DNA of 39,434 bases from a virus: IMG/VR virus record IMGVR_UViG_3300036791_000291, positions 1 to 39,434 of that record; one strand, 5' to 3'. Positions 1 through 39,434 of the stretch are shown piece after piece (within the stretch, counting starts at the first letter, position 1; the number at the start of each line of letters is the position of its first letter). Under the pieces are notes generated by a model. That model ran no database searches, was not told the origin of the DNA, and saw only the letters and a program-made list of their open reading frames with translations. The position numbers and the translations under genes are program-made.

Positions 1-414
1 TTTCCACACCAGCCGCGACGGCTGACCACGCCGAGGGCGAATGCCTGGGCCGAGCCCTGGCTCTGCTCTGCGAACGTCTCCGTATTCAACACCCGATACT
101 TTCGGGCGCACGGCTTGCCTGGTGTCTCCAATCACGCCCTTCGCCACACCGGCACGACCACCCAACTGGAACACGGCACCGACGCCTCGACCTTGCAACA
201 GATGGGCGGCTGGTCGAGTCGGCGGATGCTGGACACGTACGGCCACGTTACCGCCAATGGCCTGCGGAAGGCCGCAGACACGGCCAGGGCGCACTACGAC
301 TCGGTGATTGCCCAGGCTGCCACTGACGCGAAGCAAGCGGCCCAGGGCTCGGCCCAGGGCAGCCAGGCCCCGCGCCTGCGGAAGGGCTCCACGCGCCGCC
401 GAGGGGTGGCGTAG
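1..414 (+). CDS. int: Tyrosine-type phage integrase, C-terminal part (cut by window edge)
   Basis: Site-specific recombinase that would join attP to a host tRNA gene. The visible part is the end of the catalytic domain: box II HALRHT at about nt 139-156 supplies the H-x-x-R arginine, followed by QQMGGWSSRRMLDTYGHV, where the tyrosine of DTYGHV is the expected nucleophile. A low-complexity Ala/Gln/Arg tail follows to the stop. The start and the first catalytic arginine lie outside the window. The first ~20 nt read better in another frame (FHTSRDG, common in integrases), so a small indel or sequence error near nt 20 is possible. It ends 56 nt before the tRNA-like att core, the normal place for an integrase. 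Class assignment is firm; intactness cannot be judged. Confidence 0.88.
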   Translation, partial: FPHQPRRLTTPRANAWAEPWLCSANVSVFNTRYFRAHGLPGVSNHALRHTGTTTQLEHGTDASTLQQMGGWSSRRMLDTYGHVTANGLRKAADTARAHYDSVIAQAATDAKQAAQGSAQGSQAPRLRKGSTRRRGVA

Positions 415-421
415 TGGAGAC

Positions 422-439
422 TGGCTCTAAAGTGGCTCT
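422..439. repeat. Candidate integrase arm-type sites, left pair
   Basis: Two copies of TGGCTCT spaced 11 bp apart (TGGCTCTAAAGTGGCTCT). The same tandem pair recurs at 666-686 on the other side of the tRNA-like core. Paired short direct repeats on both flanks of a core are what arm-type integrase binding sites look like. The role is inferred from position and symmetry. Confidence 0.5.
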
Positions 440-469
440 GCGATCTTTTCTGAATTCCGGTAAGTGGTT

Positions 470-510
470 TGTCCCCAACGGGATTCGAACCCGTGTCTCG
501 GCCTTGAAAG
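470..510 (-). other. attP: attP core: 3' half of tRNA-Glu(UUC)
   Basis: Read on the minus strand, this is the 3' part of a tRNA: anticodon loop CTTTCAA (U33, anticodon UUC, Glu), stem GGCCG, a short variable loop, T-arm ACGGG-TTCGAAT-CCCGT, then acceptor strand TGGGGAC with discriminator A. No 5' half (D-arm and GTCCCCA acceptor strand) lies next to it, so it is not a full tRNA gene. Tyrosine integrases often use the segment from the anticodon loop to the 3' end as the crossover region, and such a piece in the phage restores the host tRNA on integration. Phage genes lie on both sides, so attP fits better than attL or attR. A 5-bp hairpin (GTGCC-AAGG-GGCAC, 510-523) abuts it. Confidence 0.75.
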
Positions 511-665
511 TGCCAAGGGGCACTAACCCCGCATCGACCGCTTACAGCTCACTGGAGCCCCAGTCCGACCCCGTTCCCGCTATGAAAATCAGTATTTCTA
601 CGATGGGCGTTTGCGGGCATATCCTGCCCGCTTGGCGGCGCTCGGGAGCGCAGCGGGTGGCGAAG

Positions 666-686
666 GTGGCTCTAATGTGGCTCTAA
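666..686. repeat. Candidate integrase arm-type sites, right pair
   Basis: GTGGCTCTAA at 666-675 and again at 677-686, an 11-bp period, matching the pair at 422-439. The two pairs flank the tRNA-like core at 470-510. No gene is supported across 415-745; reading frames there are by-products of the tRNA-like sequence. Confidence 0.5.
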
Positions 687-709
687 TTTTTCCGCTCTGA
701 GCCACGACC

Positions 710-739
710 GGGCAGCCCTTCCCAGGCTGCCCGTTTTTT
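710..739 (+). terminator. Rho-independent terminator between attP and large terminase
   Basis: A perfect 8-bp stem GGGCAGCC (710-717) / GGCTGCCC (725-732) with a 7-nt loop, followed by G and six T on the plus strand. It would stop transcripts coming from the integrase and att region before the large terminase. It sits only a few bases upstream of the terminase start, so late transcription must read through it or start in the very short gap. Confidence 0.85.
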
Positions 740-745
740 CGTCCG

Positions 746-2446
746 GTGCCTGGAGACCTGCCGCTCGTGAACATCATCGACAGATACGCGGCCGACGTGG
801 TGGCAGGCAAGGTGCCCGCCGGGAAGTATCACCGCCTAGCCGCCGCGAGACACCAGCGCGACCGAGCCCGCGAGCGCACGCGCGCCTTCCCGTACTGGTG
901 TGACCTGGACCGCGCCGAGCGGTTCTTTCGCTTTGCGTCTCAACTGCGGCACTACAAAGGCCAGTGGGCCGGTCAGCTGATCGTCTTGCAGCCGCACCAG
1001 GCCTTCCGCCTCGGGTCGTTGTTCGCCTGGCGGCACGTCAAGACGGGGCTGCGGCGCTTCCGGGTCTCCTACAACGAGGTACCGCGAAAGAATGGGAAGT
1101 CGCTCGAAGCGGCCGTCGTGGCGTTGTACGAATCCTTCTTCGATGGCGAGCCAGGCGCCGAGGGCTACTGCATTGCGACCAAGCGCGAGCAAGCGAAAAT
1201 CGTGTTCAACGACTGTAAAAAACTGGTGCAGTCGAGCGGCCTGCGCTCACGCATCACGGTCCTGACGGCGAACCTGCACCGCGACGACACCGCATCCAAG
1301 CTGGAGCCCCTCGGCGCCGACCGCGACTCGACCGATGGCCTGAATCCGCAACTCGTCACGATTGACGAAGCGCACGCCATGAAGTCGCGCGGCCTGATCG
1401 ATGTGATGGAGACCGCGACGGGTGCCCGACGCCAGCCGATCATCAACTGGATCACGACGGCAGGTAACGACCCGTTCTCACCGTGCGGGGATCAACACGA
1501 CTACGCCTGCAAGGTACTTGAAGGCATCATCGCCGATGAACAGCTGTTCGCCTTCATCGCGCACGCCGACGCCGACGATGATCCGTGGGAAGCGGCCACC
1601 TGGCGCAAGGCGAACCCGAATTACGGCGTCTCGGTGCTGCCGGATGACATGCGGGCGCTGGCCACCAAGGCCCGCCACATGCCGCCTGCGGCGGCGGCGT
1701 TCAAGCAAAAGCGCCTCAACCTGTGGGTACACACGCTGACGCCCTGGCTGTCGCTGGAAGGCTGGCGGCGTGGGCAACAGCAGCCCGCACTCTGGACGCT
1801 CGCGGACCTGAAGGGCGAGCCCTGCTACATCGGGATCGACATGAGTAGCAAAATCGACCTAACGGCGGTCGTCCTGGTGTTTCCGCCGACTGAGACCCGG
1901 CGCTCGTGGCGGGTGGTGCCCTGGTGCCTGACACCCGCTGATACCCTCGACGAACGGGCGCACCGCGACCGGGCCACCTACGAACAGTGGCTGGAGCCTG
2001 GCCCGCTCGGCCGCACGCTCCGCACGAACCCTGGCAACCGCATCGATCAGGGCGTCGTGCGCGCGATGGTGCACGAAGCGGCGGCGCAGTTCTCCGTGCA
2101 GAAGATCGGGCTTGACCCCTGGAACGCAGGCAACCTCGTGAACGATTTGATCAACGACGGCTTCGAGGTCGTGGAAGTCCCGCAGAACCTGGCGCAAATG
2201 AGTGCCCCGTCGAAAGACTTCGAGGCCGATGTGCTCGATGGCCTGGTGGACGCAGGCGGCGATGCGCTGATGTTCTGGTGTATCTCAAACGTGGTGGTCC
2301 AGCGCGACGGGAAGGACAACATCTATCCGACCAAGAAACGCAGCCGAGGTCGGATCGATCCGGTGGTGGCGGCGCTCATCGCCCGCAAGCTGGCCAGTGC
2401 GCCAGGTGACGCCGCCGCCGAGGATCCGGACCTGATTGTCGCGTGA
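746..2446 (+). CDS. terL: Terminase large subunit (Terminase_1 / P27-partner type)
   Basis: ATPase-nuclease motor that cuts concatemers and drives DNA into the prohead. N-terminal ATPase: Walker A-like NEVPRKNGKS (residues ~110-119), Walker B LVTIDEAH (~203-210). C-terminal RNase-H-like nuclease: first acidic strand YIGIDMSSKIDLTAV (~361-375), then KIGLDPWNAG (~453-462) and RIDPVVAAL (~536-544). 566 residues is normal for the family. The longest frame starts at GTG 746; GTG 767 has a better Shine-Dalgarno (GGAGA) and may be the real start. Its small-subunit partner is not adjacent but lies at 37732-38214. It begins the late operon, followed by portal and protease. Confidence 0.95.
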   Translation: MPGDLPLVNIIDRYAADVVAGKVPAGKYHRLAAARHQRDRARERTRAFPYWCDLDRAERFFRFASQLRHYKGQWAGQLIVLQPHQAFRLGSLFAWRHVKTGLRRFRVSYNEVPRKNGKSLEAAVVALYESFFDGEPGAEGYCIATKREQAKIVFNDCKKLVQSSGLRSRITVLTANLHRDDTASKLEPLGADRDSTDGLNPQLVTIDEAHAMKSRGLIDVMETATGARRQPIINWITTAGNDPFSPCGDQHDYACKVLEGIIADEQLFAFIAHADADDDPWEAATWRKANPNYGVSVLPDDMRALATKARHMPPAAAAFKQKRLNLWVHTLTPWLSLEGWRRGQQQPALWTLADLKGEPCYIGIDMSSKIDLTAVVLVFPPTETRRSWRVVPWCLTPADTLDERAHRDRATYEQWLEPGPLGRTLRTNPGNRIDQGVVRAMVHEAAAQFSVQKIGLDPWNAGNLVNDLINDGFEVVEVPQNLAQMSAPSKDFEADVLDGLVDAGGDALMFWCISNVVVQRDGKDNIYPTKKRSRGRIDPVVAALIARKLASAPGDAAAEDPDLIVA

Positions 2447-2491
2447 CGCAGCCCCAGCGGCGCGCTACAATGCCGACGTTACCCCGCACAC

Positions 2492-2677
2492 ATGAGTGAG
2501 CCGCGCCGCCCTGGACGCCCGCCGCTCGATGGAAAAGGCCGCTCGGTGCCGGTCTGCATCAAAATGCCCGCGCGACAGTACGACGACCTCTACGAACGCG
2601 CGCAACGGGATCGCGTCAGCATTCCCGAAATGATTCGCCGCAAGCTCGCCGCCGATCCATTTAGCAATCCAAAATAG
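2492..2677 (+). CDS. Small ribbon-helix-helix-like protein
   Basis: 61 residues, basic N-terminus (EPRRPGRPPLDGKGRS) followed by a pattern like a ribbon-helix-helix or CopG-type DNA binder: beta strand VPVCIKMPARQYDDLYERAQ, then a helix running to EMIRRKLAAD. Such proteins often act as small transcriptional or packaging regulators, but the role is not shown by the sequence. It lies between the large terminase and the portal cluster, same strand, with 45 nt upstream spacing. Fairly sure it is a gene; family assignment is moderate. Confidence 0.6.
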   Translation: MSEPRRPGRPPLDGKGRSVPVCIKMPARQYDDLYERAQRDRVSIPEMIRRKLAADPFSNPK

Positions 2678-2714
2678 GGCGCCAGCCCGACGCATCAGAC
2701 ACTGAGCCTCGGCT

Positions 2715-2939
2715 ATGCCGCTGCTCTGGTGGCGACCGCCGTGTCTCCTGCGTGCGGTCCTGGTGAACCTCATCGAAGATAAAGACACCGCGCTGAAAGG
2801 CGTGCTTTGGCAGAGTCGTGGGCCGTGGCTCGTGATGCGCGATGTCGCCATCGTGCGGCCTGGTCTCGCGCCGACGCCGATGGACGGCGAAGTGATCATC
2901 CATCGGCACAACGTCGCCTTCGTGCAGGTGCTCGCGTAA
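2715..2939 (+). CDS. Small late protein upstream of portal, function unknown
   Basis: 74 residues, beta-strand-rich C-terminal two thirds (VLWQSRGPWLVMRDVAIVRP, EVIIHRHNVAFVQVLA). Its stop codon overlaps the portal start (TAATG, 2937-2941), which argues for a real, translationally coupled gene. I do not recognise a domain. Short proteins at this spot, between terminase and portal, are common in HK97-type phages but are mostly uncharacterised. Confidence 0.6.
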   Translation: MPLLWWRPPCLLRAVLVNLIEDKDTALKGVLWQSRGPWLVMRDVAIVRPGLAPTPMDGEVIIHRHNVAFVQVLA

Positions 2940-4489
2940 TGGCCATCGTGCGCAGTGCGGGCGCACTCCAGGTCTACGGCGGCACCCTGACACCCGCTGC
3001 CGCCCTCGATGCCGCCGCAGGCTACGGCTCGTACCGCACGCGTTTCAGTAACTGGGCGTACACCACCTACGGCGAAATTTACCGGCGCCAGCCGAACGTG
3101 CGCACGGTCGTGGACTTCATTTCGCGCAACATCGCGCAGCTGGGCATCTTCGTGTACGAGCGGATCTCGGACACGGACCGCGTGCGCATCTACGATCATC
3201 CCGTCGCCGAATGGCTGGGTGACCCGAACCCCGCGACCACGCAGTACCGCCTGATCGAATCCCTGATCAACGACCTCTGCATCTACTGGTCGGCGGCGTG
3301 GTGGAAGATGCGCGACGCGCGCGGAAACCTCACGATGCTCGTGCGGCTGCCGCCCGAAGAACTGTTCGTGAGCGGCTATCTGACCCGTCAATTCGTGTGG
3401 GCGTCGCCGGTCGGGACCGTCACCGTGATCGACCCGAAGGACGTGCTCTACATCACCGGCTACGATCCCTGCAACGGCGCCTTCGGCATCTCGCCGATCG
3501 AAACGCTGCGGCACACGCTGGCGGAAGATGCCGCCGCCACGCTCTACCGCGAATCGTTTTGGATGAATGCCGCCAGGCTGGAAGGCGTCATCGAGCGCCC
3601 CGCGACCGCGCCGAAGTGGACGCCCACGCAGAAACAGGACTTCCGCGATCAGTGGTCGTCACGCTTCACCGGACCTCGCAACGCGGGGCAGACGGCCGTC
3701 CTCGAAGACGGCATGACGTTCAAGGAGATGTCGCAAAACGCGGTCGATTCGGAATACATCGCCGCGCGGAAACTGACCACTGAGGAATGCGCGCGGGCCT
3801 ATCACGTCCCGCTGCCGATGGTCGGCATTCTCGACCACGCCACGTTCTCCAACGTCAAGGAACAACACAAGCAGCTATACCAGGACACGCTCGGGCCGTG
3901 GTTGGAGTGGATCCAGCAGGAACTCGAAAAGCAGCTGCTGCCCGAGGCTGGGGATCCGACCGGGTATTACATCGAATTCAACCTGGCCGACAAGCTCAAA
4001 GGTAGTTTCGAAGAACAGGCCGCGAGCCTGCAGGCGCTGATCGGTCGGCCGATTATGACGGCGAACGAAGGCCGCGCGCGTCTGAACCTGCCACGCATCG
4101 ACGATCCAGCTGCCGATCAACTGGCGGCGCCGCTCAACATGGCGACCGGCGGGGCTCACATCCCCGCCGCCAGTGACGGCGGCACGGCGGCAGGTCCGGC
4201 GCCCGAGCAGGCCGCCGCCGTGATCGCGCGGACCTGGGATCGCCAACGACAGCGGGTCGAGAAGGTCGCGCTCGCGGATCGTGCGGCCGCCTTCGACGTC
4301 GGCCGATGGGATCGCGAGCTCGCAGGCGATCTCGACTCGCTGTTTCGTGCCGGTGGCCTGACCCCCGCTGCCGCTGCGACGGCGAGTGCGGCCCTGGCTC
4401 ACACCATCAACGGCGACACGCTGCAGCTGCTGGTCGCGCGAGAGAACCCGTTTTCGTCAGGCCGGGAGGCGGCTTTGTATGTCCAGTAA
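2939..4489 (+). CDS. Portal protein, HK97 type
   Basis: Forms the dodecameric channel at the unique capsid vertex that the terminase docks on. 516 residues with the family pattern: N-terminal NVRTVVDFISRNIAQLGIFV, tyrosine-rich YRLIESLINDLCIYWSAAWW, DVLYITGYDPCNGAFGISPI, and TTEECARAYHVPLPMVGILD followed by the NVKEQHKQLYQDTLGPWLEW helix and TANEGRARLNLPRIDDPAAD. Start ATG 2939 overlaps the previous stop; a longer in-frame start at 2807 would overlap the upstream gene and lacks the family pattern. The C-terminus (last ~90 residues) is Ala-rich. It overlaps the protease gene by 11 nt. Confidence 0.95.
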   Translation: MAIVRSAGALQVYGGTLTPAAALDAAAGYGSYRTRFSNWAYTTYGEIYRRQPNVRTVVDFISRNIAQLGIFVYERISDTDRVRIYDHPVAEWLGDPNPATTQYRLIESLINDLCIYWSAAWWKMRDARGNLTMLVRLPPEELFVSGYLTRQFVWASPVGTVTVIDPKDVLYITGYDPCNGAFGISPIETLRHTLAEDAAATLYRESFWMNAARLEGVIERPATAPKWTPTQKQDFRDQWSSRFTGPRNAGQTAVLEDGMTFKEMSQNAVDSEYIAARKLTTEECARAYHVPLPMVGILDHATFSNVKEQHKQLYQDTLGPWLEWIQQELEKQLLPEAGDPTGYYIEFNLADKLKGSFEEQAASLQALIGRPIMTANEGRARLNLPRIDDPAADQLAAPLNMATGGAHIPAASDGGTAAGPAPEQAAAVIARTWDRQRQRVEKVALADRAAAFDVGRWDRELAGDLDSLFRAGGLTPAAAATASAALAHTINGDTLQLLVARENPFSSGREAALYVQ

Positions 4490-5498
4490 TGCCGTGCGGC
4501 GCTACGACCATTTGATCGCCACGGCGCTCGATGAGCCGTGGGCGATTACGCCGACGATGATGGCGATCATCGCCGAAGTGCTCTGTCGCCATGTGGCCGG
4601 TGAGGATCCCGACGACGAGGCCATCCACCATGCGCAGCTGCTGGCGCTCGCCCGCCAGGAACGCCAGGTGGCGGCACCTGAAGGATCCGGCGTCGCGGTG
4701 CTGCCGATGCACGGCGTGATTACGCCCCGCATGAACCTGATGTCGGACGTCAGCGGCGGCACCACGTTCGAAAGCCTGACCAACGATCTCGTGACCGCAG
4801 CGGATAACCCGCGCGTCAAGGCCATCGTGCTCGACATCGACAGCCCTGGCGGTAGCGTGGCCGGGGCGACCGAATTTGCGTCGGTGGTCCGCAAGGTGCG
4901 CACGCAGAAGCCCGTCGTGGCGCAGGCGAGCCACGGCATGAACTCCGCTGCCTACTGGACTGGCAGCAACGCCACGGAAATTGTGGCGTCACCGTCCGCG
5001 TCGGTGGGCGGGATTGGCGTGTTCGCGGCGCATGACGATCTGTCCAAGGCCTACGAAAAGCGGGGCCTGAAGCGAAATTTCGTCTCCGCTGGGAAATACA
5101 AACTCGAAGGGAACGACACGGCGGCGCTCGATGACGAAGCCCGCTCGGCCATGCAAGCGAAGGTCGATCACCACTACGGCGTGTTCGTCCATGACGTCGC
5201 ACTCGGTCGCGGCATCGACGCCGCGAAAGTCCGCGCGGGCTTCGGGGAAGGGCGATCACTGACGGCGCCCGAAGCCCTGGCCGCCGGGATGGTGGACCGC
5301 ATCGCAACCCTCAGCGAGACCGTCGCCCGTCTCGCCGGGAACCCGACGCCTACGTTCAGCACACACGCCGCGCACCGCGACACATCGCAGGAGCCTTCTG
5401 AGGCCACCGATCAGGATCGCGCAGCTGCGGCCATGCGCCAGTGGCGGTCGGCACACGAACGGGCGTTTTTGGAGCAGGCGCTCACGCGCTCCTGCTGA
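4479..5498 (+). CDS. Prohead protease, S49 (SppA/ClpP-like) family
   Basis: Serine protease that matures the prohead by trimming capsid protein. 339 residues. The SppA-like core shows VLDIDSPGGSVAGATEFA (~118-135), the nucleophile region SHGMNSAAYW (Ser ~156), SASVGGIGVFAAHDDL, and the general-base lysine region FVSAGKYKLEGND (Lys ~206 or 208). The C-terminal ~50 residues are charged and Ala-rich, possibly a scaffold-like segment. Start ATG 4479 lies inside the portal end, so the genes are translationally coupled. The major capsid gene follows 15 nt later, the standard portal-protease-capsid order. Confidence 0.93.
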   Translation: MSSNAVRRYDHLIATALDEPWAITPTMMAIIAEVLCRHVAGEDPDDEAIHHAQLLALARQERQVAAPEGSGVAVLPMHGVITPRMNLMSDVSGGTTFESLTNDLVTAADNPRVKAIVLDIDSPGGSVAGATEFASVVRKVRTQKPVVAQASHGMNSAAYWTGSNATEIVASPSASVGGIGVFAAHDDLSKAYEKRGLKRNFVSAGKYKLEGNDTAALDDEARSAMQAKVDHHYGVFVHDVALGRGIDAAKVRAGFGEGRSLTAPEALAAGMVDRIATLSETVARLAGNPTPTFSTHAAHRDTSQEPSEATDQDRAAAAMRQWRSAHERAFLEQALTRSC

Positions 5499-5513
5499 CG
5501 GAAGGATACCGCT

Positions 5514-6824
5514 ATGAACGTCGCAGCCTTGGAACGAGACCTCCGCACGAAAGCGGATGAAGGTCTCCGACTCCTCAAGACCACGACCGCCGCGTGCGAG
5601 GCCGAGAACCGCGAAATGACGGCCGACGAGCGCGCCGCCATCGACCGGATTTCGGCCGAGTGCAAAACCTGCGAAGCCAAGATCGCGCGCGCCAAGGGCA
5701 ACGAAGAACTGGCCGCGTCATTCGAAGGCCTGAGCCGCACCCTGGAAGCCGCTGCGGCTGCACCCGTGACCGGCCTCGCGCGACCGACGTCGCGGCTGAC
5801 GCTCGGCCAACAGTTCGTCCGCGCCGAAGCGTACGACTTTTTCCGCAAGGGGATGCACCGCACGCAGTCAGCCTGGCGCTCGCCGAGCATCGAACTGGCG
5901 ACCACGATCACCGAAGATCCGGCGTCGGGTGGCGCGCTGGTGATTCCGCAGTACCAGCCCGGGATCGTCCCGCTGCTGTTTCGGCGGCTGGTCGTCGCGG
6001 ATCTGATTGCACCAGGGACCACGAACTCGAACGCGATCATCACGATGAACGAAAAGACGTTCACCAACGCGGCCGCACCCGTCGCCGAAGGTGCGCTGAA
6101 GCCCGAGTCGGCGCTGATCTTCACAGCGGTGACCGAGGCCGTTCGCAAGATCGCGCACTGGCTGCCCGTCTCCGAGGAAATGCTGGAGGACGCGCCGACG
6201 ATTTCGTCCTACATCGACGCGCGGCTGCGGCTGGGCATCGAACTCGTCGAAGAGGATCAGCTGCTGAACGGGGATGGCGTTGCGCCGGATCTGCTCGGCC
6301 TGACAAAGCGGCCAGGACTGGCGCCCCCGCTGGCGCGCGTGGATCCTGCGTCGAACGCCGACGCGATCCTCACGCAGATCATGACGATCTTCGCGACGTC
6401 CTACGTGATGCCCGATGGCGTGATTCTGAATCCCGCCGACTGGGCATCGACCCTGCTGACGAAGACCACCACAGGCGAGTACTTCACCTCGGGTCCGTTC
6501 TCGCCGATTCAGGCGCAGACGATGTGGGGTCTGCCCGTCGTCGTGACGCCCGAGATGACAGCCGGGATTGCCTTCGTCGGTGCGTTCCGCTCCTGCGCGC
6601 AGGTGTTCCGCAACGGCGGGCTCCGCGTTGAAGCCTCGAATAGTCACGCCGACTACTTCGTGCGGAATTTGGTGGCCATCCGCGCCGAGGAACGGCTGGC
6701 GCTGTGCGTCTATCGGCCGCAGGCGTTCGGTGAAGTGACGGGTCTCGCCGCCACAACCTTCGCAGCAGCGGCAGCGGCGAACGGTGGGGCGGACCACGGC
6801 GCGAACCGTGCGAAGACGAGGTAA
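5514..6824 (+). CDS. Major capsid protein, HK97 fold
   Basis: Builds the icosahedral head. 436 residues: an N-terminal ~90-residue charged helical region (LERDLRTKADEGLRLLKT through EGLSRTLEAA) resembling the HK97 delta/scaffold domain, an Ala/Pro linker, then the capsid domain with GGALVIPQYQPGIVPLLF, KIAHWLPVSEEMLEDAP, VEEDQLLNGDG, GVILNPADWASTLLTK, and MWGLPVVVTPEM near the end. The upstream S49 protease is the likely enzyme for removing the N-terminal region. An Ala-rich tail ends the protein. A good SD (GGAAGG) precedes ATG 5514. Confidence 0.95.
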   Translation: MNVAALERDLRTKADEGLRLLKTTTAACEAENREMTADERAAIDRISAECKTCEAKIARAKGNEELAASFEGLSRTLEAAAAAPVTGLARPTSRLTLGQQFVRAEAYDFFRKGMHRTQSAWRSPSIELATTITEDPASGGALVIPQYQPGIVPLLFRRLVVADLIAPGTTNSNAIITMNEKTFTNAAAPVAEGALKPESALIFTAVTEAVRKIAHWLPVSEEMLEDAPTISSYIDARLRLGIELVEEDQLLNGDGVAPDLLGLTKRPGLAPPLARVDPASNADAILTQIMTIFATSYVMPDGVILNPADWASTLLTKTTTGEYFTSGPFSPIQAQTMWGLPVVVTPEMTAGIAFVGAFRSCAQVFRNGGLRVEASNSHADYFVRNLVAIRAEERLALCVYRPQAFGEVTGLAATTFAAAAAANGGADHGANRAKTR

Positions 6825-6829
6825 GTGAG

Positions 6830-7051
6830 ATGTGGGGCGCGTGGTATCAGCGTGGCGATCCGGGGCCGTGTCCGATCTGCGGCGCCCCACATACGACCTG
6901 TGTCGGCCCGACGACGCTTGATGATGGCTCGGGGCATCTGACGATCCCCGTCCCGTTCAAAGGGCCGATTCCCACACCGCCGCCCGTGGACTTCAACGTG
7001 CGGGATTACAGCCAAGTGAAGCACGGCGGTAAAAAGCCGGGGCAACCCTGA
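6830..7051 (+). CDS. Small zinc-ribbon-like late protein
   Basis: 73 residues. The N-terminus carries CPICGAPHTTC, a possible metal-binding knuckle, followed by a Pro-rich stretch (PFKGPIPTPPPVDFNV) and a basic C-terminus. It sits 5 nt after the capsid gene and 2 nt before the connector, so it is part of the head operon. I do not recognise the family; a minor head or structural role is only suggested by location. Confidence 0.6.
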   Translation: MWGAWYQRGDPGPCPICGAPHTTCVGPTTLDDGSGHLTIPVPFKGPIPTPPPVDFNVRDYSQVKHGGKKPGQP

Positions 7052-7053
7052 CG

Positions 7054-7692
7054 ATGTGGATCGACTATCCGACACCGCTCTACACGTACTGGCCGGGGTC
7101 GCTGCCGCCCGCGCCGCGCTGGAGTGTGCTTCCGCCGAATGCACCCGACACCGAGCCGATCACGACCACTGACCTCTACAACTACGCGCGCATCGTCGGC
7201 GGTGACGAAGAAGATCCCATCGCGCTCGACTACATCCGCGCGGCACGGCAACAGGTGGAGAACGACACCGGCCGCGCGCTGCCGATGCAGACCATCGAGA
7301 TTTTTCTCGACTACGTGCCCTACACCGTCGTGCCGCTGCCGTGGCCGCCCGTGATCGATCTGCCCGCCATCGAGGTCGCGCTCGCCGATGGCACGTCGCA
7401 GGCGGTCACCGACTACAGCATCGACTTTTACAGTCAGCCCGCGCGGCTGCTGATCAACAACGTCGCAGATCTGCCGCCCCTGGCCACCGGGTTTACGGTG
7501 CTCCATCTGACGCTGCTGGTCGGCTACTCACCGCAGACGCTGCCGCCGCTCCTGAAACATGCCGTTGCGCTGCTGGCTGCGCACTACCTGACCACCGGCC
7601 GCGACATCACCATCATCGGCGACCGGATGGAGATTATGCCGTTCGGCTACGCCGAGGCGATTGCACCGTATCGGCTGGTGGCTTTGACGTGA
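7054..7692 (+). CDS. Head-tail connector, gp6-like
   Basis: Adaptor ring protein that binds below the portal. The family pattern is seen from residue ~40: PITTTDLYNYARIVGGDEED, a helix DYIRAARQQVENDTGRALPM, strands IEIFLDYVP, PPVIDLPAIEVAL, then VLHLTLLVGYSPQTLPPLLK and a helix ALLAAHYLTTGRD. 212 residues with an aromatic/Pro-rich N-terminal extension of ~35 residues. It follows the capsid gene in the usual HK97 order. Confident on family. Confidence 0.85.
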   Translation: MWIDYPTPLYTYWPGSLPPAPRWSVLPPNAPDTEPITTTDLYNYARIVGGDEEDPIALDYIRAARQQVENDTGRALPMQTIEIFLDYVPYTVVPLPWPPVIDLPAIEVALADGTSQAVTDYSIDFYSQPARLLINNVADLPPLATGFTVLHLTLLVGYSPQTLPPLLKHAVALLAAHYLTTGRDITIIGDRMEIMPFGYAEAIAPYRLVALT

Positions 7693-7704
7693 GGACGATT
7701 CCCG

Positions 7705-8115
7705 ATGCCGTTCCAGGTGCTTCGCCCGACGTCGCAACAGCGCCACCGCGTCACGCTCGACCGCGCGGCGCAAGTGCCCGACGGCGACGGCGGGTATATC
7801 GAGGGCTGGCTGCCGCTGCAACCGCCCGCCGCGTGGGCCGCCATTCAACCTGCCACACCGAAGGGGCTCGAAAAGGTTACCGCCAGCGTGGCCGTGCAGG
7901 CGGTGGCCACGCACCTCGTCGTCATGGATTACCACCCGCAGCTCACGGTGACGTCGCGGCTCACGTATCACGGACGGTCGTTTCAAATTCACGTCGTGGA
8001 AAACGTGGACGAACGCAACCTGCAGCTGGTGCTGGTCTGCTCGGAGATCCTCAGTGGGAGTAACGATCTCGGGTCTGTCGGAACTCAACGACGCACTGCG
8101 CCGACTGCCGAGTGA
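7705..8115 (+). CDS. Head-tail adaptor / stopper protein
   Basis: 136 residues, matching the SPP1 gp16-like head closure family: HRVTLDRAAQVPDGDGGYIE near the N-terminus, WAAIQPATPKGLEKVTASVA, VVMDYHPQLTVTSRLTYHGR, and FQIHVVENVDERNLQLVLVC. These small beta-barrel proteins close the head-tail channel. The last ~20 residues overlap the next gene (GTG 8054) by 62 nt, so the C-terminal tail is probably not part of the conserved fold. Confidence 0.8.
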   Translation: MPFQVLRPTSQQRHRVTLDRAAQVPDGDGGYIEGWLPLQPPAAWAAIQPATPKGLEKVTASVAVQAVATHLVVMDYHPQLTVTSRLTYHGRSFQIHVVENVDERNLQLVLVCSEILSGSNDLGSVGTQRRTAPTAE

Positions 8116-8464
8116 GTTGCTCACCGAGGCGAGCGCCATCGTCGCCCGGACGGCAGCACTCACCGCCACGCAGACGGCCGCCGCCTATCCGCCGAAGACC
8201 GATCTGGCGAGCAAGCTCACCGTGACGGGATCCTCGGACAGTGGCGGCGTCTCCTATCGCGTCGTCAACCGACACAATCTCGCGGCGATCTACGAATACG
8301 GCACGATGGTTCGGCACACGGCCCTTGGCTACAACCGGGGCGCGATGCCTGCCAGGCCGACGCTGATCCCGATTTCGATGCAGAACCGCCGCGACGTGAT
8401 GTGGCCCGCGTTGATCGCGCTCATCGAGCGGACCGGCGCCATCGTGACGGGGTCGCTGCCGTGA
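8054..8464 (+). CDS. HK97 gp10-like tail component
   Basis: 136 residues. HK97-gp10-like features: GLSELNDALRRLPSELLTEA, a long helix ASAIVARTAALTATQTAAAY, a basic/polar middle DLASKLTVTGSSDSGGVSYR, AAIYEYGTMVRHT, and MPARPTLIPISMQNRRDVMW, where the PARP segment is typical. The family acts in tail completion, linking tail tube to connector. GTG start at 8054, embedded in the upstream gene; its stop overlaps the next GTG (GTGA at 8461). Confidence 0.82.
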   Translation: MGVTISGLSELNDALRRLPSELLTEASAIVARTAALTATQTAAAYPPKTDLASKLTVTGSSDSGGVSYRVVNRHNLAAIYEYGTMVRHTALGYNRGAMPARPTLIPISMQNRRDVMWPALIALIERTGAIVTGSLP

Positions 8465-9327
8465 GTCTGCCAGACACCAGCGCCGTCGATTCCGCCGTGG
8501 TCGGCGTGCTGTCCGGCGATGCCGCTCTGGCGGCGTTGCTCCCTGGTGGCGTGTGGTTTGACATCGCCGAGCAGGGTGCGACGCAGTTCGTGATCGTCTC
8601 GTATGTCGATCATGCGGACTTCGACGCCCAGGGCCAGCGCCCCAGCGCCGTCGAGCAGCTGCGGCTCCAGGTCAAAGCCGTGACGCAAGGGTCGAGCGGG
8701 CTCACCGTCAAGCAGGGTGCCGCGCGGATCCATGAACTGCTGCAGGGGCAACCGCTGGCGATTGACGGCTACGCCCTGATGACACTGAAGCGCGCGTCGC
8801 ATCTGCGCTACACCGAAGTCGATCAGGTCACCAACGAACGGTGGCAGCACCGTGGCGGCCACTACGACGTATGGGTCACGCCCCTCGACGCAGCGGAAGG
8901 AGACGATCCGGTGGGTTACTACGCCATAGATTCGTTCGGCGGCGACCGCAGCGTGTACCAACAGACGGACACGGCGGACGTGTATCCGACCATCGACCCC
9001 TCGCAACCCTACAGCGCCGTGGCGGCGGGCACCGTCGTGCTCGTGCTCGATACCTTGCCTGCCGATGGCCAGGTGGCGTTCGAACTCTCCGCGCGGCTGC
9101 AAGCAGCTGGCGGTGGTGTCATCGGCAAGGCCGCGATCTTCAACCTGGACCGACAGACCGTGATCGCCGGATCCGAACTCACCTTCCCTGCGGATGACGT
9201 GATCGGCACGCGGCGTCGCAGTGCCCCGCTGGCCCTGGCGCCGAGCGTGGCCTACGGCGTCCTGGTCACGACATCCGCCGCCGCGAACGGCTTGGCGGTG
9301 TGGGGCGCCAAGCTCCTGCACCCGTAG
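8461..9327 (+). CDS. Tail terminator-like protein with C-terminal extension
   Basis: 288 residues from GTG 8461, which overlaps the upstream stop. The first ~140 residues fit the DUF3168 / SPP1 gp17-like tail completion family: AVVGVLSGDAALAALLPGGV, FVIVSYVDHADFDAQGQR, LRLQVKAVTQGSSGLTVKQG, LMTLKRASHLRYTEVD, GGHYDVWVTP. The remaining ~145 residues (from about DDPVGYYAIDSFGG) form a separate beta-rich part with DTADVYPTIDPSQPY and VAFELSARLQAAGG, not expected in a plain terminator. It looks like a fusion to a decoration- or adhesin-like domain. Moderately confident in the N-terminal call, low for the C-terminal role. Confidence 0.7.
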   Translation: MSLPDTSAVDSAVVGVLSGDAALAALLPGGVWFDIAEQGATQFVIVSYVDHADFDAQGQRPSAVEQLRLQVKAVTQGSSGLTVKQGAARIHELLQGQPLAIDGYALMTLKRASHLRYTEVDQVTNERWQHRGGHYDVWVTPLDAAEGDDPVGYYAIDSFGGDRSVYQQTDTADVYPTIDPSQPYSAVAAGTVVLVLDTLPADGQVAFELSARLQAAGGGVIGKAAIFNLDRQTVIAGSELTFPADDVIGTRRRSAPLALAPSVAYGVLVTTSAAANGLAVWGAKLLHP

Positions 9328-9337
9328 GAACTGGACC

Positions 9338-10075
9338 ATGAAATATCTACGCCTGTTCGTCGCCTTCGTCGCAGCTGCAATCCTCGGGCTCTCCATCGGC
9401 CTCTGGGGTCAGGCCGAAATCGCGCGCTTCTCGAAGGTCGTGGTGACATCCACCGATCCGGACGCGCTCACCGTGGGCGGCGTGCCGGTCAACGGCGGCG
9501 GCGCGCCCACCTGCGGGCCGAACCAGTTCGTGCAGTCGTCCACCACTTGCAGCAAGGTGTTGCTCGCCGCGAATCCCACGGCGACGACGCCGTTGCTGAC
9601 CGTTGGGTATACGAACAATCCGACGCTGTTTCAGGTCTACAGCGACACCAATCCGAACGATGACGGCATCCGCGTGTTCGGGGGCGTGTACTTCGGCGGG
9701 AGCACGGGCAAGCAACTCGGCGTCGAATCACCTGGCAACGATATCGGCGGGTTTTTTTCCATCACGCAAAACAACGAAATTATGAACGACCTGAATCGGC
9801 CGACGCTCACGTCGGGATTCGGGGCAGGCGCGACGCTGCAGGCGCACGCGACCGGCAGCCTCGGGCGCGTGACGCTGGGCTCGGCGCCGGGCGCGACGTT
9901 AGTGCTCGACACCCAACTCGGATCGGCCGCTCAGGGTCCGGTGTGTCTCATTCAGAACGAAACGACCGCCACGCTGTTGGGGCATACGCAGAGCACGGGC
10001 ACGATCACGATTACGGGCACCTTCGCGGCAGGCGATGTCGTGACGTGGATGTGCTGGGACATGCGCGGGCCATGA
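9338..10075 (+). CDS. Signal-peptide beta-rich protein, function unknown
   Basis: 245 residues. The N-terminus KYLRLFVAFVAAAILGLSIG looks like a Sec signal or membrane anchor (basic, then hydrophobic core). The rest is beta-rich and Gly/Thr-rich: STDPDALTVGGVPVNGG, LFQVYSDTNPNDDGIRVFGG, IGGFFSITQNNEIMND, and a C-terminal TGTITITGTFAAGDVVTWMC, reminiscent of fibre or surface proteins. A signal peptide is unexpected for a virion protein, so export from the lysogen or anchoring in the envelope is plausible. Its stop overlaps the start of the glycosyltransferase gene, suggesting a functional pair. No family recognised. Confidence 0.65.
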   Translation: MKYLRLFVAFVAAAILGLSIGLWGQAEIARFSKVVVTSTDPDALTVGGVPVNGGGAPTCGPNQFVQSSTTCSKVLLAANPTATTPLLTVGYTNNPTLFQVYSDTNPNDDGIRVFGGVYFGGSTGKQLGVESPGNDIGGFFSITQNNEIMNDLNRPTLTSGFGAGATLQAHATGSLGRVTLGSAPGATLVLDTQLGSAAQGPVCLIQNETTATLLGHTQSTGTITITGTFAAGDVVTWMCWDMRGP

Positions 10076-11181
10076 TGATGCGCGAGCGCAACGACGCGGG
10101 CCGCCCGCTGCGCGTGTTGCTGATTCATCCGGGCGCCGCATGGTCCACGCACGACGTGTACGAAGGCCTGGTCTACGGGCTGCGTGCGCACGGCGTCGAG
10201 GTGTTTACCTACCGGCTCGATCTGCAACTCGACGCCTCGCAGAAGGCGTTGTACTGGCTCTGGCGTGGGCGGAAGAAAAGCGACCCGACGTTGCCGAAGC
10301 CAAACGGGGCCGACGTCCTGCACCACGCGGGCGTCTGTGCGCTCGATGCCGCCCTCGACCGCCAGGTGGATGTCGTGCTCGTGGTCTCCGCGATGTTCCT
10401 GCACCCGAACCTGATCGTGAAATGGAAGCGCGCCGGGTTGCGGATCGCGGTGCTGTTCACCGAGTCCCCGTATGACCTGGAACAGGAGCGCGCCGTCGCG
10501 GCGATTGTCGATGGCTGCTGGACGAACGAGCGGTGTGCGGTCGCGGACTTTAAAGAGGTCAACACGCGCACCGGCTACCTGCCGCATGGCTGGCACCCAG
10601 TCACGCACCACCCAGCGCCCACCGCCGACGATGCGGACGTGCCTGCGCACGATGTCGTCTTTGTCGGCTCGGGCTTCCGCGAGCGCGCGCAGTGGTTCAA
10701 CGCTGTGGACTGGACCGGTATTGACGTGGGCCTGTACGGCGCCTGGGATCGCGTCGGGCTGTCGCGCACCATGCAGGCGCGCGTCCGGGGCGGCATCGTC
10801 TCCAACGCGCGCAGCGCGGCCCTGTATCGGCGCGCCAAGATCGGCCTGAACCTCTATCGTCGCAGTCGCGGCTTTTCGGGATTGGCGATCACGCACGCGG
10901 CCGAATCGCTGAACCCGCGCGCCTACGAGCTGGCGGCGTGTGGTGTCTTTCATCTGAGCGAGGCGCGCGCCGAAGTGGGCGAGACGTTTGGCGATCTGGT
11001 GCCGACGTTTCAGACACCGGCTGAAGCCTCGACCTTACTGCGGCAGTGGCTGGCAGACGACAACGGGCGCGCGCGCATTGCCGCCGCGCTTCCGGCCGTA
11101 GTGGCCGAGGCCTCGTGGGTGGATCGATCGCGCATCGTGATCGGAGACCTGCAACGGCTCATCGGAACGGCGGCCGCCTGA
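10072..11181 (+). CDS. Glycosyltransferase, CgeB/GT4-like
   Basis: 369 residues. Two Rossmann-like halves: N-terminal LRVLLIHPGAAWSTHDVYEG with VDVVLVVSAMFLHPNLIVKW and IAVLFTESPYD; C-terminal DVVFVGSGFRERAQWFNAVD, YRRAKIGLNLYRRS and ESLNPRAYELAACGVFHLSE, the last closely resembling the donor-binding end of CgeB-type family-1 glycosyltransferases. It would transfer a sugar from an activated donor in the cytoplasm; the acceptor is unknown. ATG 10072 overlaps the previous stop; ATG 10075 and 10078 are alternatives. It lies inside the tail morphogenesis cluster, between tail terminator and major tail protein, an unusual place. The acceptor might be the upstream signal-peptide protein, a virion protein or host surface glycan. 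Confidence 0.82.
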   Translation: MMMRERNDAGRPLRVLLIHPGAAWSTHDVYEGLVYGLRAHGVEVFTYRLDLQLDASQKALYWLWRGRKKSDPTLPKPNGADVLHHAGVCALDAALDRQVDVVLVVSAMFLHPNLIVKWKRAGLRIAVLFTESPYDLEQERAVAAIVDGCWTNERCAVADFKEVNTRTGYLPHGWHPVTHHPAPTADDADVPAHDVVFVGSGFRERAQWFNAVDWTGIDVGLYGAWDRVGLSRTMQARVRGGIVSNARSAALYRRAKIGLNLYRRSRGFSGLAITHAAESLNPRAYELAACGVFHLSEARAEVGETFGDLVPTFQTPAEASTLLRQWLADDNGRARIAAALPAVVAEASWVDRSRIVIGDLQRLIGTAAA

Positions 11182-11203
11182 CGGCCGAAGGAGAGTTAAC
11201 GCT

Positions 11204-11602
11204 ATGGGTGCATACGCTGGGAAAAGCGGGTTGGTGTATCTCTCGATTTCGGGCACGGACGTGCCCGCGCTCGTGCTGCGGTTGAATGATTGGACGCTGA
11301 ACCGCACCACCGACAAGATCGAAGTAACGTCCTTCCTGGACAAAAACAAAACGTACGTCCAGGGGCTGCCAGACCTCAAAGGCACCTTTAAGGGCTTTTG
11401 GGATCCGGACGAGAGCAAGCCGTTTGCGGCGTCGAAGTCGGTGGACGGCTGCCAGATCGTGCTCTACCCGAGCGCGGATGCGCCGAGCAAGTTCGCGTAC
11501 GGGCCTGCGTGGCTTGACGTGAACATCGACACGCCGGTCGGCGGCGCCGTGGCGATGGACGCGTCGTTCGCCGCGAACGGTAGCTGGAGCGACACGTTCT
11601 GA
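11204..11602 (+). CDS. Major tail protein (tube)
   Basis: 132 residues. The pattern fits short siphovirus tube proteins: GLVYLSISGTDVPALVLRLN, DWTLNRTTDKIEVTSFLDKN, a central GLPDLKGTFKGFWDPDESKP and C-terminal VAMDASFAANGSWSDTF. The tube protein polymerises to form the tail. An SD (GGAG) lies ~11 nt before ATG 11204. It follows the inserted glycosyltransferase and precedes the tail chaperone gene by one small gene. The position before chaperone and tape measure supports the call. Confidence 0.8.
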   Translation: MGAYAGKSGLVYLSISGTDVPALVLRLNDWTLNRTTDKIEVTSFLDKNKTYVQGLPDLKGTFKGFWDPDESKPFAASKSVDGCQIVLYPSADAPSKFAYGPAWLDVNIDTPVGGAVAMDASFAANGSWSDTF

Positions 11603-11874
11603 TGCCAGGCAACACGTTTCGGTATCGGTGGACGGCGGCCGAAGTCCGCTGGGGCTATCAGGTCGCCGCCACCCTGACCGATGTCGTGTTGGTCGTGGAC
11701 GCGAGCGGGTCCGCCCTGACCGCGCGCGTGCTCGGCTCCGATCCGTTTCGGCTGTCGCAGCGGGCCTTAACGCTTCGGGTGAATCGGTCACCGTCGCCCT
11801 GGCGGTGGCCCATCGTATCGCTGCAGATCGCTGGCACCGAGATTCGCGCGCGGCTCGGTCCCGCATTGGAGTAA
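11602..11874 (+). CDS. Small tail-cluster protein, function unknown
   Basis: 90 residues, starting on the last base of the tube gene stop (TGATG). Features are RYRWTAAEVRWGYQVAATLT, LTARVLGSDPFRLSQRALTL and PSPWRWPIVSLQIAGTEIRA, Trp/Arg-rich strands. I believe short proteins of this shape recur between tube and tail chaperone genes in related phages, but no function is known to me. It is tightly coupled to its neighbours, so it is very likely expressed. Confidence 0.7.
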   Translation: MPGNTFRYRWTAAEVRWGYQVAATLTDVVLVVDASGSALTARVLGSDPFRLSQRALTLRVNRSPSPWRWPIVSLQIAGTEIRARLGPALE

Positions 11875-11878
11875 CGAG

Positions 11879-12265
11879 ATGGCCCGCTGTCGCTTTGTAC
11901 AACCGGACTCGAAACGGCTCGACCTGTCGAGCGGTGACTGGATCGAAGTGAAGGTCGAATTGACGGCGGGCGAAACCCGCGATCTGTTCGGCCGCATGCG
12001 GCCCTACGTCACACCGGGCGAACTCAATCAGCTGATCGCGAAGGAGGTCGGCATCGCGCGCATCGTCGCGTACTTGCTCGACTGGTCGTTCGTGGATCCG
12101 GATCTGAAACGCGTGCCGGTCAGCGTGCAGGCCATCGACGGACTGTTTCCCGAGGACTTCGCCGAAGTGCTGTCGGTAATTGACGTCCACATCGCCGCGC
12201 AGGACAGCAAGCGAGCAGCGGAAAAAAACGGACTCGCTGGGTCGACCAACTCCGCAGCGACCTAG
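11879..12265 (+). CDS. Tail assembly chaperone, G-like (zero-frame product)
   Basis: 128 residues. By position (after the tube gene, before the tape measure) and by the frameshift described separately, this is the upstream product of the lambda G/GT-type chaperone pair that coats the tape measure during tail assembly. Visible features are DWIEVKVELTAGETRDLFGR, LIAKEVGIARIVAYLLDWSF, and VQAIDGLFPEDFAEVLSVID, the last pattern being usual in such chaperones. The zero-frame C-terminus after the slip (NGLAGSTNSAAT) is short and low-complexity. Confidence 0.85.
   Translation: MARCRFVQPDSKRLDLSSGDWIEVKVELTAGETRDLFGRMRPYVTPGELNQLIAKEVGIARIVAYLLDWSFVDPDLKRVPVSVQAIDGLFPEDFAEVLSVIDVHIAAQDSKRAAEKNGLAGSTNSAAT
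12223..12229 (+). other. Programmed -1 ribosomal frameshift slippery site (A AAA AAC)
   Basis: The heptamer AAAAAAC is phased as gaA AAA AAC in the zero frame, a canonical X XXY YYZ slip site. Shifting -1 leads into an open frame that continues 47 codons to TGA at 12370-12372, just before the tape measure GTG at 12377. Position and geometry match the lambda G/GT system. Confidence 0.88.
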
Positions 12266-12372
12266 CGATCTGTCATTACATGCACTGGACGCTGCCCGAC
12301 CTGAGAGACCTACCGCAGTCGGTCTATCTGGAGTTGCTGCAGTGGATCCGAGAGCAGGGACCGAAGGAGTGA
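12229..12372 (+). CDS. Tail assembly chaperone T domain, reached by -1 frameshift (GT fusion)
   Basis: Frame entered after slipping at 12223-12229. It begins RTRWVDQLRSDLAICHYMHW and runs through TLPDLRDLPQSVYLELLQWI to the stop at 12370-12372. The complete GT fusion (11879 to 12372 with the shift) is ~164 residues. In lambda-like phages the T part of GT contacts the tape measure/tube and is made at a low ratio relative to G. There is no good independent start; the segment is open through the whole overlap, which supports translation by frameshift. Confidence 0.85.
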   Translation, partial: RTRWVDQLRSDLAICHYMHWTLPDLRDLPQSVYLELLQWIREQGPKE

Positions 12373-12376
12373 ACGC

Positions 12377-15300
12377 GTGGCCATCTCGGCGACCTTCGTG
12401 GCGAATTTTTCGAGTTTTCAGGCCGCCGTTGACCAAGCGCAAACGACGCTCAAAGACTTCGGCGACGGCGCCGACCGCGTGGGCGCGACGCTCAACCGCA
12501 TGGTCGATAACTTCTCGGGCCGCAAGCTGATTCAGCAAGCGACCGAGATGGCGAAGGCCATCGAAGATGTCGGCGGCGTGTCGATGCTGACCGACCAGGA
12601 ACTGCAGCGCATCGGCGCCACGGTTGATCAAGCGTCGCAGAAAATGGAGAAACTCGGCATCGAGGTGCCGCCCGCCTTCACCGCGATCACCGACGCGGCC
12701 AAAACATCCGAAGCGAGTTGGGAACATCTCGGCGAGACCATCACCAAAGCGTTCGAAGATCCCCTCGGCGCGATGAAGCAATTCGGCTCGACGTTCGTGA
12801 CCTCGATCACGGACTCGCTCGGCACCGTCGGCGTGGTCGCCGTTGGCGCCGCGACGGCCCTGGCGGCGATTGGCGTGGGGCTGTTCGAACTCACCGAGAA
12901 GGCCGCAGGCGTTGGCGCGGCCTTCAACGACATGGCCGAATCGACGGGGCTGACGGCCGTGCAGGCCTCTCAACTCTCGACCGCCGTGGAGTTGGCGGGC
13001 GGCAACGTGGACACGATGACGAATGCGATCTTCCAGCTGCAGAAGCGCATGGACGAGGGCGGCCCCGCCGCCGATAAGGTCGCGGCGTCCATCGAAAAAC
13101 TCGGGATCAACGTCACCGATTTTCAGGCACTGAACCCCGGCGACCAGATCCTCGCGCTGTCGGACGGCTTCCGAAACCTCGATCCCAGCATCAGCAAGGC
13201 GGGCATCGCCTTCGATTTGTTCGGGCGGCAGGGCCGCGACATGCTGCCGACGCTGATGAAACCGCTGCAGGATCTGATCGATACCAGCAAGGCGCTCGGC
13301 GCCACGTGGACCGAAGAAGAAACCAAGGCGGCCGAAGACTTCGAAATTCAGATGCGGACGCTGGAGAAAACCGTCACGCAGCTGGGCATCTCGTTCGGGA
13401 AGGATCTGATTCCGGTCGTCTCGTGGTTACTGGATCACTTCGTCGAGTTCGACAAGATCGTCCTGTCGGTGGCCGACAAGATCACCGGGATGACCAAGGG
13501 CGTCCGGTTGCTCGGCGATGCCTATGCCTACGCCGCTGCGGGCTATGCCGCGATGACCGGCAAGACCGACGAGCTTCCTGGCAAATACAAAGACCTCGCG
13601 ACGGCGAGCGAAGCCGCCGCCAAGGCGCAACAGGATCTCAACGATGCGTTGTTCGATAAGTCGCACTCGCCCGATGCCCTGGTGAAGGCCTGGAAGGACG
13701 CGACGACGAACTATAAAAACGTCGTGGGCGATGGGCTCAACCCGCTGCTGGACGGTGAGAAAAATCTGACCGCCACGATGAAGGATCTGAACGACAAATA
13801 CCTGCCCGACCATAAGACGAAGCTCGATGCCGCCAACAAAGCCGCCGCCGATGCCGCCGCCGCCGAGAAAAAACTCAACGACCAACTGATCGCCATCGAG
13901 GGCAACGGCGCGAAGGCCGCCTTCTCGATTGTCTCGACCAATGACGCGCTGGCGGGTCTCGGCCAGAAGGCCGCCGCACCTGCGATCCAGGACGTGGCCA
14001 GTGCCTCGCTGCGCGCGGCAACGGATGTCGATGCGCTGCGTGGCAGCACCGACGACCTGCAACGCTCTGGCCTGTTCCTCGAAGCGGCGATGGCGAAAGT
14101 CAACACGCAGTTCACGACGCTGCCGAATGTGGTGCCGCTGGCCACCAAGGCGCTCGCCGCGTCGCGGGTGGAAGTTGACAGTCTGTCGGACGCCATCGGC
14201 AAAAATTTGTCGCACGTCCTCGATAATCTCCCGTCCGAACTGGAGCGCGCATTCGCCAGTGGCAACGTCTCGAAGGCGATGGCCGACGTCGGCATTCAGA
14301 TCGGGCAAGCCATCGAAAAGCCGATCCTCGCGTCCCTGTCGGATGCGAACAAGGCGGCGATCAGTGCGGGTGTCGGGATTTCGGGCGCGCTCGGGAGTGC
14401 CACCGAAGGGAAAGCCGGTGCGATTGCGGGCAGCATCGCCGCAGGCCTGGGCGGCGCGGCGGTCGCTGCCAGTTCGTTCGGCGCGTCGATGGCGGCCGCT
14501 GGCGTGGCGGGCACGCTCGCCTTGGGTGCCACGACGCTCGGCATCGGTGCCGCTGCTGTCGGCGTGGTGGCCCTGATCAAACATTTCACCAGCCTGAGCC
14601 AGGCCGAGAAGGACGGGCGCGCCCTTGAAGCGCAGTTCGAACAATCCTTCGGCGGCGTGCAACAGATGATCGATGCGGTCGGCGCCGCCTACACCAACAC
14701 CGGCCAATCCGCGACGTCGGCGCAGACCGATATCAAAGCCCTGTTCGATGCCGAGAAGGGTGGCGCGCCAGCGGTCCAAGCGGCGATTGACAAGATCACC
14801 AACTCGCTCGACGCGTCCGCGAAAAAGACGCAGGACGTCGCGACGGGCGTCGATAGCATTACGGCCGCCGCGACGACGCTCGGCGGCACCGTGCCGACGG
14901 CGCTGCAGCCCCTGCTCAAGACCCTCGAATCCCTGCCTGGCCTGACCGATGCGGAGAAAACGTCGCTCGACGGGCTGCTCGGCAGCGGCCAAACCGACTA
15001 CGCCTCGCTGACGAAAATGGCGGCGGGCTACGGACTGACCGTCGATCAGCTTGGGCCGAAATTCGAGCAGGCGGACATCTCCAGCCGCGCCGACCAGATC
15101 GTGAAGGACTTCCAGTCGCTGACCGACGCGGGTGCGGATGCTGGCAACGTGATGGGCGGCATGGCCACGCAGGTGTCGGCGCTGGTGGACAACGCGATCC
15201 AGTACGGATCAACACTGCCGACTGCGCTGAAACCGATCATCGACAACCTGGCTGCTGCGGGCAAGCTCACCGACTCGACCGGCAAAAAACTTGACGACCT

Positions 15301-15787
15301 GTCCGGTATCACGTTCGATGACGCCAGCGATCCGCTCGCCAAAGGGCTCGCGTCACTGACCGATGCGATCAATAACCTGATCACGCTCCTGAGCGGACTG
15401 CCTGCGACGGCGGCGACAGCGGCCGCAGGGATCAGTGCGAACCTCAGTAAGGTGCAGGTGCAGCCCGTCACGATTCCCTTCAACTACGCGCAGCAGGGAC
15501 CATCGCCGTCCGAGCAGCAGCCTGAGACGCACGCCTCGGGCGGCATCGTCGGCATGGGCGGCGGCTTTCCTGGTGGCCCGGTCGGCACCGACACCGTGCC
15601 CGCCTGGCTGACCCCTGGCGAACGGGTGCTCACCGTGGCCGAACAGCAGGCGCTCGCGGCGGGCGGCGGCTCATCGGACATCCACATCGAGGTACCGGTG
15701 ACGGTGGACGGCCGCGAAATTGCGCGGGTCGTCACCGACTATCAATCGCGCGACCTGCAGTCACGCCGGAAACTCTCGGCCGCCTAG
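12377..15787 (+). CDS. Tape measure protein
   Basis: 1136 residues, the longest product here, setting tail length. Long Ala-rich helical stretches dominate, with hydrophobic segments typical of the membrane-active core: VGVVAVGAATALAAIGVGLF (~residues 150-170) and the region around AAGVAGTLALGATTLGIGAA (~700-735). The C-terminus has GGPVGTDTVPAWLTPGERVL, a very common tape measure ending. GTG start at 12377, five bases after the chaperone fusion stop. No lysozyme or peptidase motif is obvious. A 1136-residue tape measure would predict a tail of very roughly 170 nm by the usual 1.5 Angstrom per residue rule. Confidence 0.93.
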   Translation: MAISATFVANFSSFQAAVDQAQTTLKDFGDGADRVGATLNRMVDNFSGRKLIQQATEMAKAIEDVGGVSMLTDQELQRIGATVDQASQKMEKLGIEVPPAFTAITDAAKTSEASWEHLGETITKAFEDPLGAMKQFGSTFVTSITDSLGTVGVVAVGAATALAAIGVGLFELTEKAAGVGAAFNDMAESTGLTAVQASQLSTAVELAGGNVDTMTNAIFQLQKRMDEGGPAADKVAASIEKLGINVTDFQALNPGDQILALSDGFRNLDPSISKAGIAFDLFGRQGRDMLPTLMKPLQDLIDTSKALGATWTEEETKAAEDFEIQMRTLEKTVTQLGISFGKDLIPVVSWLLDHFVEFDKIVLSVADKITGMTKGVRLLGDAYAYAAAGYAAMTGKTDELPGKYKDLATASEAAAKAQQDLNDALFDKSHSPDALVKAWKDATTNYKNVVGDGLNPLLDGEKNLTATMKDLNDKYLPDHKTKLDAANKAAADAAAAEKKLNDQLIAIEGNGAKAAFSIVSTNDALAGLGQKAAAPAIQDVASASLRAATDVDALRGSTDDLQRSGLFLEAAMAKVNTQFTTLPNVVPLATKALAASRVEVDSLSDAIGKNLSHVLDNLPSELERAFASGNVSKAMADVGIQIGQAIEKPILASLSDANKAAISAGVGISGALGSATEGKAGAIAGSIAAGLGGAAVAASSFGASMAAAGVAGTLALGATTLGIGAAAVGVVALIKHFTSLSQAEKDGRALEAQFEQSFGGVQQMIDAVGAAYTNTGQSATSAQTDIKALFDAEKGGAPAVQAAIDKITNSLDASAKKTQDVATGVDSITAAATTLGGTVPTALQPLLKTLESLPGLTDAEKTSLDGLLGSGQTDYASLTKMAAGYGLTVDQLGPKFEQADISSRADQIVKDFQSLTDAGADAGNVMGGMATQVSALVDNAIQYGSTLPTALKPIIDNLAAAGKLTDSTGKKLDDLSGITFDDASDPLAKGLASLTDAINNLITLLSGLPATAATAAAGISANLSKVQVQPVTIPFNYAQQGPSPSEQQPETHASGGIVGMGGGFPGGPVGTDTVPAWLTPGERVLTVAEQQALAAGGGSSDIHIEVPVTVDGREIARVVTDYQSRDLQSRRKLSAA

Positions 15788-18700
15788 ATGGCCCTTCACG
15801 GCACCGATCCGGCGTACCTGTCCTGCCGCGCGGGCATCGAGCGCGCGGGTGCCTCGCGGGCAGGCGCGTATCGCTACGCCGTCAACATCAGCATTAAGAA
15901 CGCAGACGGCTCCGGCGTCGTGGTGGCGAGCGGCTCGATCTTGCGCCCCAGTCTGAAAGTCAATCAGGCGATCAACGACACGCCAGCGGCGGCGCGCTTC
16001 ACCTTAAAACCGAGCCTCACGCGTGCCGCCATCACGGTCGGGCAGCTGGTGCAGATCGCGGGCGAATTCGGCGGCCACGTGCTCCGCGTCACGAAACGCT
16101 ACGTGCTCGGCGTCGGTGTCCTGGCGGGGCAAGGCCCGACGCCGTTCCTCGACATCGAATGCACCGACTACAACCGCCTGTTGAATCGCCGACTCGTGAC
16201 GGGGCACTGGTCGGCGCTCTCGGCCTCGACGATTGCGCAGCTGCTGCTGCAGCGGTTCACGATGGGCTTCTCGGGTGCTGGGATCACGCCGAACTTGCCC
16301 AACATCGATGACTTTCCCGTCACCAACGAAACCGTGACCGGCGCCCTGATGCGGCTGGCGAAGCTGATCGACGGGGATTTCTACATCGATGACCAACGCA
16401 TCGTGCATCTGTTCGGGCAGGCGGGCGACATGACGGCGGTTGCAGGCACGCCCCCGGCTCCGCTCGTCATGCCGATGCACTCGTTGCGGTCCTTCACCAC
16501 CGTCGCCGATGACAGTCAACGGCGGACGCGCATGGTGATCGAAGGCAAAAGCACGACCGTGCCGGTCAGCACACCGAGCGGCGCGACGACCGTTGTGGTC
16601 AACGCCACGTCGCCGGTCGATTGGCTGGTCGAGTCGGGCGGCGGTGGTGGTGGCAACGGGACCAACAGCGGCGGCGGTGGTGGTGGTGGTCTCCTGGTCG
16701 GCACCGACACGATCATCAGCGGGAACTATCCCGTCGTGGTCGGCGCGGGCGGGGCCGCCGCGACGCAGGGACAACCGTCATCCTTTAACGGCCACGCCCC
16801 GCCAGGTGGCGGCGCAGGCGCCAATACGGGCGCCTCTGGCGGCTCTGGCGGGACCGGCGGCGGCGGATCCACTCCAGGCACCGGCGGGGCTGGAACGGCC
16901 GCCATTGGCTACGGCGGCGGCGCGGGCGCCCCGGCGTCGGTGGCGATTGAGGGTCTCATCGTTGCGGGTGGCGGCGGCGGCGCGGGCGGGACCGGCGCGA
17001 TGGGCTCTGGCGGCGGCGGTGGTGGTGCGCTTCCATTCAGTAACGTCGCCATCGTGGCCGGTGCGTACAACGTCGTGGTCGGCGGCGGCGGCGTGGGTGG
17101 AGATGCACCCGGCAACGGCGCCAATTCATCATTCGATGGCATGGTCGCCATCGGCGGCGGCGCGGGCGGCTTGTCATCCCCGTCACCACCGGTCAAGAAC
17201 GGCCAACCGGGCGGATCTGGCGGCGGTGGCAGTTCCGGTGGCTTCGGCGGCGCGGGCACCGCAGGCCAGGGCTTCGCAGGCGGCAACGGCGACAGCCAGG
17301 CGGCCTCTGGTGCCGGTGGCGGTGGCGGTGCGGGCCAGGCGGGATCGCCTGGGAACGGTCCGGTCGGCGGTGCAGGTGGCAACGGGATCCTGTGGTCCGG
17401 TGCGTGGTTCGCGGGCGGCGGCGGCGGCAACGGCCAGTTCGGTTACGGCAATGGCGGATCGGGTGGTGGTGGACGCGGCGGCGCAGGTGGGAACCCTGGC
17501 GTGGCGGGTCAGCCGAACTCCGGCGGCGGCGGTGGTGGTGGCACCGGCTACAACGGCGGGTCCGGGATCGTCTACATCCGCTACGTGACCGGCACACTGC
17601 AAGCGACGGGCGGCAGCATCGCCAGTGGCGGCGGTTACACGGTCCACACCTTCTTCGGAAGCGGCACGTTTACTGTGAGCAACATCGGCGGCGGCGGCGG
17701 CGGCGGCGGGACGGGTGGACCGGGCGGGGCGGGCGCGGCGACAGGCGGCGGCACGGGCGGTCCTGGGGTGGCGTCGGCCATTTCCGGCGCGTCGGTTAAC
17801 TACGGCGGCGGCGGTGGCGGTTACCTCGGATCTGGCGGCGCGGGCGGTGGCGGCTACGGCAACGGGACGGCGGGCACCGCGAATACCGGTGGCGGTGGTG
17901 GCGGCGCCAGCGGTCCTGGCGGCGCGGGCGTGGTGGTGCTCTCGTACGTGTCCGGTACCTTGAACGCAACCGGCGGCACGATGACCTTTGTCGGCGGGCG
18001 GACGATTCACACCTTCACCGCGAACGGCACCTTTGCGGTCGCCTCGATTGTGCTCACGGCCCCGCCGCCGCTGGTGTTCGACCTACCGATTGACGATGCG
18101 ACGCAGCTGGACCCGAACGGCGGCTATGTCCGCCTGGGCTTCTCGACCTACTCGTACCTGGGCGTGGGCGGCCCGACCATCGCCTCGGGCGCGAATCCAC
18201 CTGGCAGCAACACATCGGCGGCCGCTGCTGCCCTGGCCACGTCGATCAGCGTGGACGATGCGCGCATCTTCGCGGCGGCGCCTGGCTGGGTGAAGGTTGG
18301 CGATCAAACGGTGCGCTACACCGCGACCTCGAATTCGGCGCCAGGCACCTTGAGCGGGATCCCGGCGCTCGGCTTCGGCGCGCTCAACGCGGCCGTGACG
18401 GCGGCGACGCCGGTCTCATGGCTGTCGATGATTCGGCTGTCCGCAACGGGGATCAGCATCGCGCCGCCGCTGGGCGTTGGGGATCCGGTGGTGCAGGTCG
18501 TCATCGTGGATGATCCGACGGCACAGGCGGCCACGGCCGCCGTCGAGGGCGGCGATGGTGTGCACGAGCAGGGCGTGCAAGACGGACGACTCAGTGTCGC
18601 GGGCATGAACACGCGGGCGAATGCCGAGTTGATCGATTTCGATCACGCACTGACAACGGCCACCTGGGATACCGTGGACATGAACGCGAAGGCCGGACGG

Positions 18701-18859
18701 CTGCAGCTGGTGCAGATTGACGGGCTCAACCTGTCGCTGATGATCACGAACGTCGATGTCGATTTCAGCGTGCCGCATGTCAACCCGCGACGCACCTGCA
18801 CCGGCAGCACGGTGCGCGCGGCGGCGCTACTCGATGCCGTCGTGACCTCGACCAACTGA
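15788..18859 (+). CDS. Tail hub/tip protein with inserted glycine-rich receptor-binding-like domain
   Basis: 1023 residues, starting immediately after the tape measure stop. Residues 1-~265 look like a siphovirus tail-tip/hub protein (ILRPSLKVNQAINDTPAAAR, PFLDIECTDYNRLLNRRLVT, GALMRLAKLIDGDFYIDDQR). From ~275 to ~755 there is a Gly-rich block with repeated modules: runs of GGGGG, YPVVVGAGG-like or YNVVVGGGG-like strands, N-SSF segments, and two closing strand sets IVYIRYVTGTLQATGG...YTVHTFFGSGTFTV and VVVLSYVSGTLNATGG...RTIHTFTANGTFAV. The final ~260 residues return to hub-like sequence (DATQLDPNGGYVRLGFSTYS, MNAKAGRLQLVQIDGLNLSL). Gly-rich sandwiches of this type are known in phage adhesins, so the insert probably binds the receptor. 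The GGC-rich DNA is a likely site for repeat-length variation. Confidence 0.82.
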   Translation: MALHGTDPAYLSCRAGIERAGASRAGAYRYAVNISIKNADGSGVVVASGSILRPSLKVNQAINDTPAAARFTLKPSLTRAAITVGQLVQIAGEFGGHVLRVTKRYVLGVGVLAGQGPTPFLDIECTDYNRLLNRRLVTGHWSALSASTIAQLLLQRFTMGFSGAGITPNLPNIDDFPVTNETVTGALMRLAKLIDGDFYIDDQRIVHLFGQAGDMTAVAGTPPAPLVMPMHSLRSFTTVADDSQRRTRMVIEGKSTTVPVSTPSGATTVVVNATSPVDWLVESGGGGGGNGTNSGGGGGGGLLVGTDTIISGNYPVVVGAGGAAATQGQPSSFNGHAPPGGGAGANTGASGGSGGTGGGGSTPGTGGAGTAAIGYGGGAGAPASVAIEGLIVAGGGGGAGGTGAMGSGGGGGGALPFSNVAIVAGAYNVVVGGGGVGGDAPGNGANSSFDGMVAIGGGAGGLSSPSPPVKNGQPGGSGGGGSSGGFGGAGTAGQGFAGGNGDSQAASGAGGGGGAGQAGSPGNGPVGGAGGNGILWSGAWFAGGGGGNGQFGYGNGGSGGGGRGGAGGNPGVAGQPNSGGGGGGGTGYNGGSGIVYIRYVTGTLQATGGSIASGGGYTVHTFFGSGTFTVSNIGGGGGGGGTGGPGGAGAATGGGTGGPGVASAISGASVNYGGGGGGYLGSGGAGGGGYGNGTAGTANTGGGGGGASGPGGAGVVVLSYVSGTLNATGGTMTFVGGRTIHTFTANGTFAVASIVLTAPPPLVFDLPIDDATQLDPNGGYVRLGFSTYSYLGVGGPTIASGANPPGSNTSAAAAALATSISVDDARIFAAAPGWVKVGDQTVRYTATSNSAPGTLSGIPALGFGALNAAVTAATPVSWLSMIRLSATGISIAPPLGVGDPVVQVVIVDDPTAQAATAAVEGGDGVHEQGVQDGRLSVAGMNTRANAELIDFDHALTTATWDTVDMNAKAGRLQLVQIDGLNLSLMITNVDVDFSVPHVNPRRTCTGSTVRAAALLDAVVTSTN
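16620..18050. repeat. GGC/GGT-rich imperfect repeats encoding glycine-rich modules
   Basis: Long stretches of GGCGGCGGC and GGTGGTGGT with interspersed conserved strand motifs inside the tail hub gene. At least two copies of a GTL-ATGG-...-T-HTF-...-GTF-V module are visible near 17567-17690 and 17925-18060. Low complexity also creates spurious Pro-rich frames on the minus strand. Confidence 0.7.
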
Positions 18860-18873
18860 TAGAAGGGGCACCT

Positions 18874-19011
18874 ATGCTGACCGTGGCTCTCTTACTCGCG
18901 TTGCTCGCGCTCGGCTTCGCGCTCGCGGCGGCGGCCTCGCGCGCGCCTGTCTGGATCGCCGTCGTGCTGTTGGCACTATGGGTCGTGCTGCACTCGCTGC
19001 CGGTCGGCTAA
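18874..19011 (+). CDS. 45-residue double-TM protein, candidate holin
   Basis: Starts ATG 18874 after an SD-like AGAAGGGG. Two hydrophobic helices, LTVALLLALLALGFALAAAA and PVWIAVVLLALWVVLHSL, separated by SRA. Its size and position at the end of the tail genes, right before a lipoprotein, fit a class II-like holin or other lysis membrane protein, but no family is recognised. The stop overlaps the next start (TAATG), so the two are coupled. The call as a gene is good; the lysis role is inference. Confidence 0.6.
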   Translation: MLTVALLLALLALGFALAAAASRAPVWIAVVLLALWVVLHSLPVG

Positions 19012-19214
19012 TGAAGATCCTTCTCGCAGGCCTGGTGGTGCTCACCGCGAGCGCGTGTTCGCTGGCGGCCCGCGAAGAGCGGGCGCTGCGGCTGCACTCG
19101 CTGATCTGCGCAGACGGGCTGCCGCTGCGGGTGCTCCAGGATCTGCAATGTCCGGACGGGATCTGCGGCTACACCTGCGCGCCGAACCGCTGGGCACCAG
19201 ACGCCCGCCGGTAA
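19011..19214 (+). CDS. Small lipoprotein, candidate outer-membrane lysis or surface protein
   Basis: 67 residues. KILLAGLVVLTASAC ends in a lipobox-type cysteine (ASAC, Cys ~16), followed by a charged segment REERALRLHSL and a Cys-containing tail (CADGLPL, LQCPDGICGYTCAP). A lipobox supports a Gram-negative or at least lipoprotein-processing host. Directly downstream of the double-TM protein, it could be an outer-membrane spanin-like partner, though the usual Pro-rich spanin character is weak. It is the last plus-strand late gene; only 7 nt separate it from the convergent minus-strand operon. Confidence 0.6.
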   Translation: MKILLAGLVVLTASACSLAAREERALRLHSLICADGLPLRVLQDLQCPDGICGYTCAPNRWAPDARR

Positions 19215-19221
19215 CCCCGGC

Positions 19222-19419
19222 TCACGTCGGCGCGGGCGCCAGCTCGATGGAGAGTCGGCCGCCGCTCACCATCGCCGACAGCATCGACCCGTCCGTGAAC
19301 TGCACGATCAGGATCGCGGGCGGTGGCCCGCCCTGCTCGGGATCGGCCTCGACCGAATAGGCCACGCGTTCGACCACCTTGGACGACAGCAGATCCACGA
19401 GCAGCTGCTCGGCACTCAC
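19222..19419 (-). CDS. Small protein of the minus-strand operon, unknown
   Basis: 65 residues, GTG start at 19419 overlapping the stop of the propeller gene (GTGA). A helix SAEQLLVDLLSSKVVERVAY is followed by strands AILIVQFTDGSMLSAMVSGG. No known family. It is the last gene of the minus operon. Fairly likely real because of coupling and normal codon use. Confidence 0.55.
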   Translation of the reverse strand: MSAEQLLVDLLSSKVVERVAYSVEADPEQGGPPPAILIVQFTDGSMLSAMVSGGRLSIELAPAPT

Positions 19420-20738
19420 AGGAGTTCGACCACGAACACGTCCTGTCGCTTCTGGCCGTTGTGGTCCCCGAGCGTGTGGCCCCAGTTCGACGTCACAATT
19501 GCGAAGCGCCCATCGGGCGAGACGTTGTGAATCGGCTGATTCCAGAACGAATTCTCTTTTGTCCAGTACGACTGATGATGGCAGAACCGATTGACGAGAC
19601 CCGACTGATCGACCGCGACGGCGATGATCTCGTCATCCCAGGCGCGCGGGCCGACTGGCCCGTTATCTTCGACCGCATAGCGATACGTCGAGGACACCAG
19701 CGGGATCTGCGCGTCCGCCAGTGCCGCGCGCCAGTTCGAGTGTTCGGACAAATACATCACCTTCGGCCGCAGCACGTCGGGGATCAGGTTCGCCGTTTTC
19801 GTTGGGTCGGCGATGGCGCGGATCTGCCACTGCATCGAATCCCACTCGGTCGCTCCGGTGCAGCAGGCCTGATTGATCGAAATGCCGTAGCCGAGCGAGT
19901 CGTGGCCGGTATACAGCGTGTTGATCGGCGTGAAGGTGTGGGCGACCACATCCCAGCACAGGACGTTCCCGACCGCGCCCGCGTTCGGTCCGGCCGGGTA
20001 GAGGAACACGTAGCGGTTACTCCGGTCCATCGACAGCGAGTGCAGTGTGAACGGCGGATACCCTTCGACGTGGTTCGTGTCGAGCAGCCCCGCCGTCGAA
20101 TGATAGACGTAGTGGTGCGCGTCCTGGCCCGCGCCACCGAAGAACACGATCCAGGCGTCATCGTCACTCGTGAGAATGCCGCCCACGTAGGTGTCTTTCG
20201 GGAGCCCCGGCACGAGGGCGTCCAGATCCTGCACGGTGGCGACGGTGCCGGTCTCGATGTTCCACCGCTTCACCAGGTGCAGCGACGTCCCGTAGATCGC
20301 AGCCGGGTCATCGTAGGAAAACGCCGGTTCGATCTGGCTCGCAATCTCGGTGGGACGTTTGGTGACGACCTGGCCATCGAAGCCGAAGAACACCGCGCCG
20401 CCGCCTTCATTCATCGCAATGAACACCGAGCCATCGGCATTCCAGGCGGCCAGGTGCGAGTTGGACGGCACGCGGAGTGCGGAGCCATACGAACTCGTTT
20501 CATCACTGGCGCGCCACATGCGCGAGCCAAACGTCGGATCCGTGAAAGCGAAGCCCGCCTTGCCGATCGGCGGCGGCGGCGTCGGACGCGGACGCGGGTC
20601 ACGGTCCGAGCAACTCTGATAGAAGGCATCGCTCGGCGGCTCGGGATCGGGCGGCTCGGGATCGACTTGGTTATCCATCCAGCCGATGACGTCCACCAAC
20701 ATCTGTCGCGCCTCGGGTAACGAATTCGGAATACTCAC
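19416..20738 (-). CDS. Beta-propeller-like protein with proline-rich N-terminus
   Basis: 440 residues. The N-terminal ~60 residues are Pro-rich (VDPEPPDPEPPSDAF, RPRPTPPPPIGKAG). The rest shows repeated blade-like strands: SHLAAWNADGSVFIAMNEGG, IEPAFSYDDPAAIYGTSLHL, ILTSDDDAWIVFFGGAGQDA, RSNRYVFLYPAG, and HNVSPDGRFAIVTSNWG near the end with DVFVVEL. The SPDGR-type turns are typical of six- to eight-bladed propellers such as TolB/lyase-like proteins. It may be a carbohydrate-binding or degrading accessory or a fibre-like cargo protein. No signal peptide seen. The function is open. Confidence 0.65.
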   Translation of the reverse strand: MSIPNSLPEARQMLVDVIGWMDNQVDPEPPDPEPPSDAFYQSCSDRDPRPRPTPPPPIGKAGFAFTDPTFGSRMWRASDETSSYGSALRVPSNSHLAAWNADGSVFIAMNEGGGAVFFGFDGQVVTKRPTEIASQIEPAFSYDDPAAIYGTSLHLVKRWNIETGTVATVQDLDALVPGLPKDTYVGGILTSDDDAWIVFFGGAGQDAHHYVYHSTAGLLDTNHVEGYPPFTLHSLSMDRSNRYVFLYPAGPNAGAVGNVLCWDVVAHTFTPINTLYTGHDSLGYGISINQACCTGATEWDSMQWQIRAIADPTKTANLIPDVLRPKVMYLSEHSNWRAALADAQIPLVSSTYRYAVEDNGPVGPRAWDDEIIAVAVDQSGLVNRFCHHQSYWTKENSFWNQPIHNVSPDGRFAIVTSNWGHTLGDHNGQKRQDVFVVELL

Positions 20739-20750
20739 GGCGGGCCCCTT

Positions 20751-21260
20751 TCAAAACACCATCGGCGTGCCTACGTAGTACAGATCACCGGCGGGCGTCG
20801 TGGCAAGCACCGCGCCATCGAGCCCCGCCGCCTTCGCCCACGACTCGAACGCCGCCGGAGAACAGTTCCGATAGAATTCGCCAGGCTGCAGCGGGCCACC
20901 GTCGCGGGCCGAGTGTGGTGCGCGGCCATCGGTCGCACAGGTGATGATGATCAAGCCGTTGGCGGCAACCATCCGATGCGCGATCTGGTGCAGGATCTGC
21001 GGGACCGCAGGCGTGTGCTCCAGGACTTCGCAACAGACGACCGTTTGCACCTTCACGGCGGGCGCGAACGTCGCGGCGTCGGCGACCTGATCGACGCCGG
21101 GTCCAGGTGCGATGTCGAGGCCGATATACGGCGGCGCGCAATGCGCAAACAGGCTGCGGACGCTCCCGTTGATATTTCGGGATCCGATCTCGATGACGGG
21201 GCCACGCGCGGCGAAGTGATCGACGGCCCATTTGACGAACTCGAACGCAGCGGCGTGCAT
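20751..21260 (-). CDS. SAM-dependent methyltransferase, class I
   Basis: 169 residues. Motif I is GPVIEIGSRN (~20-29) with the NGSVRSLF segment, an acidic strand end YIGLDIAPGPGVDQVADA, and VQTVVCCEVLEHTPAVPQIL, the usual Methyltransf_11-like signature. No DNA target-recognition motif such as DPPY or PC is visible, so a small-molecule, glycan or protein substrate is likelier than DNA. ATG at 21260; next gene downstream begins 12 nt on. It belongs to the cargo-like minus operon. Confidence 0.8.
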   Translation of the reverse strand: MHAAAFEFVKWAVDHFAARGPVIEIGSRNINGSVRSLFAHCAPPYIGLDIAPGPGVDQVADAATFAPAVKVQTVVCCEVLEHTPAVPQILHQIAHRMVAANGLIIITCATDGRAPHSARDGGPLQPGEFYRNCSPAAFESWAKAAGLDGAVLATTPAGDLYYVGTPMVF

Positions 21261-21270
21261 AGGTGCGCCG

Positions 21271-21645
21271 TCATGGTATCAGGCGCAGACTGTCGGCAAC
21301 GTGACGACACATCTCCTGATGTCCCGCCAGGGCGGCGGCGTGTGACGTGTAGCGGATCTGTTCGCCATCAAGCAGCCCGCCGAAGACCATCGTCTCCCAC
21401 AGGACCGGCGGACCGTTCCCCCACGCGTGATCCATCCCGAGGAACACCGTCGAGACCCGGATCTTTTGACCGGTCGTATCGTGCTCGTCCATGTCGTGCG
21501 CGACGTGCCGCTCGGCGGTCTGATACCAGCGGCCCCACGTCTCGACGTCATCGACCTTGATCGGCGTGATGCCGTCCGCAGCGAGGATGTAGAGGTTCAC
21601 GCGACCGGCCGTGAAGTTATGAACCGCCCAGCGTGCGAAGTCCAT
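21271..21645 (-). CDS. Conserved phage protein of unknown function
   Basis: 124 residues. ILAADGITPIKVDDVETWGR, WYQTAERHVAHDMDEHDTTG, IRVSTVFLGMDHAWGNGPPV and LWETMVFGGLLDGEQIRYTS form a pattern I recognise as recurring in phages and mobile elements, but no activity is established as far as I know. It lies between the methyltransferase and the 303-residue protein in the minus operon. Confidence 0.65.
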   Translation of the reverse strand: MDFARWAVHNFTAGRVNLYILAADGITPIKVDDVETWGRWYQTAERHVAHDMDEHDTTGQKIRVSTVFLGMDHAWGNGPPVLWETMVFGGLLDGEQIRYTSHAAALAGHQEMCRHVADSLRLIP

Positions 21646-21661
21646 TGGCTCGCCACTTCAG

Positions 21662-22573
21662 TCAACGGTTTACTGAAAACACCGTCGGTTTCGGATCCAC
21701 GAACGGCTTGTCGTCGGGGCCTTTGACGTGCGGATGAATCCAGACGGGCGCGTTCGCTTTGCGGCTGGGAAAATACTGGCGGCGCCAGTGGCCTTTCACG
21801 ATCCAGCGATGCGACCATTCGACGGCGTGATCCCCTGGCGCGAGACGGTCCGCTTCGAGCGCCGGACGCAACTGCACCACATGGCAAGTCGGATCGTGGC
21901 CGAGTTTTTCGGCGCGGCGACGGGCGCCACGGTCGAGAGTCGCGCGGCTGCTCGTGATGACGGTTTGTTCGAGAAACATTGCCGCCGTGCAGACCCATTT
22001 GGTCCACGTCTGCACGTCCTCGTCCTGCTCGGTCGAGTCGCCAATAAAGTTCAAGACCACAAACGACCGACCACCGGCCAGCCACACCACGCCGGTCAGC
22101 GCCAGCGCGAGCCTGGACGGTGGCTCGATGACGACGTTCCACGCCAGCGCGCTGATCGTCACCTCGCGCCCGCGCCAGTGACGCGTCAAGACGGGTTCGG
22201 AAAACACGCAGAACGCACTGGTCAGCCTGGGCAAAAAACTTTCGCGCCGTGGCGCCGGATCACCGCGTGCCCCCGCCGCCAGGAAGTCTGCCGCACAGCG
22301 GCCCTGTTCCTCGGTCAGCGGATAACTGACGCTGGCCGCGCGGACGAGGTGCGCGGTGTGGGACGACCAGAAATAGGGCCGCCACTTTTCCGCAAGACCG
22401 CGCCAATCGCTCTGCCAGCCGGATCCGAGGTCCGAGTATTCGCCGCTGCTTTCCATGTAACGCATCGCCCGTTCCTGATTGCGCTTGACGTCGATCAGGC
22501 ACTGCAAGGCGTCGGCGGGCGAATGCGCGAACCGCGCGGGTGGCAGCACAAAGTCGTCAGGTAGTTCTCTCAT
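21662..22573 (-). CDS. Conserved 303-residue phage/mobile-element protein, unknown
   Basis: Features: helix AHSPADALQCLIDVKRNQER, an aromatic GSGWQSDWRGLAEKWRPYFW, and a conserved C-terminal end VKGHWRRQYFPSRKANAPVW-IHPHVKGPDDKPF. That last signature occurs, as I recall, in uncharacterised proteins of phages and integrative elements of GC-rich bacteria. No catalytic motif is clear. ATG 22573 overlaps the upstream stop by 4 nt. It is likely part of the same cargo transcript. Confidence 0.6.
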   Translation of the reverse strand: MRELPDDFVLPPARFAHSPADALQCLIDVKRNQERAMRYMESSGEYSDLGSGWQSDWRGLAEKWRPYFWSSHTAHLVRAASVSYPLTEEQGRCAADFLAAGARGDPAPRRESFLPRLTSAFCVFSEPVLTRHWRGREVTISALAWNVVIEPPSRLALALTGVVWLAGGRSFVVLNFIGDSTEQDEDVQTWTKWVCTAAMFLEQTVITSSRATLDRGARRRAEKLGHDPTCHVVQLRPALEADRLAPGDHAVEWSHRWIVKGHWRRQYFPSRKANAPVWIHPHVKGPDDKPFVDPKPTVFSVNR

Positions 22574-22821
22574 AATCCACCGGACCGCCGCGCGTGCAGA
22601 ATGCCGGTCAGGTACGCGCGGACCACCTGGAATCGGCCGATGAAGTCCGGGGCCTGCGCCTCGCGGGCCGCATCCTGGATCCAGGTGACTGTAAACGCGT
22701 GCCGCCCTGGGTCGTAGTGGATCAGCACCGGCACCTCGGCCGCGTACGTGGACAACGATTCCACGTCGAGGCGATGCAGGTATTTCGCCTGGCGCGATTC
22801 CTCAGTGCCTGGTTTCGTCAT
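22570..22821 (-). CDS. Small minus-operon protein, unknown
   Basis: 83 residues from ATG 22821; a longer frame to 22881 would overlap its upstream neighbour much more. Core is VPVLIHYDPGRHAFTVTWIQ, then a helix APDFIGRFQVVRAYLTGILH. Couples by overlap to genes on both sides. No recognised family. Confidence 0.5.
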   Translation of the reverse strand: MTKPGTEESRQAKYLHRLDVESLSTYAAEVPVLIHYDPGRHAFTVTWIQDAAREAQAPDFIGRFQVVRAYLTGILHARRSGGL

Positions 22822-23077
22822 CGCGCCAGACTGCCAGCGACCAGTTGCGCGCCGCCAGATCACGGCGCAACGCCTCGACATAGCGGCGCGTCACGAGCGC
22901 CGCGTTCTCGATGGGATAGAGCCCGACGAAGCGACACCGGAGGCAGCCGACCGCGATGACGCCGGTATGCGCCACCGGGTCGGCCTCGTCAATCTCGGCG
23001 TGCGCGATGCGCTGGACAATCGTCCAGTCGTGGACGCACTCAGGCTCACACGGAGAATTCGCGGGCGGTGCGCACAT
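22802..23077 (-). CDS. Small Cys-rich minus-operon protein, possible zinc binder
   Basis: 91 residues. An N-terminal CAPPANSPCEPECVHDW and then GVIAVGCLRCRFVGLYP give a Cys/His set that could hold zinc, followed by a helix ALVTRRYVEALRRDLAARNW. It overlaps the downstream gene by 20 nt and the upstream gene by 32 nt. No recognised family; the metal site is a guess. Confidence 0.5.
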   Translation of the reverse strand: MCAPPANSPCEPECVHDWTIVQRIAHAEIDEADPVAHTGVIAVGCLRCRFVGLYPIENAALVTRRYVEALRRDLAARNWSLAVWRDDETRH

Positions 23078-23486
23078 ACCCGTCCCCTTTCCGTTTCAGG
23101 TAGCCGTGCAGGAGCAGCGGCGCGATGCCGCGCGCGTTCGGGACGCGCTTCGGCTTCTCGTGGTCGAACTGTTTCAGGAAGGCCAGCGACCGGGCGCGCC
23201 GTTCCTGCACGGCCGCCTTGTTCATCGCTTTTTTGTATTTCCGTTTACCCTTACTGCGACGCGCCTCATCGAGCGCCATCGCATCTGCCAGGACTGACGA
23301 TCCGCGCTGCTGTTTGGTCTCGTGCGCACCCTCATCGAGCAAGCCGAGCGTCGTGCGCAGTGCTGCCGCGATCTGTTCGTGGTGCGCCAGCAGCCGCTCG
23401 ATTTTTCCGCGCGCGCCGGTCGCACTCCCCTTGCCGTGTCCGTTGCCGTTCAGCGCCGCCGCATACCCTGCTCGAAACTGATTCAT
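23046..23486 (-). CDS. Basic helical protein, unknown
   Basis: 146 residues, highly basic in the centre (RRSKGKRKYKKAMNKAAVQE), with helix GKIERLLAHHEQIAAALRTT and a C-terminal RVPNARGIAPLLLHGYLKRK. It looks nucleic-acid binding, perhaps a regulator of the operon, but no domain is recognised. ATG 23486 overlaps the upstream stop by 4 nt. Confidence 0.5.
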   Translation of the reverse strand: MNQFRAGYAAALNGNGHGKGSATGARGKIERLLAHHEQIAAALRTTLGLLDEGAHETKQQRGSSVLADAMALDEARRSKGKRKYKKAMNKAAVQERRARSLAFLKQFDHEKPKRVPNARGIAPLLLHGYLKRKGDGYVRTAREFSV

Positions 23487-23992
23487 ACCCTGACCCCAGT
23501 GCGGCGCGAGAGCCGATCCACGCGAGTGCGGTGCGCCATATCCCGCCGCGCGTTCCGGCGTGCCTTCGCGGCACGTCGTTCCTGAGTCGCCGCCACCATG
23601 TCGGCCGCCCGATGTTTGAAGGTGTCAAAGGTCACGATCTCGCGCGTACTGTCCGGGGCACGATGCTTCGTCACCCAGGCCACCAACGGCGAGCCGCCCC
23701 CGATGCCGAGATGTTGAAAGGCCGCGCCGAGCACTGCGAGCGAGACGGCGCCCACATGCGGAACGGCCAACATCATCGGCGAGACATTCTCGAAGACGTC
23801 GCGGACCGACTTCGCGCCGAGGTCACTGAGCGCGCGCGTCAGGTTCGCCGCTGCCACGTAGTTGAAGCAATCGACGCCCGCCAGATCGTGCCGGGTCAAC
23901 GCATCCTTCCCGACCACCAGCACGGGCGTGGCGTTGCGGGTCTTGAGCGCTTCCGTGGTCGAGGTGCCTAAAAACGTGGCAGGCAGATCCAT
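23483..23992 (-). CDS. First gene of the minus operon, unknown
   Basis: 169 residues. Good SD (GGGAG) before ATG 23992. A hydrophobic middle (MMLAVPHVGAVSLAVLGAAF) is flanked by soluble sequence; the C-terminus is very basic (RRAAKARRNARRDMAHRTRV). The N-terminal half reads as an alternating strand/helix (ATPVLVVGKDALTRHDLAGV). No family recognised. It leads nine tightly coupled minus-strand genes; the palindrome at 24018-24038 lies just upstream and may control it. Confidence 0.55.
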   Translation of the reverse strand: MDLPATFLGTSTTEALKTRNATPVLVVGKDALTRHDLAGVDCFNYVAAANLTRALSDLGAKSVRDVFENVSPMMLAVPHVGAVSLAVLGAAFQHLGIGGGSPLVAWVTKHRAPDSTREIVTFDTFKHRAADMVAATQERRAAKARRNARRDMAHRTRVDRLSRRTGVRV

Positions 23993-24017
23993 TAGTTCTC
24001 CCTTATTCGAGGTTTAT

Positions 24018-24038
24018 GGCATACCGATTCGGTATGCC
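24018..24038. promoter_or_regulatory. Perfect palindrome upstream of minus operon, candidate operator
   Basis: GGCATACCG-ATT-CGGTATGCC, a perfect 9-bp inverted repeat with 3-nt centre, located 26 nt upstream of the ATG at 23992. There is no T-run on either side, so a terminator is unlikely. Size and symmetry suit a dimeric regulator site. The spacer 24003-24131 around it holds no supported gene. Confidence 0.5.
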
Positions 24039-24131
24039 TCGACCGTAAGCGACCTGTAATGTTTTTCGCTTGCGGATGAACATTCGATGAGCGTAGGGTG
24101 AACGACGCGCTTGTTTACTCGGAGGTGGCGG

Positions 24132-24344
24132 ATGTCGGCGGCGTTGAAACCTCGGATTCGTATGGCAGTGACCGTCACCGAGAGTCGGCACATCAAAACG
24201 CTTCGCGCGCTGCTCCCGCAGCACCGTAAAATCGCTGTGACGGTGCTCGCTGACCTCGCGCATCTTAATCCGCACGGGCCAACGCCCGTAGCAGTGCCGC
24301 CACGTGGGCCCGCTGCTCGGGGCGGATCGCGCGATACCACGTAA
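24132..24344 (+). CDS. Possible small gene in the switch region (low confidence)
   Basis: 70 residues. A strong SD (GGAGGTGG) sits ~5 nt before ATG 24132. The core MAVTVTESRHIKTLRALLPQ and HRKIAVTVLADLAHLNPHG reads like a helical protein; the end is Pro/Arg-rich and overlaps the convergent repressor by 80 nt. A competing minus-strand frame (24003-24275) is less convincing because it is His/Arg/Pro-rich with no SD. No known family. Confidence 0.4.
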   Translation: MSAALKPRIRMAVTVTESRHIKTLRALLPQHRKIAVTVLADLAHLNPHGPTPVAVPPRGPAARGGSRDTT

Positions 24345-24603
24345 GGATCTGCCCCTCGGCCGGATCCGTCGGGAGCGCCAGTAATGCCGTCAGCTGGTGA
24401 TCGAAGACCCGCGCGATCTGATCCAGCGTCGTGAGGTCCGTGTCGTACTCGCCTTTCAAATAGCGACTCAGCCACACCTGATTCCGGCCGATGCGCTCCG
24501 CGAGCACCTGCTGCGTTACGCCCGTCGCTTTCATCCATCGCCGAATCTGTCGCCGCGCCACGTCATCGAGGTGGCCCGTCGAGCGCGCGCTTCGCTTTGT
24601 CAT
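24265..24603 (-). CDS. HTH (XRE-like) repressor, candidate CI-type lysogeny regulator
   Basis: 112 residues from ATG 24603; a longer frame reaches 24705 but runs through the promoter region. The HTH is RRWMKATGVTQQVLAERIGR with recognition helix NQVWLSRYLKGEYDTDLTTL, a clear XRE pattern. The C-terminal ~45 residues (ILTWYRAIRPEQRAHVAALL) are helical and short, with no LexA/CI-like peptidase Ser-Lys pair visible, so RecA-stimulated self-cleavage is not supported. Transcribed divergently from the Cro-like gene, with the operators between. Confidence 0.8.
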   Translation of the reverse strand: MTKRSARSTGHLDDVARRQIRRWMKATGVTQQVLAERIGRNQVWLSRYLKGEYDTDLTTLDQIARVFDHQLTALLALPTDPAEGQILTWYRAIRPEQRAHVAALLRALARAD

Positions 24604-24632
24604 TCTGCCTCTCGTGCCTTCCGTGGCCACGG

Positions 24633-24661
24633 AATATACCAGAAACGTATAACGCCGACAA
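24633..24661 (-). promoter_or_regulatory. Repressor promoter (minus strand)
   Basis: On the minus strand, -35 TTGTCG (24661-24656), 17-nt spacer and -10 TATATT (24638-24633), close to the sigma70 consensus. It would drive the HTH repressor at 24603. An ACGTATA motif lies in the spacer (24645-24651) and is repeated at the facing promoter, so one regulator could bind both. Confidence 0.65.
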
Positions 24662-24698
24662 CGGGCTTTCGGGCACGGGCAAACAGAACAGCCACCGG

Positions 24699-24728
24699 TT
24701 GACAAGTCGGCCCCCGATTACGTATACA
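24699..24728 (+). promoter_or_regulatory. Early rightward promoter (plus strand)
   Basis: TTGACA (24699-24704), 18-nt spacer, TATACA (24723-24728): a strong sigma70-type promoter facing the early operon. The expected start near 24735 is only ~7 nt from ATG 24742, with no Shine-Dalgarno between, so the first mRNA is probably leaderless or nearly so. Confidence 0.75.
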
Positions 24729-24732
24729 CGTA
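24719..24732. promoter_or_regulatory. Operator-like inverted repeat over the -10 box
   Basis: TACGT-ATAC-ACGTA, an inverted repeat covering the early promoter -10. The ACGTATA half also occurs at 24645-24651 in the repressor promoter spacer. Binding of the repressor here would block early transcription. No other clear copy seen in the gap. Confidence 0.5.
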
Positions 24733-24741
24733 GTCCGTCAA

Positions 24742-24984
24742 ATGAGTAAGCGTAAACGCCGCACGCCGTTTCATTCCCTCGCGGATTACATTGCGCGCTC
24801 GGGCGACACCCAGGAGCGGCTCGCGGGCCGCGTCGGCATTTCCCAGGCGCATATCTCCCGGCTTGTCAAAGGCGAGGCGGTGCCACGCGCCGAACTGGCC
24901 GTGCGCATCGTGCGCCATACCGGCATTCCGCTGGAGTCGTTCCTGCTCGCCAAGATCAAACACGACAAGGCGGTGACCGCGTGA
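24742..24984 (+). CDS. Cro-like HTH regulator
   Basis: 80 residues. A compact XRE helix-turn-helix: FHSLADYIARSGDTQERLAG, recognition helix VGISQAHISRLVKGEAVPRA, then ELAVRIVRHTGIPLESFLLA. Small, divergent from the repressor and first in the early operon, the classic position for a Cro-like antagonist. Its stop overlaps the next GTG (GTGA at 24981). Confidence 0.8.
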   Translation: MSKRKRRTPFHSLADYIARSGDTQERLAGRVGISQAHISRLVKGEAVPRAELAVRIVRHTGIPLESFLLAKIKHDKAVTA

Positions 24985-25160
24985 CGGCCGCGCTGCCGGT
25001 CCCGACGTCCCCGTGGATCGCGCTCCTGCGCCTCGTGTTTGTCTGTCGCGGTCGTCACGATTTTCTCTGGAAGCGGACGCATGACGGGGAGTACCTCGAA
25101 TGCGTGCGCTGTTTGACGGTCCGCGTGATCGCTGCCGTCGTGAGGTCTGCGCATGCCTGA
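24981..25160 (+). CDS. Small Cys/His early protein
   Basis: 59 residues from GTG 24981. The middle is CRGRHDFLWKRTHDGEYLEC followed by VRC, so the set C...H...C-x-x-C could bind zinc; I recall small proteins of this kind in the early regions of GC-rich phages. The hydrophobic N-terminus (PWIALLRLVFVC) might be a helix. The end overlaps the RecT-like gene start by 8 nt. No function known. Confidence 0.55.
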   Translation: MTAALPVPTSPWIALLRLVFVCRGRHDFLWKRTHDGEYLECVRCLTVRVIAAVVRSAHA

Positions 25161-26034
25161 GAACCCCGTGGACGAATCGACGACCGCGCTGGCCCCTGGC
25201 CCGTCGCGCGCCGAGCCCGATCCGATGCGCGAGAACTGGCGCATGGCCACTGCCGCCTCGAAGTCGGACCTGGTGCCGAAGGCCTTCCGGGGGCATCCCG
25301 AAGATGCGTTCGTCGCGATTCAGAACGGCGCCGATGCGGGCGTCAAGCCGATGACGGCGTTGCAGGGCTCGGCGGTGATCGGCAGCCGTCCCGAGTTTTT
25401 CGGCGATCTGCGGCTGGGGCTGATCATGGCGTCACCGCTCTACGAGGACCACGACGAATACTTCGTCGTGAACGGTGACCGGCGCGACAGCCTGACCCCT
25501 GATGATCTGAAACTCGACACGACCGCTGCGGTCTGCACGTTTGTCCGCAGGGGTAAACCGCTGCCGGTCACGCGCCGCTTCTCCGTGGCGCAGGCGAAGA
25601 AGGCGCAGCTGCTCGGGAAGGAAGGCGCATGGCAGACCTTCCCCGACCGCATGCTGCAGATGCGTGCGCGGTCATTCGCCGCGAGGGACTGTTTCCCTGA
25701 CGTGCTCAAGGGCGTCAGCCAGGCCGCCGACCGGCACCAGCTGCCAACCGAGACGGCGCCGCCGCGTGTCGTGCGCCGCCTCTCGACGCCGCCTGTGGTG
25801 GTGACCGATCCGGCGGCGCCTGCGTTGGTCACGCTGGCCGCCGTCAAGATCGGCTCCGTCGAGGTCGCGATCCACGGCTACAGCGTGACCCTGACCGATG
25901 GGCGTGGTGTCCTGGCGGACGAAACCGCCGCGCTCGAACTGGAGAAGTGGGCGGGCACCGATCACGAACTCACACTGACCTGTGATCCCGCCGATGGCGC
26001 CTTGCGTGTCGTCTCCTGGCTGGTGACCACATGA
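25153..26034 (+). CDS. RecT-like single-strand annealing protein
   Basis: 293 residues. The family pattern: LVPKAFRGHPEDAFVAIQNG (~40-59), GVKPMTALQGSAVIGSRPEF, FGDLRLGLIMASPLYEDH, VCTFVRRGKPLPVTRRFSVA, then WQTFPDRMLQMRARSFAARD and CFPDVLKGVSQAADRHQ. RecT-type proteins anneal complementary single strands during phage recombination. An extra C-terminal ~75-residue domain (AAVKIGSVEVAIHGYSVTL) is not part of that core. Paired with the nuclease at 26225. Confidence 0.78.
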   Translation: MPENPVDESTTALAPGPSRAEPDPMRENWRMATAASKSDLVPKAFRGHPEDAFVAIQNGADAGVKPMTALQGSAVIGSRPEFFGDLRLGLIMASPLYEDHDEYFVVNGDRRDSLTPDDLKLDTTAAVCTFVRRGKPLPVTRRFSVAQAKKAQLLGKEGAWQTFPDRMLQMRARSFAARDCFPDVLKGVSQAADRHQLPTETAPPRVVRRLSTPPVVVTDPAAPALVTLAAVKIGSVEVAIHGYSVTLTDGRGVLADETAALELEKWAGTDHELTLTCDPADGALRVVSWLVTT

Positions 26035-26228
26035 CGGGGCCACGGATCACACGCCCAACGCCTGCACCCGAGCCCACGCACTACGCGCTCTACGATGAAT
26101 CGGGCTATCGGATCGTGCGCGCGCTCTGCGGCCACCGGATCCGCCGCACCGAACACGTCAACGAGCCGACCTGTGCCGCCTGCCGCGAAGAACTCGATTA
26201 CCGGAACAAGCAGACGGGGCCTGCGTGA
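26031..26228 (+). CDS. Small Cys-containing protein between RecT-like and nuclease genes
   Basis: 65 residues. HYALYDESGYRIVRALCGHR and HVNEPTCAACREELDYRN contain a C-x-H ... C-x-x-C set that could bind zinc. It overlaps both neighbours by 4 nt, so it is expressed with them. No recognised family. Confidence 0.5.
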   Translation: MTGPRITRPTPAPEPTHYALYDESGYRIVRALCGHRIRRTEHVNEPTCAACREELDYRNKQTGPA

Positions 26229-26884
26229 GCGCGCTCGTGTTCGATCCGCTGTTGCACCGCTACGCCTTGGATGGCATGCCCCTGGCGCGGTCGGTGACGG
26301 GCGTGCTGCGCGACAGCGGGCTGGTGGACTTCTCACACATCCCGCCGACGATCTTGGACGCGGCCCGCGTCCGTGGCACGACGGTGCACCAGGCCGTGCA
26401 CTACTACAACGAGCGCGATCTGGATCTCGCCGCGTTCGAATTGGACTTCCCCGACTACGCACCCTATCTGCAGGCGTGGCTCAAATTCCGTTCGCAACGC
26501 ACGTTCCTGCCGGTGCTCAGTGAGCATCGCGTCGCGTCGCGCCGCTATCAGCTCGCGGGCACGGTTGACGCCTTGGGGTTACTCGATGGCGGCGCCGTGT
26601 TGCTGGACTTCGCAACCGGTGACCCCGCCTACTGCGCCAAGGATCTGCAGACCGCCGCGTATCTCAGCTTGGCGCGCGAGTGGGCCGATGAGGATCCGCT
26701 GCTGGCAGCCTTCCTGGAGCGGCATCCGCTGGTGCGCCGCTATGCCGTCCGCCTGCGGGCTGACGCGACGTTCACGCTGGAAGCCTACGCCGACCCCACC
26801 GACACGCGGCAGTTTTTCACACTGGTCGACGCGCTGCGCATCGTGGACGCGCGCCGTCGTCGACCACTCGCGGAGGTCGCGTGA
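26225..26884 (+). CDS. PD-(D/E)XK-type recombination nuclease with atypical motif
   Basis: 219 residues, GTG start. Layout follows phage exonucleases partnered with RecT: FDPLLHRYALDGMPLARSVT, RGTTVHQAVHYYN (His ~55), acidic VLSEHRV (Glu ~100), AGTVDALG (Asp ~115), LLDFATGD (Asp ~128) and LQTAAYLSLARE (Gln ~142, Tyr ~146). The usual D-x-K lysine is replaced by Ala (DFAT instead of DFKT); a Lys at ~139 (YCAKDLQ) might substitute, as migrated lysines are known in this superfamily, or the enzyme may be inactive. Confidence 0.72.
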   Translation: MSALVFDPLLHRYALDGMPLARSVTGVLRDSGLVDFSHIPPTILDAARVRGTTVHQAVHYYNERDLDLAAFELDFPDYAPYLQAWLKFRSQRTFLPVLSEHRVASRRYQLAGTVDALGLLDGGAVLLDFATGDPAYCAKDLQTAAYLSLAREWADEDPLLAAFLERHPLVRRYAVRLRADATFTLEAYADPTDTRQFFTLVDALRIVDARRRRPLAEVA

Positions 26885-27873
26885 AACACGCTGTGACGCG
26901 CGCCGTCGTCGTCAGCGTTCCGATCGCACAGGTGGTGATCGGCGCCCGCCGCCGCGACAAGTTGGGCAAGGTCAAAGCGCTGGCGCACAGCATCGAGGCG
27001 CACGGTTTGATCCATCCGATTTTGTTGCGGGGCGAGATGTTGATCGCTGGTCATCGCCGCCTCGAAGCGTGTCGGCTGCTCGGGTGGAAAATGATCACTG
27101 CGCGCCAGGTCGACCGGATGACAGACGATGAGCTCCGCGCTATCGAGCTCGATGAGAACACGGCGCGTGAAAACCTCAGCGACTACGCCACGAGTAAGGC
27201 GCGCCTCGCGCAGATCCGGCAGGCCGAGGCCGATCTCAAATCGAAGGCTGCCGAACGAGTTTCTGTTTCAACCCGAAACGGAAACTCAAAGCGCGGGCGA
27301 CGCGGCGAGGGCCGACCGAAGGGAACCACGGAGCCCGGATCAAAGCGCGACGTCGCCGTGGCCACTGGGATATCGCCGACAGAGCAGGTCCGCGTCGAGC
27401 GCCACGTCGCGCTCGCCGAGGCGTACCCGTTCATGCAGCGTCAGGGCTGGCAGCGGCATCACGTTCTCGATGCGGGTGACCTACTCGACCAGTTACCCGA
27501 AGAGGACTGCAGCCCAATCGCAGTCCTGCTCGACCAAGACGGTATCCCGCCACCGGACGCCTTGCGGCTACTGATGAACGGTGTCGCGATGACGGCAGCG
27601 CGTCGACGAAATGTGATCGAACTGGCCGCCAGCGAGGATCCATTCGTCCGCCGCACAGCGTTGACAAAACTCGGTGACGTGCCGCCGCCCGTCGATCCCG
27701 GCTTGATGGCGCTGCACGACGCCGACCGCGCGATGGAACGCGCTGCAGCGACGTGCCGATCAGCAGCGTTCAAGCCTCGACTGACTGCCCTCGCGACTGA
27801 CGTCGGCGCAGTACTGCGAGAGTTTCGCGCGAAAGAAAAGGAAGCGAGGGCCAGCTATGACACGGCTGTTTGA
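26881..27873 (+). CDS. ParB-like N-terminal domain protein
   Basis: 330 residues, GTG start overlapping the previous stop. ParB-type core: VSVPIAQVVIGARRRDKLGK, ALAHSIEAHGLIHPILLRGE, MLIAGHRRLEACRLLGWKMI and LDENTARENLSDYATSKARL, followed by a basic linker SKRGRRGEGRPKGTTEPGSK, where a HTH-like region (AVATGISPTEQVRVERHVAL) lies. The C-terminal third is helical. In phages such proteins act in partition, regulation or as nucleases/modulators; there is no parA neighbour here. Function open. Confidence 0.78.
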   Translation: MKHAVTRAVVVSVPIAQVVIGARRRDKLGKVKALAHSIEAHGLIHPILLRGEMLIAGHRRLEACRLLGWKMITARQVDRMTDDELRAIELDENTARENLSDYATSKARLAQIRQAEADLKSKAAERVSVSTRNGNSKRGRRGEGRPKGTTEPGSKRDVAVATGISPTEQVRVERHVALAEAYPFMQRQGWQRHHVLDAGDLLDQLPEEDCSPIAVLLDQDGIPPPDALRLLMNGVAMTAARRRNVIELAASEDPFVRRTALTKLGDVPPPVDPGLMALHDADRAMERAAATCRSAAFKPRLTALATDVGAVLREFRAKEKEARASYDTAV

Positions 27874-28333
27874 CGACGACGATCCGCAGACCGTTGACAA
27901 AATCATCCGCCGTTTTTTCTCAGAGCGCGGCGGCAACATGCCAGCGCTGGAACTCGCCAAGGCACTCATTCACGAAGACGTGTTGCCGTCCGGCGTCGTC
28001 GACAGGGCTGCGCTGCGCGGAGTCGCTGCCATGTGTCGACGCGCTTTGGGTGCTGACACTGATGAACATATCCCGTTCGCGCAGCCGACCGGCAAGGGGC
28101 AACGCGCGCGCTGGATTCAACTCGACCTCTTCACGCGCCCGCAGGCGTTCGCTTTGATTAAACGTCGCAGCCAAGACGAATACGACGACCACGAAAAACT
28201 GCGACGTCTCTATGCGTGGTGTCTCGACCGATTCGGTGTTGCGCCCGAAATTCCAGAACTGATCATGCCTGCCACGTTCGACAGCGAACCCGACGACGAC
28301 GCCAGCGACGACGCCGACGATCTGAGGAACTAG
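27857..28333 (+). CDS. Early protein of unknown function, acidic C-terminus
   Basis: 158 residues, overlapping the ParB-like gene by 17 nt. N-terminal helices NKIIRRFFS-like (DKIIRRFFSERGGNMPALEL) and ALIHEDVLPSGVVDRAALRG; the C-terminus is strongly acidic (SEPDDDASDDADDL), as is common in phage inhibitors or mimics. No recognised family. Confidence 0.55.
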   Translation: MTRLFDDDDPQTVDKIIRRFFSERGGNMPALELAKALIHEDVLPSGVVDRAALRGVAAMCRRALGADTDEHIPFAQPTGKGQRARWIQLDLFTRPQAFALIKRRSQDEYDDHEKLRRLYAWCLDRFGVAPEIPELIMPATFDSEPDDDASDDADDLRN

Positions 28334-28839
28334 TGATCCGATTGACGTGGCACGAACTGTCGCTCGCGGCGCAACTCGGGATGCGCCGCCAGATCCACGC
28401 GCTCCGCGATGCGCGACCCGACGCGTACGGGCGCAGTGATGCGCCAGGGTGGAACGATCACATCGAAGGCGCGTGCGGTGAGATGGCCGCCGCGAAAGCC
28501 ACGAACGTGTTCTGGACGCCCACCGTTGACACCTTCCGCGACGGGGGCGACGTCGGGCTCTGGCAGGTCCGCACGCGGAGTCGCGCCGACTACGACCTCA
28601 TCGTGCGCGATGCGGATCCGGATAGCGCCGTGTTCATCCTCGTGCGCGGACGGGCACCCTGTTTCGAGGTAGTCGGGTGGATGCGCGGCGGGGACGCGAA
28701 GCGGCCCGAGTGGAAGCGCACCCACGGCGACCGGCCTGCAGCCTACTTTGTTCCGGCGACGGCGCTGCAGCCGCTCACCGCTCTGCACGATGACGCGCCA
28801 CCACTGACCGCCGACGACATCCCGTTTCGGAGACTCTGA
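28333..28839 (+). CDS. Conserved phage protein, nuclease-like pattern, unknown
   Basis: 168 residues from GTG 28333. HIEGACGEMAAAKATNVFWT with GDVGLWQVRTRSRADYDLIV, SAVFILVRGRAPCFEVVGWM and GDAKRPEWKRTHGDRPAAYF is a pattern I recall from many phages. The D...QVRTRS arrangement hints at a PD-(D/E)XK-like fold, though this is only my inference. It is an early gene just downstream of the recombination set. Confidence 0.6.
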   Translation: MIRLTWHELSLAAQLGMRRQIHALRDARPDAYGRSDAPGWNDHIEGACGEMAAAKATNVFWTPTVDTFRDGGDVGLWQVRTRSRADYDLIVRDADPDSAVFILVRGRAPCFEVVGWMRGGDAKRPEWKRTHGDRPAAYFVPATALQPLTALHDDAPPLTADDIPFRRL

Positions 28840-28841
28840 CA

Positions 28842-29651
28842 ATGCTCACACGGATGATCGACCAGGACGACAGCGGCGACGAAATTAGCGGGTCCGTCCA
28901 CGACAACGCGTGGCTGCAACGGCTGTTCGATGTGGTCGATGCGCGGTGGTCGTACCTGATCATCACGGCGACCGGCACCGTCAACGATCTACAGATTAAC
29001 GAAGCCGACCTCCTGATCTTCCAAAACGCCGCCGATCTGACAGTGACGGGGATACTGGCGCCCAGCTCCCCCGCGAAGAATGGAAAACCGCTGCGGATGA
29101 TCTGCCTCGGCGCTGGCGCGGTCTACTTGCCGCATCAGAGCGGGCTCTCAAGTGGACCGAATCGCTTCAATAACTGGGCGACATCGGCGCCGACGCCGAT
29201 CTACAAGGGCGCCGCCATCTATACCTACGCGGGGACTTGGATCCTGACCGCGCACGAGCAGGGCGCATGGATCACGTCGCCCTACAACGCCAGTAACTTC
29301 TACGGCAACGGCGGCATGGTCGTGACGCTGCCCAGCGGCGGCCCCGCCACCATGCGGTGGCGGCTCAGTGGGCGCACACTGAACCTGGGATTCTATTTCA
29401 CCGCCACGTGCGCGGCGCCCCTGAATGCCATCGTAATGGTCAGACCGGCGGCGTTGGGAGGCTTCACTCAGGGGCCGGCGAACATGCTCGTGCCGTTTGT
29501 CTTAGTGCGAGCGAGCGACAGCGTGTCGACGATGGGACGCCTTGTCACTATTGGCGGTGTCAGCGACTTGCAATTCTGGTCGGCTGATGGCGGGCCACAC
29601 CAAGCGGGCTCGAACATCTTTCAAGGTCAGATGGTTATCGAGGTCGCGTAA
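28842..29651 (+). CDS. Beta-rich fibre-like protein in the early region
   Basis: 269 residues. Rich in strands and Gly/Thr/Ser: WSYLIITATGTVNDLQINEA, AGAVYLPHQSGLSSGPNRFN, PTPIYKGAAIYTYAGTWILT, ATMRWRLSGRTLNLGFYFTA, with the NFYGNGGMVV motif. It reads like a tail-fibre or coat segment rather than a DNA enzyme, yet lies among recombination genes far from the tail cluster. A moron or late-like cargo gene inside the early operon is possible. No family recognised. Confidence 0.55.
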   Translation: MLTRMIDQDDSGDEISGSVHDNAWLQRLFDVVDARWSYLIITATGTVNDLQINEADLLIFQNAADLTVTGILAPSSPAKNGKPLRMICLGAGAVYLPHQSGLSSGPNRFNNWATSAPTPIYKGAAIYTYAGTWILTAHEQGAWITSPYNASNFYGNGGMVVTLPSGGPATMRWRLSGRTLNLGFYFTATCAAPLNAIVMVRPAALGGFTQGPANMLVPFVLVRASDSVSTMGRLVTIGGVSDLQFWSADGGPHQAGSNIFQGQMVIEVA

Positions 29652-30382
29652 TGGCGGTCGTCCTCGACGTCACGAAACCCGAATCGACGGCGGCGGCGCT
29701 CGGCGTCGAGCTCGGCACCACCACACGTTCGCTGACCACGCGCCTCGATAACGTGACCATCGAAACCGTCAGCGATCTGCAGCAGCAAGTACTCGACCGC
29801 CAGGCGCTCGGCGACGCGATGAAACGCGTCGAATCCTTCTTCGGCCCGTTCAAGGCGATGGCGCACAAACTCCATCGCGCGCTGTGCGACCAGGAGTCGG
29901 ACATCCTGCAGCCACTGCTGCGCCTCGATGCCCTGAAACGCAACGCCATCGCCGGATTCAAAAATCGCCAGGACCACGAACGCCGCGAACGGGAACGGGC
30001 CGAGGCCGAGCAGCTGCGGCGCGCCCGCGACGCCCAGGCGGCCAGCGAAGCGGCGGCACTTGAAGCCGTGGGCGAACACGCGACCGCTGCCGCTGTCATC
30101 GAGGAAGCCATCGCTGCCCCGGCGCCGGTTGTGGTGTTGCCCGACGTCACGAAGACGGTCGAAGGGCTGCACTTTACACGCCGCTGGTGTTGGAAGTATG
30201 CGGGCGGTCCGGCGGATGTCCGCGAGACCCCGCCGGACGTGTTGGCGCGCGCGCTCGCGTTGATCCCTGCCGAATTTCTCGGCGTCGATGAAAAAAAAGT
30301 CGGCGCCTACGCGCGGTCGATGAAGGCCAGCGCGCGCGTGCCAGGCATCGATTTTTACGCGGTCGATGATCCCCGAAGGTAG
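29651..30382 (+). CDS. Coiled-coil early protein, conserved C-terminal region, unknown
   Basis: 243 residues. A central charged coiled-coil (RQDHERRERERAEAEQLRRA) between an N-terminal helical part (AMKRVESFFGPFKAMAHKLH) and a C-terminal region LHFTRRWCWKYAGG, FLGVDEKKVGAYARSM and RVPGIDFYAVDD, a pattern shared by many uncharacterised phage proteins. Families of this shape usually lie near recombination and replication genes; the activity is unknown. Confidence 0.6.
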   Translation: MAVVLDVTKPESTAAALGVELGTTTRSLTTRLDNVTIETVSDLQQQVLDRQALGDAMKRVESFFGPFKAMAHKLHRALCDQESDILQPLLRLDALKRNAIAGFKNRQDHERRERERAEAEQLRRARDAQAASEAAALEAVGEHATAAAVIEEAIAAPAPVVVLPDVTKTVEGLHFTRRWCWKYAGGPADVRETPPDVLARALALIPAEFLGVDEKKVGAYARSMKASARVPGIDFYAVDDPRR

Positions 30383-30384
30383 TG

Positions 30385-30741
30385 ATGTGGGCACGGCTCG
30401 ATGACGAGTTAATCGACCATATGAAAATTTTCGCGGCCGGGGAGAAACTTGGGCGAAACGGCCCCGCAATCGCGCTCGGTTTCTACGCGATTGGTCTCAT
30501 GTGGGCGAACAAACACCTGACCGATGGGTTTTTACCTTACGCAGTGATCCGCAGTTTCCGTCATGTCTCGAATCCGGCCTCGGTCGCTGACGCGCTCACG
30601 AAGGCTGGGCTCTGGGAAAAAAACGGCAACGGCTTTCAAATCCACGACTTCGCGGACTTCGGCAATCCGACCGCCGCCTCGATCAAAGCGAAGCGACGGA
30701 AGGACCGACTCCGCAAAGCGCGCGAACGGGAGGGCAGCTAA
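30385..30741 (+). CDS. Replication-initiation-type phage protein
   Basis: 118 residues from ATG 30385 (SD GAAGG); a GTG at 30382 overlaps the previous stop. WARLDDELIDHMKIFAAGEK, GPAIALGFYAIGLMWANKHL, DGFLPYAVIRSFRHVSNPAS and NGFQIHDFADFGNPTAASIK, ending basic (KRRKDRLRKAREREG). It resembles the small winged-helix proteins that start phage replication operons. The frame seems cut short: see the frame note at 30708-30863. Confidence 0.65.
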   Translation: MWARLDDELIDHMKIFAAGEKLGRNGPAIALGFYAIGLMWANKHLTDGFLPYAVIRSFRHVSNPASVADALTKAGLWEKNGNGFQIHDFADFGNPTAASIKAKRRKDRLRKAREREGS

Positions 30742-30849
30742 GTGATCTGGCACACGATATGCCGTCCACGGTTTGTCCGCGTGGACAACTCTCGGACTCG
30801 CGCGCGCGCGATCCCTATACAGATCCCTATAAAGAACAGGCGTGGTTAT

Positions 30850-30904
30850 TCGATCACTGGTGATCGATTGAAGCACCTGAGTAATCAGGTGCGATCAATC
30901 GATC
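30850..30904. repeat. Compound inverted repeat with four GATC sites; candidate origin or attenuator
   Basis: Two overlapping structures. Hairpin 1: TCGATCAC-TG-GTGATCGA (30850-30867). Hairpin 2: outer arms GATCGATTG (30862-30870) and CAATCGATC (30896-30904) enclose an inner 8-bp stem GCACCTGA-GTAA-TCAGGTGC (30873-30892). They share 30862-30867, so cannot both form. The block lies between two replication-type genes. No T-run follows, so it is not a classic terminator. The remaining gap (30742-30926) has no supported gene. Confidence 0.7.
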
Positions 30905-30926
30905 GACCAGCTAGTACGAGGGGCCG

Positions 30927-31505
30927 ATGACTGAATCGGACTTCGGCACCTTCGACCGCGCCTTTCGGCGCGTCTGCGGCGCCTTCCGTTTGCGGTTGAA
31001 GGCCACCGAACTCGAAGACCTGACGCGCACGTACTTCCGGATCCTGGACGCGCATCCGCTCGACCGCGTGTTGCTCGCGGGGAAGGCGTGCATGACGCGC
31101 GGGCACAAGTTTCCCCTGGCGGCCGACTGGATCGACGTGTTGACGACGCCGGACGGTGTGGCGCCGCCGGACGTGCGCCAGATGTCCACTGTCGAACTCG
31201 CGGAGCATGACGCAGCGGAACGCGCCCGGTGGGAGGGCGAGCCCTGTGTATGTGTCGCGTGCGTGCGGGCGAATGTTGACCATCGACCCCTCCGATTCGT
31301 GCCGACGCACGCGACATTCGACACTGACGAACGCGCCTTCAACCCGTACCGCAAGGTGGTGCAGATCGTCGGCCACTGGGCGCACGGCGAGGAACTCGTC
31401 CGCTGGTATACCGCCCGAGATGCGTTCTACGCCTGCGTGCCACGGCGGCTGCGTCGGCGTCTGCGGCAGCTGGTCGCCGTGCGCGAACCCGGAATGGAGG
31501 GCTGA
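30927..31505 (+). CDS. Helicase loader-like phage replication protein
   Basis: 192 residues. FDRAFRRVCGAFRLRLKATE, LEDLTRTYFRILDAHPLDRV, LLAGKACMTRGHKFPLAADW gives the helical layout of G40P-type loader/inhibitor proteins (the HKFP segment is typical). A Cys-rich CVCVACVRAN may bind zinc; the C-terminal part is basic and helical. SD GAGGGG precedes ATG 30927. It would recruit the host replicative helicase, in line with no phage helicase being visible. Confidence 0.6.
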   Translation: MTESDFGTFDRAFRRVCGAFRLRLKATELEDLTRTYFRILDAHPLDRVLLAGKACMTRGHKFPLAADWIDVLTTPDGVAPPDVRQMSTVELAEHDAAERARWEGEPCVCVACVRANVDHRPLRFVPTHATFDTDERAFNPYRKVVQIVGHWAHGEELVRWYTARDAFYACVPRRLRRRLRQLVAVREPGMEG

Positions 31506-31509
31506 CACC

Positions 31510-31710
31510 ATGCGAGCCACACCCGAGCAAGTCCGCCAACGCCTCGACCGCTTGAAAGCGAAGGCCGCTGGCATCCTGAACGACATTCACGAGAGCGAAT
31601 CCGATGTCGCCGTGTTGGTGATCGTCGGCGCGTTTCTCGACGTGCAGCAGGAGACGCAAGATCGGATCTTCGCCGAGCTGGCGCAGCTGCACGCGCCCGG
31701 GCCGCAGTGA
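31510..31710 (+). CDS. Small helical protein, unknown
   Basis: 66 residues: RATPEQVRQRLDRLKAKAAG, ILNDIHESESDVAVLVIVGA, FLDVQQETQDRIFAELAQLH. Coiled-coil-like, otherwise unrecognised. Starts 5 nt after the previous stop and overlaps the next GTG. Confidence 0.5.
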   Translation: MRATPEQVRQRLDRLKAKAAGILNDIHESESDVAVLVIVGAFLDVQQETQDRIFAELAQLHAPGPQ

Positions 31711-31961
31711 GGCCTGCCGTGACCACGCTGCAGATTTATCAGGACAGTAAAGGCGACGGCACCTGTCGCAGTTGCGGCGCCGCCATTGTGTGGGCGGAAC
31801 TCACGAGCGGCAAGCGTCATCCGTTCAACGCGCCGCTGATCGTCGATGGCGTGCCGCAGTTGGCACAGGGCGCCCGTGTCGTCGAGACGGTGGCGAATTA
31901 TCCGGCCACCTCGCATTTCGCCACGTGCCCGCACGCGGTGAGTCATCGGCATCGTCGGTAA
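31707..31961 (+). CDS. Small zinc-ribbon-like phage protein
   Basis: 84 residues, GTG 31707 (alternative GTG 31719). CRSCGAAIVWAELTSGKRHP, FNAPLIV and a later SHFATCPHA form a CxxC...CPH set, likely a zinc ribbon. Proteins of this shape are frequent small phage proteins without known function. Confidence 0.55.
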   Translation: MRPAVTTLQIYQDSKGDGTCRSCGAAIVWAELTSGKRHPFNAPLIVDGVPQLAQGARVVETVANYPATSHFATCPHAVSHRHRR

Positions 31962-31988
31962 ACAGTTCAGAGAACGGGAGCGAACACC

Positions 31989-32324
31989 ATGTTTGGACAA
32001 CATCATCACCACCACGAGCCAGGCGACGGCGATCCGAAAAGCGGCAGCGCGAATGCCAAGGTCACCGTGTTGCGCGTCGATAACGGTGAGCCCTTCATCG
32101 AGGTCGCGCAGCTGGTCGAGAACGGCGACGGCTCGGTGAGTTTTCAACTCCCGTCCGGCGACTTCGCGGGCCAGGATCCCGCTGCGTACGGGGAACGCGT
32201 CGATGGCGAGAACAAGCAATATCAGCGCGCGACGGTGACCGGATCCACCGTCACGTTCCTGCCACACCCGGATTATCCGGCGTACGTCTACCTGCTCGGT
32301 TCCGGCAAGGTGTATCCCGCATGA
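31989..32324 (+). CDS. Small protein with natural five-histidine tract
   Basis: 111 residues. The N-terminus is FGQHHHHHEPGDGDPKSGSA, a native His run, then ANAKVTVLRVDNGEPFIEVA, SFQLPSGDFAGQ and YPAYVYLLGSGKVYPA. It may be a metal-binding tail or structural accessory. SD AACGGGAGCG precedes ATG. It directly precedes the TIM-barrel-like protein (overlap 4 nt), so it may be a partner. No family recognised. Confidence 0.55.
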   Translation: MFGQHHHHHEPGDGDPKSGSANAKVTVLRVDNGEPFIEVAQLVENGDGSVSFQLPSGDFAGQDPAAYGERVDGENKQYQRATVTGSTVTFLPHPDYPAYVYLLGSGKVYPA

Positions 32325-33328
32325 GCGCCGCAGCGGTTGCTTGCCTACTGGCGACGGCGGCCCGCCCCGAGATTCCGGTGATCGTGCGGCCGCCCTTGCC
32401 GCTGCCGTTCCCGGATCCGACGCGCGACGCAGCCGTGTGGTCCACCGAACCGAATTGGGATCTGCCACACGAACGAGACTTCTATCGCGGCGATGCGTGG
32501 GGCGTGCGGATGGACGATGCGCCGATGATCGAGGGCGTGAACGATAAAACCAAGGATCTGATCTTGTCGTGGTTCCTGGACCGCTACCCGCTCGATTTCC
32601 AGAAGGCGTACCTGACGAAATACGCGGGCTACGGCTACACGCACCTGACGCTCTCGCCGCCCGACTCGATTCAGGGTGCAGGGCGCACGCTCGCGCAGTT
32701 CGTGGACACCGTGCGGCTCGTGAAGTCCTACGGCTTGTACTGCGCCGTCAATCTGGCGTCAAAGGTCTATCAGCCCGCGAACATGGATCCGGCGCAGTTC
32801 CAGGCCTACGTCGATCCGCTGCTCGATGCCCTACTGCCTGAGGCGGACGAATTCGTCCCGGCGTGGGAATGGGATCTGTGGAACCGCACGGCGCCGGATG
32901 CGATCACGATCATGCGCCACATCGGCCAGCGTGCGCACGGCGCGGGTAAATCGTGCTGGCTGCACTTCGGCCCGCACACCACCTCGTGGTTCGCGGACGG
33001 CGATCCGCGTGGACGCTTCGGCTTTTGGGACGACCTGCAGGGCGACGTCAACGGGATCAACTATCAGACCGTGCCCGACTGGACCACGCAGGAGATGGCG
33101 GATCGCATGGTCGATACGCTCTGGCAATTCGGCCAGGACGGCAACCGCTACAAATTTCGCATGTGGGAGGACCAGGCGACGAAACAATTCAACGGCTACG
33201 CTGACGAGAACGACGGCGACGCACGCGGGTATCTCGCCGTCTGCACCTACGACAACGTGAAGTGGACCGACGCGAAGGTGTGGGGCTTTGGCAACGGTGG
33301 TCGGTGGCCAGACGGGTCGAGGTTGTAG
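32321..33328 (+). CDS. TIM-barrel glycoside-hydrolase-like phage protein
   Basis: 335 residues. After a Pro-rich N-terminus (IPVIVRPPLPLPFPDP), DDAPMIEGVNDKTKDLILSW, YAGYGYTHLTLSPPDSIQGA, VRLVKSYGLYCAVNLASKVY, EADEFVPAWEWDLWNRTAPD and YKFRMWEDQATKQFNG; the EWDLWN acidic pattern near the centre could hold a catalytic acid. The layout resembles phage proteins with a glycosidase-like barrel, which may degrade capsule or cell-wall glycan. No classical lysozyme motif is present, so an endolysin role is only a possibility. Confidence 0.6.
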   Translation: MSAAAVACLLATAARPEIPVIVRPPLPLPFPDPTRDAAVWSTEPNWDLPHERDFYRGDAWGVRMDDAPMIEGVNDKTKDLILSWFLDRYPLDFQKAYLTKYAGYGYTHLTLSPPDSIQGAGRTLAQFVDTVRLVKSYGLYCAVNLASKVYQPANMDPAQFQAYVDPLLDALLPEADEFVPAWEWDLWNRTAPDAITIMRHIGQRAHGAGKSCWLHFGPHTTSWFADGDPRGRFGFWDDLQGDVNGINYQTVPDWTTQEMADRMVDTLWQFGQDGNRYKFRMWEDQATKQFNGYADENDGDARGYLAVCTYDNVKWTDAKVWGFGNGGRWPDGSRL

Positions 33329-33427
33329 GTGGTGACGAACTCATTTCCTGGCGAGACGCTCATCGTCCTGGCGCTCGTCGCGCTCGGACTCTGGACCGTG
33401 GATCGCGTCACCAAACGGCGGAAGTGA
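33329..33427 (+). CDS. 32-residue single-TM protein
   Basis: GTG 33329 (or 33332) directly after the preceding stop. FPGETLIVLALVALGLWTVD forms one transmembrane helix, followed by a basic tail RVTKRRK. Too small to assign; a lysis-accessory or membrane-anchor role next to the barrel-type hydrolase is conceivable. Confidence 0.45.
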   Translation: MVTNSFPGETLIVLALVALGLWTVDRVTKRRK

Positions 33428-33433
33428 CGATAT

Positions 33434-33589
33434 ATGACCGACGCTGAACTCATCGCCGCGATTGCAAAGATCATCCGCGCGAAGCCACGGCTCTCGAAGG
33501 CCGACGCGAAGAGCGTCGAGGCGCGCGACCTGGCCCGATACGATCAGATCGCGGGGCTGATTGCACGCCACCTGGCGGGCGGGGCGTAA
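33434..33589 (+). CDS. 51-residue helical protein, unknown
   Basis: ATG 33434, ending TAATG into the resolvase gene. TDAELIAAIAKIIRAKPRLS, KADAKSVEARDLARYDQIAG: two or three helices, basic. No recognised family; the coupling to RusA suggests it is real. Confidence 0.45.
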   Translation: MTDAELIAAIAKIIRAKPRLSKADAKSVEARDLARYDQIAGLIARHLAGGA

Positions 33590-34080
33590 TGTTGACGTTT
33601 CGCGTCTACGGCGTCGCCATGCCGAAGGGCAACATGCGCGCGTTCCTGAAACGCGGCATGAAATTTCCCATCGTCACGGAGTCGAACCGGAGCGTGAAAA
33701 GTTGGCAGCAGCTGGTGGCGGAAGGTGCCAGTCGCGCGCTCCAGGACACGCCGCACGACCTGATCGCCTTCGGCGTGCGCGTCACGGTGTGCTTCTACCT
33801 GCCGCGTCCGAAAAAACACAGCAAGGTCGGCGTGTTCGTCGCGCATTGCACGGCGCCGGACCTCGACAAACTCTCACGCGCGGTGCTCGATGCGCTCTCA
33901 AAAGTCGCCTACTACGACGATGCGCAAGTGACCGAACTGATCGCCGGAAAGTATTACACCAGTTCGAACAGCCCCGCCTACGCGGACATCCGCGTCGAGC
34001 CTGCGCCGCATCCGAGGGTCGGTGACCCGATTCCGGTGATGACGCCACACCCGCTGCCGCTATTCGAGGCCGAGCCATGA
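33589..34080 (+). CDS. rusA: RusA-family Holliday junction resolvase
   Basis: 163 residues. RVYGVAMPKGNMRAFLKRGM, RVTVCFYLPRPKKHSKVGVF, APDLDKLSRAVLDALSKVAY and YDDAQVTELIAGKYYT give the RusA pattern, with conserved Asp ~91/~93 and ~110/~111. It cleaves Holliday junctions during recombination or clears branches before packaging. Start at 33589 overlaps the previous stop. Confidence 0.88.
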   Translation: MLTFRVYGVAMPKGNMRAFLKRGMKFPIVTESNRSVKSWQQLVAEGASRALQDTPHDLIAFGVRVTVCFYLPRPKKHSKVGVFVAHCTAPDLDKLSRAVLDALSKVAYYDDAQVTELIAGKYYTSSNSPAYADIRVEPAPHPRVGDPIPVMTPHPLPLFEAEP

Positions 34081-34283
34081 AGATCGTACCGACGCGCGCC
34101 TTGACGGCGCAACTCATTCGCCTGGACCTGGTGCCGCCCAACTGCGCGGGCGTCACGTTCCACATCGGCGTCGATGGTGCGCTGATACTCCAGTACGAGA
34201 TATTCGTCACGCCCGACCTGTTGATCGCGCTGGGTGACGCGCTCTCGACGTGCGGGCTGCAAACGCTCGCGGATCCGCAATGA
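34077..34283 (+). CDS. 68-residue protein, unknown
   Basis: ATG overlaps the RusA stop. IVPTRALTAQLIRLDLVPPN, VTFHIGVDGALILQYEIFVT, DLLIALGDALSTCGLQTLAD: beta strands followed by a helix. It is coupled to both neighbours. No recognised family. Confidence 0.5.
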   Translation: MKIVPTRALTAQLIRLDLVPPNCAGVTFHIGVDGALILQYEIFVTPDLLIALGDALSTCGLQTLADPQ

Positions 34284-34939
34284 ACACGTACCTTGACGGC
34301 ACCCAACGACTCCGCTGCGCGGTCTGTTGCCGCCTGGCCCCGTACTGTGTCTGCCCACGAAAGGATCGCCTGATGTTCGCACCTGACACGCCGATGACGC
34401 TCTCCGATGTCACGTTCACGACCGAAGAAGTGGACGAAGAGACGCGCCGCATTGTGGTCTGCACCTTCGGGATCGTGCCGTTCACCGGAGCCCAGGCCGA
34501 CGCCTTGAACGTGCGCTCGCTGCTGTTCGACGCCACGACCGGGCAGCCGAAAGAAGCGATCGAAACGATTGTGCTCAATATCGACATGCCGCTGCAGCGG
34601 CTGACGTTTGCGATGGCACCCGATCAGGAGGACCGCCGCATCGTGTTGCCCAACGTCAAGATCGAAACGAAGTTGCGCGCGAAGGTGAAGCGCGACCGCG
34701 ATCCGCTGATGGTGGACGCCGTGTTGAAGATCAGTTTTCACTATCCGTCCGCAGCGGAATTGCTCTACATCGCCAACGGCGTCAACGACACGCACTACCT
34801 GACGTTCGAATCCGAGCAGGGTGATTTACTGACGGCGGTCGAACCCGATGCCGCGCCGCCGCGCCGCACGCGTGGACGGTCTGCCCTGCCCGTTGACGCA
34901 GGCGACGAGCTGCGGCCTGGCGTGCACGCCGAACACTGA
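34280..34939 (+). CDS. Conserved hypothetical with N-terminal zinc-like motif
   Basis: 219 residues from ATG 34280, overlapping the upstream stop (ATGA). An N-terminal CAVCCRLAPYCVC could bind zinc, followed by a beta-rich body (DVTFTTEEVDEETRRIVVCT, ETIVLNIDMPLQRLTFAMAP, LMVDAVLKISFHYPSAAELL) and a Pro/Arg tail. An alternative start is ATG 34373 after the Cys segment. Unknown function. Confidence 0.5.
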   Translation: MNTYLDGTQRLRCAVCCRLAPYCVCPRKDRLMFAPDTPMTLSDVTFTTEEVDEETRRIVVCTFGIVPFTGAQADALNVRSLLFDATTGQPKEAIETIVLNIDMPLQRLTFAMAPDQEDRRIVLPNVKIETKLRAKVKRDRDPLMVDAVLKISFHYPSAAELLYIANGVNDTHYLTFESEQGDLLTAVEPDAAPPRRTRGRSALPVDAGDELRPGVHAEH

Positions 34940-34942
34940 CGC

Positions 34943-35593
34943 GTGATCGTGATGAACCTGGAGACGATCCCACGCTATCCGCTGGCCTGGCCGCTTGGCT
35001 GGGTGCGCACGCCGTCAGCGGCACGGCGGCGCGGACAGTTTACGCAGGTGGTGCAGAGCACCGCGCCGGATGCGCCGAAGCGGGTCGGCCAGGTCTCCGT
35101 CTACACCGCGACCACGCGCCTCGAAAAAAATCTGGAACTGATGGGAGCGGACGGCGCCGTGTTGTCCACCAACGTCTCGCTACGCCTCGACGGGCGACCA
35201 CGCAGCGAGACCGACCCGAGTGATCCTGGCGCAGCGGTGTACTTCCGCTTCAAGGGACGCGCGACCGTGCTGGCGTGTGACCGCTACATCCGCGTGGCGG
35301 ACAACATCACTGCGATGGCGGCTCACATCGACGCGCTGCGCCGCATCGACCGCTACGGCGTCGGCAGTCTCGAACAAGCGTTGGCCGGATACAAAGCGTT
35401 GCCCGCTGACACGGCCGCCGACTGGCGCAGCGTGTTTGGCTTCACGACTGACGAGCGTGTGACGGCCGACCTGGTGCAACAGCGGTACCGTGAGCGTGCG
35501 CGCGAAGCACACCCGGACCGTGGCGGCTCGGATGTCGGCATGGCACATCTGAATCGGGCACGGGACTTCGCGCTCGCCGAGGTGCGGGCATGA
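34943..35593 (+). CDS. J-domain-containing phage protein
   Basis: 216 residues, GTG 34943. The N-terminus RYPLAWPLGWVRTPSAARRR and TRLEKNLELMGADGAVLSTN is followed by a strand-rich middle; the C-terminus has RYRERAREAHPDRGGSDVGM, with the HPD signature of DnaJ-like domains, and HLNRARDFALAEV. Such proteins in phages may recruit host DnaK or act in replication. This is a familiar phage family, without established function here. Confidence 0.78.
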   Translation: MIVMNLETIPRYPLAWPLGWVRTPSAARRRGQFTQVVQSTAPDAPKRVGQVSVYTATTRLEKNLELMGADGAVLSTNVSLRLDGRPRSETDPSDPGAAVYFRFKGRATVLACDRYIRVADNITAMAAHIDALRRIDRYGVGSLEQALAGYKALPADTAADWRSVFGFTTDERVTADLVQQRYRERAREAHPDRGGSDVGMAHLNRARDFALAEVRA

Positions 35594-35949
35594 ACGCCCC
35601 GCCCCGCTCGTGCCCGCGCTGCGGCCGCACGGTTCCGGCGGGCCTGGAGTGCCCCGTGCATCGGCAGGCCTCGGCGTATACGCGTGGCTACACGCAGGAA
35701 TGGGCAGCCTACAGTCGGCGCTTCCTGGCCGTGTATCAGTGGTGCGGAGACCACCCGCCGCAGGCCCCCGAGACCGGCGATTCCAGGTGCAAGGCGGTCG
35801 GCCTACGCACGAGGGCGACGCAGACGGACCACATTCAACCGCACCATTCCGACGCCGGTCTGATGTGGAACGCCGCGAATCACCAAGCGTTGTGCCATCC
35901 GTGCCACGCCCGCAAGACCGTCATGTATGACGGTGGGTTCGGCAGGTGA
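35590..35949 (+). CDS. HNH endonuclease
   Basis: 119 residues. N-terminal CPRCGRTVPAGLECPVH holds a zinc-type set; then ATQTDHIQPHHSDAGLMWNA and ANHQALCHPCHARKT give the HNH pattern: Asp-His at ~80-81, Asn at ~93 and ~97, His at ~106, with Cys pairs. HNH enzymes lying near the terminase small subunit help packaging cleavage in related phages. ATG overlaps the J-domain gene. Confidence 0.88.
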   Translation: MNAPPRSCPRCGRTVPAGLECPVHRQASAYTRGYTQEWAAYSRRFLAVYQWCGDHPPQAPETGDSRCKAVGLRTRATQTDHIQPHHSDAGLMWNAANHQALCHPCHARKTVMYDGGFGR

Positions 35950-35965
35950 CGCCGAGGGGTAGGCC

Positions 35966-36241
35966 ATGAAAAATCGCGCCCGCGAAAGCCGGTCGAAACT
36001 CCCCGGAGCTTTCCTCGCAATTCGGCGAAATTCGAACAGGGGTATCCGCGAAGCGGGGTCTCCTGGCAGCCAGGCAGCGGGCGGCCCGAGGCGGGGAAAC
36101 CGACTGCCCGAGCCTGGAGACGACCCAGGAAAACCGGCGTGGGGCTCTCAGGACTGGGCGGAAACGATGGGCGATGACATTCCCAGCGACGATCAGCCAG
36201 GTGACGACTTCGACACCGAGGACACCAGAGGCTGCGAATGA
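35966..36241 (+). CDS. 91-residue disordered protein, unknown
   Basis: NRARESRSKLPGAFLAIRRN is basic; the rest (GSPGSQAAGGPRRGNRLPEP, DDIPSDDQPGDDFDTEDTRG) is Pro/Gly/Asp-rich and probably disordered. It overlaps the next start (ATGA), the main reason to accept it. No family recognised. Confidence 0.45.
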   Translation: MKNRARESRSKLPGAFLAIRRNSNRGIREAGSPGSQAAGGPRRGNRLPEPGDDPGKPAWGSQDWAETMGDDIPSDDQPGDDFDTEDTRGCE

Positions 36242-36876
36242 AAAAACCTGATTCCGCTGACACGAAACTGATCTCGGACCTGGTGCCCGACCCGGAGAAT
36301 CGGCGCGAGCACAACGAGCGGAACCTCGGCATGGTCCGCGAGGCGCTGCACGAAGTGGGCACCGCCCGCTCGATTGTGATTGACGAGAACGACATCATCC
36401 TGGCGGGCAACGGCGTGACCGAAGCGGCGCGCCTGGCGGGGATCACCAACGTGCGCATCATCGAGAGCCAGGGTGACGAACTGATCGCCATTCGCCGCCG
36501 GGGCCTGACACCCGAACAGAAGCGCAAGCTGTCGATCTTCGACAACCGCACGTCCGAATTGTCCACCTGGAGTAACGAGCAGCTGGCGGCGGATCGTGAC
36601 GCAGGCCTGGAGTTGCGACCGTTCTGGACCGAGGCCGAGGAAGCGATGTTGCTCGGCCAGGCGGTGGCGCCCGAGTGGTCCGGGATGCCGGAATTCGAGC
36701 AGGATGACGTGACGGCGTGGCGGAGTATCAAGGTGCATTTCGCCTGCCAGGAAGATTTCGACGCCTTCGCGGCGCTCGTGGGTCAGCCGCTCGGGCCGCA
36801 CTCGAAATTCATGTGGTATCCGCGTGCAGAGCGGGAATCGGTGCGCGACATGCGGGTTGCGAATGAACAGCCCTAG
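36238..36876 (+). CDS. ParB-like domain protein adjacent to glycosyltransferase
   Basis: 212 residues. The ParB/sulfiredoxin-like N-domain reads TKLISDLVPDPENRREHNER, EVGTARSIVIDENDIILAGN, GVTEAARLAGITNVRIIESQ, then RRRGLTPEQKRKLSIFDNRT. A C-terminal part WRSIKVHFACQEDFDAFAAL with KFMWYPRAERE seems specific to proteins coded next to TET-associated-type glycosyltransferases, as I recall. It may act in DNA binding or guide the glycosyltransferase. Overlaps it by 14 nt. Confidence 0.72.
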   Translation: MKKPDSADTKLISDLVPDPENRREHNERNLGMVREALHEVGTARSIVIDENDIILAGNGVTEAARLAGITNVRIIESQGDELIAIRRRGLTPEQKRKLSIFDNRTSELSTWSNEQLAADRDAGLELRPFWTEAEEAMLLGQAVAPEWSGMPEFEQDDVTAWRSIKVHFACQEDFDAFAALVGQPLGPHSKFMWYPRAERESVRDMRVANEQP

Positions 36877-37735
36877 GTTTCCGATCTACATCGTCTCGAA
36901 AGGCCGCCACGACACGCGCTTCACCAGCCGCGCGCTCGATGCGATGCAGGTGCCGTACTTCGTCGTGGTCGAGGCATCCGAGCACGCGCTCTACGCGAGC
37001 GTGATTGATCCGAAAAAATTGCTGGTGCTCGACCCGCAGTACCAAGCCGACTACGACGCGTGCGATGACCTGGGCCTGACGAAAAGCAAGGGACCAGGAC
37101 CGGCGCGCAATTTCGCCTGGGCGCATGCGCTCGCAACGGGCCACGCCTGGCATTGGGTGATGGACGACAACATCCGCAAGTTTTATCGGATGAACCGCAA
37201 TCACAAGATCCCCGTCTCGGACGGCACGCTGTTTTTCGTGATGGAAGAATGGTGTCTGCGGTACGCGAACCTCGGGATGGCGGGGCCTGCGTATGAATTT
37301 TTCACGCCGCGCAAGTCCAAGTGCCCGCCGTTCGTGATGAACACGCGGATCTACTCCTGCAATTTGATCCGCAACGACATCCCGTTTCGCTGGCGCGGGC
37401 GCTACAACGAAGACACCGACATCTCGCTGCGGCTGCTGAAAGCGGGCTGGTGTACGGTGCAGTTCAACGCGTTCCTGCAAAAGAAAATCGCCACGCAGCT
37501 GGTGCCCGGTGGCAACACGGCCGACTTCTATCAAGCGGAAGGCACGCGGCCAAAATCCGAAATGCAGGTGAAACTCCATCCCGATGTCTCGCGCCTGATC
37601 TGGAAGTGGGGCCGGTGGCATCATCTCGTCGATTACCGCCGCTTCAAAACCAACCGATTGATCCTGCGACCCGGCGCCGCCATTCCCAGCGGCGTGGACA
37701 ATTTCGGCATGAACGTGGTCGAGGTCACACGATGA
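36863..37735 (+). CDS. TET-associated-type glycosyltransferase (TAGT-like)
   Basis: 290 residues from ATG 36863, overlapping the ParB-like end. The N-terminus FPIYIVSKGRHDTRFTSRAL, DAMQVPYFVVVEASEHALYA, then PARNFAWAHALATGHAWHWV, MDDNIRKFYRMNRNHKIPVS with DD at ~101-102, and RWRGRYNEDTDISLRLLKAG with a second acidic cluster NEDTD (~182-186) match the TAGT family described by Aravind and colleagues as sugar transferases acting on oxidised bases in phage DNA. No TET/JBP oxygenase or hydroxymethylase is present here, so the acceptor is uncertain. Its stop overlaps the small terminase start. Confidence 0.78.
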   Translation: MNSPRFPIYIVSKGRHDTRFTSRALDAMQVPYFVVVEASEHALYASVIDPKKLLVLDPQYQADYDACDDLGLTKSKGPGPARNFAWAHALATGHAWHWVMDDNIRKFYRMNRNHKIPVSDGTLFFVMEEWCLRYANLGMAGPAYEFFTPRKSKCPPFVMNTRIYSCNLIRNDIPFRWRGRYNEDTDISLRLLKAGWCTVQFNAFLQKKIATQLVPGGNTADFYQAEGTRPKSEMQVKLHPDVSRLIWKWGRWHHLVDYRRFKTNRLILRPGAAIPSGVDNFGMNVVEVTR

Positions 37736-38214
37736 GAGGCCGCAAGCCGAAACCCACGGCGCAAAAAAGACTGGAAGGCAATCCGGGCGGGCGCAAGTTG
37801 AACGAGCACGAGCCCGAGCTGCCGCCCGCAGCGGACACGCCGCCGCTCGAATTGCTCAATGATGCGGCGGGCCTGGCCGAGTGGTCTCGCTTGGTGCCAC
37901 TGCTGCGGAAAGCGCACGCCATCAGCGAAGGCGACCGCGCATCCCTGCTGGCGCTCTGTCAGCAGTGGAGCCGCTACCTGGAAGCGAACAAACACGCCGC
38001 GCGCACCGGCATGGTGGTGAAGTCTCCCAGCGGCTACCCGATGCCGAATCCGTATATCGGGATTTCGAACAAGGCCCTGGGCAACTGCGTAAAACTCTGG
38101 GTCGAGTTGGGCCTGACACCAAGCGCCCGCAGCCGCGTGAGCGTGACACCTGGCGCCAGCTACGCCGACGATGCGTTTGCAGAATTCGACGCGCCGCTCC
38201 CAACGACGCACTGA
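37732..38214 (+). CDS. terS: Terminase small subunit, P27 family
   Basis: 160 residues. RGRKPKPTAQKRLEGNPGGR is the typical P27 N-terminus, followed by PPAADTPPLELLNDAAGLAE, WSRLVPLLRKAHAISEGDRA, LLALCQQWSRYLEANKHAAR, and KSPSGYPMPNPYIGISNKAL. It recognises phage DNA and loads the large subunit. It starts within the glycosyltransferase stop (ATGA). The large subunit is not downstream but at the other end of the window (746), unusual for this family. Confidence 0.93.
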   Translation: MRGRKPKPTAQKRLEGNPGGRKLNEHEPELPPAADTPPLELLNDAAGLAEWSRLVPLLRKAHAISEGDRASLLALCQQWSRYLEANKHAARTGMVVKSPSGYPMPNPYIGISNKALGNCVKLWVELGLTPSARSRVSVTPGASYADDAFAEFDAPLPTTH

Positions 38215-38217
38215 CCG

Positions 38218-38244
38218 CTGCGGTAACGCCTGTCGTTGCCGCAG
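38218..38244 (+). terminator. Hairpin after small terminase, possible terminator
   Basis: CTGCGGTAACG-CCTGT-CGTTGCCGCAG, an 11-bp stem with one G:T wobble, right after the stop of the small terminase. No U-run follows (TTAAGT), so termination efficiency is unclear; it could equally be an mRNA stabiliser. Confidence 0.45.
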
Positions 38245-38273
38245 TTAAGTGCCATAGAATCATATAGTTTTTA

Positions 38274-38283
38274 CTGGTATGAT
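38274..38283 (+). promoter_or_regulatory. Extended -10 promoter candidate
   Basis: CTGGTATGAT: TGG followed by TATGAT is an extended -10 element in the AT-rich 38245-38340 spacer, ~72 nt upstream of ATG 38356. The -35 position (38255-38260) reads TAGAAT, not consensus, consistent with an extended -10 promoter. It could drive the small right-end genes. Confidence 0.4.
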
Positions 38284-38355
38284 TATGGCTCGGTGTTAGT
38301 GCAGGCAAGTTGAATGGAATCAACCATTTACGACCTGCGGGAGTGAGCGAAAGTT

Positions 38356-38841
38356 ATGGGCGACATGGCGATTCGGGAATTGATCGAAATGCTGGAAGAC
38401 GTAGCACAGGAACACGACGACAACGTGATCGTGCGGCTCGGCATACAGCCACGCTGGGCGTTTGAACACAGCATCGGTGCAGTGGAAACCGCCAGCCAGA
38501 CGAAGCGGGAGATTCGCGACAAGGCTCCGGCGGTCTGCTACATCGGCGAAGGGTCGCAGCTGGGTTACTTGCCGCAGGCGGGAGCGGTGGCCCTGGGTTG
38601 GTCTGATCACGACGAGGCCGACGAGGCCGACGACGAGTGCGGGGATGTTCCTGCAGGGACATCCGGTGTCTCGTGCACGCGACCGGCGGGTCACGCTGGT
38701 CTGCACGGTGATGAACACGAGACCTGGCCGCAGAGCCCTGACGCTTGCCCTGGCTGCGGGTGCGTGCCTGGAGAAGGCCGCACGTCAGGCTGCACCCATG
38801 CTGACGGCTGCGGTGCCACGGCGGAAGGTGGTGCCCTGTGA
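38356..38841 (+). CDS. Small Cys-rich protein at right end, unknown
   Basis: 161 residues; ATG 38356, or 38365 by an internal Met. N-terminal helix MAIRELIEMLEDVAQEHDDN, a beta part RWAFEHSIGAVETASQTKRE, and a C-terminal Cys/His-rich tail (SCTRPAGHAGLHGDEHETWP, CPGCGCVPG, CTHADGCG). The tail suggests metal binding. No family recognised. Confidence 0.5.
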   Translation: MGDMAIRELIEMLEDVAQEHDDNVIVRLGIQPRWAFEHSIGAVETASQTKREIRDKAPAVCYIGEGSQLGYLPQAGAVALGWSDHDEADEADDECGDVPAGTSGVSCTRPAGHAGLHGDEHETWPQSPDACPGCGCVPGEGRTSGCTHADGCGATAEGGAL

Positions 38842-38843
38842 TC
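38825..38843 (+). repeat. Junction repeat copy 1
   Basis: AAGGTGGTGCCCTGTGATC, identical to 39017-39035. It covers the end of one gene (Gly-Gly-Ala-Leu-stop) and the GTG start of the next, including an SD-like AAGGTGG. Repeated stop/start junctions suggest local duplication. Confidence 0.75.
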
Positions 38844-39032
38844 CGCAAGCAGATGCTGGACGAACTCCGCTTCGTGGTCTCCGAAATTAAGCGGGCACCA
38901 GAGGCGCCAGGACCAAAAGAACACTTCGAAATTCTGGTCCGCCAGATGACAGCCAGCGAACGGTTGGCGCTGGCGCAGACCCTGGCTGACATGGTGGCGG
39001 AAGCAGAAGCGGCGAAAGGTGGTGCCCTGTGA
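38838..39032 (+). CDS. 64-residue helical protein, unknown
   Basis: GTG 38838 in the previous gene end. IRKQMLDELRFVVSEIKRAP, KEHFEILVRQMTASERLALA, LADMVAEAEAAKGGAL: predominantly helical. Its end repeats the GGAL-stop/GTG junction of the preceding gene. No recognised family. Confidence 0.5.
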   Translation: MIRKQMLDELRFVVSEIKRAPEAPGPKEHFEILVRQMTASERLALAQTLADMVAEAEAAKGGAL

Positions 39033-39035
39033 TCG
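39017..39035 (+). repeat. Junction repeat copy 2
   Basis: Second exact copy of the 19-nt stop/start junction at 38825-38843; it again ends one gene and starts the next. Confidence 0.75.
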
Positions 39036-39313
39036 TGCACTTCACACCGAACGACAAGGGCAACCCGCCGGGAAAACTGGCCGACGCCGAACTGCACTTC
39101 ACGGACGGCCCGCTCGCGGGTCTGAAGTTGATCGGCTTCGGTGTCTGGGAGCGGCGCAGCGGCCAGGGCCGCAACGTCACCTTCCCGGCGCGTCAGTATT
39201 CAATCAACGGGGAGCGGCGGTCGTTCGCACTCCTGCGGCCTCTGGGTGAAGCCACACCGATTGATCAATTGCGCGATTTCATCCTGGCTGCGTATGACGA
39301 GGTGCCGCGATGA
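39029..39313 (+). CDS. 94-residue protein, unknown
   Basis: GTG 39029. Beta-rich: IVHFTPNDKGNPPGKLADAE, FTDGPLAGLKLIGFGVWERR, GRNVTFPARQYSINGERRSF, then a C-terminal helix IDQLRDFILAAYDEVPR. The ARQYSINGERRSFALLRP pattern looks like a small DNA-binding or regulatory fold (SpoVG-like), a weak resemblance only. Overlaps its neighbours. Confidence 0.45.
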   Translation: MIVHFTPNDKGNPPGKLADAELHFTDGPLAGLKLIGFGVWERRSGQGRNVTFPARQYSINGERRSFALLRPLGEATPIDQLRDFILAAYDEVPR

Positions 39314-39434
39314 ACAAGTGCAAGATCGCAGAGTTGAACGATCTCGCCCGCACGGCGATGGGAGTCGCCGGGCGGGTCTATCAAACGGAAGGCATTGCTG
39401 CACTGTCACCCGCAGCGCAATCGAGCATACGCGA
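39310..39434 (+). CDS. N-terminal fragment at window edge, possible DUF3768-type protein
   Basis: At least 41 residues from ATG 39310 (overlap ATGA), open to the window edge. NKCKIAELNDLARTAMGVAG, RVYQTEGIAALSPAAQSSIR resembles the start of DUF3768 proteins (an ELND motif, then a G-x-AAL segment). Weak assignment; function unknown. Confidence 0.4.
   Translation, partial: MNKCKIAELNDLARTAMGVAGRVYQTEGIAALSPAAQSSIR

Follow-up and report, generated by a model that had tools for sequence, protein, structure and literature searches.

What does a solitary glycosyltransferase modify when its gene lies between those of a ParB-like protein and the small terminase subunit, and when no enzyme making a sugar-accepting base can be recognised beside it? 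This question is raised by one end of the window, by which we mean the whole 39,434-base virus record IMGVR_UViG_3300036791_000291. The features concerned are the following:

35966-36241, + strand: small ORF upstream of the ParB-like gene, 91 aa, uncertain gene
36238-36876, + strand: ParB-like protein, 212 aa (phrog_620, E=1.3e-20; phrog_498, E=5.8e-17)
about 36238-36660, + strand: N-terminal ParB/Srx-type domain of the ParB-like protein
36667-36873, + strand: domain D (ParB-like residues 144-212), ~65 aa, best-conserved part of the ParB-like family
36863-37735, + strand: TAGT-family GT-A glycosyltransferase, 290 aa (PF20691, 2e-38; phrog_842, 8.7e-44)
37163-37171, + strand: DDN motif, TAGT residues D100-D101-N102 (alignment A2), DxD-like metal/nucleotide-sugar site
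37406-37417, + strand: NEDT motif of the TAGT, likely catalytic-base region
37732-38214, + strand: P27-type small terminase subunit, TerS (PF05119, 5.2e-23; phrog_83, 5.1e-39)
746-2446, + strand: large terminase subunit, TerL, at the opposite end of the record (phrog_9, 1.9e-149)
2807-4489, + strand: portal protein (PF04860, 2.4e-82)

The ParB-like, TAGT and TerS genes overlap at the coordinates given by the initial annotation. The TAGT starts with an ATG at 36863, 14 bases before the ParB-like gene ends, and the TerS ATG at 37732 shares 4 bases (ATGA) with the end of the TAGT gene, whose stop codon ends at 37735. That annotation also described the genes as 'fused by overlaps'; the overlaps are real, but the proteins are not joined, and a fusion of D with the TAGT occurs only in other phages. 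The 91-aa ORF shares 4 bases with the ParB-like start and matched no Pfam or PHROG family. Compared with its two closest relatives, the TAGT has a dN/dS of about 0.13-0.15; the ratio is 0.2-0.3 for the ParB-like gene within the window's lineage, and dN of TerS is well below dS against its nearest relatives, indicating purifying selection on all three and hence functioning genes. The record is probably a near-complete, circularly permuted genome, with TerS near its right end and TerL near its left; the records carrying the two closest TAGTs measure 39-41 kb. The recombination region, which includes a RecT-like gene (25153-26034), encodes another ParB-like protein (330 aa, 26881-27873, + strand; PF02195, 2.8e-7; phrog_3264, 8e-21) that differs from the partner of the TAGT.

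The identity of the glycosyltransferase, first read from the sequence, was borne out by profile search, the match to PF20691 covering 201 of the 205 profile positions (1-201) with 132.8 bits, for a curated cut-off of 27.5. Structure prediction, proposed as a check by the initial annotation, yielded a GT-A fold: the AF2 model (pLDDT 91.8, pTM 0.90) retrieved GT-A enzymes with Foldseek at E=2e-4, as fold-level matches only. A PDB sequence search with the TAGT profile gave no match, and a search of plasmids found no TAGT. The DDN motif is invariant across the 44 TAGTs aligned and the NEDT motif near-invariant; a second clade of TAGTs (clade 2, below) and the T6 enzyme have DDD instead of DDN and keep the ED pair. 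PF20691 and the DD(D/N) and ED motifs are thus common to the window TAGT and the T2/T6 TAGT (beta-glucosyl-HMC-alpha-glucosyltransferase, ggt), which in T6 acts on glucosylated hmC in DNA (PMC13216743). Unlike the window enzyme, the T6 TAGT matches PF20691 at 1e-8 only, is undetected by the HMM of the window's TAGT clade, lacks D and a ParB partner, and works beside a dCMP hydroxymethylase and an alpha-GT. The possibility of a hidden D in the T6 protein was rejected, as none was found. Solitary TAGTs of unknown function have already been published, with TAGT homologs lacking an alpha- or beta-GT in 288 of 753 phage genomes (PMC13216743). The name 'beta-glucosyl-HMC-alpha-glucosyltransferase', propagated through PHROG 842 and RefSeq to many phages, some without a detectable hydroxymethylase, is probably wrong for the latter. 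Tandem TAGT copies were seen in a Verrucomicrobiaceae MAG contig (L101:9938-11853), Vibrio phage Kuja (L108:3581-6269) and a Planctomycetales MAG contig (L105:2-1539), which suggests successive sugar additions or two acceptors.

The T-even route to glucosylated hmC relies on a dCMP hydroxymethylase and an alpha- or beta-GT, and neither was found in the window, where the scan of ORFs revealed no glycosyltransferase besides the TAGT. The earlier observation that no TET, hydroxymethylase or other modifying enzyme is visible was upheld by a profile scan of the 39.4-kb record, which gave no match to PF12851 (TET/JBP), PF00303 (thymidylate synthase/hydroxymethylase), PF00145 (C5 DNA methyltransferases) or PF01555 (N4/N6 DNA methyltransferases). 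Two of these profiles detected their positive controls, T6 gp42 for PF00303 and a divergent TET/JBP-like gene of Prochlorococcus phage MED4-184 for PF12851. Neither TET nor a PF00303 enzyme occurred in any of 49 records, made up of the window and 48 TAGT contigs. A C5 methyltransferase was present in five of these records, the window not among them, and an N4/N6 methyltransferase, searched in a subset, in one TAGT contig and in Vibrio phage 1.076.O; neither type is a general companion of the TAGT. No recognisable TET was found in the seven cultured phages with the D-linked TAGT either, and the family's label 'TET-associated', adopted by the initial annotation, is therefore misleading here. PF00303 genes are unevenly distributed among cultured phages with this TAGT: none in Vibrio 1.076.O and 1.124.O, one match each in henriette and Kuja, two in POP12 that resemble pieces of one gene, one strong and one weak, below cut-off, in Aeh1, and an extra divergent copy in PTm1. 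With no bulk route to hydroxymethyl-pyrimidines, the acceptor would come from host enzymes or from a phage enzyme of unrecognised type, or would be confined to rare or sequence-specific sites. In the literature searched, we found no measured DNA modification for HHTV-2 or Lactobacillus delbrueckii phages.

The partner of the TAGT is the ParB-like protein. The window protein matches Pfam ParB_N below threshold, and its AF2 model (mean pLDDT 87.8) retrieved ParB/Noc N-domains as best Foldseek matches, weakly (E=3.5e-3); its relatives match phrog_498 (ParB + DNA methyltransferase) with E down to 6e-48. It consists of the ParB domain and D only, without the canonical ParB HTH and dimerisation domains. 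Most relatives have the box-II GxxR motif, and the window protein has GNGV; judging from this loss of the arginine, CTP use is doubtful, which counts against the base-glycosylation reading favoured below. Within the family, the ParB domain varies widely and the C-terminal ~65 residues, D, are the most conserved. The D consensus is EWxGMPEFEQxD...RxIxVHFxxxxDVxxFAxLIGQxxTxKTKxIWFP, with P151, F177 and P195 invariant in the family alignment. D matched no Pfam family, and a PDB sequence search returned four chance-level matches only. In the AF2 model, secondary structure within D is assigned to helix only, and such sparse modelled structure is compatible with D being a unit that may require a partner.

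D occurs in three settings: on a ParB-like protein, as a stand-alone protein encoded before the TAGT, or fused to the TAGT N-terminus in Aeh1-type phages. The TAGTs of Aeh1, phiAS5, 65, POP12, PTm1 and Kuja belong to the window's clade (about 49-54% identity), and those examined carry the same D as an N-terminal fusion, with no ParB domain and away from the terminase. The N-terminus is ~100-140 residues longer in Aeh1, POP12, PTm1, Kuja and Vibrio 1.076.O/1.124.O, and this extension contains D (hmmsearch, 1e-17 to 1e-9 against few targets; tblastn). In the first 81 loci collected, 75 had a ParB-like gene upstream of the TAGT, and in five of the six exceptions the TAGT lay ~110 bases or less from the contig end; one locus taken for a true exception (L028) was rejected as such, being a D-TAGT fusion. 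The converse search gave the same picture. A D consensus built only from ParB-like C-termini matched 16 of 50,697 phage records (about 11 distinct phages), with a TAGT directly after D in 16/16, and it matched no plasmid. When IMG/VR was searched with a DNA pattern for the D core motif, 55 of 56 loci had a TAGT within 0.9 kb downstream or fused, and in the remaining one the contig ends. Among 248 TAGT ORFs in the fetched loci, many of them related, 165 had a separate ParB-D, 59 a stand-alone D and 14 were D-TAGT fusions; eight lay at contig edges and two were artefactual, one being a read-through frame and the other the second copy of a tandem pair. These ORFs comprise 190 distinct TAGT sequences, and the partner was out of view in only 8, a contig end accounting for 6. 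Of 241 D ORFs, all but 3 lay within 1.5 kb of a TAGT; one of the 3 was 1.6 kb away, and the other two were on contigs not seen in full. We conclude that D is obligately linked to this TAGT clade, and the initial idea of a minimal module is supported, with the ParB-like partner as a part of it.

The second TAGT clade comes from Rac-type E. coli phages, Lactobacillus phages, six Vibrio phages, HHTV-2 and Nocardia phage NTR1, and its partners are ParB-like proteins ending in a different dedicated domain, D2. The D2 consensus matched 28 phage records, all 28 of them in the clade-2 TAGT list. D and D2 both appear undescribed, provisionally, as neither was found in the literature searched, a set exclusive of Iyer 2013. 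The E. coli Rac-type cassette (neighbour of ynaK) has the ParB-TAGT-TerS-TerL order of the window's kind but the other TAGT clade, and its ParB carries D2 and no D. When 5,426 complete genomes of E. coli were searched with a ParB-TAGT query, 863 contained at least 80% of it. The Rac gene ynaK of K-12 MG1655 (L267:3378-3641) corresponds to the first 86 residues of the Rac-type ParB-like protein, after which identity stops, and the TAGT is missing beside this stub; K-12 ydaY, considered as a TAGT remnant, was rejected for want of any similarity to TAGT. The TAGT is also split in phiLdb and a mere remnant in Ld25A. The cassette is therefore dispensable, as befits an accessory function.

A ParB-like gene, a modification enzyme and a terminase together have been described as the 'ParB-Tls locus', a site of DNA modification (Iyer 2013, as cited in PMC6536676). 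The window conforms to it, with ParB-like, TAGT and TerS genes contiguous and TerL at the far end of the sequence; its version has a lone TAGT and a TAGT-specific D on the ParB-like protein. A search with ParB domains of this type gave 260 phage records, with DNA methyltransferase as a frequent annotation, and the order common to the inspected loci is ParB - X - (TerS) - TerL - portal. X is an N6/N4 methyltransferase in Javan102, an FkbM methyltransferase plus a TET/JBP-like gene in MED4-184, and a TAGT in E. coli 473R12 (Rac-type), L. gasseri phi jlb1, phiLdb, a Porphyromonas phage, HHTV-2 and NTR1; in some loci ParB stands alone before the terminases. The MED4-184 TET/JBP-like gene (L261:5753-6538), which follows the FkbM-type methyltransferase in this slot, is annotated 'queuine tRNA-ribosyltransferase' and matches PF12851 at 3.4e-6, below cut-off; it is likely a mis-annotated DNA oxygenase. 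A ParBc protein also often accompanies the phage modification genes of CmoX/CmoY carboxymethylcytosine hypermodification, but the enzymes differ, and TAGTs or glycosyltransferases are absent from the main text of that paper (PMC12783734). Among the window's relatives, TerS and TerL downstream of the cassette come from several different families. The nearness to packaging genes thus belongs to the slot, a known general location of modification genes, and taken alone does not argue for modification at maturation; the earlier suggestion that coupling to packaging implies glycosylation near maturation does not follow. The window is a further case of the published ParB-Tls layout with a solitary TAGT, slot and family being already known.

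Taken together, these data lead us to favour, with moderate confidence, a dispensable accessory cassette that glycosylates the phage's own DNA bases against restriction. The TAGT would move a sugar from a nucleotide-sugar donor to a base, with D as a dedicated subunit that positions or completes it, and the ParB domain would hold both on phage DNA ahead of packaging or in its course; the phage would thereby evade restriction or another DNA-targeting defence. We infer DNA as the substrate from the shared ParB module, the slot and the T6 TAGT; what favours DNA modification is that in other phages this ParB module, in this slot, precedes DNA methyltransferases and a TET/JBP-like oxygenase. Against base glycosylation, no enzyme making a hydroxylated base was detected in the window or most relatives, and phages Aeh1 and 65 lack genes 42 and 56, the dCMP of such T4 relatives being probably without major modification according to a review (PMC2993671); the Aeh1 glucosyltransferase is elsewhere listed as presumably modifying DNA, base unknown (PMC8056088). 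A more specific proposal, which we hold only tentatively, makes D (and D2 in the second clade) a dedicated subunit that enables a lone TAGT to glycosylate DNA without hydroxymethylase or TET. The product would be a new glycosylated base, probably sparse or tied to particular sequences, and the ParB domain an interchangeable DNA tether.

A protein acceptor would dispense with base-making enzymes altogether. The TAGT might decorate the portal, capsid, terminase or D itself, D serving as an adaptor for the substrate, in line with the position of its gene among packaging and head genes (flanked by the portal gene and those for head morphogenesis in Vibrio phage 1.076.O) and with the protein glycosyltransferases COLGALT1 and ppGalNAcT among the nearest solved GT-A relatives retrieved by Foldseek, which also weigh against base glycosylation. 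These matches are fold-level only, however, and the TAGT lies among DNA metabolism genes (helicases, N6-adenine MTase, dUTPase) in 1.124.O and among clamp loader/polymerase genes in henriette; together with the ParB module and slot common to DNA methyltransferases and the TET/JBP-like enzyme, this makes protein glycosylation unlikely. Less probable still is a regulator of packaging, in which ParB-D/TAGT would mark or protect the pac/cos site so that terminase cuts or resists cutting. Such a role would agree with the ParB-TAGT-TerS-TerL-portal order and with the view, attributed to Iyer 2013 by a citing paper, that ParB directs modification during packaging, but that order is kept across different TerS and TerL families, the cassette lies away from the terminase in Aeh1-type phages, and the broken or lost TAGTs indicate no packaging requirement. 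Finally, decaying cargo without present function in a variable slot, as split or remnant TAGT genes in some relatives might suggest, is highly improbable and largely refuted by the dN/dS values of the TAGT and ParB-like genes in the window's lineage, the catalytic motifs of the TAGT also being invariant.

What appears to be new here is the strictly coupled partner domain D, the slot, the TAGT family and solitary TAGTs having been known. The D-TAGT linkage names a partner for co-expression, as assays of the lone enzyme would miss D, and the related ParB-TAGT cassettes of intact Rac-type E. coli prophages offer a tractable model. A ParB-D/TAGT cassette near a TerL gene was also seen in Erwinia sp. 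OLFS4 (contig NZ_MOMB01000047.1), with a TAGT 64% identical to the window's, a possible prophage model. Should these cassettes yield a modified base independently of hydroxymethylase and TET, they would represent a new way of making hypermodified DNA and add a new layer of protection against restriction.
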